NCBI RefSeq assembly: GCF_001428485.1
Contig: NZ_LMHS01000003.1
Coordinates: 62,001-126,000, forward strand
Direction of reading: 5' to 3'
Length of the DNA stretch: 64,000 nt
Source of the DNA: Microbacterium sp. Root180
GTDB lineage: Bacteria > Actinomycetota > Actinomycetes > Actinomycetales > Microbacteriaceae
The position numbers and the translations under genes are program-made. The notes below the pieces were generated by a model. It was not told the origin of the DNA. It saw only the letters and a list, made by a program, of their open reading frames with translations, and searched no databases. Shown in pieces: positions 1-64,000 of the stretch (position 1 is the stretch's first letter; every line of letters begins with the position of its first letter).

Positions 1-71
1 CATCCGGGTTCACGTTCGAGCACCGCACGGTCGAGGATGCCGTCGCCGCAGCCGTTCCCGCGGCGGACTGA
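1..71 (+). CDS. C-terminal end of a gene cut by the window edge, possibly a TIGR01777/DUF1731 epimerase
   Basis: The reading frame that starts at base 3 is open from the window edge to a TGA at 69-71. Its last residues include GFTFEHRTVEDA followed by an alanine-rich end. This resembles the end of DUF1731, the C-terminal domain of TIGR01777 NAD-dependent epimerases, which often reads GF-F-HP-L--AL. Only about 22 residues are visible, so the family is a guess. It converges on the next minus-strand gene with a gap of three bases. Confidence 0.45.
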   Translation, partial: SGFTFEHRTVEDAVAAAVPAAD

Positions 72-74
72 CGG

Positions 75-524
75 TCAGGCCCGGCGCTCGGCGCTCTCCA
101 GGCGGATCGCGCGGCGCACCGCCTCGCGGGCTCGACGCCGGTCGCCGGACGCGTCGTACGCGAGTCCGAGCCGATACCACGCGCGCCAGTCCTCGGGGCG
201 GGCCTCGACGTCGGCGCGGTAGGCGGGGAAGAGCGCATCGGCCTCGGACCGCACCGCGCGTCCGCTCGGTCGCACCTCGACCTCTTCGGTGGGCAGGGCG
301 TCCTCCGACTGCAGCCGCCGGGCGAGCTGCTCCGCGCGCACCCCGAACCAGATCTCCCTGCCGAGCGCCCACACCGCGATGACGGGCAGGACGACGAGCG
401 CGACACCCATCAGCACCCCCACCGGATCGCCGCTCACGAGCAGCAGCCACGCCCGCTGTGCCACGAGCGCGACATACAGAGCCAGGAGCACCGCCATGAC
501 GGCGACGCCGATGCGCGCGTTCAT
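75..524 (-). CDS. Membrane protein with a C-terminal TPR-like segment
   Basis: This is a 149-residue protein. Two hydrophobic segments lie at about residues 5-25 and 35-55. The soluble tail from about residue 95 to 145 (WRAWYRLGLAYDASGD, then RRAREAVRRAIRLE) has the helix-turn-helix spacing of one tetratricopeptide repeat. No enzymatic motif is visible. The start codon overlaps the dapB stop by four bases (ATGA), so the two genes are translationally coupled on one mRNA. Function is unknown; a small membrane-anchored TPR adaptor is the most that can be said. Confidence 0.75.
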   Translation of the reverse strand: MNARIGVAVMAVLLALYVALVAQRAWLLLVSGDPVGVLMGVALVVLPVIAVWALGREIWFGVRAEQLARRLQSEDALPTEEVEVRPSGRAVRSEADALFPAYRADVEARPEDWRAWYRLGLAYDASGDRRRAREAVRRAIRLESAERRA

Positions 525-1336
525 GCGCCGGTGGCCCTCGCGACCTGTCCGGGCACGCCGCCCTCGTCGACCGGAGTCTCGGCGACAGCGGCGCCCGGGG
601 ATCGCAGCCCGATGTCGAGGAAGCTGTCGAGTCCCACGATGACACCGGTGGCGTCCTTCGCGGCCGCCAGGGCGAGACGGATGCCGGGACCGTACGCGAG
701 CGCAGGCTCGACGGTGTCGTGGACGATCGTGAGAGATTCGCCGGCGCCCGCGAGGATCGTCTCCTGACGGGCCATCACGCCGGGGCGCCGCAGCGAGTGG
801 ATCGGCACACTGGCGACCTGCTGGCCGCGGGCGCGCTGGTCGACATGGGGCGATTCGACCGGCCCGACGCCGGCGCGGGCCGCGGCGATGAGCTCCGCGG
901 TGCGCACGGCGGTGCCGCTGGGCGAGTCGATCTTGGTCTCGCGGTGCGCCTCGACGATCTCGACGGACGGGAAGAACGGCGCGGCGGCCGCGGCGAGAGC
1001 CGAGCCGATCACGGAGCCGAGCGAGAAGTTCGGGATGAAGACGGCGCCGGTCCCGGCGGCCTCGACGAGCGGGCGCACGAGTGCGATGCGCTCCGCCGAC
1101 CAGCCGGACGTCCCGACGAGCACGTTGATGCCGCGCTCCACGGCGGCGCGCACGACGTCGATCGACACCGCGGGGACCGAGGCATCGATGACGAGATCGG
1201 CGCCGTCGAGCTCGGCGAACTCGGAGCGCGACGTCAGCACGGCGGCCACCTCGAACCCGTCTTCGTGCTCGACCACCTCGCGGATGATCCCGCCGAGTTT
1301 GCCGGTGCCTCCCACGATGGCCACGCGCGTCGTCAT
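521..1336 (-). CDS. dapB: 4-hydroxy-tetrahydrodipicolinate reductase
   Basis: DapB reduces 4-hydroxy-tetrahydrodipicolinate with NAD(P)H in the diaminopimelate/lysine pathway, in the cytoplasm. The Rossmann motif GGTGKLG is at residues 9-15. The signature HRETKID followed by PSGTA at 131-143 carries the catalytic His and Lys. I chose the ATG at 1336. A -10-like TAGGAT at 1344-1349 overlaps the alternative ATG at 1345, and a GGAG lies just before the chosen start. At 271 residues the protein is longer than the usual 245-250, because of a C-terminal tail rich in Ala, Gly and Val. It is coupled to the downstream TPR-like gene. Confidence 0.93.
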   Translation of the reverse strand: MTTRVAIVGGTGKLGGIIREVVEHEDGFEVAAVLTSRSEFAELDGADLVIDASVPAVSIDVVRAAVERGINVLVGTSGWSAERIALVRPLVEAAGTGAVFIPNFSLGSVIGSALAAAAAPFFPSVEIVEAHRETKIDSPSGTAVRTAELIAAARAGVGPVESPHVDQRARGQQVASVPIHSLRRPGVMARQETILAGAGESLTIVHDTVEPALAYGPGIRLALAAAKDATGVIVGLDSFLDIGLRSPGAAVAETPVDEGGVPGQVARATGA

Positions 1337-1395
1337 GCGCTCCATCCTAGGCGCGACGGCACTCCCGACCCGTTGCGCCGCCTACGCTGGATGAC

Positions 1396-1890
1396 GTGGC
1401 AGCACTTCGCGAATCCCCCGTCGATGCCCCCGCGGCGCATGAGCTCCTCGCCGAGTACTTCCAGGCGCGCACCGCCGGATTCGCCGATCAGAACGTTGCG
1501 TACACGACGACATTCCCGCTGCCGGCCGCGTTCGTCCCCCCTGCCGGAGTGTTCCTCATGGTCCACGACGACGAGGGCCGCGCCGTGGGCTGCGGAGGCA
1601 TCCGTCACATCGCGGACGGCGGGCACGGCACCCGCTACGAGGTGAAGCACCTCTACCTGCGTCCAGAGACCCGCGGCCGCGGCTGGGGACGGATGCTGCT
1701 CGACGGCCTCGAGGAGCGCGCACGCAAGCTCGGTGCTCGCGAGCTCGTCCTCGACACGCACCACTCGCTCGAGGCTGCCGGTGCGCTCTACGCGCGCTCG
1801 GGCTTCGTCGCGATCGAGCCGTACAACGACAATCCGAACGCATCCCGCTGGTACGGGAAGGCGCTCGGTGAGGGCGCTCAGACCGGATAG
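1396..1890 (+). CDS. GNAT-family N-acetyltransferase
   Basis: A 164-residue cytoplasmic acetyltransferase of the GNAT fold. The acetyl-CoA binding motif A is visible as LYLRPETRGRGWGRMLL (Q/RxxGxG/A type), and motif B follows as ALYARSGF with the usual late Tyr/Phe. The substrate cannot be read from the sequence. The GTG start is preceded by TACGCT at 1383-1388, seven bases away, so the mRNA may be leaderless. The gene diverges from dapB and its 3' end overlaps the next minus-strand gene by 13 bases. Confidence 0.9.
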   Translation: MAALRESPVDAPAAHELLAEYFQARTAGFADQNVAYTTTFPLPAAFVPPAGVFLMVHDDEGRAVGCGGIRHIADGGHGTRYEVKHLYLRPETRGRGWGRMLLDGLEERARKLGARELVLDTHHSLEAAGALYARSGFVAIEPYNDNPNASRWYGKALGEGAQTG

Positions 1891-2480
1891 ACCTCGGGGA
1901 GCCCGGTGCGCAGCTCCACCGGGAGATGCGCGAGGTCGTTGTGCGACAGCAGGGTCCACGGGCGGCCCTGCTTCTGCGCGATCACGGTGAGGCCGCAGTG
2001 CGCCTGGTTGAGGGTCATCCAGCGCCACTCCGGCGCCTGCAGCACCTCGCGCACGAACCACGCGATCACGAAGTTGTGCGTGATGATGAGCTCGTGGACC
2101 TCGCCGCGCTTGCGGGCGAGGTACTCGCTGACAGCGTCGGCCATCTGAGCCCGGCCGGCCTCGACCTCGGCTTCCGTGACGGAGCCGAAGAAGGGCTCGA
2201 AGGCGGAGGGGGTCTCGACGGTCATCCCCGTCGGCACGCAGTCGAAGAGGAGTGCCGAGGGCTCGGGCCGGAGTGAGGGCATCCGCTCCTGCACCGCGCG
2301 GGCGGTCTGGCTCGCTCGCTCCAGCGGCGAGTGCCAGACGGCGTCGAACGGCACGCCCGACAGACGATCGGCGAGGAGTGCTGCCTGGCGGCGGCCCCGC
2401 GGCGACAGGGGTCCGTCGACGAGGCCGTGCTCGGCATCCTGGTGCTCACCATGCCGCACGAGGTAGATGTAGTGCGTCAC
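1878..2480 (-). CDS. Histidine phosphatase family protein (phosphoglycerate mutase-like)
   Basis: The protein begins MTHYIYLVRHGE, the RHG(E) phosphohistidine motif of the histidine phosphatase superfamily. A second core motif is near the C-terminus (ELIITHNFVIAWFV, usually -V-HG/N-). It probably removes phosphate from a small metabolite; the substrate is unknown. I chose the GTG at 2480 (200 residues), which has GGAG eight bases upstream. An in-frame ATG at 2525 adds 15 residues, but it sits two bases after a -10-like TAGGCT (2528-2533), so it would probably lie upstream of the transcript start. Confidence 0.87.
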   Translation of the reverse strand: MTHYIYLVRHGEHQDAEHGLVDGPLSPRGRRQAALLADRLSGVPFDAVWHSPLERASQTARAVQERMPSLRPEPSALLFDCVPTGMTVETPSAFEPFFGSVTEAEVEAGRAQMADAVSEYLARKRGEVHELIITHNFVIAWFVREVLQAPEWRWMTLNQAHCGLTVIAQKQGRPWTLLSHNDLAHLPVELRTGLPEVYPV

Positions 2481-2527
2481 GCAGCTCACTCCGTCGGGGG
2501 TCGCGTGCCCCGACGGGACACTCATTC

Positions 2528-2533
2528 AGCCTA
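2528..2533 (-). promoter_or_regulatory. -10 element of the histidine phosphatase gene
   Basis: The minus-strand sequence is TAGGCT. A transcript starting about seven bases downstream would begin near 2521, exclude the ATG at 2525 and give a leader of about 40 bases with GGAG before the GTG at 2480. No good -35 is visible. Confidence 0.4.
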
Positions 2534-2572
2534 CGTCACGAAACGATCACGGCCCGTCGACGTGTCGGCGTG

Positions 2573-3607
2573 CTACTCGGCGGCGCGGGCGATGTCGGCC
2601 AGCTGCGCGCGACTCAGGCGCACGCCCACACCCTGCACGAGCTCTTCGACGTGCTCCGGCGCGTAGGCGTTCACGATGGGCGCCGTGACGAGCCTCTGAG
2701 CGAGCAGCCACCCGAGCGCGACGGCGGCGTCGGGCACCCCCAGCTCGCTGCCGACGGCGTCCAGCGCACGCAGGGTGCGACTCCCCCGCCGGTTCAGATT
2801 GGCTGCGAGCTGAGCGCCGCGCACGGAGAGCGTTCCCCGCTGCCGCGTGCGCTGCCGACCCGCGAGGAAGCCGTGTTCGAGCGCGTGCGACGGCGTGACC
2901 GCCATGCCCTGCGCCCCCGCGACGAGGCGCAGATCGGAGTCGAACTCGTGACGGCGCAGCACGTTGAACGGCACGTCGAGCACGGTGATGCGCGGGAAGC
3001 CGGCCGACGAGTAGATGCGGGCTTCCACCAGCTGCGCGGGCGTGTAGCCCACCGCGCCGATCGCCCGGACCTTTCCGGTCTCGACCAGCCACTCCGCGGT
3101 GGCGAGGGTGTCTTCGAGGGCCGACGTCGCGTCGGTCGTCGCGTCGAGGAAGAGCACATCGATGCGGTCGGTGCGCAGCCGCGTGAGCGATGCCTCCACG
3201 GCGCGGATCAGGTTGACCGATCCGAGTCCGGGGTTGTCGGCATGACCGCCGATTCGCACAGCGAGGACCACCTCGTCGCGCAGGCCGCGCGAGTGGATCC
3301 ACTGGCCGATGATGTGCTCACTGCGGCCCGAGGAGTAGCTGTCGGACGTGTGCACGGCGTTGCCGCCGAGCTCGGCGTAGGCGTCGAGGATGGCGTGACT
3401 GGACTCGAGATCGACGTTCCAGCCGAACTCCGCTCCGCCCAGGATGAGCGGGAACACGTCGAAGCCGCTCTCGCCGAGGGCGACACGCACATTGGTGCCG
3501 ATCGACGGTCCCTGCACGGGAATCGGGGCCGATGGATGCACGCCCAGCGGTGCACCGGCTTGAGCGCTCTGCGAAGAGAGCGTCGATCCAACGCCGAAGA
3601 AAGCCAT
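2573..3607 (-). CDS. Aldo/keto reductase
   Basis: A 344-residue cytosolic NADPH-dependent oxidoreductase of the aldo/keto reductase superfamily. The segment ILDAYAELGGN then SDSYSSGRSE matches the AKR catalytic region (Asp and Tyr of the tetrad). Further conserved blocks include RTDRIDVLFLD in the barrel, GAVGYTPAQL, and a C-terminal cofactor region around LGWLLAQRLVTAPIV. The first 45 residues are low in conservation. A GAGGGGG ribosome site precedes the ATG. The substrate is unknown. It shares no obvious operon with its neighbours. Confidence 0.88.
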   Translation of the reverse strand: MAFFGVGSTLSSQSAQAGAPLGVHPSAPIPVQGPSIGTNVRVALGESGFDVFPLILGGAEFGWNVDLESSHAILDAYAELGGNAVHTSDSYSSGRSEHIIGQWIHSRGLRDEVVLAVRIGGHADNPGLGSVNLIRAVEASLTRLRTDRIDVLFLDATTDATSALEDTLATAEWLVETGKVRAIGAVGYTPAQLVEARIYSSAGFPRITVLDVPFNVLRRHEFDSDLRLVAGAQGMAVTPSHALEHGFLAGRQRTRQRGTLSVRGAQLAANLNRRGSRTLRALDAVGSELGVPDAAVALGWLLAQRLVTAPIVNAYAPEHVEELVQGVGVRLSRAQLADIARAAE

Positions 3608-3825
3608 GTGTCACCCCCTCACGACGACTCCCGCAGGTGTCTTCGTGATCGCCTGTTCCGCACCCCCCGGCACGTACCTATGAGGGTAGGCCAGTCCGGA
3701 CATGAGCCCGGCCATTGACGCGTACAACCGGTAAACATTGCATAACGCTTTCATCACGTGGCGGCTCGCCTCTCCCTCGTGTCCCCCATTCGGCGGACCG
3801 ATCGCGCGCCACCACGTGAGACGAC

Positions 3826-3865
3826 GGATGCCCGCCCCCTCCGCGAAAGGAGGGGACGGGCATCC
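3826..3865 (-). terminator. Hairpin terminator downstream of pnp
   Basis: Arms at 3826-3842 and 3849-3865 pair over 17 positions with one mismatch; the outer part of the stem is GGATGCCCG with CGGGCATCC. The loop is GCGAAA. It lies 19 bases after the pnp stop. There is no strong T tract, as in many high-GC actinobacterial terminators. Confidence 0.75.
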
Positions 3866-3883
3866 GGACACTGCGTCGGGCGA

Positions 3884-6166
3884 TCAGCCCTCGGCGGGAG
3901 CGTCTCCCGGGCCTTCGCTCGCGGCCGCGGAGCCTTCCTGGTCCGCCGCCTCCTCGAGCACCGGCTCGAGCGACAGCTTGCCGCGGTCGTCGATCTTCGT
4001 GATCTTGACGAGGATCTTCTGGCCGACGCCGAGCACGTCCTCGACGTTCTCCACGCGCTTTCCGCCCGCGAGCTTGCGGACCTCGCTGACGTGCAGCAGG
4101 CCGTCCTTGCCGGGAAGGAGCGAGATGAACGCACCGAACGTCGCGATCTTCACGACCGTGCCGAGGAACTGCTCACCCACCTCGGGGTTGGTCGGGTTGG
4201 CGATCGCGTTGACCTGGGCGCGGGCGGCCTCGGCCGACGCGCCGTCGGTGGCGCCGATGTAGACGGTGCCGTCCTCCTCGATGGAGATCTGCGCGCCGGT
4301 CTCATCCTGGATGGCGTTGATCGTCTTGCCCTTGGGCCCGATGAGCTCGCCGATCTTGTCGACCGGGATCTGCACGCTGATCACGCGCGGCGCGGTGGGC
4401 GCCATCTCGTCCGGGCCGTCGATCGCGGCGTTGAGCACGCCGAGGATGGTGAGGCGGGCCTCCTTGGCCTGGGTCAGCGCGGCCGCGAGCACCGACGACG
4501 GGATGCCGTCGAGCTTCGTGTCGAGCTGGATCGCCGTGACGAACTCGCTCGTGCCGGCGACCTTGAAGTCCATGTCGCCCAGCGCGTCCTCGGCGCCGAG
4601 GATGTCGGTCAGCGCCGCGTAGCGGGTCTGGCCGTCGACCTGGTCCGTGACGAGGCCCATCGCGATGCCCGCGACCGGCGCGCGCAGCGGCACACCGGCG
4701 TTGAGCAGCGACAGGGTCGACGCGCAGACCGAGCCCATGGACGTCGAGCCGTTGGAGCCCAGCGCCTCGGAGACCTGACGGATCGCGTAGGGGAACTCCT
4801 CGCGGCTGGGCAGCACCGGCACGAGCGCGCGCTCGGCGAGGAAGCCGTGCCCGATCTCGCGACGCTTGGGGCTGCCGACTCGGCCGGTCTCACCGGTCGA
4901 GTAGGGCGGGAAGTTGTAATGGTGCATGTAGCGCTTGCTGGTGACGGGCGACAGCGAGTCGATCTGCTGCTCCATCTTGAGCATGTTGAGCGTGGTGACA
5001 CCCAGGATCTGGGTCTCGCCGCGCTGGAAGATCGCCGACCCGTGGACGCGCGGGATGACCTGCACCTCGGCGTCGAGCGGACGGATGTCGGCCAGGCCGC
5101 GACCGTCCATGCGGACACCCTCGGCGAGGATGCGTCCGCGGACGATCGTCTTCGTCACCGACTTGTATGCGGCGCTGAACTCCAGCGTCGCGACGGCGGG
5201 CAGCTCGCCCGACTCGACTGCGGCGAGGAGCTCGGCCTTCACGGCACCCTTGAGCTCGTCATCGGCGTTCTGACGATCCTGCTTGTCGGCGATCTGGTAG
5301 ATCGGGACGAGCTTGTCGTAAGCGCGACCGGCGACGAAGTCGTAGGTCTCCTGGCTGTAGGGCAGGAAGACGGGGAACTCCTTGACCTCCTTCGCAGCGG
5401 TGCTCGCGACGGCGTTCTGCGCCTCTACAAGCTGCTTGATGAAGGGCTTGGATGCCTCGAGACCCTGCGAGACGATCTCTTCGCTGGGCTTGACGGCGCC
5501 GGCCTTGATGAGGTTCCAGCTGTGCTCGGTGGCCTCGGCCTCGACCATCATGATCGCGACGTCGCCGTCGGGCAGGACGCGGCCGGCGACGATCAGGTCG
5601 AAGACGGCCTCCTCGAGCTGGGTCACGGTCGGGAAGGCGATCCACTGGTCGGCGTTCTCACCGTGGCCGGGGATGAGCGCGAGGCGCACGCCGGCGATCG
5701 GGCCGGAGAACGGCAGACCGGAGATCTGGGTCGACAGCGACGCGGCGTTGATCGCGAGCGCGTCGTAGAACTCGCCGGGCGCGATCGAGAGGACCGTGAC
5801 GACGATCTGCACCTCGTTGCGAAGACCGTCGACGAACGACGGGCGCAGCGGGCGGTCGATGAGACGGCAGACGAGGATCGCCTCCGTCGAGGGACGACCC
5901 TCGCGACGGAAGAACGAGCCGGGGATCTTGCCCGCCGCGTACGAGCGCTCTTCGACGTCGACGGTCAGCGGGAAGAAGTCGAAGCCCTCGCGGGGCGACT
6001 TGCCGGCGCTGGTGGCCGACAGGAGCATCGTCTCCTCGTCGAGGTAGGCGGCGACAGCGCCCTGCGCCTGCTGGGCGAGTCGTCCGGTCTCGAACCGGAC
6101 GGTGCGGGTGCCGAAGCGTCCGTTGTCGAGGACGGCTTCGGCGGCGGTGATTTCAGGACCTTCCAA
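3884..6166 (-). CDS. pnp: Polyribonucleotide nucleotidyltransferase (PNPase)
   Basis: PNPase degrades RNA 3' to 5' phosphorolytically as a trimer and also adds 3' tails. The 760 residues show the expected order: first RNase PH domain (residues 1-140, with [21 protein letters not shown] and RLIDRPLRP), helical linker, second RNase PH domain (about 330-540, with [10 protein letters not shown] and [19 protein letters not shown]), KH domain (about 592-655, [12 protein letters not shown]) and S1 domain (about 662-735). The start is TTG at 6166, with AAGGAG eight bases upstream. rpsO, its usual immediate neighbour, lies 27 kb away on the same strand. Confidence 0.97.
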
Positions 6167-6461
6167 GAGGTCTCTCCTTCTTTGTTTAGACTCGCGGATC
6201 CGTGTGATGCGCGAGCACTTCGAAGGAGCAGGAACAGGCAGATCTCGGCGCGCGGCGGTAGCCGCGGATGTGCGCCAGCACTGGCCACCAGTAGAAATCC
6301 ACCCGGCGCGAACGCGACGAGGAGACCACCACAGGGGACCAGCTAGCTGCCGGCCTGCTCCGTGAGCTCATGTTGAATTGAGCGGATGCCTCAGGGCAAC
6401 CTTTGCGATCCTACCAGTGACGGCCCTCCATCGACGGATCGGGGGCGGCTAGGGTGGAGAC
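6167..6461. promoter_or_regulatory. Divergent promoter region and long pnp leader
   Basis: On the minus strand a -10-like TAGGAT lies at 6408-6413, giving a pnp leader of about 235 bases before the TTG start. Long leaders with structured RNA are known in pnp autoregulation, but I could not define a specific RNase target here. On the plus strand TAGGGT at 6450-6455 lies six bases before the next gene. The remainder of the stretch shows no supported gene. Confidence 0.45.
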
Positions 6462-6644
6462 ATGAGCACCGACGAGAAGCCGGCGGGCGCGGCATCCGAT
6501 GAGATGAAGCGCAAGTTCAAGGAAGCACTCGACAAGAAGAACTCCCAGCACCGCGAGGGCGAGGCGCACATGGACGGCGACTCGTCCGTGCACGGCACGC
6601 ACGGCGCCGTGACGAAGCGGGAGTTCCGCCGCAAGAGCGGCTGA
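6462..6644 (+). CDS. DUF5302 domain protein
   Basis: A 60-residue, highly charged soluble protein. The core EMKRKFKEALDKKNSQ is characteristic of DUF5302, a small actinobacterial family of unknown function; the tail FRRKSG is also typical. TAGGGT lies six bases before the ATG with GGAGAC between, so the start has both a -10 box and a partial ribosome site. It is the first of three closely spaced plus-strand genes. Confidence 0.87.
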   Translation: MSTDEKPAGAASDEMKRKFKEALDKKNSQHREGEAHMDGDSSVHGTHGAVTKREFRRKSG

Positions 6645-6658
6645 CGATCGAGGCCGGC

Positions 6659-6844
6659 ATGAGCGACTTCCGCGAGCGGAACCCCGACGACGAGCGTGAC
6701 GTGCCGCTCGACGACGAGGTGGAGTTCGAGCTGCCTCCGGCGACTCTCGATCCGATGGAGTCCGTCGAGGACCAGATGGACGAGCTCGACCTCGAGGAGC
6801 GCGAAGCGGCCATCGAGTCCGGCGAGATCGACTCCGGGGCGTGA
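6659..6844 (+). CDS. Small acidic hypothetical protein
   Basis: A 61-residue, strongly acidic protein (many Asp and Glu, for example PDDERDVPLDDEVEFELPP) with no hydrophobic segment and no recognised domain. It follows the DUF5302 gene by 14 bases and overlaps the next start, so it is probably translated as part of a three-gene unit. G/C-rich third positions support it being real. Function unknown. Confidence 0.65.
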   Translation: MSDFRERNPDDERDVPLDDEVEFELPPATLDPMESVEDQMDELDLEEREAAIESGEIDSGA

Positions 6845-7566
6845 GCGATGGCGCATCCCGGCCCTGGGAGGGTGCCGGGACCGTGAGCAACGCCTCGAGC
6901 ACGGCGCCCGCCCGCGTGCGGCGACTTCGTCGCGAGGCGTGGGGATTCGCCATCGGGTCGCTCTGCTTCCTGGCCGGCGCACTCCCGTTCTACGCGGACT
7001 GGGCCGGCGCCGTATGGACGAACGTCACTTTCTTCGTCGGCTCGATCTTCTTCACCGCCGCCGCGCTGATCCAGCTGCTTCTGAGTGGCCGCCGTCCGCC
7101 GCGGCAGCACACGAACCGACCCGATCGGGCGGACTGGTGGTCAGCGGCAATCCAGTTCGCCGGGACGCTGGCGTTCAACGTCTCCACCGCGGTAGCCCTG
7201 ATCGCGGCGATCGCCCGACCGGATATGGTGGGCGCCGGCTGGCGCCCCGACTTCTGGGGATCGATCGCGTTCCTCGTGTCGAGCTTCCTCGCGATCGAGG
7301 CGACCCGCGGGCGTGAGCGACTGTGGGATCGAGACGCCCGCACCTGGCACGGCACCGGGCTCAACATGCTCGGGTCGGTGGCGTTCATGGTCTCGGCGAT
7401 CGCCGCCTTCGTGGTCCCGGCCACGGGAGACCTGGTCAGCGTGCAGTGGACGAACACCGGCACCGCCGTCGGAGCCGTCTGCTTCTTCACGGCCGCCGTC
7501 CTGTCCCGCCGGACCATCCATCGCGGCGCGCTGCTCCGCCGCCTCCGCCGTCACCCGGCGACCTGA
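6841..7566 (+). CDS. YrhK-like integral membrane protein
   Basis: A 241-residue protein with two tandem halves of similar design, each carrying two hydrophobic segments (about 37-57 and 62-80, then 100-120 and 135-150, and again 176-195 and 208-228). The segments FAIGSLCFLAGALPFYADW, then WTNVTFFVGSIFFTAAALIQ resemble the YrhK domain; a related pair recurs near the C-terminus (NMLGSVAFMVSAIAAFV, then VQWTNTGTAVGAVCFF). Function unknown. The GTG start overlaps the previous stop; a second GTG at 6883 is possible. Confidence 0.75.
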   Translation: MSDGASRPWEGAGTVSNASSTAPARVRRLRREAWGFAIGSLCFLAGALPFYADWAGAVWTNVTFFVGSIFFTAAALIQLLLSGRRPPRQHTNRPDRADWWSAAIQFAGTLAFNVSTAVALIAAIARPDMVGAGWRPDFWGSIAFLVSSFLAIEATRGRERLWDRDARTWHGTGLNMLGSVAFMVSAIAAFVVPATGDLVSVQWTNTGTAVGAVCFFTAAVLSRRTIHRGALLRRLRRHPAT

Positions 7567-7665
7567 TCCCGCCGCCGACCGCGCGCAGTGCACGTCGGCG
7601 CTCCGGCCGTCCGCACACGGGTCCGCGCCCCGACGCGGTGGCGAGGGGGCGCGGATGCGCGAGGA

Positions 7666-9117
7666 TCAGCGGCTGAGCTGAGTCTCGCGGTCCCGCGCAC
7701 GCTGCGCCTTGGCATCGGCCTCGGCGACGGCGGCTTCCTCGAGCCCCTGGATCCCGACGGCGTCGGGCGAGTCGGACATCCCGTCGTGGTCGTCGCCCGA
7801 CAGCGTGTTCTCGTCGAACGGCAGCTCGCCGGCGAGCACCCGACGGGCACGATCCGCGTCGAACTCCTTCGTCCACGACCCGATGAGCACGGTCGCGACC
7901 GCGTTGCCGGTGAAGTTCGTGAGTGCGCGACCCTCCGACATGAAGCGGTCGATTCCGACGATGACGCCGACGCCATTGACGAGGTCGGGGCGATAGGCCT
8001 GGAGTCCACCGGCGAGCGTCGCGAGCCCGGCGCCTGTGACGCCCGCGGCGCCCTTCGACGCGATGATCATGAAGACCAGCAGGCCGATCTGCTCGGGAAT
8101 CGACATCGGCGCGCCCATTCCGCTGGCGATGAAGAGCGAGGCCATCGTCAGGTAGATCGCCGTGCCGTCGAGGTTGAACGAGTAGCCAGTCGGCACCGTG
8201 ATGCCCACGACGGGCTTGGAGACGCCGAGATGCTCCATCTTCGCGATCAGGCGGGGCAGCGCCGACTCGGAGGAGGACGTGCCGACGATCAGCAGGTACT
8301 CGCGGGCGAGGTACTTCACGAGGCTGAAGATGCTCACGCGCGTCACGGCGTAGAGCAGCGTGCCGAGGATTCCGACGATGAACACGATGCACGTGATGTA
8401 GAACGCGACCATGAGCAGGCCGAGGCTCCAGATCGCGGCGATCCCGGTGTCGCCCACCACCGCGGCGATCGCGCCGAACGCGCCGAGCGGCGCCAGCCAC
8501 AGGATCATGCCCAGGATGCGGAACACCAGCGCCTGCAGGTTCTTGACCGCGTTCATGATCGGCTGGCCCTTAGGCCCCATCTGCTGGAGCGCGAAGCCGA
8601 CGAGGAGCGCGATGAACAGCACCTGGAGCACGCTCTCCCCCGTGAACGCCGAGAAGAACGTGGTGGGAATGATCCCGAGGATGAACTCCTCGGTCGTCTT
8701 GGCCTCAGCGGTGGCCTCGTACGTGGCGCTGGCCATGTTCAGGCCTTCTCCCGGGTGGAGGATGTTGCCGACCACGAGCCCGATCGCGAGGGCGAAGGTC
8801 GACATCACCATGAAGTACAGGAGCGCAAGCCCGCCGATCTTGCCGACGGTCGCCGCCTTGGCGATCGATCCGACGCCCACCACGATCGTGCAGAAGATGA
8901 TCGGCGCGATCATCATCTTGATGAGGCTGACGAACGCGACGCCGAGCGGTCTCATCGCCTGCCCGACCTCGGGCCACAGAAGTCCGACGGCAGCGCCCAG
9001 CACCACCGCGGCGATCACCGCGACGTAGAGCCACGTGTGCTTGTCCCATGCCTGCTTGCCGCGGCGCCAGTTGAAGCCGGGAAGAGTGAACGAAGTCGTC
9101 CGGGTCGAAAGAGCCAT
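7666..9117 (-). CDS. dctA: C4-dicarboxylate:cation symporter of the DctA/GltP (DAACS) family
   Basis: A 483-residue inner-membrane symporter for succinate, fumarate or malate. Family hallmarks are present: the serine-rich re-entrant loop GTSSSESALPRLIAKME, the VPTGYSFNLDGTAIY block in transmembrane segment 7, and ASKGAAGVTGAG. The start is the second ATG of an ATGATG pair (9117), which puts GGAGG five bases upstream. It is divergent from a CitA/DcuS-type sensor kinase and regulator, which strongly suggests that substrate-induced transcription controls it. The acidic C-terminal 60 residues are longer than usual. Confidence 0.93.
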   Translation of the reverse strand: MALSTRTTSFTLPGFNWRRGKQAWDKHTWLYVAVIAAVVLGAAVGLLWPEVGQAMRPLGVAFVSLIKMMIAPIIFCTIVVGVGSIAKAATVGKIGGLALLYFMVMSTFALAIGLVVGNILHPGEGLNMASATYEATAEAKTTEEFILGIIPTTFFSAFTGESVLQVLFIALLVGFALQQMGPKGQPIMNAVKNLQALVFRILGMILWLAPLGAFGAIAAVVGDTGIAAIWSLGLLMVAFYITCIVFIVGILGTLLYAVTRVSIFSLVKYLAREYLLIVGTSSSESALPRLIAKMEHLGVSKPVVGITVPTGYSFNLDGTAIYLTMASLFIASGMGAPMSIPEQIGLLVFMIIASKGAAGVTGAGLATLAGGLQAYRPDLVNGVGVIVGIDRFMSEGRALTNFTGNAVATVLIGSWTKEFDADRARRVLAGELPFDENTLSGDDHDGMSDSPDAVGIQGLEEAAVAEADAKAQRARDRETQLSR

Positions 9118-9298
9118 CATCGCCTCCTGAGGGGACAGTCGCTGTCCGTGCGCCGGGCCCGAGCGGGCCGGTGGTGACCCCCAGAGTGCGGGAGGCTCCC
9201 GCCGTCGACGAGTTGTGGTCGTATTGGTCGCAGTTCGACCGGTCCGGATTGGGCTCCGACCGGCGAGGATGGAGCGAGCACAGCCACGAGGAGGTCGC

Positions 9299-10558
9299 AT
9301 GCCCGCAGTCGGCCGTCGCGTCAGCGCCGCCTCGCTCGTGTTCGTCGCCGTCGCCGCGGGCGTGGTGGTCCTGGTCGCCGTGCTCGCGGTGCTCCTCGTC
9401 GTCGATGCGCAGCGCTCCGCGCGCGTCGAGGCCGAAGAGGTCACCCGCGGTGTCGCGACGTCGATCGCGGTGACGCCGGCCGTGGCCGACGCGCTGGCCG
9501 GCGACGATCCCACGGCGGCCCTCCAGTCGTACGCCGAGGCGATCATGAGCGAGGCGGGCGTGGACTTCGTGACGATCATGACGCCGGACGGCATCCGCGT
9601 GTCGCATCGGGACCCTGCGGAAGTCGGTCGCCCCTACCTCGGCACGATTCCGCGGGATCCCGCTCCGCTGACGGAGGAGTTCACCGGCACGCTCGGCCCG
9701 TCGGTGCGCACGATCGCGCCGATCGAGGCCGATGGCGAGCTCGTCGGATGGGTATCCGTCGGCCGGACGGTGGGCAGCATCGCGACGGACCTCCTCCCAC
9801 GGCTGCCGTTCGTCGTCGTGATCGCACTTGCGGTGCTCGTCGCCGGGCTCGGCGGCGCGATGCTCGCTCGGCGGACGACGCGTCGGCTGGCCGGAGATCT
9901 CCCCGCCGGAAGCATCCGGGACGCGGTCGCCTCCTACGAGTCCGTCCGTACGCTCGGCGAGGCGCTGCGCGCGCAGACCCACGAGCACGGCAATCGCATG
10001 CACACCGCGGTGTCGCTGCTCGAGCTCGGACGCACTCCGGAGGCGATCGAGATCCTCACGGAGACGTCCCGGCAGAGTCAGGCGCTGGTGGACCAGGTCG
10101 CCGCGCGTCGCGACGGCGACCCGACCGTGGGCGCCCTGCTGCTGGGCAAGGCCGCGCAGGCGCGCGAGCGCGGCGTCGAGTGGAGCGCCGAAATCGATCC
10201 GTCCGCGCCGCGGAGCGTGCTCTCCCCCGTGGATGCCGTGTCCGTGGTGGGGAACCTGATCGACAACGCGCTGGATGCTGCAGCGGCCGGCGCCCCGCCG
10301 CGCTGGGTGCACATCTCATTCGAGCCCGCCACGACCGACCTGCTCAGGATCGTCGTGTCGGACAGCGGCGCCGGCATCCCGGAGGATCTGCAGGAGCGGG
10401 TGTTCGAGCACGGGTTCTCGACGAAGCCCGCGGGGACGGACGGCCGCGGTGTGGGGCTGGCCCTGGTGAGGTCGATCGTGGAGGATGCCGGGGGCAGCGT
10501 CTCGATCGCCTCCGCGCCGACCACGTTCACGGCCGTGATCCCGGCGAGGCGGGCATGA
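9299..10558 (+). CDS. Sensor histidine kinase, CitA/DcuS (dicarboxylate-sensing) type
   Basis: A 419-residue membrane kinase. Transmembrane segment 1 is at about 10-36, an extracytoplasmic PAS/Cache-like sensor at about 37-168 (with VDFVTIMTPDGIRVSHRDP, typical of citrate/C4-dicarboxylate sensors), and transmembrane segment 2 at 170-190. The cytoplasmic helix carries RAQTHEHGNRMH, in which His228 is the likely phosphorylated residue. The ATPase follows, with the N box NLIDNALDA (319-327), DSGAGI (355-360) and GRGVGL (382-387). No cytoplasmic PAS is evident between the membrane and the His helix. The start has GAGGAGG upstream. Its stop overlaps the regulator start (ATGA). Confidence 0.93.
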   Translation: MPAVGRRVSAASLVFVAVAAGVVVLVAVLAVLLVVDAQRSARVEAEEVTRGVATSIAVTPAVADALAGDDPTAALQSYAEAIMSEAGVDFVTIMTPDGIRVSHRDPAEVGRPYLGTIPRDPAPLTEEFTGTLGPSVRTIAPIEADGELVGWVSVGRTVGSIATDLLPRLPFVVVIALAVLVAGLGGAMLARRTTRRLAGDLPAGSIRDAVASYESVRTLGEALRAQTHEHGNRMHTAVSLLELGRTPEAIEILTETSRQSQALVDQVAARRDGDPTVGALLLGKAAQARERGVEWSAEIDPSAPRSVLSPVDAVSVVGNLIDNALDAAAAGAPPRWVHISFEPATTDLLRIVVSDSGAGIPEDLQERVFEHGFSTKPAGTDGRGVGLALVRSIVEDAGGSVSIASAPTTFTAVIPARRA

Positions 10559-11238
10559 TCGGCGTCCTGCTCGTCGACGACGACGCGCTGACCCTCGAGC
10601 TGCACCGGTCGTATGTCGAGCGTCTCGACGGCTTCCGTGTGACGGGCGAGTGCACCGGCGCGAGGGCCGCCGTCGCCGCGATCCTCGACGGGTCGGGCGA
10701 GGTCGACCTCGTGCTTCTCGACGTCACGATGCCCGACGGCACCGGCCTCGACGTGCTGCGCCACATCCGCGCGCGGGCGTCCGACGTCGACGTGATCGCG
10801 GTCACCGGTGTGCGGGACGCCGACGTCGTGCGGCAGATGGTGAGTCTCGGCGTCTCGCAGTACCTCGTGAAGCCCTTCGCCTTCGGCGTCTTCCGCGAGA
10901 GGCTCGAGCAGTACCGCGAGTACCGTCAGCGGGCGGCGGAGGCAGCAGGCGCCCCGACCCAATCCGAGATCGACGCGCTCCTGGGGGCCTTCCGCCCGTC
11001 GATCCCGGTGGCCCTCCCCAAGGGGCTGTCGGTCGACACGCTCGCGAAGGTGACGGCGGATGTCCGGGCGCACGGCCCGGTGTCGGCCGTGGAGTCCGCC
11101 GCGCGGCTCGGGATGTCCCGCGTCGCCGCTCGCCGCTACCTCGAGCACCTCGTCGGGGCGGGCCGCGTCATCCGCTCGCCTCGCTACGGCGCTCCCGGGC
11201 GACCCGAGTCGGAGTACGTCTGGCGAGACGGCGCGTGA
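10555..11238 (+). CDS. Response regulator, CitB/DcuR type
   Basis: A 227-residue cytoplasmic regulator. The receiver domain (1-120) has the acidic pair at 8-10, the phospho-acceptor Asp56 in LLLDVTMPDGTGL-type context and Lys106 in YLVKPF. The C-terminal half carries a winged-helix DNA-binding region (about 155-220: SAVESAARLGMSRVAARRYLEHLV), as in the CitB family. It overlaps the kinase gene by four bases and the pair sits divergent to dctA, its most likely target. The 178-base space between dctA and the kinase should hold the operator; I could not identify it. Confidence 0.93.
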   Translation: MIGVLLVDDDALTLELHRSYVERLDGFRVTGECTGARAAVAAILDGSGEVDLVLLDVTMPDGTGLDVLRHIRARASDVDVIAVTGVRDADVVRQMVSLGVSQYLVKPFAFGVFRERLEQYREYRQRAAEAAGAPTQSEIDALLGAFRPSIPVALPKGLSVDTLAKVTADVRAHGPVSAVESAARLGMSRVAARRYLEHLVGAGRVIRSPRYGAPGRPESEYVWRDGA

Positions 11239-11271
11239 GGCGATCACGGCCACGAGGAGCGGGACTGCGCC

Positions 11272-13245
11272 TCACGGAGTACGCGCGCGAGATCGCACGT
11301 CGCCGCGTCCACCGATGATGACGTACCCGGAGTGCTTCGCCGCGATGCCGTCGCCGGCCTTGCGGCCGTGGAGGCGGCGCCAGACCCAGGGCAGCACGTC
11401 GCGCCCCAGCCACGTTCCCTCCGCCACCGGGTCGTCGTCGACGTGCAGGGCCGCATCGAGGCCGCCCAGGGCCCCGGCGTCCGGGACGCCGAGCGCATCG
11501 GCGGCGCGGTAGGCGAGGAAACGGTGGCCGCGTGAGCGAAGATGCACGCGATCCGACGCCCACAGCTCGAGGTCGCCGATCGCGGGCAGCGACTCCATGT
11601 CGAGCAGGATCGCGCCCGTGTCGGCCGCCACGCGCCTCAGCTCGGAGGCGAAGGCCGCGAATCGCCGTCCGAGCAGCACCGCTGCCCTCCGCCGGGGAAG
11701 GAACGGCGTCACCAGCAGGACGTCGGCGCCGGCATCCCGGAGCGCCCGGACCGACGTCTCGACCTCGGCGGCGAGCGCCGCGATGTCGACGGGGCGCCCG
11801 ACGAGGTCGTTGGCGCCTATGAGGATCGACACCAGGTCGGGGCGCAGCGCGAGGGCGCGAGGCAGCTGCTCCTCGGTGAGGTCGCGCACGCGGCGGCTGC
11901 GGACGGCGAGGTTCGCATAGCGGAACGGCTCCGCGTCCGAGCCCTCATGGGCGAGAAGCTGCGCGAGCCGGTCCGCCCACCCGCGATGCTGCCCCGCGGG
12001 CATCCGCGACGTGTCGCACAGTCCCTCGGTCAATGAGTCGCCCAGTGCGACATACCGCGACCAGCGGGGGCGCGCGGCGGGAGCCGCGGGGGGCGCCGAG
12101 GGCCGGGTCGCAGCCCGCCGGAGCAGCGCGTCGTCGATGGGACGCAGCATCCGTGCGTCTTCGTAGTGCCCGATGAGCTGGCTGCACAGCGCGTCCCACG
12201 TGCGGTGCCGCACGGACTCCTCCGCGGCGGCCGCGAACGCGCGCCGTTTCGCGTCGTCGCCGACCAGGTCGGCCACGCGGGCGCGGAGGTCGCTGAGATC
12301 GCCGGGGCGGTAGAGCCAGCCGTCGATGCTCGAGCGCACCAGATCGACCGGACCCCCCACGCCGGTGGCGACCACGGGGACGCCGCTGGCGAGGGCCTCC
12401 TGGATCGTCTGGCCGAACGTCTCGCTCTCCCCCGGGTGCACGAAGACGTCGAAGCTCGCCAGGGTCTCGGCCAGGGCGGCGCCGCCGAGGTGGCCGGTGA
12501 ACAGCGCACGGGGCAGCATCCGCTCGAGCGCGGGCCGCGACGGACCGTCACCCACGATGACGAGCCGCGTGCCCGGCAGATCCGCGACCGCGGCGAGATC
12601 CTCGACCTGCTTCTCGGGGGCGAGCCGCCCGACGTAGCCGATGACGGTCTCACCGGGGGCGACCTGCGACCGCCAGCGCTCGCTGCGGCGGTGCGGGGCG
12701 AAGCGGACGCTGTCGACGCCGCGACCCCAGCGACGGAGCCGGTCGACCCCGAGCTCCTCGAGCTGGCGCATCGCCGGCGACGACGGCGCGAGCGTGATCG
12801 TCGCACGTCGATGCAGACGCGAGACGTGGCGGCCGACCAGGGAGGTGGCGCGGGGCATCCCGTACTTCCGCGCGTAGGCCACGATGTCGGTCTGGTAGAC
12901 GGCGACCGCGGGCACGCGGAGCGCATCGGCCGCAGCGAGCCCCTGCCATCCCAGCACGAACGGCGACGCCAGGTGGATCACGTCGGGGCGGAAGTCGCGA
13001 AGGATCGCTGTGAGACGGGCGGCACGGGCGAACACCACCCGCACGTCGGGATACCCGGGCAGCGGGACCGAACGCAGCAGCTCGGTGCGGGCACCGTGGA
13101 GGTCGCCGTCGACCTCTCCGGCTCGGGGGGCGATGACGAGCGTGTCGTGCCCTTCGGCTGCGAGGTGGCGCAGGATCTGGAGCACGGACCCCGTCACCCC
13201 GTTCATGTGGGGCAGGAACGATTCGGCGAGCAGTGCGACTCTCAC
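11272..13245 (-). CDS. Fusion of a GT4 glycosyltransferase and an SGNH/GDSL hydrolase
   Basis: One 657-residue frame joins two enzymes. Residues 1-370 form a GT4 glycosyltransferase similar to actinobacterial alpha-mannosyltransferases (MgtA/PimB type): N-terminal LLAESFLPHMNGV, nucleotide-sugar region GYVGRLAPEKQVEDL, and the E-x7-E block ESETFGQTIQEAL (about 273-285). A Pro/Ala linker (382-393) leads to an SGNH hydrolase: GDSL at 402-405, GAND at 477-480, and DRVH at 565-568 for the catalytic Asp/His. It may make and then trim or deacylate a cell-envelope glycolipid; that is inference. I chose the GTG at 13245 by family alignment, though its GGAGG is only one base away; the frame is open upstream to 13320. 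Confidence 0.85.
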   Translation of the reverse strand: MRVALLAESFLPHMNGVTGSVLQILRHLAAEGHDTLVIAPRAGEVDGDLHGARTELLRSVPLPGYPDVRVVFARAARLTAILRDFRPDVIHLASPFVLGWQGLAAADALRVPAVAVYQTDIVAYARKYGMPRATSLVGRHVSRLHRRATITLAPSSPAMRQLEELGVDRLRRWGRGVDSVRFAPHRRSERWRSQVAPGETVIGYVGRLAPEKQVEDLAAVADLPGTRLVIVGDGPSRPALERMLPRALFTGHLGGAALAETLASFDVFVHPGESETFGQTIQEALASGVPVVATGVGGPVDLVRSSIDGWLYRPGDLSDLRARVADLVGDDAKRRAFAAAAEESVRHRTWDALCSQLIGHYEDARMLRPIDDALLRRAATRPSAPPAAPAARPRWSRYVALGDSLTEGLCDTSRMPAGQHRGWADRLAQLLAHEGSDAEPFRYANLAVRSRRVRDLTEEQLPRALALRPDLVSILIGANDLVGRPVDIAALAAEVETSVRALRDAGADVLLVTPFLPRRRAAVLLGRRFAAFASELRRVAADTGAILLDMESLPAIGDLELWASDRVHLRSRGHRFLAYRAADALGVPDAGALGGLDAALHVDDDPVAEGTWLGRDVLPWVWRRLHGRKAGDGIAAKHSGYVIIGGRGDVRSRARTP

Positions 13246-13397
13246 GCCTCCAGCGTGGGGGCAGGGCAGCGAGCGGATGCCGCAGACCGGCGTGTGCGCA
13301 CGAGTGTTCACCCGATCCACGCCCGGGTGTCACCTCCCCGACTCTCCGGCGCCGGGCGTTCGCCGGCCGTTCACCGCCGCCTGATACCCAGAGGGAC

Positions 13398-14831
13398 GTG
13401 CTCGAGGATCTGCTCACCGGTGTCGCCGCGAGTCCCTGGGCGCTGCCGCTGCTGTTCGCCCTCGTGCTCGGGGACGCCTTCCTCGTCGTCGTGCCGGGCG
13501 AGGCGGCCGTGACGGCGTTCGGGGCGCTGGCCGTGGCCCAGGGCGAGCCGCCGCTTGGAGCGGTCGTCGCGGTCGCAGCGGTCGCCGCCACGATCGGCGA
13601 TGCGGCCTGCTACCTGGTCGGCCGCACGATCGGGCTCGAGCGATGGCGGTGGATGCGAACGCCGCGCGCGCGCGCGGCGTTCGCATGGTCCCGCGCACGT
13701 CTCGAGCGCCGCGCGGCGCTCGTGCTCTTCACGGCCCGGTTCATCCCGTTCGCGCGGCTCGCGGTGAACCTGACCGCCGGCGCGAGCCGCATCCCGGCAC
13801 CCCGCTATCTCGCGATCGCCGCGTGCGCCGCACTGGCGTGGGCGGGCTACCAGGCCTTCGTCGGGGCGCTCGTCGCTGCGATCCTGCCCGGGGGGCCGGT
13901 GGCGGCCGTCGTCGTGTCGATCGTGCTCGCGGTCGGGATCGGCGTCGCCGTCGATGCCATCCTCGCGCGCCGGCTGCGGCGCGCCGCGGGCGGGGCGGGC
14001 CAGGATGGGGATGTGACAGCAGCGACCGGCTACGACGACGGCTTCCTGGGCATCCCCCTCCCCCTTCCGCGGCCGGTGGGCGATGCGCCGGTGCGCGAGC
14101 TCCCCTACCCGCGGTTCACCGTGCTGCTCGACCCGGTGCGCCGCCTCGCGGCCATGACCGGCGTGAACATCGACGGTGCGATGCTGCAGGACCTGCCCCG
14201 CACCGGCGAGTGGGAGCTCGACCCCCGTGTCCCGGCGTCGGAGCAGGCGGGGCCGGCGGTGTATGCCGACAACGACCTCGACCGCGGGCATCTCGTGCGC
14301 CGGCGCGATCCCGGGTGGGGCACCGTCGCCGAAGCGCGCGCGGCGACCGAGGCGACGTTCTTCTACACGAACGCCGCGCCGCAGGCCGGCGCCTTCAACC
14401 AGTCGAAGGAGCTCTGGCTCGGGCTCGAGGACCACGTGCTCGCGTACGCCGACGCCACCGACCAGCGGGTGAGCGTGTTCACCGCACCGGTTCTCGCCGC
14501 CGACGATCCGCCGTACCGGGGCATTGGCATCCCGCGCCGCTTCTTCAAGGTCGCCGCCTGGTCCGCAGCGGACGACGAGGGGATGCCGCGGCTCGAGGCC
14601 GCCGGATTCGTCCTCGACCAGTCCGAGCTCATCGACGACGCGCAGGGTGTGCTCGAGGTCGAGCGCCTTGGGGCGTTCCGCACGTTCCAGGTGCCGATCG
14701 CCGACATCGAGGCTCTCGCGGGCGTCGACCTCGGACCGCTCGTCGAGGCCGATGTGCTGCCGCGCACGACGCTGCGCGGAGAGGACGCGTGGCGCCCCCT
14801 CCGCACAGCGGAGGACGTGGTGCTCGGCTGA
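13398..14831 (+). CDS. Fusion of a DedA/VTT membrane domain and a DRGH-type DNA/RNA nuclease
   Basis: A 477-residue frame. Residues 1-195 match the DedA (SNARE-associated/VTT) family: four to five hydrophobic segments and the conserved FTARFIPFARLAVNLTAG block. From about residue 206 to 477 it matches the nonspecific endonuclease (NUC1/ββα-metal) fold: NDLDRGHLVRR at 292-302 with the catalytic His298, followed by FYTNAAPQAGAFNQ with the metal-binding Asn. No stop separates the parts, but an in-frame GTG at 14013 (residue 206) lies behind a purine-rich stretch and could start the nuclease alone. The joint ARRLRRAAGG is basic, suggesting a cytoplasmic tail. Confidence 0.82.
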   Translation: MLEDLLTGVAASPWALPLLFALVLGDAFLVVVPGEAAVTAFGALAVAQGEPPLGAVVAVAAVAATIGDAACYLVGRTIGLERWRWMRTPRARAAFAWSRARLERRAALVLFTARFIPFARLAVNLTAGASRIPAPRYLAIAACAALAWAGYQAFVGALVAAILPGGPVAAVVVSIVLAVGIGVAVDAILARRLRRAAGGAGQDGDVTAATGYDDGFLGIPLPLPRPVGDAPVRELPYPRFTVLLDPVRRLAAMTGVNIDGAMLQDLPRTGEWELDPRVPASEQAGPAVYADNDLDRGHLVRRRDPGWGTVAEARAATEATFFYTNAAPQAGAFNQSKELWLGLEDHVLAYADATDQRVSVFTAPVLAADDPPYRGIGIPRRFFKVAAWSAADDEGMPRLEAAGFVLDQSELIDDAQGVLEVERLGAFRTFQVPIADIEALAGVDLGPLVEADVLPRTTLRGEDAWRPLRTAEDVVLG

Positions 14832-14834
14832 GGT

Positions 14835-15488
14835 CTACTCGCCCGCGAGCCCGCCGAGCAGGTGACCGAACGAACGGCCCTCGCCGAGGTAGTTCGCCGG
14901 GTCGAACGGGTCGTCGTTCTTCGCTGGCTCCCGTCGCGCGACCGCCTCGGCGAGCTCGCGCGCGCCCCGGTCGATCCGCTCGCCGAGCGGGGCGACCTGG
15001 TCGCCGGCTGCGCCCCAATCGCTCGACGCCGCGAACACGCCGGTCGAGACCGGCTCCGCGTGCAGGTAGGTGAACAGCGGCCGGATGGCGTAGTCGATCG
15101 CGAGCGAGTGCCGGGCGGTGCCCGCGTTCGCACCGATGAGCACCGGCTTTCCGGTGAGCGCATCGGGGTCGAGCACGTCGATGAACGACTTGAACAGCCC
15201 CGAGTAGCTCGTCGAGAAGATCGGCGTCACCGCGATGACCGCGTCGGCCGAGACGACGGCGTTGACCATCGACTCGAGCGCCGGCGGCGCGAACCCGGTG
15301 AGGAGGTTGTTCGTGATGTCGTGCGCGTAGTCGCGAAGCTCGAACACGTCGACCTCGACCGGGATCTCCCACTCCGACAGCTGCTTCGCGGTCGCGGAGG
15401 CGAGCCGGTCGGCGAGCAGGCGGGTCGAGGAGGGGTTGGAGAGGCCGGCCGAGATGACGGCGATGCGGCGGGAAGTGGTGGTGGTCAT
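14835..15488 (-). CDS. NAD(P)H-dependent FMN reductase (CE1759 family)
   Basis: A 217-residue flavodoxin-like reductase that would supply reduced FMN to its partner. The flavin-phosphate loop is at the N-terminus (VISAGLSNPSSTRLLADRL) and the second flavin region is AVTPIFSTSYSGLFKSFID. Family members of the CE1759 type sit next to LLM oxidoreductases of the CE1758 type, exactly as here. It lies 22 bases downstream of the LLM gene on the same strand, so the two form an operon. The start is ATG at 15488. Confidence 0.9.
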   Translation of the reverse strand: MTTTTSRRIAVISAGLSNPSSTRLLADRLASATAKQLSEWEIPVEVDVFELRDYAHDITNNLLTGFAPPALESMVNAVVSADAVIAVTPIFSTSYSGLFKSFIDVLDPDALTGKPVLIGANAGTARHSLAIDYAIRPLFTYLHAEPVSTGVFAASSDWGAAGDQVAPLGERIDRGARELAEAVARREPAKNDDPFDPANYLGEGRSFGHLLGGLAGE

Positions 15489-15510
15489 CGTTTCGTCTCG
15501 CTTCGCTCGT

Positions 15511-16734
15511 TCAGCGACCGGTGGCGTTGCCGAGGCCGAATGCCGCGCCGGCGGGGGCAGGGGTGTCGCGGTACGGGCTGTCGCCGACGAGGTTGTCGCC
15601 GCGGTTCGCACCGGGGACCGCCTGACGCGGCGCCTGGTCGCCGTACGCCGCCTTGACGAGGTTCGCGTGGCTCGGGGCATCCGGGATGTCGGCGGGACGG
15701 TTCTCGGCGAGCTCCTTGCGGAGCACCGGCACGACCTCGCCGCCGAGGATGTCGAGCTGCTCGAGCACCGTCTTGAGCGGGAGCCCGGCGTGGTCGATGA
15801 GGAACAGCTGACGCTGGTAGTCGCCGTAGTAGTCGCGCATCGCGGCGTACCGGTCGATGACCTGCTGCGGCGACCCCACGGTGAGCGGCGTCATGTCGCT
15901 GAAGTCCTCGAGCGACGGGCCGTGACCGTAGACCGGGGCGTTGTCGAAGTACGGGCGGAACTGGTTGACCGCGTCCTGCGACTTCGCGGCCATGAACACC
16001 TGGCCGCCGAGCCCGACGATCGCCTGCTCGGGCGTGCCGTGGCCGTAGTGGGCGTAGCGCTGCCGGTACAGGGCGATCAGCCGCTGGTAGTGCTCCTTGG
16101 GCCAGAAGATGTTGTTCGCGAAGAACCCGTCGCCGTAGTACGCGGCCTGCTCGGCGATCTCCGGGGTGCGGATCGAGCCGTGCCACACGAAGGGGGCGAC
16201 GCCGTCGAGGGGGCGCGGAGTCGAGGTGAATCCCTGCAGCGGGGTGCGGAACTGTCCCTCCCAGTCCACGACGTCCTCACGCCAGAGGCGGTGCAGCAGG
16301 TTGTAGTTCTCGATCGCGAGCGGGAGGCCCTGGCGGATGTCCTTGCCGAACCACGGGTAGACGGGTCCGGTGTTGCCGCGGCCGATCATGAGGTCGACCC
16401 GGCCGCCCGACACGTGCTGCAGCATCGCGAAGTCCTCGGCGATCTTCACCGGGTCGTTCGTGGTGATCAGCGTCGTGGCCGTCGACAGGATGAGCCGCTC
16501 GGTCTGGGCGGCGATGTACGCGAGGGTCGTCGTGGGCGAGGAGGACCAGAACGGCGGGTTGTGGTGCTCGCCCAGGGCGAAGACGTCGAGCCCGACCTCT
16601 TCGGCGTGCTTGGCGACGGTGATGGCGTTGCGGATCTTCTCCGCCTCGCTCGGCGTGGTGCCGTTCGTCGGGTCCTCGGTGATGTCGCTCACCGTGAAGA
16701 TGCCGAACTGCATCTGGGGTGTGATGTCGTTCAC
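15511..16734 (-). CDS. LLM-class flavin-dependent monooxygenase (CE1758 family)
   Basis: A 407-residue luciferase-like TIM-barrel oxygenase using reduced FMN. The N-terminal strand MQFGIFTVSDI, the block ALGEHHNPPFWSSSP and the phosphate-binding RVDLMIGRGNTGPVYPWFG are typical of the family. The substrate is unknown; homologues oxidise small organic molecules. The GTG start is preceded by GAGGAG at optimal distance. The gene leads a two-gene operon with the FMN reductase, and an inverted repeat overlaps its probable promoter. Confidence 0.91.
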   Translation of the reverse strand: MNDITPQMQFGIFTVSDITEDPTNGTTPSEAEKIRNAITVAKHAEEVGLDVFALGEHHNPPFWSSSPTTTLAYIAAQTERLILSTATTLITTNDPVKIAEDFAMLQHVSGGRVDLMIGRGNTGPVYPWFGKDIRQGLPLAIENYNLLHRLWREDVVDWEGQFRTPLQGFTSTPRPLDGVAPFVWHGSIRTPEIAEQAAYYGDGFFANNIFWPKEHYQRLIALYRQRYAHYGHGTPEQAIVGLGGQVFMAAKSQDAVNQFRPYFDNAPVYGHGPSLEDFSDMTPLTVGSPQQVIDRYAAMRDYYGDYQRQLFLIDHAGLPLKTVLEQLDILGGEVVPVLRKELAENRPADIPDAPSHANLVKAAYGDQAPRQAVPGANRGDNLVGDSPYRDTPAPAGAAFGLGNATGR

Positions 16735-16749
16735 GTCGCTCCTCGCGTT

Positions 16750-16778
16750 TTCTATGCATGTGAATGTATCTCATGCAA
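16750..16778 (-). promoter_or_regulatory. Promoter with overlapping inverted repeat before the LLM/FMN reductase operon
   Basis: The repeat TGCATG (16755-16760) and CATGCA (16772-16777) is separated by 11 bases. On the minus strand a -35-like TTGCAT (16773-16778) and a -10-like ATAGAA (16750-16755) are spaced by 17 bases, so both arms overlap promoter elements. This is the geometry of a repressor operator, perhaps for a MarR- or TetR-type protein encoded elsewhere. Confidence 0.5.
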
Positions 16779-16789
16779 CGCGGCGTGCG

Positions 16790-17941
16790 TCAGGATATTC
16801 CGATCCGGTGGGGAAACGCCGATTCGCGTCGCTGGAACTCGAGGATCGCAGGGTTCCCGACGACTCCGTCGGCGATCTCCGTCGCCCGGTGGATCGTCTC
16901 GTTCGCCGTCCACGCGGCCGATCCGCCCATCACCACCGGAACGAAGTTGAGGAGCGCCTCACTGATCTCCCAGCTGGCCGAGTTCCACAGGTAGGACGGG
17001 CTGTGGTCCACCCCGTAGTAGTTGATCGTCCCGCCGACGGTGAACATCGGGTCGAGGAACGAGGTCGGCCGCGCCCACTCGAAACCCATCCCCTCGTCGC
17101 ACGAGACGTCGACGATGAGGCTGCCCGGCCGGAAGGCGCCCAGGTCGCTCTCCCGGAGGTAGAGCAGCGGACGGTTCGGGTCCTGCAGCGTGCAGTTCAC
17201 CACGATGTCGCTCTCGGCGAGGAACGGCGCGAGCGGCACACGACCGTCGTCCGTGATCACCTCGCTGAGATACGGCTCGTCGTCGTGGTCGAACTGGATG
17301 ATGTGCGCGGCGTGGATGGGAGCGGCCACCGAGGCCGTCCGGCGGTTGGTCAGCACGCGCACCTCGTGCACGCCGTGCGCGCGCAGCGCGGTGACGGCGC
17401 CGCGGGCGGTCGCCCCGAAGCCGATCACGACGGCCGTCAGGCGTCGCCCGTAGTCGCCGGTCGATCCGCACAGCTGCAGGGCGTGCAGCACCGAGCAGTA
17501 CCCGGCGATCTCGTTGTTGAGGTGGAAGACGTGCAGCCCGAACGCGCCGTCGCTGCCCCAGTGGTTCATCGCCTCGAACGCGATGACGGTCAGGCGCTTG
17601 TCGATGGCGAGCTGCGTCATCGCCTCGTCCTGCACCAGGTGCGGCCATCCCCACAGCACCTGACCGTCGCGCAGACCGCGGAGGTCCTCGAGCTGGGGCT
17701 TGGGCAGCAGGACCACGTCGGAGGTCGCGATGACGTCTTCCCGCGAGGCGATCCGTCCCACGAGCGGACGCAGCTCGTCGTCGGCAACGCCGAAGCGCTC
17801 GCCGTAGCCCGCTTCGACGGTGATGCGGCTGCGCAGCTCCTCGTTGATGCGCTCGAAGTGCGCGGGGTGGATCGGCACGCGCCGCTCATCGGGTTTGCGC
17901 GACGTGCCGATCACGCCGAGAGTCAGTCCGGCAGCGGTCAT
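16790..17941 (-). CDS. Alanine dehydrogenase/PNT-family oxidoreductase, N5-(carboxyethyl)ornithine synthase-like
   Basis: A 383-residue NAD(P)-dependent enzyme. The N-terminal part (GVIGTSRKPDERRVPIHP) matches the AlaDh/PNT N-terminal domain with its conserved Arg and Lys/His pocket. The Rossmann motif is AVVIGFGATARGAV in the second domain. The length and the motif HVFHLNNEIAGYCSVLHAL suit the branch containing carboxyethylornithine synthase rather than true alanine dehydrogenase. The exact substrate cannot be decided. The second ATG of an ATGATG pair is chosen because GAGG is then six bases upstream. Confidence 0.75.
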   Translation of the reverse strand: MTAAGLTLGVIGTSRKPDERRVPIHPAHFERINEELRSRITVEAGYGERFGVADDELRPLVGRIASREDVIATSDVVLLPKPQLEDLRGLRDGQVLWGWPHLVQDEAMTQLAIDKRLTVIAFEAMNHWGSDGAFGLHVFHLNNEIAGYCSVLHALQLCGSTGDYGRRLTAVVIGFGATARGAVTALRAHGVHEVRVLTNRRTASVAAPIHAAHIIQFDHDDEPYLSEVITDDGRVPLAPFLAESDIVVNCTLQDPNRPLLYLRESDLGAFRPGSLIVDVSCDEGMGFEWARPTSFLDPMFTVGGTINYYGVDHSPSYLWNSASWEISEALLNFVPVVMGGSAAWTANETIHRATEIADGVVGNPAILEFQRRESAFPHRIGIS

Positions 17942-18016
17942 CATGGGCCTCGTTCCGTGCGGAGAGCAGGACGGTCCCCGGGCTCCCGACGCTACACCCG
18001 GGCGCGACGCACGCCG

Positions 18017-19774
18017 TCAGTCGCTCGATCGGCGCACGCGGAGGACGACCGCTTCCCACGGGCGGAGCGAGACGACGTCACCGTGGATCGCCGGCTCGCC
18101 CGGGAGGTTTCCGAGCACGAGTTCGCCCGGGACCGCGAGCTCGGCGATCGAGGCGGATCGCGGCGAGCCGGAGATGTTGCACGCGACGACGAGCGTCGTG
18201 CCCTCGAGCGATCGGGTGAAGGCGTACACGTCCGGGTCGTCGGGAAGCAGCATCCGGAAGTCTCCGAACCTCACCACGCGATCGTCGTGACGCAGCGCGA
18301 TCAGCCGTCGGTAGTGATGGAAGACGGATGCCTCGTCGACACGTTCTGAGGCGGCATTGACATCGACGTGGTTCGGGTTCACCTGCAGCCACGGCTCTCC
18401 CGTCGTGAACCCCGCGTGCGTCGTGGCATCCCACTGCATCGGCGTGCGGGCGTTGTCGCGGCTCCCGAAGGCGAGCGCGCCCACCAGCTGCTGCTCGTCG
18501 AGGAGTCCCAGCGCCCGTGCAGAGGAGGCGAAGTTGAGCGACTCGATGTCGCGGTACGAGGAGAGCGCGGCGAAATGGGCATTCGTCATGCCCAGTTCCT
18601 CGCCCTGATAGACGTAGGGCGTGCCGCGATGGAGGTGGAGCAGCGTGGCGAGCGCGGTCGCCGAGTCCCGCCGGTGGGCGCCGTCGTCGCCGAACCGCGA
18701 GACGATGCGCGGCTGGTCGTGGTTCTCCCAGTAGAGCGAGTTCCACCCGGTCGATTCGAGCCCGTGCTGCCAGCGGGCCATCGTCGCCTTCAGGTCGCGC
18801 AGATCGAGCGGTCGACGATCGAAGCGACCGCCGGGGCCGTGGTCGAGTCCCATGTGCTCGAACGTGAAGACCATGTCGAGTTCGGCGCGTGCCGGGTCGG
18901 TGAGCAGCACGCCGTCCTCGACGGTCGCCCCCGGTGTCTCGCCGACCAGCAGCAGGCCGTCCCGGCGCCCGTGGAAGACGTCGCGGTGCATCTCCTGGAG
19001 GAACTCGTGCAGCCGCGGTCCGTTCATCGTGAACGGTCCCGCATCGCCGAACAGCCCGTGCGCGACCGCGCCGTCCGACAGCGAGCCGTCGGGATGCGTC
19101 GCCTTGGAGATGAGGTTGATGACATCCATCCGGAAGCCGTCGATCCCGCGATCCAGCCACCACCGCATCATCGCGTACACCGCGTCGCGGACCTGCGGGT
19201 TCTCCCAGTTGAGGTCGGGCTGCTTCCTGCTGAAGAGGTGGAGGTAGTACTCCCCCGTATCGGCGTCGAGCTCCCACGTCGACCCGGAGAAGAACGACTC
19301 CCAGTTGGTCGGCTCCGCACCGGGCTCCCCCGGCGCGAATCCCGCCCGGGCAGGGCGCCACCAGTACCAGTCGCGCTTCGGGCTGTCGATCGACGAGCGG
19401 GACTCCGCGAACCACGGATGCTCGTCGCTCGTGTGGTTGACGACGAGGTCCATCACGACCTTGATGCCCCGTGCGTGGAGAGCCGCGACGACCTCGTCGA
19501 GGTCGTCGAGCGTGCCGAAGAGCGGGTCGATGTCCTGGTAGTCGCTGATGTCGTAGCCGTTGTCGTCCTGCGGGCTGCGGTACATGGGCGAGAACCACAC
19601 GACGTCCACGCCGAGCTCGGCGAGGTGGTCGATGCGGCGGAGCACCCCGCGCAGGTCGCCGACCCCGTCGCCGTCCGAGTCCTGGAACGAACGCGGATAG
19701 ATCTGGTAGACGACCGCGGACGTCCACCACGCGGGCGTGTGCGCAGCGGGCGGAGTCGTGGGGTGGGCGGACAT
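18017..19774 (-). CDS. GH13 alpha-glucosidase (oligo-1,6-glucosidase type)
   Basis: A 585-residue cytoplasmic glycoside hydrolase. The four GH13 motifs are visible: DLVVNHTSDEH (109-119), GFRMDVIN with the nucleophile Asp217, LLVGETPG with the acid Glu279, and ENHDQPR with Asp353. No signal peptide is present, so it acts on imported sugars. It lies directly downstream of the ROK regulator and opposite the GH36/ABC operon, so it likely handles the glucosidic part of the same oligosaccharides. The second ATG of a pair is chosen because GGAGG is then five bases upstream. Confidence 0.93.
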   Translation of the reverse strand: MSAHPTTPPAAHTPAWWTSAVVYQIYPRSFQDSDGDGVGDLRGVLRRIDHLAELGVDVVWFSPMYRSPQDDNGYDISDYQDIDPLFGTLDDLDEVVAALHARGIKVVMDLVVNHTSDEHPWFAESRSSIDSPKRDWYWWRPARAGFAPGEPGAEPTNWESFFSGSTWELDADTGEYYLHLFSRKQPDLNWENPQVRDAVYAMMRWWLDRGIDGFRMDVINLISKATHPDGSLSDGAVAHGLFGDAGPFTMNGPRLHEFLQEMHRDVFHGRRDGLLLVGETPGATVEDGVLLTDPARAELDMVFTFEHMGLDHGPGGRFDRRPLDLRDLKATMARWQHGLESTGWNSLYWENHDQPRIVSRFGDDGAHRRDSATALATLLHLHRGTPYVYQGEELGMTNAHFAALSSYRDIESLNFASSARALGLLDEQQLVGALAFGSRDNARTPMQWDATTHAGFTTGEPWLQVNPNHVDVNAASERVDEASVFHHYRRLIALRHDDRVVRFGDFRMLLPDDPDVYAFTRSLEGTTLVVACNISGSPRSASIAELAVPGELVLGNLPGEPAIHGDVVSLRPWEAVVLRVRRSSD

Positions 19775-19817
19775 CATGGCCTCCTCGCGATCGTGTGCGG
19801 GTTCGGGAGCGTGTCGG

Positions 19818-20933
19818 TCAGTCGAGACGGATGCGGTCGACCGCGGCCTGGATCGCGACAGCGGCCGCGCCGCGGGCCCAGGCGATGAAGCCGGTGTCGT
19901 CGACGTAGAGCTCGACGGCCTGCGCGCGAGGATCGCGCTCGGCGGCGATTGCGGCGCGCACGACGCCCTCGGCGAGCCGGAAAAGTCCGATGCCCTCGCC
20001 GGCCAGGACGACCGCGGGCTGCAGCGTGAGATTGGCCGCGACCACCGCGAAACGTCCCAAGGCGGCGGCGGAGGCGTCCACGATCGCGGCGGCCGCCGGA
20101 ACCCCCTGCGCCGCCAGCTGCAGCGCCTCGTCGTAGTCGACCGGCCGCTGCAGCGCCGACGAGACCTGCGCCGCGATGGAGCCGGAGCTGAGCATCGCCT
20201 CCGAGCATCCGTGATGCCCCGCGCTGCACACCGGGCCGCCGTCACGAAGCGGGATATGGCCGCCGAGGCCGAGGCCCGCGTCGGGCGAGCGCACAACCTC
20301 TCCGCCGACGACGAGGGCGTAGCCGACACCGGCGCCGATGGTGATCACGACGAATCCGGCGATGCCACGGCCGAGCCCGAACCAGCGCTCGGCTTCGGCG
20401 AGCGCGATGAGGTCGTTCTCGAGCGACACCGGTGCACCGACGGCGGCTTCGAGGATGGGGCCGAATGCGACATCCTCCCACCCGAGGAAGGGCGCATACA
20501 CGACCGTGCCGCCGCGCACCGCTCCTCCGAGCGCGACGCCCACTCCGGCGAGCGTTCGCGACGTCATCCCGCCGAGGAGCGTGGCGACCTGCGCTGCCAC
20601 GCGCGCGGGCTCGTGGCTCTCCAGGGGCGCGGAGGCCTGGGCGAGCGGCTCGGCGCGCACGCCGGTGATGACCGCGTGGATGTGTTCGCCGGTGATCTTC
20701 ACGCCGGCGAAGGTCCCGATCCCCGGTGCGACGTCGAGGGGGCGCACGGGTCGGCCGACCGAGCCGTCCGCCGAGTCGTCGAGTTCGACGAGAAGTCCTT
20801 TGTCGAGGAACGGTTTGGCAAGTCTGGTCAGGCTCGCCGGCGACAGGCCGAGGCGCGAAGTCAGTGCACTGCGCGCAATCGGGCCGTGAATCAGCACGGC
20901 GCGGGCGAGTGCGCTCTCGCTGTCGGTCAGCAT
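19818..20933 (-). CDS. ROK-family transcriptional regulator
   Basis: A 371-residue regulator. Residues 1-60 form a winged helix (IARSALTSRLGLSPASLTRLAKPFLDKGLL). The rest is a ROK sugar-kinase-like domain with ALGGAVRGGTV and TIGAGVGYALV. The zinc motif CxCGxxGCxE is degenerate: it reads CSAGHHGCSE (236-245), with Ala238 in place of the middle Cys. It has a GGAGG ribosome site. It is divergent from the alpha-galactosidase/ABC operon and upstream of the GH13 gene, so it is probably the local repressor, with a sugar as effector. Confidence 0.9.
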   Translation of the reverse strand: MLTDSESALARAVLIHGPIARSALTSRLGLSPASLTRLAKPFLDKGLLVELDDSADGSVGRPVRPLDVAPGIGTFAGVKITGEHIHAVITGVRAEPLAQASAPLESHEPARVAAQVATLLGGMTSRTLAGVGVALGGAVRGGTVVYAPFLGWEDVAFGPILEAAVGAPVSLENDLIALAEAERWFGLGRGIAGFVVITIGAGVGYALVVGGEVVRSPDAGLGLGGHIPLRDGGPVCSAGHHGCSEAMLSSGSIAAQVSSALQRPVDYDEALQLAAQGVPAAAAIVDASAAALGRFAVVAANLTLQPAVVLAGEGIGLFRLAEGVVRAAIAAERDPRAQAVELYVDDTGFIAWARGAAAVAIQAAVDRIRLD

Positions 20934-21011
20934 GGCGAATCCTCCCTGATTGGTTCCATGATGACACGAACTGGCACACGTTTCCGACTTGTCCGCGCGA
21001 ATTCCGCCCTC

Positions 21012-21043
21012 TTGTCCCTGTATTAATTCCGTGCTAGAACTAA
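21012..21043 (+). promoter_or_regulatory. Promoter and operator of the alpha-galactoside operon
   Basis: A -35-like TTGTCC (21012-21017) and a -10-like TAGAAC (21035-21040) are spaced by 17 bases. The predicted transcript start falls at or next to the ATG at 21047, so the mRNA should be leaderless. An inverted repeat TTAATTC (21023-21029) and GAACTAA (21037-21043), with one mismatch over seven-base arms, covers the -10 box and is a good candidate operator for the divergent ROK regulator. Confidence 0.6.
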
Positions 21044-21046
21044 CCC

Positions 21047-23224
21047 ATGAACTCCTCGGACCGATCGCTCGATGTCGAGACCTCCTCGATCACGGCTTCG
21101 CCTTCGGCCGAGCCCCAGGTCCTGCACCTCTGCCGAGGCGGAACGAGCGTGGTCGTCGACCTCGCGTCCCACCCCGCTCCCGCGATCGTGCACTGGGGTG
21201 AGGGGCTCACGGATTCCACCGAGGCGACGCTCCGGGGCATCGCTCGTGCCGCCCGTGGCCAGCGGGTGTCCGGGGGGCTGGACCGCACGCCGTCGCTCAG
21301 CATCCTCCCGACCGCCGCCCATGGGTGGTTCGGCACGCCCGGCCTCGAAGGTCACCGCAGCGGCGCCGGCTTCAGCGCGCTGTTCGACGTGGTCGGAGTC
21401 CAGGCGAATCAGCACCGCGCGACGATCGCACTGAGCGACTCCGAGGCGCGGCTCGCCGTGCAGGTCGAGCTCCGCGTCGGTCCGAGCGGCCTCTTCCACC
21501 AGCGCATCACGCTACGGAACACCGGCGACACCGACTACATGGTCAACGGCGTCCTTGCGACCTTCCCCGTTCCCTGGGATGCCACCGAGATCCTCGACAC
21601 GACCGGCCATCATCTCCGCGAGCGTTCGCCCCAGCGCCGCGCGTTCACGCTCGGCACCCATCTCCGCGAGAGCCGCCGCGGTCGACCGGGAGCGGATGCG
21701 ACGCTCCTGCTCGCAGCGGGCCGTCCCGGCTTCGGCTTCGAGTCCGGCCGAGTGCACGCCGTCCATGTCGCGTGGAGCGGTAACCACCGGGTGCTCGCCG
21801 AGCGCACGGTGACAGGGGACGCCTTCCTCGCGGGCGGCGAGCTCCTCGGACCCGGCGAGATCATCCTGCCGCCCGGCGAGTCGCTCGCCGCTCCGTGGAC
21901 GATCGGCTCGTGGGGAGACGGTCTGAACGAGCTCTCCCACCGGTTCCACGACGAGTGGCGCCGCCGTCCGCAGCATCCGCGCCGTCCGCGCCCGGTGACG
22001 TTGAACACCTGGGAGGCGGTCTACTTCGATCATTCGCTCGAGCGGCTGACGGCGCTCGCGGATGCCGCGGCAGGCGTCGGTGTGGAGCGATTCGTGCTCG
22101 ACGACGGCTGGTTCTCCGGGCGGCGAGACGACACCGCCGGACTCGGCGACTGGTTCGTCGACCCCGACGTCTGGCCGCGGGGACTGCACCCGCTGGTCGA
22201 CCATGTCCGCGCGCACGGCATGGAGTTCGGGCTGTGGGTCGAGCCGGAGATGATCAACCCCGACAGCGACCTCGCCCGCGCCCACCCCGACTGGATCCTG
22301 CGCGGCCGCATGGCGCTGCCGCCGTCAGCGCGCCAGCAGCAGGTCCTCGACCTTTCGCACCCGGAAGCGTACGACCACATCGCCGGCCGGCTGCACGCTC
22401 TCCTCGACGAGTACCCCATCGCCTACCTCAAGTGGGATCACAATCGCGACCTCGTCGACGCCGGAAGCGGACCCGAAGGGGTCGCCCGCGTCCACTCCCA
22501 CACGCTGGCCGTGTACCGCCTGCTCGATGAGCTCAAGGCCGGTCACCCGGGCCTCGAGATCGAGAGCTGCGCATCGGGCGGCGCGCGCGTGGATCTCGGG
22601 ATCCTCGACCGCACCGACCGGATCTGGACGAGCGACAGCCTCGACCCACTCGAACGGCTGGACAACCAGCGCTTCACGGGGCTCGTGGTCCCGCCCGAGA
22701 TGATGGGCATGCACCTCACGAGCCCGATCGTGCACTCCTCGGCGCGCGCCGTCTCCCTCGATCTGAGCGCGGCCGTCGCCCTTCTCGGTCACTTCGGCAT
22801 CGAGTGGGACCTCACCACGGCGGACGAACCGACGCGCGACGCGATCGCTGCGTGGGTGAGGCTCGCCAAGCGGGTGCGGCCGCTCGTCGCCACCGGTCGC
22901 GTGATCCACGTCGACGGGACCGAGCCGGGGATCGACCTCCGTGGCATCGTCGCGGACGACGCGGCATCCGCTCTGTTGATCGTCACCCAGACGGCATCGA
23001 CGGTGGCGCACCCGCCCGGGCGGATCCGGATGCCGGGGCTCGAACCGGCACGGGTCTATCGCGTCCGCTCGCTCGGCGGCGACCCCGAACCGGCGCAGTC
23101 CCCGCTCGAGTGGGCGATGCACGACCTTTTCCTCACCGGACACGAACTCGCGACGGTCGGGCTCCGGCCCCCGGTGCAGTTCCCCCAGCACTCGACCGTG
23201 ATCGAGATCACCTCGGAGCCCTGA
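21047..23224 (+). CDS. GH36 alpha-galactosidase
   Basis: A 725-residue cytoplasmic alpha-galactosidase cutting terminal alpha-1,6-galactose from melibiose or raffinose-type sugars. An N-terminal beta-sandwich (about 1-300) precedes the barrel. Signature residues are DDGWF (352-356), LKWDHNRD with nucleophile Asp464, CASGGARVD (508-516) and TSD with acid/base Asp530. No signal peptide and no Shine-Dalgarno sequence precede the ATG; the -10 box ends seven bases before it. It heads an operon with ABC binding-protein and permease genes. Confidence 0.94.
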   Translation: MNSSDRSLDVETSSITASPSAEPQVLHLCRGGTSVVVDLASHPAPAIVHWGEGLTDSTEATLRGIARAARGQRVSGGLDRTPSLSILPTAAHGWFGTPGLEGHRSGAGFSALFDVVGVQANQHRATIALSDSEARLAVQVELRVGPSGLFHQRITLRNTGDTDYMVNGVLATFPVPWDATEILDTTGHHLRERSPQRRAFTLGTHLRESRRGRPGADATLLLAAGRPGFGFESGRVHAVHVAWSGNHRVLAERTVTGDAFLAGGELLGPGEIILPPGESLAAPWTIGSWGDGLNELSHRFHDEWRRRPQHPRRPRPVTLNTWEAVYFDHSLERLTALADAAAGVGVERFVLDDGWFSGRRDDTAGLGDWFVDPDVWPRGLHPLVDHVRAHGMEFGLWVEPEMINPDSDLARAHPDWILRGRMALPPSARQQQVLDLSHPEAYDHIAGRLHALLDEYPIAYLKWDHNRDLVDAGSGPEGVARVHSHTLAVYRLLDELKAGHPGLEIESCASGGARVDLGILDRTDRIWTSDSLDPLERLDNQRFTGLVVPPEMMGMHLTSPIVHSSARAVSLDLSAAVALLGHFGIEWDLTTADEPTRDAIAAWVRLAKRVRPLVATGRVIHVDGTEPGIDLRGIVADDAASALLIVTQTASTVAHPPGRIRMPGLEPARVYRVRSLGGDPEPAQSPLEWAMHDLFLTGHELATVGLRPPVQFPQHSTVIEITSEP

Positions 23225-23256
23225 GCCCCGAAAGACAAGCGCAAGGAGGCGCAACG

Positions 23257-24543
23257 ATGAGACTCACTCACCGACGGACGACCAGGGCGATCGGAGTGCT
23301 CGCCTTGGCGAGCGCTGCGATCGTGCTCGGAGGCTGCGCATCGGGCTCCGGCGGGGTCACGACGCTGAACTTCTTCCAGTTCAAGGGCGAGGCGCTCGAT
23401 GACTTCAACGAGATCATCGCCGACTTCGAAGCCGAGAACCCCGACATCCGCGTGGTGCAGAACCAGGTCGCCGACGCGGACACGATCATTCGGACGCTCC
23501 TCGTCAAGGACAAGGCGCCGGATGTCATCACCCTCAACGCCAATGGCGGATTCGGCAAGCTCGCCCAGGCGGGAGTGTTCTACGACTTCTCAGACGAACC
23601 GGTGCTGCAGACGATCAACCCCGCCGTTCAGGAGATCCTGGCGGCCCTCGGCAACAAGACAGGCGAGGTCAACGGCCTCGGCTATGTCAACAACGCGAAC
23701 GGCGTGATCTACAACCAGGACATCTTCGACGAGCAGGGCCTCGAGGTCCCCGAGACGTGGGACGAGTTCATCGCCGTGTGCGACGCACTGCAGGATGCCG
23801 GAATCACCCCGTTCTACGGAACTCTCGCCGATTCCTGGACCGGACTGCCCTCCTTCAACGCGCTGGGTGCGTACCCGTCCCAAGGCGACTTCTGGGACGA
23901 GATGAGGGCGGAGGGCGAGAACGTCGGCCCCGACTCAGCGGTGTCGTTCCAGAAGGATTTCGCGACAGCGATGGACCAGCAGTACGAGCTCTTCTCCTAC
24001 ATGCAGGACGGATACCGCGGCAAGACGTATGACGAGGGCAATGCCGCGTTCGCGAACGGCGAGGTCGCCATGCTGCTGCAGGGCATCTGGGCGATCAACC
24101 CGGTCAAGGCTGTCAATCCCGACATCAAGGCCGCGATCTTCCCGTACCCCGCGGTCGACGATCCCGACGACAGGCTTCTCGTCTCCGGCGTGGACGTCGT
24201 GGTGACGATGGGCAAGAACACGCCTCGCAAAGAGGAGGCGCTGCGGTTCATCGACTACCTGTTCGAAGTCGGTGTGATCGAGGAGTTCGCCGCATCCCAG
24301 AACATGGTGCCCTCCGTCGAAGGCGCTGAGATCAGCGATGACCCGTCGCTCCAGTCGGTGAAGCCGTTCTTCGACGAGGGCCGGATCACGGGCTTCATCG
24401 ACCACCAGATCCCGCCGAGCATCCCGCTCGCGTCGATCGACCAGCAGTTCCTTTACAGCGGCGACGCAGAGGCGGCGCTCGCCACGCTCGACAGCGAGTG
24501 GGCCAAGGTGGCCGCCCGCACGATCCCCGTGACAGGAGAGTGA
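23257..24543 (+). CDS. Sugar ABC transporter substrate-binding lipoprotein
   Basis: A 428-residue family 1 (MalE/RafE-like) binding protein. The signal peptide ends in the lipobox LGGC, with Cys27 as the lipidated residue. The mature part has the typical NFFQFKGEALDDFNEIIADFE start and the late hinge region PRKEEALRFIDYLF. AAGGAGG is seven bases before the ATG. It probably delivers an alpha-galactoside or alpha-glucoside to the two permeases encoded next. It lies 32 bases after the GH36 gene. Confidence 0.94.
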   Translation: MRLTHRRTTRAIGVLALASAAIVLGGCASGSGGVTTLNFFQFKGEALDDFNEIIADFEAENPDIRVVQNQVADADTIIRTLLVKDKAPDVITLNANGGFGKLAQAGVFYDFSDEPVLQTINPAVQEILAALGNKTGEVNGLGYVNNANGVIYNQDIFDEQGLEVPETWDEFIAVCDALQDAGITPFYGTLADSWTGLPSFNALGAYPSQGDFWDEMRAEGENVGPDSAVSFQKDFATAMDQQYELFSYMQDGYRGKTYDEGNAAFANGEVAMLLQGIWAINPVKAVNPDIKAAIFPYPAVDDPDDRLLVSGVDVVVTMGKNTPRKEEALRFIDYLFEVGVIEEFAASQNMVPSVEGAEISDDPSLQSVKPFFDEGRITGFIDHQIPPSIPLASIDQQFLYSGDAEAALATLDSEWAKVAARTIPVTGE

Positions 24544-24544
24544 C

Positions 24545-25483
24545 ATGACGACGATGACGGAGGCCGTGCGCGCCTCATCGACGGGCGGCACCGCGAAGAA
24601 GCGAGCCACCCGGGTGCGATCCGGCGAGAAACGGGCCGGCTCCACGTTCTACTGGATGGTATGGCCGGCGGTGATCGCCTTCGCCTTCTTCCACACCCTT
24701 CCTGTGCTGATCGGCATCTTCTTCAGCTTCACGAACTATCCGGGCTACGGCGACTGGAACTTCATTGGGCTGTCGAACTACATCAACCTGTTCAAGGACA
24801 GTCGGGTGCTCAACGCATACGGCTTCTCGTTCCTGTTCGCCATCGTCGCGACGATCCTGACGAACGTGATCTCGCTGGCTATCGCGCTCGGCCTCAACGC
24901 CAAGATCAAGGCGCGCAACTTCTGGCGAGGTGTCTACTTCGTCCCGTACGTGCTGGCCATCCTCGTGATCGGCTTCGTCTTCCAGTTCTTCTTCTCGAAC
25001 TCGCTCCCGAAGATCCTGGCCGGCATTCCTCTGTTCGCCGACAACATCCTCACGAACGAGACCTGGGCGTGGACCGCCATCGTCGCCCTCGGCGTCTGGC
25101 AGGCCTGCGCGTTCGCGATCATCATCTATCTCTCGGGGCTGCAGACGATCCCGGGCGAGCTGTACGAGGCAGCAGCCATAGACGGCGCCAAGCCGTGGCG
25201 GCAGTTCACCTCGATCACGTTTCCTCTCATCAGTGCCTTCTTCACGATCAACGTGGTGCTGAGCCTGAAGGGGTTCCTGCAAGTGTTCGACCAAGTCGTC
25301 GCGCTCACCAACGGCGGACCGGGCACCGCGACCGAATCCGTCACGCTGCTGATCTTCCGTGGCGGCTTCACCGGCGGCGAGTTCGCCTACCAGGCGGCGA
25401 ACGCCGTGGTCTTCTTCATCGTGATCACGATCATCTCGCTGCTGCAATTCCGTGTCCTTCAGCGCAGAGAGGCCGATTTCTGA
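24545..25483 (+). CDS. Sugar ABC transporter permease, MalF/UgpA type
   Basis: A 312-residue inner-membrane permease with six predicted transmembrane segments. The cytoplasmic EAA loop that docks the ATPase is EAAAIDGAKPWRQFTSITFP. The N-terminal 30 residues are basic and cytoplasmic. It starts one base after the binding-protein stop and overlaps the next permease, so all are co-translated. Confidence 0.94.
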   Translation: MTTMTEAVRASSTGGTAKKRATRVRSGEKRAGSTFYWMVWPAVIAFAFFHTLPVLIGIFFSFTNYPGYGDWNFIGLSNYINLFKDSRVLNAYGFSFLFAIVATILTNVISLAIALGLNAKIKARNFWRGVYFVPYVLAILVIGFVFQFFFSNSLPKILAGIPLFADNILTNETWAWTAIVALGVWQACAFAIIIYLSGLQTIPGELYEAAAIDGAKPWRQFTSITFPLISAFFTINVVLSLKGFLQVFDQVVALTNGGPGTATESVTLLIFRGGFTGGEFAYQAANAVVFFIVITIISLLQFRVLQRREADF

Positions 25484-26400
25484 TGACCAGCACGACCAAC
25501 ACCGCGGCCCAGCTCGAACAAGACGTCGCCGCGGTCGACGCACCACGACGACGGTGGCGCACGTCCGGCGACGCCGATGACACTCGGAGGACGAACTGGT
25601 GGGCGACTGCGCTCATAGCGGTCTGCTCGCTCACCGTTCTGATCCCGCTCTACCTCGCGGTCGTCGTCGCCCTCAAGACGCCGGCACAGCTCACCGAGGG
25701 AACGGGCTTCGAGTGGCCCAACCCGGTCCGGTGGGAGAACTTCCCCGAGGCGTGGCAACGGACCAACTTCGGCCAGGCCCTGACGAACACGGCGCTGATC
25801 ACCGTGGGCGCGGTGGCCTTCACGCTGCTGACCAGCTCGATCGTCTCGTACGCGATCGCGAGGAACATCCATCGCCCGTTCTTCAAGGGAGTGTTCTTCT
25901 ACTTCCTGGCGGCGCTGTTCATCCCGTTCCCGATCATCATGCTGCCGCTCGTGAAGCAGACGGCGATCCTAGGACTCGACAACCAGGCCGGCATGATCAT
26001 CCTCTACACGATCTACGGCCTGTCGATAAACATCTTCATCTACACCGCCTACATCCGTTCGATCCCGATCGAGTTGGAAGAAGCGGCGCGGATGGACGGG
26101 GCATCGACCTGGCGGGTGTTCTGGTCGGTGATCTTCCCGCTGCTCATGCCGATGAATGCCACGGTCGGCATCCTCACGTGCGTATGGGCATGGAACGACT
26201 TCATCATGCCGCTCGTGGTGCTCACAGATCCGGCCGCTCGGACGCTGCCGCTCGCGCAGTACGTGTTCCAAGGACAGTTCAACACCGACTACACGGTGGC
26301 ATTCGCCTCGTACCTGATGGCGATGGCGCCCCTGCTGATCGTCTACATCTTCTCGCAGCGGTGGGTCATCTCCGGGGTCACCCGCGGCTCGATCAAGTAG
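25483..26400 (+). CDS. Sugar ABC transporter permease, MalG/UgpE type
   Basis: A 305-residue inner-membrane permease. The EAA loop reads EEAARMDGASTWRVFWSVIFP and the C-terminus ends SGVTRGSIK, as in MalG-type proteins. The start ATG overlaps the stop of the previous permease (TGATG). No ATP-binding subunit is encoded nearby, so the system must borrow a shared MsmK-type ATPase from elsewhere on the chromosome, as is usual for this transporter family in actinobacteria. The operon ends here with a strong hairpin. Confidence 0.94.
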   Translation: MTSTTNTAAQLEQDVAAVDAPRRRWRTSGDADDTRRTNWWATALIAVCSLTVLIPLYLAVVVALKTPAQLTEGTGFEWPNPVRWENFPEAWQRTNFGQALTNTALITVGAVAFTLLTSSIVSYAIARNIHRPFFKGVFFYFLAALFIPFPIIMLPLVKQTAILGLDNQAGMIILYTIYGLSINIFIYTAYIRSIPIELEEAARMDGASTWRVFWSVIFPLLMPMNATVGILTCVWAWNDFIMPLVVLTDPAARTLPLAQYVFQGQFNTDYTVAFASYLMAMAPLLIVYIFSQRWVISGVTRGSIK

Positions 26401-26404
26401 ACCG

Positions 26405-26442
26405 CGGATGCGCGCCCGGTGGCGAGGCCGGGCGCGCATCCG
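26405..26442 (+). terminator. Terminator of the alpha-galactoside operon
   Basis: A perfect 15-bp stem (26405-26419 with 26428-26442) encloses an eight-base loop; the outer arms read CGGATGC and GCATCCG. It starts five bases after the permease stop. It may also serve the convergent minus-strand hydrolase gene. Confidence 0.85.
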
Positions 26443-26455
26443 TTCCTGTGGATCG

Positions 26456-27337
26456 TCAGGCCTCGGCGAACAGCGCGAGCATGTCGCGCACGAGCTGGTG
26501 CGGGGCGGTCTCGCACGGGGCGTGGCCGGTCGGATAGACCGCGAGGTGCGCTCCGATGCGCGCGGCGTACTCGGCATGCTGCTCGGTGGGCCACAGGTCG
26601 GACTCGCCGACCGCGATCAGCTTCGGGATGCCGATGCGGGCGACGTCGTCGGCGAAGTCGGGGGTCGTCATCATGAGTCCCACGACGTCGTCGATCACCG
26701 GGCGCTGCGTGACGGCCATCCGCTCGCGCACGAACGCGATCCGCAGCGGCGGAGTGCGATTGAGGTTGTAGCGGATGCCCCACAGGATGAGCCCCGCCGC
26801 GCGGTGCGGGGGCATGTCGGAGATCGGGCCGATGTGCTTGACGCCGCGGAAGACCTGGCCGGTCGCCGGCGGCGCGGCCATGAGCGTGATGCTCGCGAAC
26901 AGGTCGGGGCGCTCGACGAGGGCGAGCTCGGCGAGGAGGCCGGCGAAGCTGTAGCCGAGGACGTGCACCGGGCCGCCGCCGTCTTCGAGGATCGCGATGA
27001 AGTCGTCGAGGAAGAGCCGGTAGTCGTAGTGCTCGCGCGGCGGGTCGAGGTTCTGCGGCCCCGCGTCGACCGAACCGTAGTGGCCGGCGAGGTCGTAGGA
27101 CTCGACCCGGTACCCGGCCGCAGCGAACAGCGGGAACAGCAGGATGAAATCCTCCTTGGAGCCCGCCACGCCCGAGACCAGCAACACCCGCGGCGCCGCG
27201 GCGTCGCCCAGGCGCACGCGCGCCAGTGGGCCGCTCGGCGCGGCGAACAAGTCGTGGACCGTCCCCTCGGGGAAGACGCGCCAGTCGATGTCGGGGATGG
27301 CGCGGTCTTTCTCGAGCGCGTCGTCGATCGTGGTCAT
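26456..27337 (-). CDS. Alpha/beta-fold hydrolase
   Basis: A 293-residue serine hydrolase. The oxyanion-side strand LLVSGVAGSKEDF, the nucleophile elbow GYSFAG (Ser in HVLGYSFAGLL) and a late Asp/His region (IAVGESDLWPTEQH and PTGHAPCETAPHQL) form the expected triad. The substrate is unknown. The ATG at 27337 is 12 bases after the upstream esterase stop, with no strong ribosome site of its own, so it is probably coupled to that gene. Confidence 0.86.
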   Translation of the reverse strand: MTTIDDALEKDRAIPDIDWRVFPEGTVHDLFAAPSGPLARVRLGDAAAPRVLLVSGVAGSKEDFILLFPLFAAAGYRVESYDLAGHYGSVDAGPQNLDPPREHYDYRLFLDDFIAILEDGGGPVHVLGYSFAGLLAELALVERPDLFASITLMAAPPATGQVFRGVKHIGPISDMPPHRAAGLILWGIRYNLNRTPPLRIAFVRERMAVTQRPVIDDVVGLMMTTPDFADDVARIGIPKLIAVGESDLWPTEQHAEYAARIGAHLAVYPTGHAPCETAPHQLVRDMLALFAEA

Positions 27338-27348
27338 CGCGCGGAAGA

Positions 27349-28803
27349 CTACCGCTCCGGGAGCCCGATGAGCTCGTCCTGCCGCGGCGCGTAGTCGATA
27401 TGCCCGCCGTCGGCGTCGAAGGCCTGTACCGGGCGGCGTGGCGACCAGGGCTCCCATCCGGGGTCGCCGTCGACCACGAACGACACCCACGCGTGGTGCG
27501 TCGCGTCGGCGAGTGCGCGCGGGCCGTCGCGTCCGCCCAGCGCGATCGCGTCGGGGGTGTCGAGGCGATCGAACACGAAGCCGAGCTCCATCGCATGTGC
27601 CGCCCCGAGTCCGTCGACGGGGCTGCGCCACCGGAACTCGTACACCCACGTGGGAGCGCCGCGATCCGTGCGGCTGTCGGCGAACCGCGTGATCGGGCCG
27701 CGCAGCAGCACGTCGGTCATCACCTCGCCCAGCAGCTGACCGGGCGACGCGTCGGGACTGCGTCGACGATGCGCTTCGAGCACCCGCTTGGGCACGCGCG
27801 CCGCCATGCGCGCGAGTGACAAGGTGGCCGCGGTGATCCGGTCGATCGCGCCACCGGGCACGAACCAGAGGCGATACTCCTCGCTGGTGCTGCCGATGAG
27901 CACCGGGATGCCGCGTCCCGCACCCGCGAGCAGCGCGTCGAGCGGGTTCTCGGGCACGGTCTCGCCGTCGATCACCAGCGCGACGGTCGGTCCGCGGCCG
28001 AGGGGAGAGCCCCCTGCCGCGACCTCGGTCTGCGCCGCGACGAGGTCGTCCGCAGCGACGCCGGCGAAACCGTCCCGCGTCGGCGCGACTTCGAGACGCT
28101 TGGCGATGGCGCGCGTCATCCGGCTCGCCTTCCTCGGCGGCTGGGCGACCAGGGGTCCACTCTGCAGGATGGCGCGGTCGAACAGTTCCCCGGCATGGGG
28201 AAGGGCGAGCAGCGCGGTGAGCGTGTTCGCGCCCGCGGACTGCCCCATCGCCGTCACCCGGGCGGGGTCTCCCCCGAAGGCGGCGATCTCGCGCCGTACC
28301 CAGCGCAGCGCCGCCTCCTGGTCGAGCACGCCCAGGTTCTTCGGCGCGTCGTCGAGGACGGCGAAGCCCTCCTGTCCGAGCCGGTACTGCACCGAGACGT
28401 AGACGATGCCGTGGCGCGCGAACGACGCGCCGTCGTACCCGGTGAGCGCGGCCGAGCCCCGGCTCAGGGCGCCGCCGTGCACGAAGACCAGGACGGGCAT
28501 CGGCCCCCGATCGGCGCGGTCCGACGGGGTCCAGACGTTCACCGTGAGGAAGTCGTCGCCGGCGACCTCGACCGTCGGCAGGTACGGGGCGAGGGCCGGC
28601 GGGTACACCGCCTGCGGTGCCGTCGCACCGAAGGCGGCGGCATCCCGCTCCCCTTCCCAGTGGGGAGGCGCAGCGGGAGCCCGGAACCGGAGCTCGCCGA
28701 CCGGCGGAGCCGCGTACGGGATGCCGAGGTACTTGTCGATCCCGCCCTCGCTCGCGCCGCGCACGAGCCCGCTCGAGAGCGACAGGACGGGGGAATCGGG
28801 CAT
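27349..28803 (-). CDS. Type-B carboxylesterase/lipase
   Basis: A 484-residue esterase of the para-nitrobenzyl esterase family. The N-terminal FRAPAAPPHWEGERDA and the block EDFLTVNVW-like DDFLTVNVWTP are typical. The nucleophile motif is GQSAGA rather than the usual GESAGA. The oxyanion-hole glycines are in VLVFVHGGAL. The catalytic Glu is probably in GSTSEEYRLWF and the His near LGAAHAMELGFVF. No signal peptide, so it acts in the cytoplasm. It forms a two-gene unit with the alpha/beta hydrolase. Confidence 0.9.
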   Translation of the reverse strand: MPDSPVLSLSSGLVRGASEGGIDKYLGIPYAAPPVGELRFRAPAAPPHWEGERDAAAFGATAPQAVYPPALAPYLPTVEVAGDDFLTVNVWTPSDRADRGPMPVLVFVHGGALSRGSAALTGYDGASFARHGIVYVSVQYRLGQEGFAVLDDAPKNLGVLDQEAALRWVRREIAAFGGDPARVTAMGQSAGANTLTALLALPHAGELFDRAILQSGPLVAQPPRKASRMTRAIAKRLEVAPTRDGFAGVAADDLVAAQTEVAAGGSPLGRGPTVALVIDGETVPENPLDALLAGAGRGIPVLIGSTSEEYRLWFVPGGAIDRITAATLSLARMAARVPKRVLEAHRRRSPDASPGQLLGEVMTDVLLRGPITRFADSRTDRGAPTWVYEFRWRSPVDGLGAAHAMELGFVFDRLDTPDAIALGGRDGPRALADATHHAWVSFVVDGDPGWEPWSPRRPVQAFDADGGHIDYAPRQDELIGLPER

Positions 28804-28886
28804 GCGGGTCTCCTCGCGTCATCTCGGCTCCTCGGCGCCGCGCAGCCGCGGTGGTCGAGAACCCCAGGATAGGGTGGCTGGGCGCC

Positions 28887-30086
28887 ATGACCGATCCAGC
28901 GAACACCGCGAGCGCGGCATCCTCGGCTCCCCCTCCGACCGGGAGCACCGGCGTCGTGCGCATCAAGCGCCGCGTGCCGTTCTGGGACAACGCCCGCTTC
29001 GCGTGCATCGTCCTCGTCGTCCTCGGCCACTCGGTGCAGCGCCTCACGTACGACTCCGACATCGCGCTCGGCCTCTACCTGCTCGTCTATGCGTTCCATA
29101 TGCCGGCATTCGCGATCATCTCCGGGTACTTCTCGAAGTCCGACGCTCCCAACCGCCGGCAGATGGCCCGCGTCATCACCGACATCCTCGTGCCCTACGT
29201 GATCTTCGAGGGTCTGTGGAGCCTCACCAAGTGGATCGTCGAGGGCAGCGCCAACCCCAACCTCACGGAGCCTTCCTGGACGCTGTGGTTCCTGCTCGCG
29301 CTGGGGATCTTCCGGCTCGTCCTGCCGTACCTCGCGCTGCTGCGCTGGCCGCTGCTGTGGACGGTGCTCATCTCGATCGGCGCGGGCTACCTGCCCAACA
29401 TCGACTCGACGTTCTCGCTCTCGCGGACGCTCGGGCTGCTCCCGTTCTTCACCCTCGGCTGGTGGCTGCGCGAGCACGACGTCGTCGCGCGCTTCGGCCT
29501 GCTTGCCCGGCGCCGGTGGGGCGTGACCCTGGCTGCGGTCGGCGTGTTCGCGCTCGCCGGGTGGTCGGCATGGTTCTTCGTCGACGACTGGCGCGCGATG
29601 AACCTGCGCGAGTGGCTGTTCTACGACGACAACTACGCCGCACTCGGCGGCACGCAATGGTGGGCGGGCGGCGTCCGCCTCGCGCTCATGGTCGTCGCGA
29701 TCGTGCTGAGCGCGGCGTTCTTCGCGCTGCTGCCCCTCGGGACCCACTGGTGGACGCACTTCGGGCAGTACACGATGTACGTCTACCTGCTCCACTCGTT
29801 CGTGCTCTATCCCTTCCGCGAGTCTGGAGCGCTTCGCGACCTCGAACCGACGTGGCTGTGGCTTCCGATCGTGATCGTGGCGTCGGTGCTCATCGCGCTG
29901 GGACTTGCGACGAAACCGGTGCGGTGGGTGTTCCGCCCCCTCGTCGAGCCGCGTCCGGGGTGGCTGTTCACCGACCGCACGCTCGCGGGACGTGAAGGCC
30001 GTCGCAACGACCCGACCGGATCCCGTCGACCTCGCGCGCAGCCGAAGCCGCCACAGGCGCACGCCGATCCCCGTCAGAACGGATGA
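28887..30086 (+). CDS. Acyltransferase family 3-like membrane protein (fucose 4-O-acetylase type)
   Basis: A 399-residue polytopic protein. After a Pro/Ser-rich cytoplasmic start, the segment VPFWDNARFACIVLVVLGH holds the conserved His of the acyltransferase-3/NodX/YihG group. About ten hydrophobic segments follow and a basic, disordered tail closes the protein. Such enzymes transfer acetyl groups to envelope sugars or fatty groups. The acceptor is unknown. The ATG has only weak ribosome-site sequence; TAGGGT lies 11 bases upstream. Confidence 0.86.
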   Translation: MTDPANTASAASSAPPPTGSTGVVRIKRRVPFWDNARFACIVLVVLGHSVQRLTYDSDIALGLYLLVYAFHMPAFAIISGYFSKSDAPNRRQMARVITDILVPYVIFEGLWSLTKWIVEGSANPNLTEPSWTLWFLLALGIFRLVLPYLALLRWPLLWTVLISIGAGYLPNIDSTFSLSRTLGLLPFFTLGWWLREHDVVARFGLLARRRWGVTLAAVGVFALAGWSAWFFVDDWRAMNLREWLFYDDNYAALGGTQWWAGGVRLALMVVAIVLSAAFFALLPLGTHWWTHFGQYTMYVYLLHSFVLYPFRESGALRDLEPTWLWLPIVIVASVLIALGLATKPVRWVFRPLVEPRPGWLFTDRTLAGREGRRNDPTGSRRPRAQPKPPQAHADPRQNG

Positions 30087-30135
30087 GCCGGCGCACGGCG
30101 CCGGGAACGTCGGCCACGGCGTGTACGGTCGCGGG

Positions 30136-32259
30136 GTGAGCGACGACACGACCGAAGACCTGCATGCCGAGGCGCTCGAAGCTCTGCGCCGCCTGGTCGA
30201 CAGCGCGGACGCGTCGTTCCACGACGGCCAGTTCGAGGCGATCGAGACGCTCGTGCGCGGGCGCTCCCGGGCGCTCGTCGTCCAGCGCACCGGCTGGGGA
30301 AAGTCCGCGGTCTACTTCGTCGCCACCCTCCTTCTCCGCCGCCGCGGGACGGGGCCGACGATCCTGGTGTCGCCGCTGCTGGCCCTCATGCGCGATCAGG
30401 TCGCGGCGGCCGAGCGGGCGGGTGTCCGCGCAGCGAGCATCAACTCCGCCAACCCGCTCGAGTGGAACGACATCCTCGCCCGGCTGCGCTCCGACGAGCT
30501 CGACGTGCTCCTCGTCAGCCCGGAACGGCTGAACAACCCGAGGTTCCGCGACGAGCAGCTGCCTGCGCTCATGGCGCGCGTCGGGCTGCTGGTCGTCGAC
30601 GAGGCGCACTGCATCTCGGACTGGGGCCACGACTTCCGGCCCGACTATCGCCGTCTGCGCGACCTGATCGCGGGAATGCCCGTCGGCGTGCCGGTGCTGG
30701 CCACCACCGCCACGGCGAACGAGCGCGTGGTCCACGACGTCGAGGAGCAGCTCGGGTCCGGCGGCGTGGGCGTCCTCACGATCCGCGGGCCGCTTGCGCG
30801 CAAGTCGCTGCGCCTCGGGGTGCTGCGCTTGCCGGATGCCGCCACTCGGCTCGCGTGGCTGCTCAGCCACCTCGGCGACCTGCCCGGCAGCGGCATCATC
30901 TACGCCCTCACGGTGTCGGCGGCCGAAGACACCGCGCGACTGCTGCGCGAGGCCGGCCACGCCGTGCGGGCCTACACCGGGCAGACCGACCCCGCCGAGC
31001 GCGAGGAGTCCGAGCGACTGCTCAAGGAGAACCGCGTCAAAGCGCTCGTCGCCACGAGCGCGCTCGGAATGGGGTTCGACAAGCCCGACCTCGCATTCGT
31101 GCTGCACCTCGGTGCGCCGTCGACCCCGGTGGCGTACTACCAGCAGGTGGGCCGCGCCGGGCGGGCGTCCGACCGAGCCGACGTCCTGCTGCTGCCCGGG
31201 CCGGAGGATCAGGCGATCTGGCAGTACTTCGCAACGTCTTCGATGCCCGACGAGGCGAAGGCGACCGCGGTGCTCGACGAGCTCGCGCACGAAGGCGGCC
31301 CGCTCTCGACCGTCGCCCTCGAGGCCCGCGTCGACATCCGGCGGAGCCGGCTCGAGCTGCTCCTGAAGGTGCTCGACGTCGATGGGGCGGTCGCACGCGT
31401 GCAGGGCGGCTGGTTGTCGACCGGGCTGCCGTGGAGGTACGACGCCGAGCGCTACGGCCGCATCGCCGAGGCGCGCACCCGCGAGCAGCAGGCGATGATC
31501 GCGTACGAGACCACGACCGGCTGCCGGATGGAGTTCCTCCAGCGCGAGCTCGATGATCCCGCCGCCGCGCCCTGCGGGCGGTGCGACAACTGCACGGCGC
31601 CCTGGTATCCGACCGACGTCGCCGCCCAAGCGTCCGCGTCCGCGGACGCCGCGATGAACCGTGTCGGAGTCCTCGTCGAGCCCCGCGCCCAATGGCCCTC
31701 CGGCATGGACAAGCTCGGGCTCGGTCTTCGCGGCAACATCGCCCGCGACGACCGCCTCGAGCCCGGCCGGGTGCTCGCGCGACTCACCGATCTGGGGTGG
31801 GGCGGCCCGCTCCGCGCGCTGTTCGCCACGGGGACGCCCGACGCCGAGATCTCCCCATCCCTCGCAGACGCCTGCGTCCGGGTGCTGGCGGACTGGGAAT
31901 GGGAAACCCGCCCGGCCGCCGTCGTGGCGATGCCGTCGCGCTCGCGTCCGTTGCTGGTCGCCTCGCTCGCGCGCACCATCTCGGAGGTCGGACGCCTCCC
32001 CCTCCTCGGATCGCTCGCTCTCACCGCCGCGGCGCCCAGCGGCGACGGCGGGAACAGCGCGTATCGACTCGCGGGCGTGGCCGAGAGCTTCATGGTCGAA
32101 CCCGAACTCGCGGAGTCCCTGGCTGCCCTCGACGGCGCCCCGATCCTGCTGGTCGACGACCTGGTCGACAGCCGGTGGACCATCACGGTCGCCGGTCGGC
32201 TGCTGCGGCGGGCGGGAGCGGGGCCGGTGCTCCCGTTCGCGCTGGCCGCGCGCGCGTGA
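30136..32259 (+). CDS. RecQ-family DNA helicase with C-terminal phosphoribosyltransferase-like domain
   Basis: A 707-residue protein. The helicase core has TGWGKS (52-57) as Walker A, DEAHCISDWGHDFRPDY (from 155) and QQVGRAGR (336-343). The RecQ zinc domain uses Cys463, Cys480, Cys483 and Cys486. A C-terminal region (about 595-707) ends with ILLVDDLVDSRWT (670-682), the PRPP-binding loop of type I phosphoribosyltransferases. It would unwind DNA 3' to 5'; the role of the second domain is unknown. TACGGT lies six bases before the GTG start, so the mRNA may be leaderless. Confidence 0.92.
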   Translation: MSDDTTEDLHAEALEALRRLVDSADASFHDGQFEAIETLVRGRSRALVVQRTGWGKSAVYFVATLLLRRRGTGPTILVSPLLALMRDQVAAAERAGVRAASINSANPLEWNDILARLRSDELDVLLVSPERLNNPRFRDEQLPALMARVGLLVVDEAHCISDWGHDFRPDYRRLRDLIAGMPVGVPVLATTATANERVVHDVEEQLGSGGVGVLTIRGPLARKSLRLGVLRLPDAATRLAWLLSHLGDLPGSGIIYALTVSAAEDTARLLREAGHAVRAYTGQTDPAEREESERLLKENRVKALVATSALGMGFDKPDLAFVLHLGAPSTPVAYYQQVGRAGRASDRADVLLLPGPEDQAIWQYFATSSMPDEAKATAVLDELAHEGGPLSTVALEARVDIRRSRLELLLKVLDVDGAVARVQGGWLSTGLPWRYDAERYGRIAEARTREQQAMIAYETTTGCRMEFLQRELDDPAAAPCGRCDNCTAPWYPTDVAAQASASADAAMNRVGVLVEPRAQWPSGMDKLGLGLRGNIARDDRLEPGRVLARLTDLGWGGPLRALFATGTPDAEISPSLADACVRVLADWEWETRPAAVVAMPSRSRPLLVASLARTISEVGRLPLLGSLALTAAAPSGDGGNSAYRLAGVAESFMVEPELAESLAALDGAPILLVDDLVDSRWTITVAGRLLRRAGAGPVLPFALAARA

Positions 32260-32286
32260 CGCGCGCTTAACCCTCGGAAACAAACG

Positions 32287-32308
32287 GGCGGATGCTGCGG
32301 CATCCGCC
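32287..32308 (+). terminator. GGATGC-type hairpin between RecQ and the 2-oxoglutarate oxygenase
   Basis: Arms GGCGGATGC (32287-32295) and GCATCCGCC (32300-32308) enclose a four-base loop. It lies 28 bases after the RecQ stop and 12 bases before the next ATG. It can end the RecQ transcript. It also fills the place where a ribosome site for the next gene would be. Confidence 0.6.
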
Positions 32309-32320
32309 TACTCTCGCTGC

Positions 32321-33364
32321 ATGACCGACCTCAACCTGCCGATCCTCGACCTGTCCGAGCTCGATCACGGCCCGGAGGCCGCCGCGCGGTTCCGCGACGA
32401 CCTGCGCGCCGCCACGCACCAGGTCGGGTTCTTCTACCTCACCGGCACCGGTGTCACGCCCGACCTCGAAGCGCGACTGCACCGGGCCGCGCGGGACTTC
32501 TTCGCCCTGCCCGAGGCCGACAAGCTGGCGATCGAGAACGTCAAGAGCCCGCACTTCCGCGGCTACACCCGCATCGGCGGCGAGCGCACCCAGGGCAAGG
32601 TCGATTGGCGCGAGCAGATCGACATCGGCCCGGAGCGCGAGGCGATCTCCGACCCCGAGGCGGCCGACTTCTTCCGCCTGATCGGCCCGAACCTGTGGCC
32701 CGCGGCGCAGCCCGAGCTGCAGGACGTCGTCTCGGAGTGGCACGACCACCTCTCGGGAGTCGCCCGCAAGCTCCTTCGCGCGTGGGCGCTGTCGCTCGGC
32801 GCGCCCGAGAACTACTTCGACGAGCACTTCGGCGAGCCCTCGACGCTGATCAAGATCGTCCGCTACCCGGGCAAGGAGGATCCCACTCCGCAGCAGGGTG
32901 TCGGTGCCCACAAGGACTCCGGCGTGCTGACCCTCCTGTGGGTCGAGCCGGGCAAGGGCGGGCTCCAGGTGCAGCGTCAGGACGGCGCCACCGGGGAATG
33001 GCACTGGGTGGATGCACCGCCGGTGCCCGGCGCCTTCGTCGTCAACATCGGCGAACTCCTCGAGTACGCCACGCAGGGGTACCTCGTCGCAACGAATCAC
33101 CGCGTGATCTCGCCGCGCTACCCGGACGACCGCATCTCGGTGCCGTTCTTCTTCAACCCCGCGCTGGACAAGCGCCTTCCGCTGATCGAGCTTCCCGTCG
33201 AACTGGCCGGCGAGGCGCGCGGAGTCACCCAGGATCCGGCGAATCCGATCCACGCCCTCTACGGCGAGAACGCGCTCAAGTCGCGCCTGCGCGCGCATCC
33301 CGACGTCGCGGCCATCCACCACGCCGACCTCGTCGCAACCCGCGCCTCGGCCTCGACGTCGTAG
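32321..33364 (+). CDS. Isopenicillin N synthase-family 2-oxoglutarate/Fe(II) oxygenase
   Basis: A 347-residue non-haem iron oxygenase. The N-terminal DIOX_N domain includes THQVGFFYLTGTGV. The iron ligands are His and Asp in GAHKDSG and the distal His in TNHRVIS, with the following Arg of SPRYPDDRISVPFF for 2-oxoglutarate. The substrate is unknown; no biosynthetic cluster surrounds it. There is no ribosome site, and TACTCT lies six bases before the ATG, so a leaderless mRNA is likely. Confidence 0.92.
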   Translation: MTDLNLPILDLSELDHGPEAAARFRDDLRAATHQVGFFYLTGTGVTPDLEARLHRAARDFFALPEADKLAIENVKSPHFRGYTRIGGERTQGKVDWREQIDIGPEREAISDPEAADFFRLIGPNLWPAAQPELQDVVSEWHDHLSGVARKLLRAWALSLGAPENYFDEHFGEPSTLIKIVRYPGKEDPTPQQGVGAHKDSGVLTLLWVEPGKGGLQVQRQDGATGEWHWVDAPPVPGAFVVNIGELLEYATQGYLVATNHRVISPRYPDDRISVPFFFNPALDKRLPLIELPVELAGEARGVTQDPANPIHALYGENALKSRLRAHPDVAAIHHADLVATRASASTS

Positions 33365-33401
33365 CCCCGGCATCCGTCCCCGCCACTTCTGCGGAGATCG
33401 G

Positions 33402-33461
33402 CGGTTCTCCGGAGAGTTCGGCCCGGATCGGTCCGGAGAACCGGCGATCTCCGGAGAACCG
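33402..33461. repeat. Three copies of a 12-base repeat in the rpsO/oxygenase intergenic region
   Basis: CGGTTCTCCGGA occurs at 33402-33413, and its reverse complement TCCGGAGAACCG at 33432-33443 and 33450-33461. The arrangement is one inverted and one direct relation within 60 bases, and each unit contains the palindrome TCCGGA. The 186-base gap between the two convergent genes holds nothing else except the rpsO terminator. Confidence 0.8.
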
Positions 33462-33486
33462 GCGCGGGCAGCCCCGGCGAATGGAA

Positions 33487-33517
33487 GAAGGCCTCCCCAC
33501 ACCGTGGGGAGGCCTTC
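33487..33517 (-). terminator. rpsO terminator
   Basis: A perfect 14-bp stem (GAAGGCCTCCCCAC with its complement) encloses a three-base loop. It lies 36 bases after the rpsO stop. A pyrimidine-rich stretch follows on the minus strand. Confidence 0.85.
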
Positions 33518-33553
33518 ACAAGAATGTTCTGCGCGATAGAACGCTGGTCGCGA

Positions 33554-33823
33554 TTAGCGGCGCAGGCCGAGACGCTCGATGAGCGAGCGGTAGCGGTTGA
33601 TGTCGATGTCCTGGAGGTAACCCAACAGGCGACGACGCTGACCGACCATCAGGAACAGGCCACGACGCGAGTGGTGGTCGTGCTTGTGCTCCTTGAGGTG
33701 CTCGGTGAGGTCCTTGATGCGCTGCGTCAGCATCGCGACCTGCACCTCGGGGGATCCGGTGTCACCGGGGTGCGTCGCGTACTCTTCGATGATCGCCTTC
33801 TTGGCGTCTGATTCGAGCGGCAT
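33554..33823 (-). CDS. rpsO: 30S ribosomal protein S15
   Basis: An 89-residue protein of the normal S15 length. The core [17 protein letters not shown] and [21 protein letters not shown] are the rRNA-binding signature segments. It binds 16S rRNA at the central three-way junction during small-subunit assembly. AAGGGGA precedes the ATG. A -10-like TAGACT at 33915-33920 suggests a leader of about 85 bases, where S15 autoregulation could act. pnp, which usually follows directly, is 27 kb away on the same strand. Confidence 0.98.
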
Positions 33824-33914
33824 AGATGGGATCCCCTTTCTCGTCGTTGCGCGGTGCCCGACGCCTGATGCGTGAGCTCTCTTTCTCCGCGGCCGATCAA
33901 ACGGCAACCTCAAG

Positions 33915-33920
33915 AGTCTA
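33915..33920 (-). promoter_or_regulatory. Probable -10 box of rpsO
   Basis: The minus strand reads TAGACT; a TTAACG lies 19 bases upstream as a weak -35. The divergent EamA gene has its own TAGAGT at 34032-34037. Confidence 0.45.
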
Positions 33921-34043
33921 CCAGCCCGGAAGACCCGGACGTTAACCGGCGCAGACGTAGTCCAACGGTCGCTCTGCGGCGGATTTCGGACGTCGCACTC
34001 GAGCGCGCCGCGGGGCGTCGCCTGCCCGGCGTAGAGTCGCCGG

Positions 34044-35075
34044 GTGCCCACCACCGACGCCCCGTCCGCCGACGCGTCGCGCGATCGGACGCCGTCGTCC
34101 GGCTGGATCACGACCCAGTTCGTGCTCGCCGGGATCGTGTGGGGTGCGAGCTTCCTGTTCATGAAGGTCGCGCTCACCGGCATCTCCCCGGCGCAGGTCG
34201 CGTGGACCCGCATCCTCCTGGGCGCGCTGACCCTCGGCGCCCTGGTGCTGCTGCGCCGCGAGGCGCTCTCGCGCAGCCTGAAGGTGTGGGCGCATCTCCT
34301 GGTGCTGGGCCTCACGTTCTGCGTGATCCCGTTCCTGCTCTTCTCGTGGGCGCAGCAGCACGTGAGCTCCGGTGTCGCGAGCATCTTCAACGCGACCACG
34401 CCCATCATGACGGCGATCATGGCGTGGCTCGTCTTCCGCGTCGAGAAGCTCCGGCTGCTCCAGGTGCTCGGGATCGGCGTCGGCATCCTGGGCGTCGTCG
34501 TCATCATCGCGCCGTGGCAGGGCATCTCTCTCGACGGCAGCCTCGTGGCGGAGCTGGCGATCCTGGGGGCGACCGCGAGCTACGGCTTCAGCTTCGCCTA
34601 CATGCGCAAGTTCGTGTCGAACACGGGGATGTCGGCGCTCGGGTTCACCTTCGGGTACATCGCGATGGCCGGCGTGGTCATGGCGCTGCTCACGCCCTTC
34701 CTCGTGCTCACGCCGGTGGCTCTCGATGTGCCGATCATCGTCAGCCTCGTGCTGCTCGGATGCCTCGGCACAGCGATCGCCTACGTGTGGAACCAGAACA
34801 CGGTCCGCGCGTGGGGACCGACGCGGGCCTCGACGGTGACCTACATCACCCCGGTGGTGGGCGTGATCCTCGGCATCCTGATCCTCGGCGAGACGGTGAC
34901 GTGGAACGAGCCCGCCGGCGCGCTGATCGTCTTCCTCGGCATCCTGCTCGCACAAGACCGCCTCCGGCTGCGACGCCGGAACGACGAAGGGACGGATGCC
35001 GCGGCATCCGTCCCCCCATCCGCCGAGGCGGACGATCTCAGTCCTGCTGCAGAGCGCCCTGCAGGTCGAGCGTGA
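34044..35075 (+). CDS. EamA/DMT-family membrane exporter
   Basis: A 343-residue protein with ten transmembrane segments in two EamA repeats ([18 protein letters not shown], then [21 protein letters not shown]). The RhaT/DMT family exports small metabolites; the substrate is unknown. TAGAGT is six bases before the GTG start, which has no ribosome site, so a leaderless mRNA is predicted. A perfect 26-base palindrome lies inside the 3' coding end, and the last 38 bases overlap the convergent yceI-like gene. Confidence 0.9.
34989..35014 (-). terminator. 26-base perfect palindrome within the EamA 3' coding end
   Basis: The palindrome has 13-base arms centred at 35001/35002; each arm ends in GGATGCCG or CGGCATCC. 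It lies 24 bases beyond the yceI-like stop on the minus strand, so it is well placed as that gene's terminator, but it encodes residues of EamA on the plus strand. Confidence 0.65.
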
Positions 35076-35601
35076 TGGTGATGTCCTTGCCCACGAGCAC
35101 GCCGCCGGTCTCGAGCGCGGCGTTCCAGGTGAGTCCGAAGTCCTCGCGGTTCACGACCGTCTTCGCCGTCGCGCCGGCCTTGTAGTTGCCCCACGGGTCG
35201 GTGCCGAAGCCGCCGAACTCGAACTCGAATGAGACGGGCTTGGTGATGCCGCGGATCGTCAGGTCACCGTCGACGAAGAAGTCGTCGCCTTTGACGTGGG
35301 CACCCGTGGAGACGAACTCCATGGTCGGGTGGTTCTCGACGTCGAAGAAGTCGGCTGAGCGCAGGTGGTTGTCGCGTCCGTCGTCCTTCGTGTCGACCGA
35401 GGTGACGTCGACGCTGGCCTCGACCTTGGCGTCGAGCGGGTTCTCCGGCGCGATCAGCGTGGCGCTCTTCATGCCGAAGGTGCCGCGCACCTTCGAGATC
35501 ATCATGTGACGCACGCTGAAGGTCACCTCGCTGTGCGACGGATCGAGCACCCAGGTGCCCGTCTTGTAGCCGGGAACGTCGATCGTGGTGGAGTCGGTCA
35601 T
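35038..35601 (-). CDS. YceI-family protein
   Basis: A 187-residue protein of the YceI lipid-binding beta-barrel family. Signature segments are TWVLDPSHSEVTFSVRHMMISKVRGTF at the start (quoted in part: DPSHSEVTFSVRH), then DVTSVDTKDDGRDNHLRSADFFD and GDLTIRGITKPV. The family binds polyprenoid or amide lipids. There is no signal peptide, so this version is cytoplasmic. GAAGGAAG precedes the ATG. Confidence 0.93.
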   Translation of the reverse strand: MTDSTTIDVPGYKTGTWVLDPSHSEVTFSVRHMMISKVRGTFGMKSATLIAPENPLDAKVEASVDVTSVDTKDDGRDNHLRSADFFDVENHPTMEFVSTGAHVKGDDFFVDGDLTIRGITKPVSFEFEFGGFGTDPWGNYKAGATAKTVVNREDFGLTWNAALETGGVLVGKDITITLDLQGALQQD

Positions 35602-35690
35602 GCTCTTCCTTCGTCTGGGGAGTGCCGCGGACGCGGCGGCATGACGTATCCAACGTGCGGCGGCGCGTTCTATTCCCATGAATAGAAAAA

Positions 35691-35722
35691 AGAGGGGCGG
35701 ATGCCGCGGCATCCGCCCCTCT
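35691..35722 (-). terminator. Terminator of the FKBP gene
   Basis: A perfect 32-base palindrome (16-base arms, each containing GGATGCC or GGCATCC) is followed on the minus strand by a run of six T residues and then CTATT. This is the best classical intrinsic terminator in the window. It lies 20 bases past the stop. Confidence 0.9.
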
Positions 35723-35742
35723 CGGAGCTGTGTGCGGGCCGG

Positions 35743-36111
35743 TCAGCCGACCGCGATGAGGTCGATGATGAACACGAGGGTCTTGCCGCCGAGGAAGTGG
35801 CCGCCGGCAGGACCGTAGGCGAGGTGAGGCGGGATCACGAGCTCGCGGCGGCCGCCGACCTGCATGCCGGGGATGCCGTCCTGCCAGCCCTGGATCAGGC
35901 CGCGGAGCGGGAACTGGATGCTCTCACCGCGGCTCCACGAGGAGTCGAACTCCTCGCCGGTCTCGTACTCGACACCGGCGTAGTGCACGGTGACGGTGTC
36001 GCCGGGCTTCGCCTCGGCGCCGTCGCCCACGATGATGTCGCGGATGACGAGGTCGGTCGGAGCCGGGCCCTCGGGGGCGTCGAACTCGGGCTTGGTGCGG
36101 TCGTCAGTCAT
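35743..36111 (-). CDS. FKBP-type peptidyl-prolyl cis-trans isomerase
   Basis: A 122-residue single-domain FKBP. The core has VTVHYAGVEYETGEEFDSSW, then LIQGWQDGIPGMQVGGRREL and IPPHLAYG, which carry the usual active-site residues (Tyr, Asp, Trp, Tyr). It catalyses proline isomerisation during folding in the cytoplasm. The ATG at 36111 has TTGGAT six bases before it and TTGACC 17 bases further upstream, a clean leaderless promoter. Confidence 0.95.
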   Translation of the reverse strand: MTDDRTKPEFDAPEGPAPTDLVIRDIIVGDGAEAKPGDTVTVHYAGVEYETGEEFDSSWSRGESIQFPLRGLIQGWQDGIPGMQVGGRRELVIPPHLAYGPAGGHFLGGKTLVFIIDLIAVG

Positions 36112-36117
36112 GGTTCC

Positions 36118-36146
36118 ATCCAACCCGAGCCGGTCGCCGGGGTCAA
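36118..36146 (-). promoter_or_regulatory. Promoter of the FKBP gene
   Basis: On the minus strand the -35 TTGACC (36141-36146) and the -10 TTGGAT (36118-36123) are separated by 17 bases. The predicted start point coincides with the ATG at 36111. Confidence 0.65.
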
Positions 36147-36168
36147 CGCGAGCAGCGCTCATGACAAG

Positions 36169-36219
36169 ACTCAGCGCCCGGTGTCGCGGCGATGCCTGCG
36201 TTCCATCCGGGCGCTGAGT
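36169..36219. repeat. Intergenic inverted repeat between the FKBP and PrsW genes
   Basis: ACTCAGCGCCCGG (36169-36181) and its exact complement (36207-36219) flank a 25-base loop. It lies 77 bases past the PrsW stop on the minus strand, so it could be that gene's terminator. Confidence 0.65.
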
Positions 36220-36295
36220 TGATCTGCCCTCAGGATGCCGGGGCGGGAGCGAACGTGTCAAGACCCTCCCCGTGACGCCCGCCGCCCACCCGACG

Positions 36296-37507
36296 TCACG
36301 GGGCGAACAGCGCCGCACGCGCCGCGACGGTGCGCTGCAGGAGCACCCGCTCGTCCTCGGCGGCGTTCGGGTCGCGCCCCGTGATCGCCCGCTGCCGGGC
36401 CGCGGCGAGGGACGTGGCATCCGTGATGAAGCCCTTCATCAGCGCCGTGCGGTCGCCGCGCAGCGTCGCGGCCCACGCGAGCCCGGCCTTGCGGCCGGCG
36501 CCGGTCGCGAGCATGTCGGCCTCCTGAGGGGTGAACCAGCCCGCGTCGGCGTACTCCCCCAGTCGCCGGCGCGTGAGACGCGACTCCTCGCGGCGCAGTG
36601 CGATGACGCCGAGGAGGAACCCCACGAACAGCGGCACCTGCAGCGTGAGGTAGAGGCCCCAGAAGTCGCCGAGCACGGCCGAGGCGTTCCAGATCGCATG
36701 CAGGATCGTGGCGCCGATCATGCCCACGATCCACGCGCCGAACGCCCGCGCTCCGCGCGAGCCCCGGCGGGCGGCGAGCCCCAGCGCGAAGCCGGTGACG
36801 CTCGTGAACATGACATGGGCGAACGGCGACAGGATGCCGCGCATGAAGAACGTGATCGTGGTGTCGGCCGCGCCGCCCTCGAGGAAGCTGATCGCGAAGT
36901 ACTGGATGTTCTCGGTGAAGGCGAAGCCGGCGCCGATGAGGGCGCCGTAGACGATCCCGTCGACCGGCCCGTCGAAGGCCCTCCGCGCGACGAGGAAGAT
37001 GATGTACACGCCCAGGCCCTTGCCGAACTCCTCGACGATGGGGGCCTGGATAATCGCGGACACCGCTTCGGCCTCGGGGGTCGTGGCGCGACCGAAGACC
37101 ATGGTGAGAAGGACATCGACGCCGAGCGCGATGCCGACCGCCGCGATAGCGCCCCAGGCGACGGCGAAGATCACCAGTCCGCGCGGCTCGGGCTCCCACC
37201 TGTCGACGATCCGGACAGCGAGCAGCACGCCCGCGAGCGGGATGAGCGCGAGGAGCATGCCGATGAGCGAGGCCGCCGGCCCGATCGCGTTCAGGAAGTA
37301 GCCGACGAGGGCCACGAGGACGACCACCAGGATGCCGGCGATCCAGATCGGCGCCGTGCGGCCGCGCTTCGGCGGGACCGGCATCACGGCGGGCGAGACC
37401 GTCGCCGGCGCGATGGCGGCCGGAGTCGCGTGCCGGGGCTGGGCGAGTGCCGACGGGAAGTCAGGAGGCACCAGCGATGGCCGCTCGTCACCGTGCGCGG
37501 ACGTCAT
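36296..37507 (-). CDS. PrsW-family intramembrane metalloprotease
   Basis: A 403-residue polytopic protein. After a Pro/Ala-rich cytoplasmic start come about eight transmembrane segments. Catalytic motifs of the PrsW/CPBP group are present: APIVEEFGKGLG with the Glu pair, FTENIQYF, and the metal-binding His in SPFAHVMFTS and LHAIWN. PrsW cleaves anti-sigma factors in Bacillus; the target here is unknown. A cytoplasmic tail of about 100 residues follows. TAGGCT lies six bases before the ATG. Confidence 0.92.
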   Translation of the reverse strand: MTSAHGDERPSLVPPDFPSALAQPRHATPAAIAPATVSPAVMPVPPKRGRTAPIWIAGILVVVLVALVGYFLNAIGPAASLIGMLLALIPLAGVLLAVRIVDRWEPEPRGLVIFAVAWGAIAAVGIALGVDVLLTMVFGRATTPEAEAVSAIIQAPIVEEFGKGLGVYIIFLVARRAFDGPVDGIVYGALIGAGFAFTENIQYFAISFLEGGAADTTITFFMRGILSPFAHVMFTSVTGFALGLAARRGSRGARAFGAWIVGMIGATILHAIWNASAVLGDFWGLYLTLQVPLFVGFLLGVIALRREESRLTRRRLGEYADAGWFTPQEADMLATGAGRKAGLAWAATLRGDRTALMKGFITDATSLAAARQRAITGRDPNAAEDERVLLQRTVAARAALFAP

Positions 37508-37568
37508 GGGCTCAGCCTATGGCCGTCCAGGCCCCGAGCCCGGCGTGCGCGGCGGGTAGGTTGGAGGA

Positions 37569-38432
37569 ATGCGTTTCGCCCATGTGATCCGGCCTGGGTC
37601 CGACGACCCTCGCCTCGTCCTCGTGGACGGCGACGACGCCGTGCTGGTCGATGAGCTGTTCGATGGGGCGCCGCGGCGGCTGGAGGATCTCATCGCCGGC
37701 GGCGACGCCCTGCTCGATCGTGTGCGCGAGACGGCGGATGCCGGGGTGCGGCATCCGCTCGCCGGCGTCCGCTACGCATCCGCCCTGCTCAACCCTCCGG
37801 TGATCCTCGCGATCGGCCTGAACTACGCCGCGCACTCGAGCGAGCTCGGTCTGAAGACCGACTCCACACCCACCGTGTTCGTGCTGTGGCCGAACTCGCT
37901 GACCGGCCACGACGCGACGACGACGTGGCCGCGGTCGCTCAGCGAATCCGTCGACTACGAGGCCGAGTTGGGAGTCATCATCGGCAGGCCGGCCAAGGAC
38001 GTCTCCGCCGACGACGCACTCGACCACGTGTGGGGGTACACCGTGGTCAACGACATCACCGCACGCGACATCCAGTACTCCGAGGCGCAGTGGTCGCGGT
38101 GCAAGTCCTTCGACGGCTTCACGCCGACGGGACCCTTCGTCGTGACGCGGGACGAGATCCCCGACCCGCAGGACCTCCGCATCTGGACGGTGCTCGACGG
38201 TCACACGATGCAGGATGCCTCCACCGGCCAGATGGTCCGCACGGTCGCGACCCTCATCGCACACCTCTCGAAGTCGGCCACGCTGCTTCCGGGCACGCTC
38301 ATCTCGACGGGCTCCCCCGGCGGGGCGGGCTACTCGCGCGACCCACAGGTGTTCATCCGCGATCGGTCGACGGTGACCGTGGGGATCGACGGCATCGGCG
38401 AGCTCACCACGCACTGCCGCATCATCGGCTGA
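37569..38432 (+). CDS. Fumarylacetoacetate hydrolase family protein
   Basis: A 287-residue FAH-fold enzyme. The metal-binding residues are in DYEAELGVIIGRPAKDV and the preceding GLNYAAHSSELG; the C-terminal STGSPGGAGYSRDP and the late GELTTHCRIIG are typical. Members hydrolyse or decarboxylate beta-diketo or 2-hydroxy-diene acids. No aromatic-degradation genes are adjacent, so the substrate stays open. TAGGTT sits six bases before the ATG with GGAGGA between. Confidence 0.92.
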   Translation: MRFAHVIRPGSDDPRLVLVDGDDAVLVDELFDGAPRRLEDLIAGGDALLDRVRETADAGVRHPLAGVRYASALLNPPVILAIGLNYAAHSSELGLKTDSTPTVFVLWPNSLTGHDATTTWPRSLSESVDYEAELGVIIGRPAKDVSADDALDHVWGYTVVNDITARDIQYSEAQWSRCKSFDGFTPTGPFVVTRDEIPDPQDLRIWTVLDGHTMQDASTGQMVRTVATLIAHLSKSATLLPGTLISTGSPGGAGYSRDPQVFIRDRSTVTVGIDGIGELTTHCRIIG

Positions 38433-38442
38433 CACACGACGA

Positions 38443-38472
38443 AGCCCCCTCGCCGCGATGCGGGAGGGGGCT
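38443..38472. terminator. Bidirectional terminator between the FAH-family and DUF4190-like genes
   Basis: AGCCCCCTC (38443-38451) pairs with GAGGGGGCT (38464-38472), with further CCGC/GCGG pairing inside. It lies between two converging stops and can serve both. Confidence 0.8.
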
Positions 38473-38485
38473 CGGCCGACGAGTG

Positions 38486-38938
38486 CTAGTCGCTGACGTT
38501 CGAGCAGTCCACCGGGAGCCCGCGAACGGTGATGGTGCCCTCGAATCCGACCGCCTGGCACGCCTGGTACGTCTCGGTCCCGAAGGTGATGAGCGGGATG
38601 ATCACTGCGAAGAACAGGATCACGCCGAGCACCATCAGCACGGCGCTGATGATGATGGCGGCGAGCGCGAAGCCGTTCTTGTGTCCGGCCTTGCGGCTCT
38701 GCACGAGCGCGATGATGCCGAGGATCAGCGCGATGAGCTGCACGAAGAACGACAGGATGAACGCGACGATGCCCATCGTCCGCCCGGGGACGGGGGCGTC
38801 CACGGGTGCGCCGTACGCCGGCGGCGGTGCCGACGCGTACTGGGGCGCGGCGCCGTACTGCGGCTGCGGAGCGCCATAGGCCGGTGGCGCCGGCGGAATG
38901 TTCGACGCGGGGTCGTTGGGGTTCTGCGGATCGGTCAT
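38486..38938 (-). CDS. DUF4190-like membrane protein with Pro/Tyr-rich N-terminus
   Basis: A 150-residue protein. The first 50 residues are rich in Pro, Ala, Tyr and Gln (PPAYGAPQPQYG), a cytoplasmic low-complexity region. Two transmembrane segments follow (about 54-77 and 91-115) with the short loop VQSRKAGHKNGFALA, as in DUF4190. A small external C-terminal part contains two Cys residues (YQACQAV and VDCSN) that could form a disulfide. Function is unknown. AGAGGAA precedes the ATG. Confidence 0.82.
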   Translation of the reverse strand: MTDPQNPNDPASNIPPAPPAYGAPQPQYGAAPQYASAPPPAYGAPVDAPVPGRTMGIVAFILSFFVQLIALILGIIALVQSRKAGHKNGFALAAIIISAVLMVLGVILFFAVIIPLITFGTETYQACQAVGFEGTITVRGLPVDCSNVSD

Positions 38939-39025
38939 GCGTGTTCCTCTCGCGTAGGTCTGTGATCGACCGTAGCGGGCGGCGCGGCGGCCCGGCAATC
39001 ACCGCGCCGGTGCCGGGCGCGCGGG

Positions 39026-40504
39026 TCAGATCTGCGGATCGTCGACGACGATCGGCTCGTCCACGGTCGCGATGACCGGAATCGCGGCCGTGATGACCTC
39101 CAGTCCGGACAGCCGTGCCGGCGAGAGCTGCTTGGCGACCTCATCGGCCGACATGAGCCCGGCCTCGACGACGAGGTCGCCGACATTGCGCCCTGTCAGG
39201 AGTGCCGCCTTGGCGAGAGCCGCGGAGGCCGCGTACCCGATGAACGGGGTGAGCGCCGTCACGACGCCGACGGAGGAGCCGACCATCGCCCCGAGCCGCT
39301 CACGATTGGCCGTGATGCCGTCGACGCAGTTGACGCGCAGGGTCCACATGGCCCGGCGCATCCAGGTGATCGACTGGAAGATCGAGTGCGCGATGACCGG
39401 CTCGAACGCGTTGAGCTGCAGCTGCCCGCCCTCGACCGCCATCGTGACAGTGAGGTCCGCGCCCGCGACGGCGAAGGCCACCTGGTTCACGACCTCGGGG
39501 ATCACGGGGTTGACCTTGCCGGGCATGATGCTCGACCCCGCCTGACGGGCCGGGAGGTTGATCTCGCCGAAACCCGCCTGCGGACCGGACGACAGCAGTC
39601 GCAGGTCGTTGCAGATCTTCGACATCTTGATCGCGTTGCGCTTGAGCGACGAGGAGAACGACATGAAGGCGCCCGTGTCGCTCGTGGACTCGACGAGGTC
39701 GGTCGCGAGGTCGAGGTCGAGACCGCTGATCTCGCGCAGGTGGCGCAGCACGGCCGCGCTGTAGGCGGGATGCGTCGTGATGCCGGTGCCGATCGCCGTC
39801 GCGCCCATGTTGATCTCGTAGAGGAGATAGGCGTTCTCGTTGAGTCGGCTGTAGTCCTCGCCGAGGGTCGTCGCGAAGCCGTGGAACTCCTGCCCGAGCG
39901 TCATGGGCACGGCATCCTGCAGCTGCGTCCGCCCGACCTTCAGGACGTCGTGGAACTCGACCGCCTTGGCGAGGAAGGCCTTGCGGAGCAGATCGAGTTC
40001 GTCCAGCAGGGAGCGGAGGTCGAGGCCGAGCCCGACCTTGATCGCCGTCGGATAAACGTCGTTCGTCGACTGGCTGCGATTGGTGTGGTCGATGGGCGAG
40101 AGGTAGGCGTAGTCGCCCTTCTCTCGTCCGGCCAGCTCGAGCGCGATGTTGGTGATGACCTCGTTCGCGTTCATGTTCGTCGACGTGCCGGCCCCGCCCT
40201 GGATGACGCCCACGACGAACTGGTCGTGATGCTCACCGTCGATCACGAGCTGTGCGGCGCGGTCGATGAGGTCGGCCTTCTCGGCATCCAGCACACCGAT
40301 CTCGCGATTGGCGCGGGCCGAGGCCTGCTTGACCATCGCGAGCGCGACGACGAGGTCCTTGTAGACCGAGATCGGCCGCTTCGAGATGGGGAAGTTCTCC
40401 AGTGCGCGGGCGGTGTGGATGCCCCAGTACGCGTCGGCGGGGATCTCGAGGGATCCCAGGGAGTCGGTCTCGGTGCGTGTGCGCGTCATTGCGTCCAGAG
40501 CCAT
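39026..40504 (-). CDS. aspA: Aspartate ammonia-lyase
   Basis: A 492-residue enzyme converting aspartate to fumarate and ammonia. The fumarase/aspartase signature GSSIMPGKVNP is present, with upstream conserved blocks GGAGTSTNMNANEVI and NDVYPTAIK. The N-terminal GSLEIPADAYWGIHTARALENF is typical of aspartases rather than class II fumarases (HT-RA-ENF is shared with AspA). AAGGA lies eight bases before the chosen ATG. Fumarate could link to the dicarboxylate genes, though they are 30 kb away. Confidence 0.95.
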   Translation of the reverse strand: MALDAMTRTRTETDSLGSLEIPADAYWGIHTARALENFPISKRPISVYKDLVVALAMVKQASARANREIGVLDAEKADLIDRAAQLVIDGEHHDQFVVGVIQGGAGTSTNMNANEVITNIALELAGREKGDYAYLSPIDHTNRSQSTNDVYPTAIKVGLGLDLRSLLDELDLLRKAFLAKAVEFHDVLKVGRTQLQDAVPMTLGQEFHGFATTLGEDYSRLNENAYLLYEINMGATAIGTGITTHPAYSAAVLRHLREISGLDLDLATDLVESTSDTGAFMSFSSSLKRNAIKMSKICNDLRLLSSGPQAGFGEINLPARQAGSSIMPGKVNPVIPEVVNQVAFAVAGADLTVTMAVEGGQLQLNAFEPVIAHSIFQSITWMRRAMWTLRVNCVDGITANRERLGAMVGSSVGVVTALTPFIGYAASAALAKAALLTGRNVGDLVVEAGLMSADEVAKQLSPARLSGLEVITAAIPVIATVDEPIVVDDPQI

Positions 40505-40622
40505 GGTGCTGGTCCTTGTGGGTTGGTCACGGCGGTGTGGGAACGCCTCAACCCTACGCGCGGACCCGGCGCGGCACCGGTGTACTCCGGGTACACCCGG
40601 CGCACCGCCGTGTACATCGCGT

Positions 40623-41597
40623 CTATCGCGCGGGCTTGCGCGAGAACACCTCGAGACGCTCCTCGGGCGTGAGCCGCGACATCCGCTCCACCCACTCGGC
40701 GGAGAAGAAGTCGCCGGTCGGGGCATCGACGACGGGCACGACGGCATGCGTGATCGTGTCGTCGTAGACGTGGACGAGGTGGAAGGACTGCCCGGCGTCC
40801 ATGCCGTTCACCTCGGACGCCGGCCGGGCCAGGTTCATCGTGTAGCAGGTGGCCGCGGCCACACTGACCGGGACACCCACGAACGTGCCGTTCGTGGAGT
40901 AGTGCAGGTGACCGGCGAGGATCGCCCGCACGTCGGAGCCGGCGATCGCCTCGGCGAGGCGGCCCTGGTCGCGCAGCTCGAGGATGTCGAAGAGCGGCAC
41001 ATGCGACGGCAGAGGCGGATGGTGCATCGCCAGCACCGTTCCGAGCGGCGCGGGCGTGGCCAGCACGTCGGCGAGCCACTCGAGCTGGGCGGCGTCGAGA
41101 TCCCCGTGGTGCCACCCCGGCACCGTGGAATCCAGCACCACGAGCCGCAGTCCTCCGAGGTCCCACACGCCTGTCACCGGCTGCTCGGAGGGCTCGAGCC
41201 CGAGCAGGTCGCGTCGCAGAGCGGGACGCTCGTCGTGGTTGCCGGCGACCCAGATCACCGGTGCGCCGAGGCGCGCCGCGATCGGTTCCACCGCCTCGCG
41301 CAGGGCGAGGTAGGCCTCGGGCTCGCCGAGGTCGGTGAGGTCGCCGGTGAACACGATGGCATCGGGGCGGATGCCGGTCCTCTCCGCCGCCTCGAGGGTG
41401 AGCGTCAGATTGGCCGCCGTGTCGAACCGGCCGGCCAGCGCGCGGTTCCCCGCCAGCAGATGGGTGTCGCTGAGGTGCAGCAGCGTCCGCCTCGCGGGGG
41501 CGTACTGCCCGAACCGGACGGATGCCGCGGCCTCCGCGTGACCGGGGAGTCCGGGCGAGGCGCCGTCGGCGGCGGAAGAGGGTGGCGTGGCGACCAT
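40623..41597 (-). CDS. Metallophosphoesterase (CpdA-like)
   Basis: A 324-residue calcineurin-type phosphoesterase. The metal-binding motifs are in order: HLSDTHL (D-x-H), FTGDLTD (GD), AGNHDE (GNHD), MHHPP and AGHLHYS (GHxH). CpdA-type enzymes hydrolyse cyclic nucleotides or related phosphodiesters; a cAMP role is possible but not shown. The N-terminal 35 residues are not conserved. TAGGCT lies six bases before the ATG, with GAGGGA between. Confidence 0.9.
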   Translation of the reverse strand: MVATPPSSAADGASPGLPGHAEAAASVRFGQYAPARRTLLHLSDTHLLAGNRALAGRFDTAANLTLTLEAAERTGIRPDAIVFTGDLTDLGEPEAYLALREAVEPIAARLGAPVIWVAGNHDERPALRRDLLGLEPSEQPVTGVWDLGGLRLVVLDSTVPGWHHGDLDAAQLEWLADVLATPAPLGTVLAMHHPPLPSHVPLFDILELRDQGRLAEAIAGSDVRAILAGHLHYSTNGTFVGVPVSVAAATCYTMNLARPASEVNGMDAGQSFHLVHVYDDTITHAVVPVVDAPTGDFFSAEWVERMSRLTPEERLEVFSRKPAR

Positions 41598-41628
41598 TCC
41601 CTCAGCCTAGGGCCGGGCTCGGACGGGC

Positions 41629-41961
41629 TCAGTGGTTGAAGATGATCAGCAGCAGGCCGCCGGCGACCGCCGCCCCCGCGACGCCGAACGAGAGGTAGGC
41701 ACCGACGAGCGCCATGCGCTTCTGCCCGTCGGTGAGCGGGCTCCGCTTGGCGGCCTTCGCAGCCGCCTTCTCGGCCTTGCGGGCCTCCTTCTCGGAGATG
41801 ACGGTGATCGCGTCGGTGAACTCGGCCGGCGCCACGACGGGCGCACGACCGGCACGGACCAGGAGTCGGAGGCCCGTGGCATAGGCGGCGACGACGATCG
41901 TGGCAGAGATGAAGGCGGCGACGAACACCTGGACGAAGGCCAGCCAGTTGATGACGATCAC
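41629..41961 (-). CDS. Small membrane protein coupled to the phosphate transporter
   Basis: A 110-residue protein with two transmembrane segments (about 5-30 and 85-107) joined by a cytoplasmic loop rich in Lys, Ala and Glu (EKEARKAEKAAAKAAKR). The GTG start overlaps the transporter stop by four bases and has GGAGG six bases upstream. The tight coupling suggests a role with the phosphate transporter; no known domain is visible. Confidence 0.8.
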   Translation of the reverse strand: MIVINWLAFVQVFVAAFISATIVVAAYATGLRLLVRAGRAPVVAPAEFTDAITVISEKEARKAEKAAAKAAKRSPLTDGQKRMALVGAYLSFGVAGAAVAGGLLLIIFNH

Positions 41962-43253
41962 GCGTCGCCTCCGCTCTTCGGTCCGCGCGCGGATCGCTCG
42001 GCGGCTTTGGCGGCCCTCTTGGCTTCGGCCTCCTGCGCGGCGCGCTGGCGGGCCTCCTCCCGAGCGATGGCTCGCTGACGTCGCGTGGGCGGCGGGTTGC
42101 GCTTGACCTTGACCGCCTTGCCGGAGTCCGCCACCTCGCTCATCGCGTTGGCCGCGGTGACCTCGTCGCGGCGCGAGCGCATGTACAGGAACAGGATGAT
42201 CGCCACCGCGATGATCGCGTCGATGATCACACCCCACACCGGCAGCCAGACCACGAGCAGTGCGGCGAGCGCTCCCACGGTGCCGGCGGCGGGGAGGGTG
42301 AGCAGCCAGCCGACCATGATGCGGCCCGCGGTCCGCCAGCGCACCGTCGCGCCGCGTCGGCCCAGGCCCGAGCCGATGACCGATCCCGACGCCACCTGCG
42401 TCGTCGAGAGCGCGAAGCCGAGGGCGCTCGAGGCCAGGATCGTCGAGGCCGTCGAGCTCTCGGCGGCGAAGCCCTGCGCGGGCTTGACGTCGGTCAGTCC
42501 CTTGCCCAGGGTGCGGATGATGCGCCAGCCGCCCATGTACGTGCCGAGGGCGATGGTGATGGCGCACGCGAAGATCACCCACGTCTGCGGCTCGGGGTCG
42601 CTCGCCGACTGGAGGCCGGAGGTGATCAGGAGGAGGGTGATGATGCCCATCGTCTTCTGCGCGTCGTTCGTGCCGTGCGCGAGGGCGACCAGCGAGGACG
42701 TGAAGATCTGGCCGACGCGGAACCCGTCGCGGCCGTCGGGCCTGCTGTCGTAGCGGCGCGTGATCGCATACGCGATCTTCGTCGCCGAGAACGCGATGAT
42801 GCCCGCGGTGAGCGGCGCGATGATCGCGGGGAGGATCACCTTGGACATCACGACGCCGAAGTCGATCGCCGCGACGCCCACGCCGACGATGGTGGCGCCG
42901 ATGAGACCGCCGAAGAGCGCGTGCGAGGACGACGAGGGCAGCCCGAGCAGCCACGTGAGCATGTTCCAGGTGATCGCGCCGATGAGACCGGCGAAGATGA
43001 TCTCGGGGAAGATGGCCGCGGAGATCTCGGATTCGTTGATGATTCCGCCCGAGATCGTCTGGGCGACCTCGGTGGACAGGAACGCCCCGACCAGGTTCAG
43101 CAGAGCGGCCAGCAGCACCGCCGTCTTGGGCTTGAGAGCGCCGGTCGCGATGGGCGTCGCCATCGCGTTCGCCGTGTCGTGGAAACCATTCGTGAAGTCG
43201 AAGAACAACGCGAGTGCGATGACCAGCACGATGATGAGGGTTGCGGTTTCCAC
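41958..43253 (-). CDS. pit: Low-affinity inorganic phosphate transporter, PiT family
   Basis: A 431-residue membrane transporter coupling phosphate uptake to cations. Both PiT repeats are present: FDFTNGFHDTANAMATPIATGAL at the start (core GFHDTANAMA) and LAHGTNDAQKTMGII in the middle. About ten transmembrane segments are followed by a basic cytoplasmic tail of about 70 residues. The GTG start has GGAAAG upstream. A PHO-box-like direct repeat lies 63 bases upstream of the gene. Confidence 0.94.
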   Translation of the reverse strand: METATLIIVLVIALALFFDFTNGFHDTANAMATPIATGALKPKTAVLLAALLNLVGAFLSTEVAQTISGGIINESEISAAIFPEIIFAGLIGAITWNMLTWLLGLPSSSSHALFGGLIGATIVGVGVAAIDFGVVMSKVILPAIIAPLTAGIIAFSATKIAYAITRRYDSRPDGRDGFRVGQIFTSSLVALAHGTNDAQKTMGIITLLLITSGLQSASDPEPQTWVIFACAITIALGTYMGGWRIIRTLGKGLTDVKPAQGFAAESSTASTILASSALGFALSTTQVASGSVIGSGLGRRGATVRWRTAGRIMVGWLLTLPAAGTVGALAALLVVWLPVWGVIIDAIIAVAIILFLYMRSRRDEVTAANAMSEVADSGKAVKVKRNPPPTRRQRAIAREEARQRAAQEAEAKRAAKAAERSARGPKSGGDA

Positions 43254-43315
43254 CGTTCGCTTTCCGTAAGGGGATGTGGAGAAGATGCCGACGGGATCGG
43301 CGTGACGAACGAACA

Positions 43316-43337
43316 GTTCACCTTGAGTTCAGGAACC
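43316..43337 (+). promoter_or_regulatory. PHO-box-like direct repeat upstream of the phosphate transporter
   Basis: Two 11-base units start with GTTCA: GTTCACCTTGA (43316-43326) and GTTCAGGAACC (43327-43337). This is the unit length and core of PhoP boxes in Streptomyces. A -10-like AAGGAT of the minus strand lies upstream near 43354-43359, so the box would be downstream of it, a position that fits repression of a low-affinity transporter during phosphate starvation. Confidence 0.5.
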
Positions 43338-43443
43338 GGCAACCGGCCAGAAAGAATCCTTACACCGCCCCGCCCTGCGGTCAACTCGGGACGCGGTGCG
43401 GGAGGAGGGGTCTCCCGCCCTCCGACACGGCTACCGTGGGACC

Positions 43444-45567
43444 GTGACCGTTCACGACACCCCCGCAGCAGCATCCGCCCCCGTCGCCGAATCACGGCCC
43501 GTCGTCCGCAGCCATCACGGCGACGACGTCGAGGACCGTTACGAGTGGCTGCGCGCCAAGGAGGACGTGGCCGTCCTGGCGCACCTCGAGGCGGAGAACG
43601 CGTACACCCAGCAGCGCACCGCGCACCTCGACGGATTGCGCGCGAAGCTCTTCGACGAGATCAAGGGCCGCACTCTGGAGACCGACCTGTCGGTGCCCAC
43701 GCGCCGCGGCGACTGGTGGTACTACGGCCGCACGATCCAGGGCAAGCAGTACGGCATCCAGTGTCGATCTCCGCTCTCCTCCCCCGACGACTGGACGCCG
43801 CCGGAGCTCTCGCCCGAGGCGGACGTCCCCGGCGAGCAGATCCTCCTCGACGGCAACGTCGAGGCGGACGGCCACGAGTTCTTCTCGCTCGGCAGCTTCG
43901 AGATCTCGAACGACGGCACCCTCATGCTGTACGGCGTCGACGTCGCCGGCGACGAGCGCTACACCGTGCGCGTGCGCAACGTGGTGACCGGCGAGCAGCT
44001 TCCCGACGAGATCCCGGGCACCTTCGCCGGGGCCACGTTCTCGCCCGACGGGCGCTTCATCGTCTACACCACCGTCGATGACGCGTGGCGGCCCGACACC
44101 GTGTGGCTGCACGAACTCGGCACCCCCGTCGACAGCGACGAGAAGCTGTTCCACGAGCCCGACGAGCGGTACTGGGTCGGTGCCGGCTTCACCCGCAGCG
44201 ACCGCTTCCTCATGATCGAGGTGGGGTCGTCCATCACCTCCGAGGAATGGCTGGTGGATGCCGCGGCCCTGCGCACCGAGCCGCGCGTGGTGTGGCCCCG
44301 GTCCGAAGGGGTCGAATACGAGTCGTCCCACGCCGTGATCGACGGCGAGGACGTGCTCTTCGTGCTCCACAACGACGGCGCCCTGGACTTCGAGCTCGTG
44401 CGGGTGGCGGCATCCGATCCCCGCGGCGAGCGCGCCGTCGTGATCCCGCACCGCCCCGGACATCGGCTGCTCGGCGTCTCGACGTTCCGGGACTGGGGCG
44501 TGGTGGGCTATCGCCGCGGCGGACTCCCCCGCCTCGGCCTGCTCGACTACACCACCGGCGACGTCAACGAGCTCGAGTTCGACGAACCGCTCTACGCCGT
44601 CGGATCCGGGGGCAACCCGGAGTGGGCTCCGCCGCTGCTGCGCATCGGATACGGCTCGTTCACGACCCCCGGCACGGTCTACGACTACGACCTCGCGACC
44701 GGCGACCTGCTGCTGCGCAAGCGCCAGCCGGTGCTCGGGGGCTACGACCCGGAGGCCTACGCCCAGGCACGCGTGTGGGCGACGGCGCAGGATGGCACGC
44801 AGATCCCGCTCTCGCTCGTCTGGAAGCGCTCGTTCGGCGACGCAGGCGAGACGCCGCGGCCGCTCCATCTGTACGGTTACGGCTCGTACGAGCATTCGAT
44901 CGAGCCCGGGTTCTCGGTGCCGCGCCTGTCGGAGCTGGACCGCGGCGTGATCTTCGCCGTCGCCCACGTGCGCGGCGGCGGCGAGATGGGTCGTCAGTGG
45001 TACGAGGACGGCAAGCTCCTCCACAAGCGCAACACCTTCACCGACTTCGTCGACTGCGCCCGGCATCTCGTCGACCACGGGTACACCACGCCGTCGCAGA
45101 TGGTGGCCGAGGGCGGCTCCGCGGGCGGTCTGCTGATGGGCGCCGTCGCCAACCTCGCGCCGGAGCTGTTCGCGGGTGTGCTGGCCGACGTGCCGTTCGT
45201 CGACGCGCTCACCACGATCCTCGACCCCTCGCTCCCTCTGACCGTGATCGAGTGGGACGAGTGGGGCGACCCCCTGCACGACGCCGACGTCTACGCCTAC
45301 ATGAAGTCGTACTCGCCCTACGAGAACGTGCGGACGGATGCTCCCTACCCGCGGATCCTCGCCGTCACGTCGCTCAACGACACCCGTGTGCTCTACGTCG
45401 AGCCGGCGAAGTGGGTCGCGCGTCTGCGCGAGGTCGGCGCCGACGCCCTCCTCAAGTGCGAGATGGTCGCCGGTCACGGCGGCGTCTCCGGCCGCTACAA
45501 CGCCTGGCGCGAGCGGGCGTTCGAACTGGCGTGGATGCTCGACGTGCTCGGCGTCGCCGACGCCTGA
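43444..45567 (+). CDS. S9-family oligopeptidase B-type peptidase
   Basis: A 707-residue cytoplasmic serine peptidase. The N-terminal seven-bladed propeller domain spans about 70-410. The catalytic domain has the nucleophile Ser559 in GGSAGGLLMG; the Asp and His of the triad are expected in SLNDTRV and VAGHGGVSGR. Oligopeptidase B cuts after basic residues in short peptides. TACCGT lies six bases before the GTG start, so the mRNA may be leaderless. Confidence 0.94.
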   Translation: MTVHDTPAAASAPVAESRPVVRSHHGDDVEDRYEWLRAKEDVAVLAHLEAENAYTQQRTAHLDGLRAKLFDEIKGRTLETDLSVPTRRGDWWYYGRTIQGKQYGIQCRSPLSSPDDWTPPELSPEADVPGEQILLDGNVEADGHEFFSLGSFEISNDGTLMLYGVDVAGDERYTVRVRNVVTGEQLPDEIPGTFAGATFSPDGRFIVYTTVDDAWRPDTVWLHELGTPVDSDEKLFHEPDERYWVGAGFTRSDRFLMIEVGSSITSEEWLVDAAALRTEPRVVWPRSEGVEYESSHAVIDGEDVLFVLHNDGALDFELVRVAASDPRGERAVVIPHRPGHRLLGVSTFRDWGVVGYRRGGLPRLGLLDYTTGDVNELEFDEPLYAVGSGGNPEWAPPLLRIGYGSFTTPGTVYDYDLATGDLLLRKRQPVLGGYDPEAYAQARVWATAQDGTQIPLSLVWKRSFGDAGETPRPLHLYGYGSYEHSIEPGFSVPRLSELDRGVIFAVAHVRGGGEMGRQWYEDGKLLHKRNTFTDFVDCARHLVDHGYTTPSQMVAEGGSAGGLLMGAVANLAPELFAGVLADVPFVDALTTILDPSLPLTVIEWDEWGDPLHDADVYAYMKSYSPYENVRTDAPYPRILAVTSLNDTRVLYVEPAKWVARLREVGADALLKCEMVAGHGGVSGRYNAWRERAFELAWMLDVLGVADA

Positions 45568-45587
45568 CCTGACCTGCCCTGCCGAGG

Positions 45588-45653
45588 TCAGGAGATCTGC
45601 CGACGTCAGGACCGGTCTGCCGGCATCGGTCCTGATCCGGGAAGGTCTCCTGA
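45588..45653. repeat. Nested inverted repeats upstream of the DUF559 gene
   Basis: An outer pair TCAGGAGA (45588-45595) and TCTCCTGA (45646-45653) encloses an inner pair TCAGGACCG (45606-45614) and CGGTCCTGA (45627-45635). The units also form direct repeats of TCAGGA followed by TCTGCCG. The rest of the 204-base gap shows no gene. Confidence 0.75.
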
Positions 45654-45771
45654 TCCCGGGTGCAACGTGATCTGAGCCGCCGGCTCCTCCACACACCTGC
45701 ATGGAGGCGAGGAGCCCACCGGCGCGCTCAGAACGACGATCGTAGGGGACGCGCGCGAGCACGCTTGGCGG

Positions 45772-46608
45772 GTGCCCCGGGACTTGACAGCGTGGATCAC
45801 TCGACAGGGCGGAGTCGCTCACTCGAGCGTCGCCCGCGACCACGGCTTCTCAAAGCACGACGCCGCGACCTCGGTGGCCGCGGGCCGTCTGCAGTGGGTT
45901 CGGCGCTCATGGCTCGTCGCTCCAGCTTGCGACCCGGCGCTTCGCGCCGCGGCGGAAGCCGGCGGACGAGCGACCTGTGTGAGCAGCACGCGGCGACTCG
46001 GTCTGTGGACGCCCGAACACGACTGCCCGCACGTGTCCGTCTCGCCCGGTGCGTCCAGGTTCTCCGCCGGCGGGCTTGTCGTGCACTGGGCAGTCGGCCC
46101 GGTGCCGGTCCCCCGCCATGTTGCCCATGAGCCGCTCCTCAACGTGTTGTTCCACGTTGCCCGCTGCCTACCGCCGGCGGATTCACTCGCGGTGTGGGAG
46201 TCAGCGCTCCGGACAGGACAGACCGACGCCGCTGTCCTTCGCGCGGTGCCCTGGAGCAGCACTCGCGCGCAGGGGCTGGCCGACCGCGCAGGAGCCCTTT
46301 CCGACTCCGGGATCGAGTCACACTTCATGCGGCTCATGCACGGAATCGGTGTGAAGGTACGCCAGCAGGTGTGGATCGACGGTCACCCCGTCGACGGTCT
46401 CATCGGCGAGCGGCTCGTCGTGCAGGTCGACGGGTTCGAACATCATCGGGCGGCGGATCGCCGCCGAGACATCGCCGCGGATGCGCGCTTGATGCTGCGG
46501 GGGTTCCACGTCCTGCGGTTCGACTACGTGCAGATCCTCTTCCACCCCGAGCAGGTGATCTCTGTGATCCAGACAGCGATCGCGCAGCGACGACACCTCG
46601 CTCAGTGA
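45772..46608 (+). CDS. DUF559 (Vsr-like, PD-(D/E)XK fold) protein with AbiEi-like N-terminus
   Basis: A 278-residue protein. The N-terminal part (VAHSSVARDHGFSKHDAATSVAAGRLQWVRRSWLVAP) resembles the winged helix of AbiEi-type antitoxins. The C-terminal part has the DUF559 pattern: SGIESHFMRLM, then HPVDGLIGERLVVQVDGFEHH, with Gln in place of the usual Glu in V-E-VDG, and the final LRFDYVQILFHPEQVI. Members may nick or repair DNA, but the biochemistry is not established. It is a single gene, flanked on both sides by TCAGGAGA-type repeats. The start is GTG. Confidence 0.82.
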   Translation: MPRDLTAWITRQGGVAHSSVARDHGFSKHDAATSVAAGRLQWVRRSWLVAPACDPALRAAAEAGGRATCVSSTRRLGLWTPEHDCPHVSVSPGASRFSAGGLVVHWAVGPVPVPRHVAHEPLLNVLFHVARCLPPADSLAVWESALRTGQTDAAVLRAVPWSSTRAQGLADRAGALSDSGIESHFMRLMHGIGVKVRQQVWIDGHPVDGLIGERLVVQVDGFEHHRAADRRRDIAADARLMLRGFHVLRFDYVQILFHPEQVISVIQTAIAQRRHLAQ

Positions 46609-46618
46609 TTCTCCCTGG

Positions 46619-46669
46619 TCAGGAGAAACGCTCAGATCAGGATGCTGGAGCCCGCCCCGCTCCTGATCT
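46619..46669. repeat. Inverted repeat downstream of the DUF559 gene
   Basis: TCAGGAGA at 46619-46626 repeats the upstream unit, and AGATCAGGA (46634-46642) pairs with TCCTGATCT (46661-46669). The same GATCAGG core therefore lies on both sides of the gene. Confidence 0.75.
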
Positions 46670-46691
46670 CGGCAGATGACCTGATCTCACA

Positions 46692-46715
46692 CGGATGCCT
46701 CGGTGGAGGCATCCG
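46692..46715 (-). terminator. pfkA terminator
   Basis: CGGATGCCTC (46692-46701) pairs perfectly with GAGGCATCCG (46706-46715) around a four-base loop. It lies six bases after the pfkA stop and has the GGATGC-type arms seen elsewhere in the window. Confidence 0.8.
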
Positions 46716-46721
46716 CAGGGC

Positions 46722-47750
46722 TCAGCCGAAGAGTGCAGCGGCCTCTTCGTACCGGTAGAGGGGCACGGTGTTGAGTTCACCGAGAGCCTCGGCGAACGGC
46801 ACGCGCACGATGTCGGTGCCGCGCATGGCCACCATCTGGCCCCACGCGCCGTCGATGACGGCATCGGCGGCGTGCAGACCCAGGCGCGTGGCGAGCACGC
46901 GGTCGAAACCGGAGGGCGATCCCCCACGCTGGATGTGACCGAGCACGGTGGAACGGGTCTCGATGCCGGTCCGGCGCTCGATCTCGGGGGCGAGCACCTC
47001 GCTGATGCCGCCGAGGCGCGGACGGTTGAACGCGTCGAGGCCCTTGTCGGAGAAGGCCTCGTCCTGCCCCTTGAGCTTGAAGCCCTCGGAGACGACGATG
47101 AGCGGCGCGCGGCCGCGGTCGTGCGCCTTGGAGACGAGGTCGCAGATCTCCTCGATCGACATCGGCACCTCGGGAATGCAGATCGCATGGGCACCGGCGG
47201 CCATCCCGGCATGCAGGGCGATCCACCCGACGTGGCGCCCCATGACCTCGGCCACCATGCAGCGCTGGTGCGAGTCTCCCGTGGTGCGGAGTCGGTCCAT
47301 CGCGTCGGTGGCGATGTTGACGGCCGTGTCGAATCCGAACGAGTAGTCGGTCGCACGCAGGTCGTTGTCGATCGTCTTCGGCACGCCGAGCACGTTGATG
47401 CCGTCGTTGGCCAGACGGTTGGCGGCCGCGAGGGTGCCTTCGCCGCCGATCGCGATGATGCCGTCGATCCGGTGGCCGTACAGCGTCTTGGCGATGTTCT
47501 CGGCGCCGCCGCGCGGCCCCTCATACGGGTTGGTGCGGCTCGTTCCGAGAATCGTGCCGCCGACCTTCGACAGGCCCTTCACCTCGTGGCGCGTCAGCGG
47601 GAAGAAGTCCGCGTCGACGACCCCGCGCCAGCCGTCGCGAATACCGACGAACTCCAGGTCGTACGACGTGGTCCCCTTGAGGACGACGCCGCGGATGACC
47701 GCGTTGAGCCCGGGGCAGTCGCCGCCGCTCGTCAGGATGCCGATCTTCAT
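46722..47750 (-). CDS. pfkA: ATP-dependent 6-phosphofructokinase (group III type)
   Basis: A 342-residue glycolytic enzyme phosphorylating fructose-6-phosphate. The N-terminal ILTSGGDCPGLNAVIRG, GGEGT (102-106) and PKTIDND (124-130) are diagnostic. Gly in GGEGT rather than Asp argues for ATP rather than pyrophosphate as donor; the Lys of PKTIDND is shared with pyrophosphate enzymes and with the actinobacterial ATP-dependent group. GAGGA precedes the ATG. It is convergent with the DUF559 gene. Confidence 0.95.
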   Translation of the reverse strand: MKIGILTSGGDCPGLNAVIRGVVLKGTTSYDLEFVGIRDGWRGVVDADFFPLTRHEVKGLSKVGGTILGTSRTNPYEGPRGGAENIAKTLYGHRIDGIIAIGGEGTLAAANRLANDGINVLGVPKTIDNDLRATDYSFGFDTAVNIATDAMDRLRTTGDSHQRCMVAEVMGRHVGWIALHAGMAAGAHAICIPEVPMSIEEICDLVSKAHDRGRAPLIVVSEGFKLKGQDEAFSDKGLDAFNRPRLGGISEVLAPEIERRTGIETRSTVLGHIQRGGSPSGFDRVLATRLGLHAADAVIDGAWGQMVAMRGTDIVRVPFAEALGELNTVPLYRYEEAAALFG

Positions 47751-47839
47751 GGCTGTGGTCCTCGCTGTCGGGGGAAGAGGGTCGGCGACGCTGCCTCACC
47801 CGACATTAGTGCCCGGATGCCGCACCCTGCCACACGCGG

Positions 47840-49996
47840 TCAGTCCGCGCCGAGGGCCCGGCGCGTGAGGTGCATGAGCGCCGACAGCTGCACCGAGTCG
47901 CTCGACTGCGGGTCGACGGCCTCGCCGTCGAGCGCGCGGGCGGCGAGCCCCTGCTTGGAGTCGATCAGCTCGGCGATCTTCGTGTCGATCGTGTGCGCGG
48001 CGATGATGCGCCACGCGGTGACCGGCTCGTCCTGGCCGATGCGGTGCACGCGGTCGATCGCCTGCGTCTGCTCGGCGGCTGTCCACGACAGCTCGGCGAG
48101 CACGACGTTGGACGCGGCCTGCATGTTGAGGCCGACGCCCGCCGCGGTCAGCGAGCAGACCGCGATCCCCACGCCCGCGTCGTTGTTGAAGTCGTCGATC
48201 GCCTGCTGGCGCACCGGCGTCGTCTGGTCGCCGCGGATCGACACCGTGCGCAGGCCGGCGCCCGCGAAGTGCGCCTCGGCGGCATCCATCACATCGATGT
48301 GCTTGGCGAAGAACACGACCTTGCCGACCGAGCGCTGCAGCTGCACGGCGTAGTCCGCCGCGAGAAGCGCCTTGGCCTGACCGATCTTGCGCACCATGGT
48401 GAAGACGTTCTCGGAGCCGGTCCCGGCGGCCTTGGACTCCTCCAGCTCGTTCTGCGCGACGAGACGCACGATGTCGCCGTCGATCTCGCCGGGGGCGAGG
48501 CCGCGATCGCCGCGGGCCTCGATGATCCGGCGGTAGCGGGCGGCCAGTCGCTCGCCGAGCTCGCGCTCCGCCTGGCGGATCGAGCGGCCGAACTCGTCGT
48601 CCAGCTCGACCGGGAGGTCGGCGATGAGCTTGTCGGGCAGGTCCGCGGCGACATCCTTCTTCTTGCGCCTCACGATGCCCATCGAGATCACCGCGTCGCG
48701 AGCCTCGGGGTAGAACGCCTTGTCGGCCGGTGTGAGACCCGTCTCGTCGAGCTTCTCCATCAGCTCGGGCCCGGGCTTCTCGCCGGTCGTCCAGCCGAGG
48801 AATCGCCAGATCGCGTCGAAGTCCTCGACGTCGTTGATGAGCGGCGTTCCGGTGAGGGCGAGCAGGAGCGGGTCGCGCACCTGCTCGCGAATACGCGCGG
48901 CGAGCGCGAGCACGTTCTGCGAGCGCTGCGAGCCGAGATTCTTGATGAAGTGCGCCTCGTCGACGACCATGCCCTTCAAGCCCAGGTCGCCGAGCCAGGA
49001 CAGGTGCCGGTCGAGCACCTCGTAGTTGACGATGAACACGTCCGCGAAGGCGTCGATGGCCTCGCCGTCGCCGTGGATGACGGTTGCACGCCGGTGGGGC
49101 GTCCAGCGCTCCACCTCGCGGGCCCAGTTCATCTTGACGACATTCGGCACGACCGCCAGCAGCGGATACGCGCCGGCGACGGATGCTGCGAGCACGGACT
49201 CCGCCGTCTTCCCGAGGCCGGGCTCATCGGCCAGGAGGAAGGTGCGGTGCCCTTCGCGCACGGACTCGAGGAAGCGCGACTGATGCACCATGATCTCGAG
49301 GCCCTTGGGCGAGAGGCGGTCGAACTCCGGCACGGGCGGAAGGTCCATGGTCGCGGCACCGCCGCCGGCGCCCGTCTCGAAGGCCTTGTAGAGCGGACCC
49401 ATGAGCTCCCAGCCGTCGAGGCGACGCCGCGGCGTCTGCTTGGGAGCGCGGAGGGAGAGGTCGGGCGCGAGGAACGGGTTGGACTCGCGGCGCGCCTCCA
49501 CCTGCTGCGGTACCACCTGGCGCTCGGCCAGTGCGGCGGGGACGACCGTCGCGGCGGCCGGGGCGGCATCGGTGATGATGAGCTCGTCAGGCGGCAGCTC
49601 CGCGCCGGATTCGAGTAGCCAGTCGCGGCGCATGCGCCGCGCGACCGGCGAGGCGGCCTGATCGACCTCGAGCAGCTGGATGAGCGACGTGTCGCGCGCA
49701 GCCGTCTTCGCGAGGATGGTGGCGACGCCGTCGAGCCGCTTGAGGAGCTCGGCGCGAGCGGCGTCGGTCACCGAGGTGTCGGCCTTCACACGGGCGCGCT
49801 CCTCGCGCACCAGGAACGCGATGACCTGGAACTTGACGCGGTTCGTCGGTCCGAGCTTTCCTCGCTGGGCCTTGGCTTCGACCTCACGCACCTTGCGGGC
49901 GAGGATCGGGATGATGGGGGCCTCGTCGTCTCGACGTACGGACGAAGACTTGCGGCGACGCTGCGCCGACGTCTGGGCGGGTGCCGTGGGCGGCAT
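47840..49996 (-). CDS. SNF2-family DEAD/DEAH-box helicase/ATPase
   Basis: A 718-residue SWI2/SNF2 ATPase. After a basic N-terminal region of about 250 residues, the motor shows LADEPGLGKTAESVLAAS (motif I), VVDEAHFIKN (motif II), LTGTPLIND (motif III) and the C-terminal ELSWTAAEQTQAIDRVHRIGQ (motif VI; core AIDRVHRIGQ). It would translocate on duplex DNA; no nuclease domain is attached. AGGAGGAGC precedes the ATG at 49996, and the frame upstream of it is not needed. Confidence 0.92.
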   Translation of the reverse strand: MPPTAPAQTSAQRRRKSSSVRRDDEAPIIPILARKVREVEAKAQRGKLGPTNRVKFQVIAFLVREERARVKADTSVTDAARAELLKRLDGVATILAKTAARDTSLIQLLEVDQAASPVARRMRRDWLLESGAELPPDELIITDAAPAAATVVPAALAERQVVPQQVEARRESNPFLAPDLSLRAPKQTPRRRLDGWELMGPLYKAFETGAGGGAATMDLPPVPEFDRLSPKGLEIMVHQSRFLESVREGHRTFLLADEPGLGKTAESVLAASVAGAYPLLAVVPNVVKMNWAREVERWTPHRRATVIHGDGEAIDAFADVFIVNYEVLDRHLSWLGDLGLKGMVVDEAHFIKNLGSQRSQNVLALAARIREQVRDPLLLALTGTPLINDVEDFDAIWRFLGWTTGEKPGPELMEKLDETGLTPADKAFYPEARDAVISMGIVRRKKKDVAADLPDKLIADLPVELDDEFGRSIRQAERELGERLAARYRRIIEARGDRGLAPGEIDGDIVRLVAQNELEESKAAGTGSENVFTMVRKIGQAKALLAADYAVQLQRSVGKVVFFAKHIDVMDAAEAHFAGAGLRTVSIRGDQTTPVRQQAIDDFNNDAGVGIAVCSLTAAGVGLNMQAASNVVLAELSWTAAEQTQAIDRVHRIGQDEPVTAWRIIAAHTIDTKIAELIDSKQGLAARALDGEAVDPQSSDSVQLSALMHLTRRALGAD

Positions 49997-50196
49997 GCTC
50001 CTCCTGAGCGTGAATGCCGGCGAACCGGCGGTGAATCGGTGTGGACACCGAAACGGCTGCGATGCTCCCGCTGGCGGCGCGGACGCCGTCGCAACACGGG
50101 ACGGGTGCTCTCGCCGTCGGCCGCGGGCACTCGCTTCTGCGAGCTGCGACGTCGACAGCGGATTCCCCTGGTGCCAGTCTAGCGGACGCGGGCGGC

Positions 50197-50841
50197 TCAG
50201 CCCCAGACCGTGTCGACGATGTCCTCGGTGTAGCCCTGCGGGGCGAAGTTGATCCACGAGGTCGACACCCAGCCGCCGTCGCCGACGTAGTGGGTCTCGC
50301 CGCTCGCGTACTCCTCGTCGTCCTGCGTGACGCCCTTCTGCTCGAAGCGGCACACGGTCCCGCTCCCGAGCGACTCGCACGCGGCTCCCGAAGCGGCGAG
50401 CTCGGAGGTGATGAACTCCTCCTGCCCGGCATCGATCGCGGTGACGTTGGTCGCCAGCCCGTACTCGCCCGGCATCCCCCACGAGCAGCGGATGGTCGGC
50501 GCCCCGCCGTCGATGATCTGGATGAGGTCGACGTCCTGCGTGGAGAGCATCGTCACGCCCGGGTCGTTGAGAGGCGGATTGTCGGCGTTGAGGCTGGCGA
50601 GCATCGATGGGGAGTAGAGCTCTTCGCACGCCTGCGGAACGTCGAACTCCGCGCCGGGGAGCTCCGTCTCGATCGGGGTGGGCGAAGCACCCGTGGGGCG
50701 TGGCGAGATCGACGGGGTCGCATCTCCGCTGGCGTCGGGCGCCGGCTCGGGGCGGCACCCCACGATGAGGGCGGCCGCGACGGAGAGGAGGGCGATCGCG
50801 CCCAGCGAGCGGACCGCGATCCGACGTCGATCGTGCAGCAT
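50197..50841 (-). CDS. Hypothetical lipoprotein
   Basis: A 214-residue secreted lipoprotein. The signal peptide (1-28) ends in IVGC, with Cys29 lipidated. A Ser/Thr/Pro linker follows to about residue 60. The folded part has four Cys residues (QACEEL, IRCSWG, AACESL, TVCRFE) that may form two disulfides. I do not recognise the domain. GGAGG precedes the ATG, and TAGGGT upstream gives a leader of about 30 bases. The 200-base gap towards the helicase gene shows nothing clear. Confidence 0.8.
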   Translation of the reverse strand: MLHDRRRIAVRSLGAIALLSVAAALIVGCRPEPAPDASGDATPSISPRPTGASPTPIETELPGAEFDVPQACEELYSPSMLASLNADNPPLNDPGVTMLSTQDVDLIQIIDGGAPTIRCSWGMPGEYGLATNVTAIDAGQEEFITSELAASGAACESLGSGTVCRFEQKGVTQDDEEYASGETHYVGDGGWVSTSWINFAPQGYTEDIVDTVWG

Positions 50842-50925
50842 CCGGCCTCCGTGCTCTGGGGAACCCTTCGACCCTACGATGCCCCTCGCACACCTGTCGG
50901 GGGACGCGCCGCGCGCATCGAGGCC

Positions 50926-51822
50926 CTAATCGTCGGCCGACGCCACCTGCCACTGCGACAGCAGGTGCGGATCATCGGTCACGATGCCGTCCACGCCGAG
51001 CGCGGTGACCGCGTCCCACTGCGCATCCTTGTTGAGCGTGTAGACGACGATGCGTCCCCCGGCTGCGTGTATCTCGTCGACGACCTCCGGTCGCGCGAGC
51101 ACAGCCTTGCGCGAGACGACGATGCCGCGCACGCCGGCCTGCTCGGCCGCCGCCACGACGTCCTTCGGGAGGTGCTTGAGGATGAGAAGGCGCGAGACGA
51201 CCTCCGACTCGATCGCGCACAGGGCGAGCGTGCGGGCGTCGAAGCTCGCGAGGGCGATGCTGCGATCGAGATCCCGCGCGGCGATCTCGTCGATCGCTCG
51301 GGCCACCGCGGCAGCATCCCACGTTCCCTTGAGCTCGACGATCGCGCGGCCGCCCGCGGCGGCGAGCACGTCGAGGAACTCGGGGAGCGTCGGCACCCGC
51401 GTACCGGCGTAGGCCGGATCGAACCACGACCCGGCGTCGAGGGACTGCACCTCGGCGAGCGTCAGATCGGCGAGGTACCCGGTGCCGTCGGTGGTGCGAT
51501 CCACCTTGCGATCGTGCAGCAGCACGGGGTGGCCGTCGGCGGTCAGCGCGACGTCGACCTCGACGTAGCCGAAGCCTCCGGCCAGCGCGGCCGTGATCGC
51601 CGGCAGGGTGTTCTCGGGAGCGGTGGCGCCGCCTCCCCGGTGGCTGGCGATGAACGCGGCGTCACCCGGACCTCGCGGGTCCCCCATGAGCTCCGTGGCG
51701 CTCACGCGCGCGGGACTGGCGCCGAGGAAGGCGATCACCAGGCTGGCGGCCGCGAGCACGCAAACGACGAGCAGAGCGTGGGTCCGGTCGCGCGTGCGAT
51801 CGGATGCCGCGGAAGGGGGCAT
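50926..51822 (-). CDS. Glycerophosphodiester phosphodiesterase, membrane-anchored or secreted
   Basis: A 298-residue GDPD-family enzyme splitting glycerophosphodiesters into glycerol-3-phosphate and an alcohol. An N-terminal hydrophobic segment (about 16-38) exports or anchors it. The catalytic blocks are SHRGGGATAPENT (His-Arg and Glu-Asn), VEVDVALTADGHPVLLHD (Glu-x-Asp and His) and VELKG. The ATG at 51822 has GGAGG nine bases upstream. Confidence 0.92.
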   Translation of the reverse strand: MPPSAASDRTRDRTHALLVVCVLAAASLVIAFLGASPARVSATELMGDPRGPGDAAFIASHRGGGATAPENTLPAITAALAGGFGYVEVDVALTADGHPVLLHDRKVDRTTDGTGYLADLTLAEVQSLDAGSWFDPAYAGTRVPTLPEFLDVLAAAGGRAIVELKGTWDAAAVARAIDEIAARDLDRSIALASFDARTLALCAIESEVVSRLLILKHLPKDVVAAAEQAGVRGIVVSRKAVLARPEVVDEIHAAGGRIVVYTLNKDAQWDAVTALGVDGIVTDDPHLLSQWQVASADD

Positions 51823-51899
51823 CGGGTATGTCCTCCGGGTCGTACACCGTGTCCTCTTCGACACGGTGCGCCCACTCTACATGCGCCGTTACCTTTCCG

Positions 51900-53126
51900 T
51901 TACCTCTTTTCGGAACGGATGCCGCTTACGGCATCCCAGATCGCGTCGGCGACGTCGCGCTTGGTTCCGTCGGCCGTCGCGACGACCTCGCCGGCGGCAT
52001 CCAGCAGCGTGACCTCGTTGCGATCCGCCTCGAATCCCTGCGCCCACCCCACCTGGTTCACCGCGAGAAGATCGGCGCCCTTGCGCGCGGCTTTGCGGCG
52101 TCCGCGGTCGAGCAGGGTCTCACCGTCCTGCGGGGTCTCCGCCGCGAATCCGACCACGATCTGCCCATCGCGACGGCTCCTGACCAGGCCCGCGAGGATG
52201 TCGGCGTTCTCGACGAGGTGCAGCGTGATGCCCGGCCCCTCCGCGGCATCCTTCGACAGCTTCGCGTCCGACACCTCGGCGACGCGATAGTCGGCGACGG
52301 CAGCCGCCATGACGACGACGTCCGCCCCGGCGGCGGCGTCGCCGACCGCGACAGCGAGCTCCGCCGCCGTGCCGGTACGCACGACGCTCACGCGCGGGTG
52401 CGTGGAGGCGCCGGAGAGCACGCCTTCGTCGACGTGCGCGGCGATGAGCAGCACGTCCGCACCGCGATCGGCCGCCGCGAGGGCGACCGCGATCCCCTGC
52501 TTCCCGCTGGAGCGGTTGCCGATGAAGCGGACCGGATCGATGGGCTCGCGTGTGCCGCCGGCCGACACGACCACGTGCATTCCCGAGAGATCGGCGCTGC
52601 GGGCCCCCGCCGCGGCGAGCGCCTCCGTCACGATCTGCTCCGGCTCCGACATCCGTCCTGGGCCGCTGTCGCCGCCGGTGAGTGCGCCGTCGGCGGGGCC
52701 GACCATAACCACTCCGCGCTCGCGCAGCGTGGCGATGTTGTGGACCGTCGCGGGGTGCCGCCACATCTCGGTGTGCATCGCCGGGGCCACGACGACCGGT
52801 GCCGTGGTGGCGAGTAGGGTCGTTCCCAGGAGATCGTCCGCCAGCCCGGCTGCCATCTTCGCCAGCGTGTTCGCGGTCGCGGGCGCCACGATCACGAGAT
52901 CGGCCGACTGGCCGAGCGCGACGTGACGCACGCGAGCGACGTCCTCGTGGACGGAGGTCGTGACAGGGTTGCGGCTGATCGCCTCCCACGTCGGAAGGCC
53001 GACGAAGCGCACGGCGTCCGCGGTCGGCACGACGTGCACCTCATGTCCCTCCTTCACGAGGAGGCGCACCAGGTGCACCGTCTTGTAGGCGGCGATCCCG
53101 CCCGAGACTCCGACGACGACGAACAC
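51900..53126 (-). CDS. coaBC: Bifunctional phosphopantothenoylcysteine decarboxylase/phosphopantothenate-cysteine ligase
   Basis: A 408-residue cytoplasmic enzyme of coenzyme A synthesis. The N-terminal CoaC flavoprotein domain has GVSGGIAAYK, the substrate region PAMHTEMW (PxMNxxMW type, with His in place of Asn) and the Cys-free loop GPADGALTGGDSGPGRM. The CoaB ligase domain starts near SAGGTREPIDPVRFIGNRSSGKQG and includes AAVADYR and the Lys of ADAKLSK-type sequence. GTG is the start; CAAGAT lies six bases upstream with GGAGG between. Confidence 0.95.
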   Translation of the reverse strand: MFVVVGVSGGIAAYKTVHLVRLLVKEGHEVHVVPTADAVRFVGLPTWEAISRNPVTTSVHEDVARVRHVALGQSADLVIVAPATANTLAKMAAGLADDLLGTTLLATTAPVVVAPAMHTEMWRHPATVHNIATLRERGVVMVGPADGALTGGDSGPGRMSEPEQIVTEALAAAGARSADLSGMHVVVSAGGTREPIDPVRFIGNRSSGKQGIAVALAAADRGADVLLIAAHVDEGVLSGASTHPRVSVVRTGTAAELAVAVGDAAAGADVVVMAAAVADYRVAEVSDAKLSKDAAEGPGITLHLVENADILAGLVRSRRDGQIVVGFAAETPQDGETLLDRGRRKAARKGADLLAVNQVGWAQGFEADRNEVTLLDAAGEVVATADGTKRDVADAIWDAVSGIRSEKR

Positions 53127-53176
53127 CCTCCGATCTTGGCACGACCCGGATCCCGGCAGGCAGGAGAACGCCCTCG

Positions 53177-53893
53177 ATGTGCACCGTCGTCATCCGCGTG
53201 CCCGACTCCCCCGATGAGCCCACACGAGTGCTCGCGGTCCGCGACGAGGACCCGGAGCGACCCTGGAACCCGCTCGGACCCTGGTGGCCCGAGGCGCACG
53301 ACGGCGTCGTCGGCGTGCGCGATGCGCGAGCCGGCGGTGCGTGGCTGGCCGCCGATCCCGGCACCCGCCGGCTGGCGGTGCTGCTCAATCGAGCGGATGC
53401 CTCGGCCCGACCGGAATCGGAGCTCATCTCGCGCGGCGGCATCGTGCTCGACGCGGTAGCCGGCCGGTCCCCCGAGGGCGCCCCGCCGACGCACGGCTTC
53501 AATCTGGTCGAGGTCGATCCGGCCGGCGCGCGGGTGCTCACCTGGGACGGCGAGCGGCTGCGCACGACGGAGCTCGCACCGGGGACGCACATGATCGCGC
53601 ACGACGACGTCGATGACCCGGGCACGCCGCGCATCGCGCACTGGCTCGCCGAGTTTCAGGCGGCCGGTCTCTCCGGCGACGCCGAGTGGTGGATGCCGTG
53701 GGTCGACGTCCTGCGCCGGTCGGCGCAGCTGGAGCCGACGGATGACCGGGCGATCATCCGCGACAACCGCCCGTACGGCTACCCGACGCTGTCGCTGCTC
53801 GCGTGCGTCGCGTCCGTTTCGTCAGAAGGCGTCGACGTGCACTACGGGGAGCTGGACGAGCCCGGCCGCTGGGGCGGGCTCGACCTCGACTGA
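53177..53893 (+). CDS. NRDE/TANGO2-family protein
   Basis: A 238-residue cytoplasmic protein. The N-terminal MCTVV is kept, and the NRDE motif reads AVRDEDPERP here (Val in place of Asn). The central GAWLAADPGTRRLAVLLNR matches G-W-xx-x-G--A-LLN-R of the family. Eukaryotic TANGO2 has been linked to haem handling; the bacterial role is uncertain. AGGAG precedes the ATG. Confidence 0.88.
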   Translation: MCTVVIRVPDSPDEPTRVLAVRDEDPERPWNPLGPWWPEAHDGVVGVRDARAGGAWLAADPGTRRLAVLLNRADASARPESELISRGGIVLDAVAGRSPEGAPPTHGFNLVEVDPAGARVLTWDGERLRTTELAPGTHMIAHDDVDDPGTPRIAHWLAEFQAAGLSGDAEWWMPWVDVLRRSAQLEPTDDRAIIRDNRPYGYPTLSLLACVASVSSEGVDVHYGELDEPGRWGGLDLD

Positions 53894-53904
53894 TCCGCGC
53901 CCCC

Positions 53905-53975
53905 CGCTTGCCGAGAACGCGCCTGTGTCCTCGACACGCGGAGTCGGGCGTACACAAGTGCGTTCTCTGCAAGCG
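53905..53975. repeat. Long imperfect inverted repeat between convergent genes
   Basis: Arms of 24 bases (53905-53928 and 53952-53975) match at 21 positions and share the cores CGCTTGC and GAGAACGC. The loop is 23 bases. It sits between the NRDE stop and the aldehyde dehydrogenase stop, so it may terminate both transcripts, or be a small mobile repeat. Confidence 0.8.
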
Positions 53976-53988
53976 GTGCGGGGCGGGG

Positions 53989-54852
53989 TCAGACCAGGCT
54001 CTTGGTGTGCCAGACCGTCTTCGTCTCGGTGAACGCGGCGATGCGCTGCAGGCTCGGAGCCGCGGCATCCGCTCCCGACTCGGGGGGAAGCACGCGTGTG
54101 AGCGTCTCAGCGGCGGCGATCTGCAGGTCGACCCAGTCGAGGTCACCGGCGCCGACGAGGTCGAGGCCGTGCACATCGGGGTGCGACGCGAGCCACGGCG
54201 CGAGCTCGGCGGGCGATCCGGTGAGGACGTTCACCACGCCGCCCGGCACGTCGGAGGTCGCGAGCACCTCGGCGAGGCTGATCGCCGAGAGCGGGAAACG
54301 CTGCGAGGCGACGACGACCACGGAGTTGCCCGAGACCAGCGCCGGCGCGACCGCGGAGACGAGCCCGAGCAGGGCGGTGTCCTGCGGGGCGATCACGGCG
54401 ACCACACCGGTCGGCTCGGGCACCGAGATGTTGAAGTACGGACCGGCGACGGGATTGCCGTTTCCGGCGACCTGGCCGAACTTGTCGCACCAGCCGGCGT
54501 ACCAGACCCACCGGTCGATCGCCTCGTCGACCTCCGCCTGCGCGGCGGAGCCCGACACGCCCGTCTGCTGCACGATCTCGTCGACGAACTGCGCACGGCG
54601 GCCCTCGAGCAGCTCGGCGACGCGGTAGAGCACCTGGCCGCGGTTGTACGCGGTCGCGCCGGCCCAGCCCTTCACGGCTCCGCGGGCGGCGGTCACCGCG
54701 TCGCGGGCATCCTTGCGCGAGGCGAGCGCCGCGTTGGCGAGGAACTCGCCCTTGGCCGAGACGACCTCGTAGGTGCGTCCGGACTCGGTGCGGGGGAAGG
54801 CTCCTCCGATGAACAGCTTGTACGTCTTCGGCACGGTCAGTCGCTTGCTCAC
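53989..54852 (-). CDS. Half-length aldehyde dehydrogenase family protein without the catalytic Cys
   Basis: A 287-residue protein that aligns only with the N-terminal (NAD-binding) half of aldehyde dehydrogenases: YKLFIGGAFPRTESG at the start, then VVAVIAPQDTALLGLVSAVAPALVSGNSVVV and LATSDVPGGVVNVLTG. The catalytic Cys block and the C-terminal half are missing. The frame is intact, so it looks like a maintained short form. It overlaps the full-length enzyme by four bases and probably is its partner subunit or a non-catalytic homologue. Confidence 0.87.
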   Translation of the reverse strand: MSKRLTVPKTYKLFIGGAFPRTESGRTYEVVSAKGEFLANAALASRKDARDAVTAARGAVKGWAGATAYNRGQVLYRVAELLEGRRAQFVDEIVQQTGVSGSAAQAEVDEAIDRWVWYAGWCDKFGQVAGNGNPVAGPYFNISVPEPTGVVAVIAPQDTALLGLVSAVAPALVSGNSVVVVASQRFPLSAISLAEVLATSDVPGGVVNVLTGSPAELAPWLASHPDVHGLDLVGAGDLDWVDLQIAAAETLTRVLPPESGADAAAPSLQRIAAFTETKTVWHTKSLV

Positions 54853-56291
54853 GCCGCCGCTCCCTTCAGGTACGCGAGGAGGCCGTGGCGGCCGCCCTCC
54901 CGGCCGTAGCCGGACTCCTTGTATCCGCCGAACGGGCTCGACGGGTCGAATCGGTTGAACGTGTTCGCCCAGATCACACCGGCGCGCAGCCGGTCGGCGA
55001 CCGCGAGGATGCGCGAGCCCTTGTCGGTCCAGATGCCCGCCGACAGGCCGTACGGCGTGTTGTTGGCCTTCTCGATCGCCTCCGCGGGCGTGCGGAATGT
55101 GAGCACCGACAGCACCGGACCGAAGATCTCGTCGCGAGCGATCCGGTGGGAGGCCTGCACGTTGGTGAAGATCGTCGGAGCGAACCAGAACCCGCTGTCG
55201 GGGATGACGCAGTCGGCGCTCCAGCGCTCCGCGCCCTCCTCCTCGCCGATGCGGCTCAACTCACGGATGCGGTCGAGCTGCTCACGCGAGTTGATGGCGC
55301 CGATGTCGGTGTTCTTGTCCAGCGGGTCGCCCAGACGAAGCGTCGACAGGCGCGACTTGAGCCGGTCGACGACCTCGTCGTGGATCGACTCCTGCACGAG
55401 CAGTCGACTGCCGGCGCAGCACACGTGACCCTGGTTGAAGAAGATGCCGTTGACGATGCCCTCGATGGCCTGGTCGATGGGGGCGTCCTCGAAGACGATG
55501 TTCGCGGCCTTGCCGCCCAGCTCGAGGGTGAGCTTCTTGTCCGTGCCGGCGACGGCCTTGGCGATCTCGCGGCCGACCGGAGTCGAGCCAGTGAAGGCGA
55601 CCTTGTTCACATCGGGGTGGCGGACCAGAGCGGCACCGGTCGCCCCGGCGCCCGTGACGATGTTCACCACGCCCGGCGGCAGATCGGCCTGCTGCAGGAT
55701 CTCCGCGAAGATCAGCGCAGACAGCGGCGTGGTCTCGGCCGGCTTGATCACGACCGTGTTGCCTGCCGCCAGCGCCGGCGCGATCTTCCACGCGAGCATC
55801 AGCAGCGGGAAGTTCCAGGGGATCACCTGGCCCGCGACGCCGAGGGCGCGCGGGTTCGGACCGAGACCGGCGTAGTCGAGCTTGTCGGCCCAGCCGGCGT
55901 AGTAGAAGAACCACGCGGCCACCAGCGGCACGTCGACGTCGCGGCTCTCCTTGATCGGCTTCCCGTTGTCGAGGCTCTCGGCGACGGCGAGCTCTCGCGC
56001 GCGCTCCTGCACGAGGCGGGCGATGCGGAAGAGGTACTTGCCGCGATCGCGGCCGCTCATCTTCGACCACGTCTTGTCGTGGGCGCGGCGCGCGGCGGCG
56101 ACGGCGGCATCGACATCTGCTTCACTCGCCGTCGCGATGGTCGCGATGTGCTTCTCGTCCGCCGGGGAGATGGTGGCGAAGCTCTCCCCGCGACCGGGAC
56201 GGAACTCGCCGTCGATGAACAGCCCGTACTCGTCGCGGAGGTTCAGGATCGCTCGCGACTCGGGAGCGGGCGCGTACTCAAGAAAACTCAT
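54849..56291 (-). CDS. NAD-dependent aldehyde dehydrogenase
   Basis: A 480-residue full-length enzyme. PWNFPLLMLAWKIAPALAAGNTVV is the cofactor region (core PWNFPLLM), the general base Glu is in LELGGKAANIV, and the catalytic Cys is in FFNQGHVCCAGSR. The C-terminal FGGYKESGYGREGG is typical. Between deoC and the short homologue, it probably oxidises the acetaldehyde released by DeoC to acetate. It starts 12 bases after deoC. Confidence 0.93.
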   Translation of the reverse strand: MSFLEYAPAPESRAILNLRDEYGLFIDGEFRPGRGESFATISPADEKHIATIATASEADVDAAVAAARRAHDKTWSKMSGRDRGKYLFRIARLVQERARELAVAESLDNGKPIKESRDVDVPLVAAWFFYYAGWADKLDYAGLGPNPRALGVAGQVIPWNFPLLMLAWKIAPALAAGNTVVIKPAETTPLSALIFAEILQQADLPPGVVNIVTGAGATGAALVRHPDVNKVAFTGSTPVGREIAKAVAGTDKKLTLELGGKAANIVFEDAPIDQAIEGIVNGIFFNQGHVCCAGSRLLVQESIHDEVVDRLKSRLSTLRLGDPLDKNTDIGAINSREQLDRIRELSRIGEEEGAERWSADCVIPDSGFWFAPTIFTNVQASHRIARDEIFGPVLSVLTFRTPAEAIEKANNTPYGLSAGIWTDKGSRILAVADRLRAGVIWANTFNRFDPSSPFGGYKESGYGREGGRHGLLAYLKGAAA

Positions 56292-56302
56292 GTCTCGGGT
56301 CC

Positions 56303-57310
56303 TCAGTCGATCGTCACGTAGTCGGCGCCGGAGTAGTGGCCGGTCTTCAGCTTCTGGCGCTGCAGCAGCACGTCGTTGAGCAGACTCGACGCGCCGTAGC
56401 GGAACAGGTGGGGCTGCAGCCACTCCTCGCCCACCGTCTCCGCGACGGTGACGAGGTATTTGATCGCGTCCTTGGATGTGCGGATGCCGCCAGCCGGCTT
56501 GACGCCCACCTTCTCGCCGGTCGCGCGATGCCAGTCCCGCACGACCTCGAGCATCAGCAGCGTCACCGGCAGGGTCGCGGCGGGCTGCACTTTCCCGGTC
56601 GACGTCTTGATGAAGTCGCCGCCGGCGAGGATGGCGAGCCATGACGCGCGCTTGACGTTGTCGTAGGTGGTGAGCTCACCGGTCTCGAGGATCACCTTGA
56701 GCGACGCGTAGGTGCCGTCCTCACGACGACAGGCCTCCTTCACACGGGCGATCTGGTCGAAGACCAGGCCGTACCGGCCCGCGAGGAATGCGCCGCGGTC
56801 GATCACCATGTCGATCTCGTCGGCGCCGTGCGCGACGGCTTCCGCGGTGTCGGCGAGCTTGATCTCGAGCGAGGAGCGCCCGCTCGGGAACGCTGTCGCG
56901 ACCGCCGCCACGGAGACCAGCCCGTCGTCGGGGTCGCCGTGCGCGGAGCCCAGCGCCTCGACGGCGTACGGCACCATGTCGCCGTACACGCACACGGCGG
57001 CGACGCGCGGGCAGGTCGGGTCGGACGCATCCGGGTTCAGCGCCTTGGCGACCAGCGATCGCACCTTGCCCGGCGTGTCGGCGCCCTCGAGCGTGGTCAG
57101 GTCGATGAGATCGATGATCTTGTCGAGCGCCCACGCCTTGGAGGATGTCTTGATCGAGCGGGTGCCGAGGCCGGCCGCCCGCTGCTCCAGGCCCACGGCA
57201 TCGACGCCGGGCAGGCCGTGCAGATAGCGGCGGAGGGTCGTGTCGTCGGGTTCCCCGCCGAGCAGCGCGACGGCCCGCTCGGGCAGCGTCTGCAGATCGG
57301 TGCGGCTCAT
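56303..57310 (-). CDS. deoC: Deoxyribose-phosphate aldolase
   Basis: A 335-residue class I aldolase that splits 2-deoxyribose-5-phosphate into glyceraldehyde-3-phosphate and acetaldehyde. The Schiff-base Lys is in GGDFIKTSTGK and the second Lys in VGVKPAGGIRT. The long form, with about 100 extra N-terminal residues, is the usual actinobacterial/mammalian type. GAGGGAG precedes the ATG. It leads the deoC-ALDH-ALDH operon. Confidence 0.95.
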   Translation of the reverse strand: MSRTDLQTLPERAVALLGGEPDDTTLRRYLHGLPGVDAVGLEQRAAGLGTRSIKTSSKAWALDKIIDLIDLTTLEGADTPGKVRSLVAKALNPDASDPTCPRVAAVCVYGDMVPYAVEALGSAHGDPDDGLVSVAAVATAFPSGRSSLEIKLADTAEAVAHGADEIDMVIDRGAFLAGRYGLVFDQIARVKEACRREDGTYASLKVILETGELTTYDNVKRASWLAILAGGDFIKTSTGKVQPAATLPVTLLMLEVVRDWHRATGEKVGVKPAGGIRTSKDAIKYLVTVAETVGEEWLQPHLFRYGASSLLNDVLLQRQKLKTGHYSGADYVTID

Positions 57311-57488
57311 GGTGCTCCCTCTGTCTGGTGATCCTGCTCGCGGGGGCGAGGATCGCTCACCTCGTCGCGCAAAACGTCAAGCCTACCCGGCTCGGTCGGG
57401 TGCGCCGCGATCGCCGGTGACCGTCGGATGCCGCGCACGGCTCGATCGTAGGCTCGTCGGGCCTGGCCGGTCTACGGGTCGGCGGGCC

Positions 57489-58223
57489 CTACGCCGGGGG
57501 CGCGGCCGGCCAGATGAGCTCCGCCACCAGTTCGTCCGGCGTCATGCCGCGTCGCGCGGCCTCTGCCTCGAGCCGGGCGATCGTCGAGGGCGACAGCGCT
57601 CCCGGCCGGGCAGCGGCGTCGGCGGGTCGCTCGCGAAGCAGCAGCGACAGCACGGGCACGACGATGGCGCCGAGGGCAGCGAGGATCGAGGCGATCCCCA
57701 TCGTTCGCGAGTACGCTTCGCCGCCGGTCTCGTCGGTCCACACCGGGTACACGACGAGGACGAACACCAGCGCGAACAGCGCGAGCGTCACGATGAGGCC
57801 GATCCGCACGACGCGCTGACGACGATCCGCCAGCAGCAGGAGCAGGCACGCGAACGCCAGGCCGACGGATGCCGCGACCATCGTCCACAGGACATCCCAG
57901 AACAGCTCCGCCTCCCACGACGGCTGGGCCCACAGCGCGATGATCGCGAGGACGGCGGTGATGACCGCCACCGCTGCGCCGACGAGCCCGACGATCTGCA
58001 GGCGCCGCCCGAGCAGCGACGCGCAGCAGAGCACGGCCACGCTGAAGGCGCCGACGAGACCCGTCGTGCCGAGGACCTTCCACGCCGGATCGCCTAGCTC
58101 GGCGCCGAGCAGTACGACGATGCCGCCGAGGGCGGCGAGCCCGAACGAGACGATGATGATGCCGACGATCACGCGGCGGAGAACGGACATCCGGGGTCGG
58201 GTCTGCTCCACCGCGTCCGTCAT
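57489..58223 (-). CDS. Hypothetical membrane protein
   Basis: A 244-residue protein with six predicted transmembrane segments between residues 15 and 192 and a cytoplasmic C-terminal tail. The tail contains LSPSTIARLEAEAARRGMTPDELVAELI (core ARLEAEAARRGMTPDEL), a short ribbon-helix-helix-like or helical motif. I do not recognise the family. The start overlaps the ribF stop by four bases, so it belongs to the ribF mRNA. Confidence 0.8.
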   Translation of the reverse strand: MTDAVEQTRPRMSVLRRVIVGIIIVSFGLAALGGIVVLLGAELGDPAWKVLGTTGLVGAFSVAVLCCASLLGRRLQIVGLVGAAVAVITAVLAIIALWAQPSWEAELFWDVLWTMVAASVGLAFACLLLLLADRRQRVVRIGLIVTLALFALVFVLVVYPVWTDETGGEAYSRTMGIASILAALGAIVVPVLSLLLRERPADAAARPGALSPSTIARLEAEAARRGMTPDELVAELIWPAAPPA

Positions 58224-59194
58224 GTCAGCTCCTCGCGCACCCGGATGACATCGTCGGTCATCTGCTCGATGAGCGGACCGATCCCCTCGAACGCGACCAT
58301 ACCGCGGATGCGGGCCACGAATTCGATCTCGACCGTGTGTCCGTAGAGATCGAGGTCGGTCTCGTCGAGCACGTACGCCTCGACCTGCCGCAGGACGACG
58401 TCGTCGAAGGTCGGGTTGGTGCCGATGCTGATCGCGGCGGGATAGCGGATGCTGCGCCGCGCGTCCCGGTGATGATCGGCGTCGAGTGCGCCGCCGTCGA
58501 CCAGCCAGCCCGCGTAGACCCCCTCAGCGGGCACGAAGCCCTCGAGGTCGGACGACAGGTTGGCGGTCGGGAATCCGAGCTCGCGGCCGCGCTTGAGTCC
58601 GTGCACGACCACGCCGCGCACCGAGTGTGAGCGGCCGAGGATCCTCGCCGCTCCGGCCACGTCGCCCTCCGCCAGCAGTTCGCGCACCCAGGTGGAGGAC
58701 ACCCTGCGCCCGGCATCGATCGCGCGCACGTCGTCGACGATGTCGACCTCGAAGCCGAACTCGGCGCCGAGCTCTCGCAGGAGGTCCGGCGTGCCCGCTC
58801 CCCCACGGCCGAAGCGGAAGTCCCCGCCCACCAGGACGATGCGCACGCCCAGGGCGCCGACGAGGACGTGTTCGACGAACTCGCGCGCACCGAGATCGGC
58901 GAGGGCCCGGTCGAACGTCAGCAGCAGGGTCGCGTCGACGCCCGCGCTGGCGAGCAGGTCGAGCTTCTGGTGCGCGCCGACGAGACTGTCGGGGCAGATC
59001 TCGGGGCGGAGGAGCGCCAGCGGATTGCGGTCGAACGTGACGGCGACGACACGCGCGCCCGCCTCCGCAGCATCCACCCTTGCGCGATCGATCACGGCTC
59101 GATGTCCGGAGTGGACACCGTCGAACTTGCCGATCGCGACGACCGAGGGTCCGAAGCCCTCAGGCACCTCCGCGGGATCGCGGAAGACGATCAC
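58220..59194 (-). CDS. ribF: Bifunctional riboflavin kinase/FAD synthetase
   Basis: A 324-residue enzyme making FMN and FAD. The N-terminal adenylyltransferase domain has IGKFDGVHSGHRAV and VGGDFRFGRGGAG. The C-terminal riboflavin-kinase domain has RGRELGFPTANL and SIGTNPTFDD. The GTG start overlaps the stop of the upstream membrane protein (GTGA), and the stop overlaps the next gene. In related genomes ribF lies between truB and rpsO; here extra genes separate them. Confidence 0.96.
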   Translation of the reverse strand: MIVFRDPAEVPEGFGPSVVAIGKFDGVHSGHRAVIDRARVDAAEAGARVVAVTFDRNPLALLRPEICPDSLVGAHQKLDLLASAGVDATLLLTFDRALADLGAREFVEHVLVGALGVRIVLVGGDFRFGRGGAGTPDLLRELGAEFGFEVDIVDDVRAIDAGRRVSSTWVRELLAEGDVAGAARILGRSHSVRGVVVHGLKRGRELGFPTANLSSDLEGFVPAEGVYAGWLVDGGALDADHHRDARRSIRYPAAISIGTNPTFDDVVLRQVEAYVLDETDLDLYGHTVEIEFVARIRGMVAFEGIGPLIEQMTDDVIRVREELT

Positions 59195-59640
59195 GAGGCC
59201 ACCACAGCACTCTCGAGCGCGGTCTCGCGCTCCGCCGGGCGATGCGTCATGAGCCACCACAGCCCGAAGAACGGGAGGACGAGGGGGACGAACACGTACC
59301 CGAGCCCGAACCAGGACCACACGCTCGGATGGGCGAACAGCTCGGGCAGCGCGAGGCTCAGCGCACCGACGACCAGCACACCGACCAGTTCGAAGACGAT
59401 CGCGATCCACGCCACGAGATACCAGCCGCGAGAGCCGGCGAATACGAGCGCCAACGTCGCGACGATGTAGACCAGCGCCGACAGCGCCGACAGCGCGTAC
59501 GCGAGCGGGGCCTCCTCGTATCGCTCGACGATCTGGACGAACGAGCGACCGGTGGCGGCGAGCGCCATGATCCCGTAGACGACGACGAGGACACGGCCGA
59601 TTCCGGTCATGCGGCGGCGAGGACGAGCGGGGGATGTCAT
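59191..59640 (-). CDS. Conserved small membrane protein upstream of ribF
   Basis: A 149-residue protein with four transmembrane segments (about 13-35, 45-68, 73-95 and 108-130). The segments GIGRVLVVVYGIMALAATGRSFVQI and FGLGYVFVPLVLPFFGLWWL are well-ordered helices. It overlaps ribF and has been kept in this position, but no function is known. A TAAGAT lies nine bases before the ATG, so its leader would be only a few bases. Confidence 0.82.
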   Translation of the reverse strand: MTSPARPRRRMTGIGRVLVVVYGIMALAATGRSFVQIVERYEEAPLAYALSALSALVYIVATLALVFAGSRGWYLVAWIAIVFELVGVLVVGALSLALPELFAHPSVWSWFGLGYVFVPLVLPFFGLWWLMTHRPAERETALESAVVAS

Positions 59641-59732
59641 GGCTCGTCAATCTTAGTTCGGGCCGCACGGTTGACCTCGCGAGGCAGTCACATAGGCCAC
59701 TTGTTTAACACCAGTAGACAGACACACCGATA

Positions 59733-59748
59733 AGTGACAATATTCACA
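59733..59748 (+). promoter_or_regulatory. CRP/GlxR-like site upstream of the M23 hydrolase gene
   Basis: AGTGA (59733-59737), six bases, then TCACA (59744-59748) matches the TGTGA-N6-TCACA consensus of CRP/GlxR proteins at nine of ten positions. The surrounding 59690-59750 stretch is unusually A/T-rich for this genome, as expected of a promoter. The gene starts 55 bases downstream. Confidence 0.55.
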
Positions 59749-59803
59749 GCACGGACCCGTGCCGTACTTCCCTATCCGCCTCTCCCCTTGCGAAGTACCC
59801 ACC

Positions 59804-60937
59804 ATGCGATCGATCCGTACCCTCTTGCTCGCCGGCGCCGCCGCTGCGGCGCTGACCATCGGCATCATCTCCCCCGCTTCGGCGATTCAGCTGAGCGCTG
59901 CTACGCCGACGCCCACGCCGACCGCGACCGCGAAGGCCACGCCGACGCCCACGCCGACCGCGACCCCGAAGGCCACGCCGACGCCCACGCCGACCGCGAC
60001 CCCGAAGGCCACGCCGACGCCCACGCCGACGGCGGCGACGTTCCGTCTGCCCCTCGCCGCGAAGAGCTACTCCGTCTCCTCCTACTTCGGCCCCCGCTGC
60101 ATCCCGGTCCGTTACGGCCCCACCGTTCATCGAGGCGTCGATATGGCGGCCGCGGGCGGCGCTCCCATCCACGCCGTCGCCGCGGGAATCGTGACGGCGA
60201 CGGTGAACGGGACGTCCTCCCAAGAGGGCTACATCTCCGTGCGCAGCATCATCGACGGCGTCGAGTACAAGACCGTCTACATGCACATGTGGTCCGCGAC
60301 GACACACGTCAAGGTCGGCCAGACCGTCACCGCGGGCCAGCGCATCAGCCAGGTCGGCACCAGCGGAGCCTCATCCGGAAACCACCTCCACCTGGAACTG
60401 TGGAAGTCGACGCCCGCCGGCATGGTGGCGACGGATGCCGCGGCCTTCCTCAAGAACAAGGGGGTGGACCTGTACACCTCGGCGTACCGGGTGAATGCCA
60501 AGCCGACGCCGGCGACGTGCACGTACTACACGGTGGGGGGCGTGAACTTCCGCACCGGACCATCGACCGGCTACTCGGTCATCCGCATGCTGCCTCTCGG
60601 CACCGCCATGGTCCACGTCCCGGGCACGATCACTGCGGGCTTCATCCCCGTCAAGGTCGGCACGCAGACGGGATGGGTGTCGGCATCGCTGGTCTCGCCG
60701 ACCAAGCCTCCGGCTCCGGCGGTCGTCGCGCCGCGCCCCGTACCGAAGCCGCCCACGTATGCCGCGACGGCGGCACTCAACCTCCGCACCGGACCTTCCA
60801 CCGCCAACGCCCGGATTCTGTTGATCCCCAAGGGCGCGAACGTCGGCGTCATCAAGGCGTCCAGCGGCCAGTGGCGCCAGGTGTCCTACGCCGGCAAGAC
60901 CGGCTGGGTGCACTCGACGTATCTCGTCAAGCGCTGA
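59804..60937 (+). CDS. Secreted M23 peptidase with two SH3 domains (cell-wall endopeptidase)
   Basis: A 377-residue exported peptidoglycan hydrolase. The signal peptide spans 1-27, ending SPASA. A Thr/Pro-rich linker (34-76) made of 12-residue repeats follows. The M23 (LytM) zinc site uses His109 and Asp113 in HRGVD and His196 in HLHLE. Two bacterial SH3 domains (about 243-300 and 322-377, each with N/LRTGPST) would bind the wall. Starting at 59759 with GTG would bury the signal peptide, so ATG 59804 is preferred. A CRP-like site lies upstream. Confidence 0.92.
   Translation: MRSIRTLLLAGAAAAALTIGIISPASAIQLSAATPTPTPTATAKATPTPTPTATPKATPTPTPTATPKATPTPTPTAATFRLPLAAKSYSVSSYFGPRCIPVRYGPTVHRGVDMAAAGGAPIHAVAAGIVTATVNGTSSQEGYISVRSIIDGVEYKTVYMHMWSATTHVKVGQTVTAGQRISQVGTSGASSGNHLHLELWKSTPAGMVATDAAAFLKNKGVDLYTSAYRVNAKPTPATCTYYTVGGVNFRTGPSTGYSVIRMLPLGTAMVHVPGTITAGFIPVKVGTQTGWVSASLVSPTKPPAPAVVAPRPVPKPPTYAATAALNLRTGPSTANARILLIPKGANVGVIKASSGQWRQVSYAGKTGWVHSTYLVKR
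59903..60030 (+). repeat. 36-base tandem repeats in the M23 linker
   Basis: Three full units (59903-59938, 59939-59974, 59975-60010) and part of a fourth are nearly identical at the DNA level. Each encodes TPTPTPTATPKA or a one-residue variant. Such repeats change copy number by slippage and set linker length. Confidence 0.92.
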
Positions 60938-60943
60938 CCCCGC

Positions 60944-61312
60944 TCACGCGATCTGGACCGTCCAGATCACGTGCATGCGCCACACCATGACGGCGACTGC
61001 GAGCGCCGCGATGCCCATGATCACCGTGCTCCAGCGGCTGCGCTCGAGCAGGGCCCAGGCGACTCCGGCGATCGGCAGCAAGGCGGCCGAGATCAGGTAC
61101 ACCCAGAACTCGAGCGCGCTGCCGGTCGGGGTGTTGCCCGCGAACGGTGCGATGACCGCCACGACGATCTGCACGACCAGCAGCAGCTCGACGAGCGCCA
61201 GGGAGCCCACGGTGAGGTCGCTGGGCCGGCGGCCCGCAAGCCCGGCGATGAGGCACAGCGATCCGGCGAGCACCGCGACGGCGACCTCCGCGATCGTCAA
61301 CCACAGGATCAT
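60944..61312 (-). CDS. Conserved small membrane protein downstream of truB
   Basis: A 122-residue protein with four transmembrane segments (about 3-25, 35-60, 67-86 and 95-118). It overlaps the truB stop by four bases, so it is coupled to it. No functional motif is visible. Together with the membrane gene before ribF it forms the few-gene insert pattern around the truB-ribF part of the cluster. Confidence 0.8.
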   Translation of the reverse strand: MILWLTIAEVAVAVLAGSLCLIAGLAGRRPSDLTVGSLALVELLLVVQIVVAVIAPFAGNTPTGSALEFWVYLISAALLPIAGVAWALLERSRWSTVIMGIAALAVAVMVWRMHVIWTVQIA

Positions 61313-62196
61313 CGGGGAGCCTCCTCGGGCATGTTCATGATGCTCTTGACGTCGGAACCGCGCCCGCCCACGATGCCCACGAGCGTGCCGGAGGGGTCGA
61401 TCGCCGCTGCGCGCTCGTGCTCGAGCCGGGCGGCGGCGCCGGCGAGCCGTTTGCCGTGGCGCAGGTCACGCGCCTCATCGGCGGTGACGTCGAACCGGCC
61501 CAGCACGGATGCCGCGACCTCCGCGGGGGCGATCAGGGGCCGATCGCCGATCTCCTCGACGCGCGCGGCGTCGGTGACGTCGAACGGGCCGATGCATGTG
61601 CGCCGGAGCGCCGTGAGGTGCCCCCCGACCCCGAGCGCGGAGCCGAGGTCGCGCGCGAGCGATCGGATGTAGGTGCCGCTCGAGCAGTCCACCACCACGT
61701 CGAGGTCGACCACCTCCGCTTCCCGCCGCTCGGCCAGGACCTCGAAGCGCGACACCGTGACCTCGCGGGCCTTGAGCTCGACCTCCTCGCCGGCGCGGGC
61801 GAGGTCGTAGGCGCGGCGGCCGTCGACCTTGATGGCCGAGTAGGTGCTCGGAACCTGCGAGATGCGGCCGGTGAGCGGCGCGATCGCGGCGTGGATCGCG
61901 GCGGAGGCGAGGGACGAGGCATCCGTCGCCGCCACCGCCTGGCCGTCTGCGTCGTCGGTGTCGGTCGCGACGCCGAGTCGGATCGACGCCGTATAGGTCT
62001 TGTCGAGACCCACGATGAATGTCAGCAGGCGCGTCGCCCCTTCGACGCCGAGCACGAGGAGTCCGGTCGCCATGGGATCGAGCGTGCCCGCATGCCCGAT
62101 CTTGCGCGTCCCCAGGGCACGGCGGGCGCGCGCGACGACATCGTGCGAGGTGATCCCGGCGGGCTTGTCGACGAGAAGGATGCCGGCGGCTGCCAT
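61309..62196 (-). CDS. truB: tRNA pseudouridine(55) synthase
   Basis: A 295-residue enzyme that forms pseudouridine 55 in the T loop of tRNAs. The catalytic Asp40 is in GHAGTLDPMATGLL. Other family blocks are KTYTASIRLGVATDTDD and the late CSSGTYIRSLARDLG. A PUA-like C-terminal part follows. Its start overlaps the preceding kinase stop by one base, and rbfA lies just upstream in the usual gene order. Confidence 0.97.
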   Translation of the reverse strand: MAAAGILLVDKPAGITSHDVVARARRALGTRKIGHAGTLDPMATGLLVLGVEGATRLLTFIVGLDKTYTASIRLGVATDTDDADGQAVAATDASSLASAAIHAAIAPLTGRISQVPSTYSAIKVDGRRAYDLARAGEEVELKAREVTVSRFEVLAERREAEVVDLDVVVDCSSGTYIRSLARDLGSALGVGGHLTALRRTCIGPFDVTDAARVEEIGDRPLIAPAEVAASVLGRFDVTADEARDLRHGKRLAGAAARLEHERAAAIDPSGTLVGIVGGRGSDVKSIMNMPEEAPR

Positions 62197-62882
62197 CAGC
62201 CGGACTCCCGCGCCGTGCGCCGCGGGTGCGCGAGGTCGCTGTTGTCGACGATGGCGGATGCCGCGGCCTGAGGCTGCGCCTCGCGGAGGTAGATCCTCTG
62301 CCCCTGGCGATACCGCGCGTTCGACGGCGCTTCCGGATCGGGGTCGCTCCCGTCACGGTCCGCCAGGCGCCGCGCGGCGACGGGCTCCGGCACGTCGAGC
62401 CAGAGCGACCAGTCCCACAGATCGCGCAGTTCCGGGCGGTGCAGGAAGATGCCGTCGACCACGAGCACGGCATCGCGCGGAGCTGTCACCCATTGAGACT
62501 CCTCGACCGCGTCGCGGGCCACGTCGAAGGAGGCGAGTTGGAACCCGGTCGCGCCCGAGGTCTGCGCGCCGTCGCGGAAGGGGTCGATGAGCACGCGACG
62601 GAAGGTGCCGTAGTCGAAGGAGTCGCGGTAGAACCCGTCGGGACTCGTCCGCCCGCGTGCGTAGCGCTCGGATCGCGGGCGATGGAAGCCGTCGATGCTC
62701 GCCCGGTAGACGGCGGCGCCCTTCTCGGCGAAGACCTCCGCGAGACCGTCGGCGAATGTCGTCTTCCCCGCTCCGTCGACGCCGTCGATCGCGACGATCA
62801 CGCGGCCGCCGGGGTTCCTCCGCCTCACCTCGTCGCGCAGTTCGCGCCACAGCGTGGTGACGGGGGTGATCGGCAGGCGCAT
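62196..62882 (-). CDS. Uridine kinase-like P-loop kinase
   Basis: A 228-residue cytoplasmic kinase. The Walker A motif is AIDGVDGAGKTTFA (39-47 region), followed by the Lid/substrate segments SIDGFHRPRSERY and DGIFLHRPEL. This resembles uridine kinase/phosphoribulokinase family proteins; the nucleoside is not certain. TAGGCT lies six bases before the ATG. It is divergent from mutY, and its own stop is fused with the truB start. Confidence 0.88.
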   Translation of the reverse strand: MRLPITPVTTLWRELRDEVRRRNPGGRVIVAIDGVDGAGKTTFADGLAEVFAEKGAAVYRASIDGFHRPRSERYARGRTSPDGFYRDSFDYGTFRRVLIDPFRDGAQTSGATGFQLASFDVARDAVEESQWVTAPRDAVLVVDGIFLHRPELRDLWDWSLWLDVPEPVAARRLADRDGSDPDPEAPSNARYRQGQRIYLREAQPQAAASAIVDNSDLAHPRRTARESG

Positions 62883-62943
62883 GCCCCCAGCCTACGGCCG
62901 GACACGGCGCTGCCCGGCTCGCGTCGAGCATAGGCTGAACGGC

Positions 62944-63810
62944 ATGCCCGACCTCGCGACGCCGCTCATCGGGTGGTACCGCGACAACGCGCGGGACCTG
63001 CCCTGGCGGCATCCGGGCTTCGGCGCGTGGGGCACGCTCGTGAGCGAGTTCATGCTCCAGCAGACTCCGGTGAACCGGGTGATCCCGCACCTCGAGGCGT
63101 GGCTCGCACGCTGGCCCACGCCGGCCTCGCTCGCCGCGGATTCTCCGGCCGAGGCCGTTCGGCAGTGGGCGAACCTCGGCTACCCGCGACGGGCTCTGTG
63201 GCTGCATCGCGCCGCCGTCGAGATCCGCGACCGGCACGACGGCATCGTTCCCCGCGACGTCGACGCCCTCCTCGCACTGACGGGCATCGGGGATTACACC
63301 TCGCGCGCCGTCGCCGTCTTCGCCTACGGGGACCGTCACCCGGTGGTGGACACGAACACGCGGCGTGTTCTCGCGCGGGCGATCGGCGGACGGTCGCAGC
63401 CGGGGCCGCCGTCCAGAGGCGACCTCGCCGCCATGACGGCGATCCTCCCGACCGGCGACGCCGACGCCGCGGTGACGAATGCCGCCGCGATGGAGCTCGG
63501 AGCCGTCGTGTGCACCGCCCGATCGCCGCGGTGCGACGTGTGCCCGATCGCGGATCGGTGCGCGTGGCGAGCGGCAGGGTATCCGGACACCGGCGATGAC
63601 CGCCGCCGCCAGGCGCGCTACGAGGGCAGCGACCGACAGGCGCGCGGTGCGGTGCTGCGCGCGCTGAGGGATGCCTCGGCCCACGCCGTGGCCCTCATCG
63701 ACGTCGCGAGCGACTGGCCGGACATGCTCCAGCGCGATCGGGCGATCGATTCCCTCATCGCAGACGGGCTGGTCGAGGCATCCGATGGGCTCCTGCGCCT
63801 GCCGGCGTGA
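62944..63810 (+). CDS. mutY: Adenine DNA glycosylase (A/G-specific), short form
   Basis: A 288-residue base-excision repair glycosylase removing adenine opposite 8-oxoguanine. The catalytic Glu35 is in SEFMLQQT, the helix-hairpin-helix is LTGIGDYTSRAV, the catalytic Asp136 is in VVDTNTRR, and the iron-sulfur cluster uses Cys190, Cys197, Cys200 and Cys206. The C-terminal NUDIX-like domain of E. coli MutY is missing, as is normal in actinobacteria. TAGGCT is seven bases before the ATG. Confidence 0.95.
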   Translation: MPDLATPLIGWYRDNARDLPWRHPGFGAWGTLVSEFMLQQTPVNRVIPHLEAWLARWPTPASLAADSPAEAVRQWANLGYPRRALWLHRAAVEIRDRHDGIVPRDVDALLALTGIGDYTSRAVAVFAYGDRHPVVDTNTRRVLARAIGGRSQPGPPSRGDLAAMTAILPTGDADAAVTNAAAMELGAVVCTARSPRCDVCPIADRCAWRAAGYPDTGDDRRRQARYEGSDRQARGAVLRALRDASAHAVALIDVASDWPDMLQRDRAIDSLIADGLVEASDGLLRLPA

Positions 63811-63813
63811 GGA

Positions 63814-64000
63814 TCAGTCCTCGTCGTCGGCTTCGCGCGGCTTCACGTACGGATCGGCGTCGCCGGCATACGAGGCCGACGATGCGAGCCCGGCCACAGC
63901 CGCGTCGCGCTCGCGCGCCTCGCGGAGCAGATCGGCGATGTGGTCGGCGTTCTCGGGAATCGCGTCGAGGATGAACTCGAGCGACGGGGTGAGCCGCGTG
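63814..64000 (-). CDS. rbfA: 30S ribosome-binding factor A, C-terminal part (cut by window end)
   Basis: Reading the minus strand from the window end gives RLTPSLEFILDAIPENADHI, then DLLREARERDAAVAGLAS, then a Tyr-Ala-Gly-Asp-Ala-Asp-Pro-Tyr segment and an acidic end. The TPSLEF and -PE-A-HI-DLL pattern is the C-terminal signature of RbfA, a cold-shock factor that helps mature the 16S rRNA 5' end. The N-terminal KH-like part is outside the window. Confidence 0.9.
   Translation of the reverse strand, partial: TRLTPSLEFILDAIPENADHIADLLREARERDAAVAGLASSASYAGDADPYVKPREADDED

Follow-up and report, generated by a model that had tools for sequence, protein, structure and literature searches.

Fusion of a DedA gene with a neighbouring nuclease gene in Microbacterium is probably recurrent and unfixed, and probably yields a free as well as a tethered nuclease

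When one open frame runs from a membrane protein straight into a nuclease, does the cell use a tethered enzyme, or have two neighbouring genes simply been run together? The question is raised by positions 13398 to 14831 of the stretch of DNA analysed here (the window, 64,000 nucleotides of Microbacterium sp. Root180), where a DedA domain is followed in frame by a nuclease of the ββα-metal type. We approached it by comparing the locus with its relatives in the genus, the family and beyond.

The fused frame and its domains

The continuity that the original prediction had claimed, from DedA into a nuclease with the motif DRGH, was confirmed. On reading the sequence, the frame is open over 477 aa, from a GTG start to a TGA at 14829-14831, and both domains score above the Pfam gathering scores: 70 bits against 33.9 for VTT_dom (PF09335), and 143.3 bits against 23 for Endonuclease_NS (PF01223), the latter at residues 235-449 (the features are collected in Table 1). 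Upstream of GTG 13398 the frame is mechanically open as far as GTG 13233 (532 aa). The alignment of relatives begins at the equivalent of 13398, where several of them have a start codon behind a Shine-Dalgarno-like stretch, and we therefore placed the DedA start there and not at 13233. At E up to 0.001, PF01223 matches once and VTT four times in the host genome (3.35 Mb).

Table 1. Features of the fused DedA-nuclease gene, in positions of the window
Feature	Position	Strand	Basis
Fused DedA/VTT and Endonuclease_NS nuclease gene	13398..14831	+	Open frame, Pfam match
Probable Shine-Dalgarno (AGAGGGA) and DedA GTG start	13388..13400	+	Sequence; start common to aligned relatives
DedA domain, VTT_dom core at residues 32-157	13398..13982	+	Pfam; DNA comparison with G299 and G364
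Joint: basic tail with a short linker; lacks the DedA stop and the spacer that relatives have	13983..14012	+	Comparison with relatives
Internal initiation site: AGGATGGGGAT Shine-Dalgarno stretch, then GTG (14013-14015)	14002..14015	+	Sequence, relatives
Nuclease proper (PF01223), 272 aa from GTG 14013; DRGH at fusion residues 295-298	14013..14831	+	

The ββα-metal nucleases carry DRGH and the Asn/Glu motifs of the metal site. DRGH was present in all 180 full-length relatives of the nuclease, N..PQ..N in 173 and W.GLE in 177 of these 180; the window protein has all three, and its catalytic motif is intact. The nuclease profile matched 10 distinct PDB sequences, phmmer with the nuclease sequence gave no match in PDB, and Foldseek with the nuclease half of our structure model gave matches to EndoG and the Serratia nuclease (autotaxin chains score too, with alignments of 250 or more columns and a low TM-score to the target). 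PDB entries 2o3b and 1zm8, which carry the label 'Nuclease', we take to be Anabaena NucA. The fused nuclease thus resembles the Serratia nuclease, NucA and EndoG in profile, Foldseek matches and DRGH, and differs from them in that its domain is joined to a polytopic membrane protein; by eye, no signal peptide was seen to precede this domain. The structure model, built on a 54-row alignment, has a mean pLDDT of 84.1 and a pTM of 0.63, residues 198-207 at the joint fall below pLDDT 50, and the protein is accordingly modelled as two folded domains on a floppy joint.

The DedA half has the VTT domain in common with UptA, the C55-P transporter of the DedA family, and matches the UptA models weakly. 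An assignment as a UptA-type C55-P transporter was ruled out, the score being 37.9 bits against an NCBIfam equivalog cut-off of 250.

By the positive-inside rule, basic loops of membrane proteins point to the cytoplasm. A basic stretch follows directly after the last hydrophobic helix of DedA, so it is reasonable to place the nuclease, if made in the fused form, on the cytoplasmic side, as was originally proposed. The hydropathy and charge of DedA, with a long basic loop at 75-106 (10 K+R, 2 D+E), and the N-out topology reported for B. subtilis UptA (PMC11474028) form the further basis for this placement.

Distribution of the fusion among relatives

The whole fusion protein was searched against 366 genomes of the genus, and the following figures are from the matches listed (149 further genomes were searched later; G376, G223 and G265 are not among the loci collected). 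Of the six nearest full-length in-frame matches among those listed, five have one stop between the domains. Five listed genomes (G205, G385, G027, G338 and G119) show 75-79% identity over the whole query and one TGA between the domains, as does G185 at 67% identity; seven others in the list (G342, G313, G254, G139, G138, G142 and G212), at 64-70% identity, have no stop at the joint. The finding that had been proposed as decisive against the fusion, a stop in all relatives, was thus not made: some relatives have a stop at the joint and others have none. For instance, in Microbacterium sp. Leaf288 (G205) and M. yannicii PS01 the gene order and the nuclease initiation site are as in the window, and in Leaf288 the flanking genes are also the same, but in both, unlike in the window, a stop codon and a spacer part DedA from the nuclease.

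We collected 236 distinct nuclease loci, copies being merged by the first 200 nt of their nuclease match; some of these loci belong to other genera and some are paralogues. In 38 of them DedA is on the same strand and no more than 400 nt upstream, and the other 198 lack it in that interval. Of these 198, 37 have it farther upstream (within 3 kb), and in 161 no DedA was found in the upstream DNA examined, an upper bound because the DNA covered is limited (most stretches cover at least about 1.3-1.5 kb upstream of the nuclease; among the 161, 8 have less than 1.3 kb). The two genes form one open frame in 9 of the 38 adjacent pairs, namely in the window, the seven genomes without a stop listed above and G252, or in 8 if the near-copies G138 and G139 count once. 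In the other 29 pairs the two genes are apart or share no more than 20 nt (overlaps of 20, 20, 4 and 4 nt, one of the latter in L363), and among all 38 there was no long out-of-frame overlap of DedA with the nuclease. With fusion in only 9 of 38 adjacent pairs, the arrangement does not qualify as a conserved fusion. The locus of G252 (L330) has the longest distance from DedA match to nuclease among the nine fused frames, 150 nt.

A clear contrast is offered by the gene upstream of DedA (11272-13320, minus strand), which encodes glycosyltransferase family 4 and GDSL/SGNH hydrolase domains. In all 35 Microbacterium loci longer than 8 kb in which both domains were found (34 distinct, Leaf288 being present twice; 33 by rule and 2 by reading the joint), the two share one frame, and the gene therefore encodes a conserved two-domain enzyme. 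This is the pattern of a fusion maintained at the same place, and the DedA-nuclease pair is unlike it.

We also placed the 38 adjacent pairs, together with 14 of the 37 loci with a more distant DedA, in a quick tree of 52 rows made without bootstrap. This tree calls for at least 6 changes of the fused state, at least 4 of them on starred branches, so that fusion arose or was lost repeatedly. The label is nevertheless clustered, as shuffled labels gave a mean of 8.4 changes and a number as low in 3 of 500 shuffles. Fused genes are frequent among the deeper branches, for which an old fusion with later splits is possible. The window groups, on a starred branch, with the unfused G364 and G299, so that its fusion appears from the sequences to be separate from that in the deeper lineages.

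Origin of the joint in the window

Between the DedA 'DA' codons and the start of the nuclease, the window has 35 nt fewer than G364 and 39 nt fewer than G205, and the missing DNA includes the DedA stop; the spacer of G299 is longer than those of the window, G364 and G205. At the DNA level the window is 86-87% identical to G364 in the upstream glycosyltransferase gene and in the nuclease and 74-78% in DedA, and 84-87% identical to G299 in DedA and 79-80% in the upstream gene and the nuclease. The DedA of the window is thus closest to G299 and the genes on both sides of it are closest to G364, a mosaic ancestry, and in a sliding comparison with these two genomes the affinity switches between about 13950 and 14026. 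A recombination or a deletion probably chanced to leave DedA and the nuclease in one frame. The simple alternative named in the original prediction, fusion through a lost DedA stop, is supported by these data, with a stop and a spacer in relatives where the window lacks 35-39 nt. Within the nuclease, a patch near 14251-14475 was observed in which G299 is as close as G364 or closer.

An open frame is weak evidence in a GC-rich genus

Another point to be weighed is how surprising the continuity is. Where DedA is missing from the 400 nt upstream (198 loci), the open nuclease frame reaches upstream over a median of 79 codons, and in 24 of these loci over 205 codons or more, so that continuity by itself is weak evidence for a fusion in this GC-rich genus. 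Such chance openness of GC-rich DNA, or an error of assembly or sequencing, might be thought to explain the fused frame altogether. We regard this as very improbable, as the upstream part is a true DedA domain, other species share the architecture with different joints, and the joint of the window differs by a length change of 35-39 nt relative to G364 and G205 and not by a one-base slip, which makes a simple sequencing slip unlikely.

We further ignored the DedA stop of 28 unfused pairs (L363 was not among them) and read on in three frames. Of these 84 readings, 28 fuse in frame, 31 overlap the nuclease out of frame over a long stretch and 12 over a short one, and 13 end before it. Against this expectation, the probability of seeing zero long out-of-frame overlaps is 0.003, 0.011 or 0.05 for 8, 6 or 4 independent fusion events, respectively. 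The nine in-frame cases and the absence of long out-of-frame overlaps suggest that a fused product is tolerated better than a junk tail; alternatively, the excess may reflect an advantage of the fused product. A long unfolded tail is also conceivable, since in Microbacterium rhizomatis (L154) the DedA frame continues for 768 nt past the DedA match and ends 19 nt before the nuclease match. This locus, the only one of the 37 with a more distant DedA to show it, has either a long DedA tail or a chance open frame.

An internal start for the nuclease

The GTG at 14013, which had been put forward as a possible start of the nuclease alone, is preceded by a Shine-Dalgarno stretch (Table 1), and the proposal gained support from the relatives: unfused genes have the same site, and 8 of 9 fused genes retain the start codon with its Shine-Dalgarno, which is also present in 23 of 29 unfused ones. 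A site was counted when a start codon, ATG or GTG, lay within 12 codons of the nuclease and its Shine-Dalgarno reached -6.5 kcal/mol or better, and 16% of 1520 control stretches from DedA bodies and 10% of 1520 from nuclease bodies contained one. Retention in 8 of 9 has a binomial P of about 3e-6 at 0.158 when shared descent is ignored. The linkers of the fused genes are otherwise little alike, apart from the near-copies and the Shine-Dalgarno itself.

Could the fusion protein be the sole product, with the internal GTG a relic? The Shine-Dalgarno of the window is modest (-7.0 kcal/mol, matched by 23% of 345 DedA-body controls), so that the case for an internal start depends on the whole set of genes, which are kin by descent, and one fused relative (L096, cf046) has a weak one of only -3.4 kcal/mol. 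The retention of start and Shine-Dalgarno in 8 of 9 fused genes despite the turnover of the other linker sequence speaks against a relic, and we give this explanation little probability.

The nuclease would be an independent product in relatives, as indicated by three kinds of loci. Among the best 15 of 80 plasmid records all match in the nuclease part and 13 align from residue 212, ten codons before which point a Cryobacterium nuclease gene is annotated to begin; none of the 80 has one place covering 80% of the query. In G016 (L002/L394) DedA is cut to about its last 68 codons and the nuclease is free of stops. In at least one relative (L133), by eye, a gene on the opposite strand, presumably encoding a fructosamine-kinase-type protein, lies between DedA and the nuclease. 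The free form is therefore probably still made in the window strain as well.

Two further comparisons concerned the linkers. G139 and G138, the only close fused pair, differ by 1 synonymous change in the 27 codons of the linker, 2 synonymous changes in 180 codons of DedA, and 5 synonymous and 4 non-synonymous changes in 266 codons of the nuclease, too few for a test of selection. GC content by codon position over the last 60 nt did not set fused pairs apart from unfused ones.

What the fusion probably means

Taken together, we consider it probable that the window holds one instance of a recurrent but unfixed fusion of neighbour genes, probably with both a tethered and a free nuclease as products. 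Ribosomes starting at GTG 13398 would make the 477-aa protein, in which a flexible linker would attach the nuclease to the last DedA helix at its cytoplasmic end, and ribosomes starting at GTG 14013 would make the free 272-aa nuclease. The latter would be the ancestral product, still under selection, and the tethered form a tolerated by-product; stop losses into the nuclease may be seen only in frame because the added tail is then a folded domain. From the comparison of sequences, the free nuclease is the likeliest to be the product that matters. The fusion is ordinary in kind.

The more ambitious part of the original prediction, a membrane-tethered nuclease acting on incoming DNA, did not fare well. 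It can be put as an adaptive fusion, in which the nuclease is tethered at the cytoplasmic face of the membrane with a DedA lipid transporter as its neighbour; there it would encounter DNA on its way in or be kept under control, and the free form would make up a second pool. The changes of state on the tree (at least 6, at least 4 of them starred), the lack of long out-of-frame overlaps among the 38 pairs and the intact catalytic motif agree with it, and there is a precedent in EndA of S. pneumoniae, described as a membrane-bound DRGH nuclease needed for transformation (PMC9294136). EndA shares with the window fusion a DRGH nuclease at the membrane. However, EndA is described on the membrane surface with external DNA as its target (PMC9294136), and NucM as likewise acting on external DNA, whereas the window nuclease would face inward. 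Moreover, of the 38 adjacent pairs only 9 are fused, five of the six full-length in-frame matches listed as nearest are split, the linkers diverge widely, and in 198 of 236 loci DedA is missing from the 400 nt upstream. The intervening gene in L133, the persistence of the nuclease after the loss of most of DedA in G016, and the absence of any match to PADLOC anti-phage defence models (0 families at E up to 0.1) weaken a role of the tether further, and we think such an adaptive fusion unlikely. Its boldest form is decidedly unlikely, namely that convergent fusion has repeatedly joined a nonspecific nuclease to a DedA lipid transporter at the cytoplasmic end, with the internal start kept, and that the resulting dual-location nuclease (membrane and free) protects the inner membrane face from incoming DNA or serves in controlled nucleic-acid breakdown.

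If a recurrent, unfixed fusion is indeed what the window holds, it shows a gene fusion caught in the act, as the pair is found split, overlapping by a few nucleotides, fused, and with one partner nearly lost, all within one genus. An internal start would let a cell retain the old product after such a fusion. The case is also a warning that in GC-rich genomes an uninterrupted two-domain frame is weak evidence that a fusion is functional. Should the tethered form be of importance, the cell would have a nuclease that is held at the membrane and faces the cytoplasm.

Other contexts of the nuclease domain

A DedA-nuclease fusion was not found among the matches listed in open-licence papers (titles and abstract openings), and phage records searched with the query gave no match. 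Outside Microbacterium, fusions were sought in 398 sampled genomes of the family at E up to 1e-60, and the candidates were dismissed by eye. In G460, nearly full-length, the upstream part does not look like DedA and was taken as a chance open frame; in G505 one hydrophobic helix and a coiled-coil-like stretch, not DedA, are in frame with the nuclease; and in G502 and G431, where a DedA match ran past its stop, no nuclease was seen in the translated stretches (a further stretch of G502, L390, was screened by script only).

Several loci showed the nuclease in other settings. In G033 (L025/L030) the nuclease matches fall in two separate pieces (query 5-183 and 193-271, at 547261-547791 and 547017-547250 on the minus strand), so that this gene may be frame-shifted or broken. 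The G505 locus (L337, another genus of the family, minus strand) encodes a hydrophobic helix, a coiled-coil-like stretch and a Pro/Ala linker followed by the same nuclease, by eye a second, different membrane-type extension. On the Paenibacillus polymyxa plasmid p-YT9A (L402) a related nuclease domain makes up the C-terminal end of the product of a gene about 1.8 kb long, and other N-terminal partners of this domain therefore exist.
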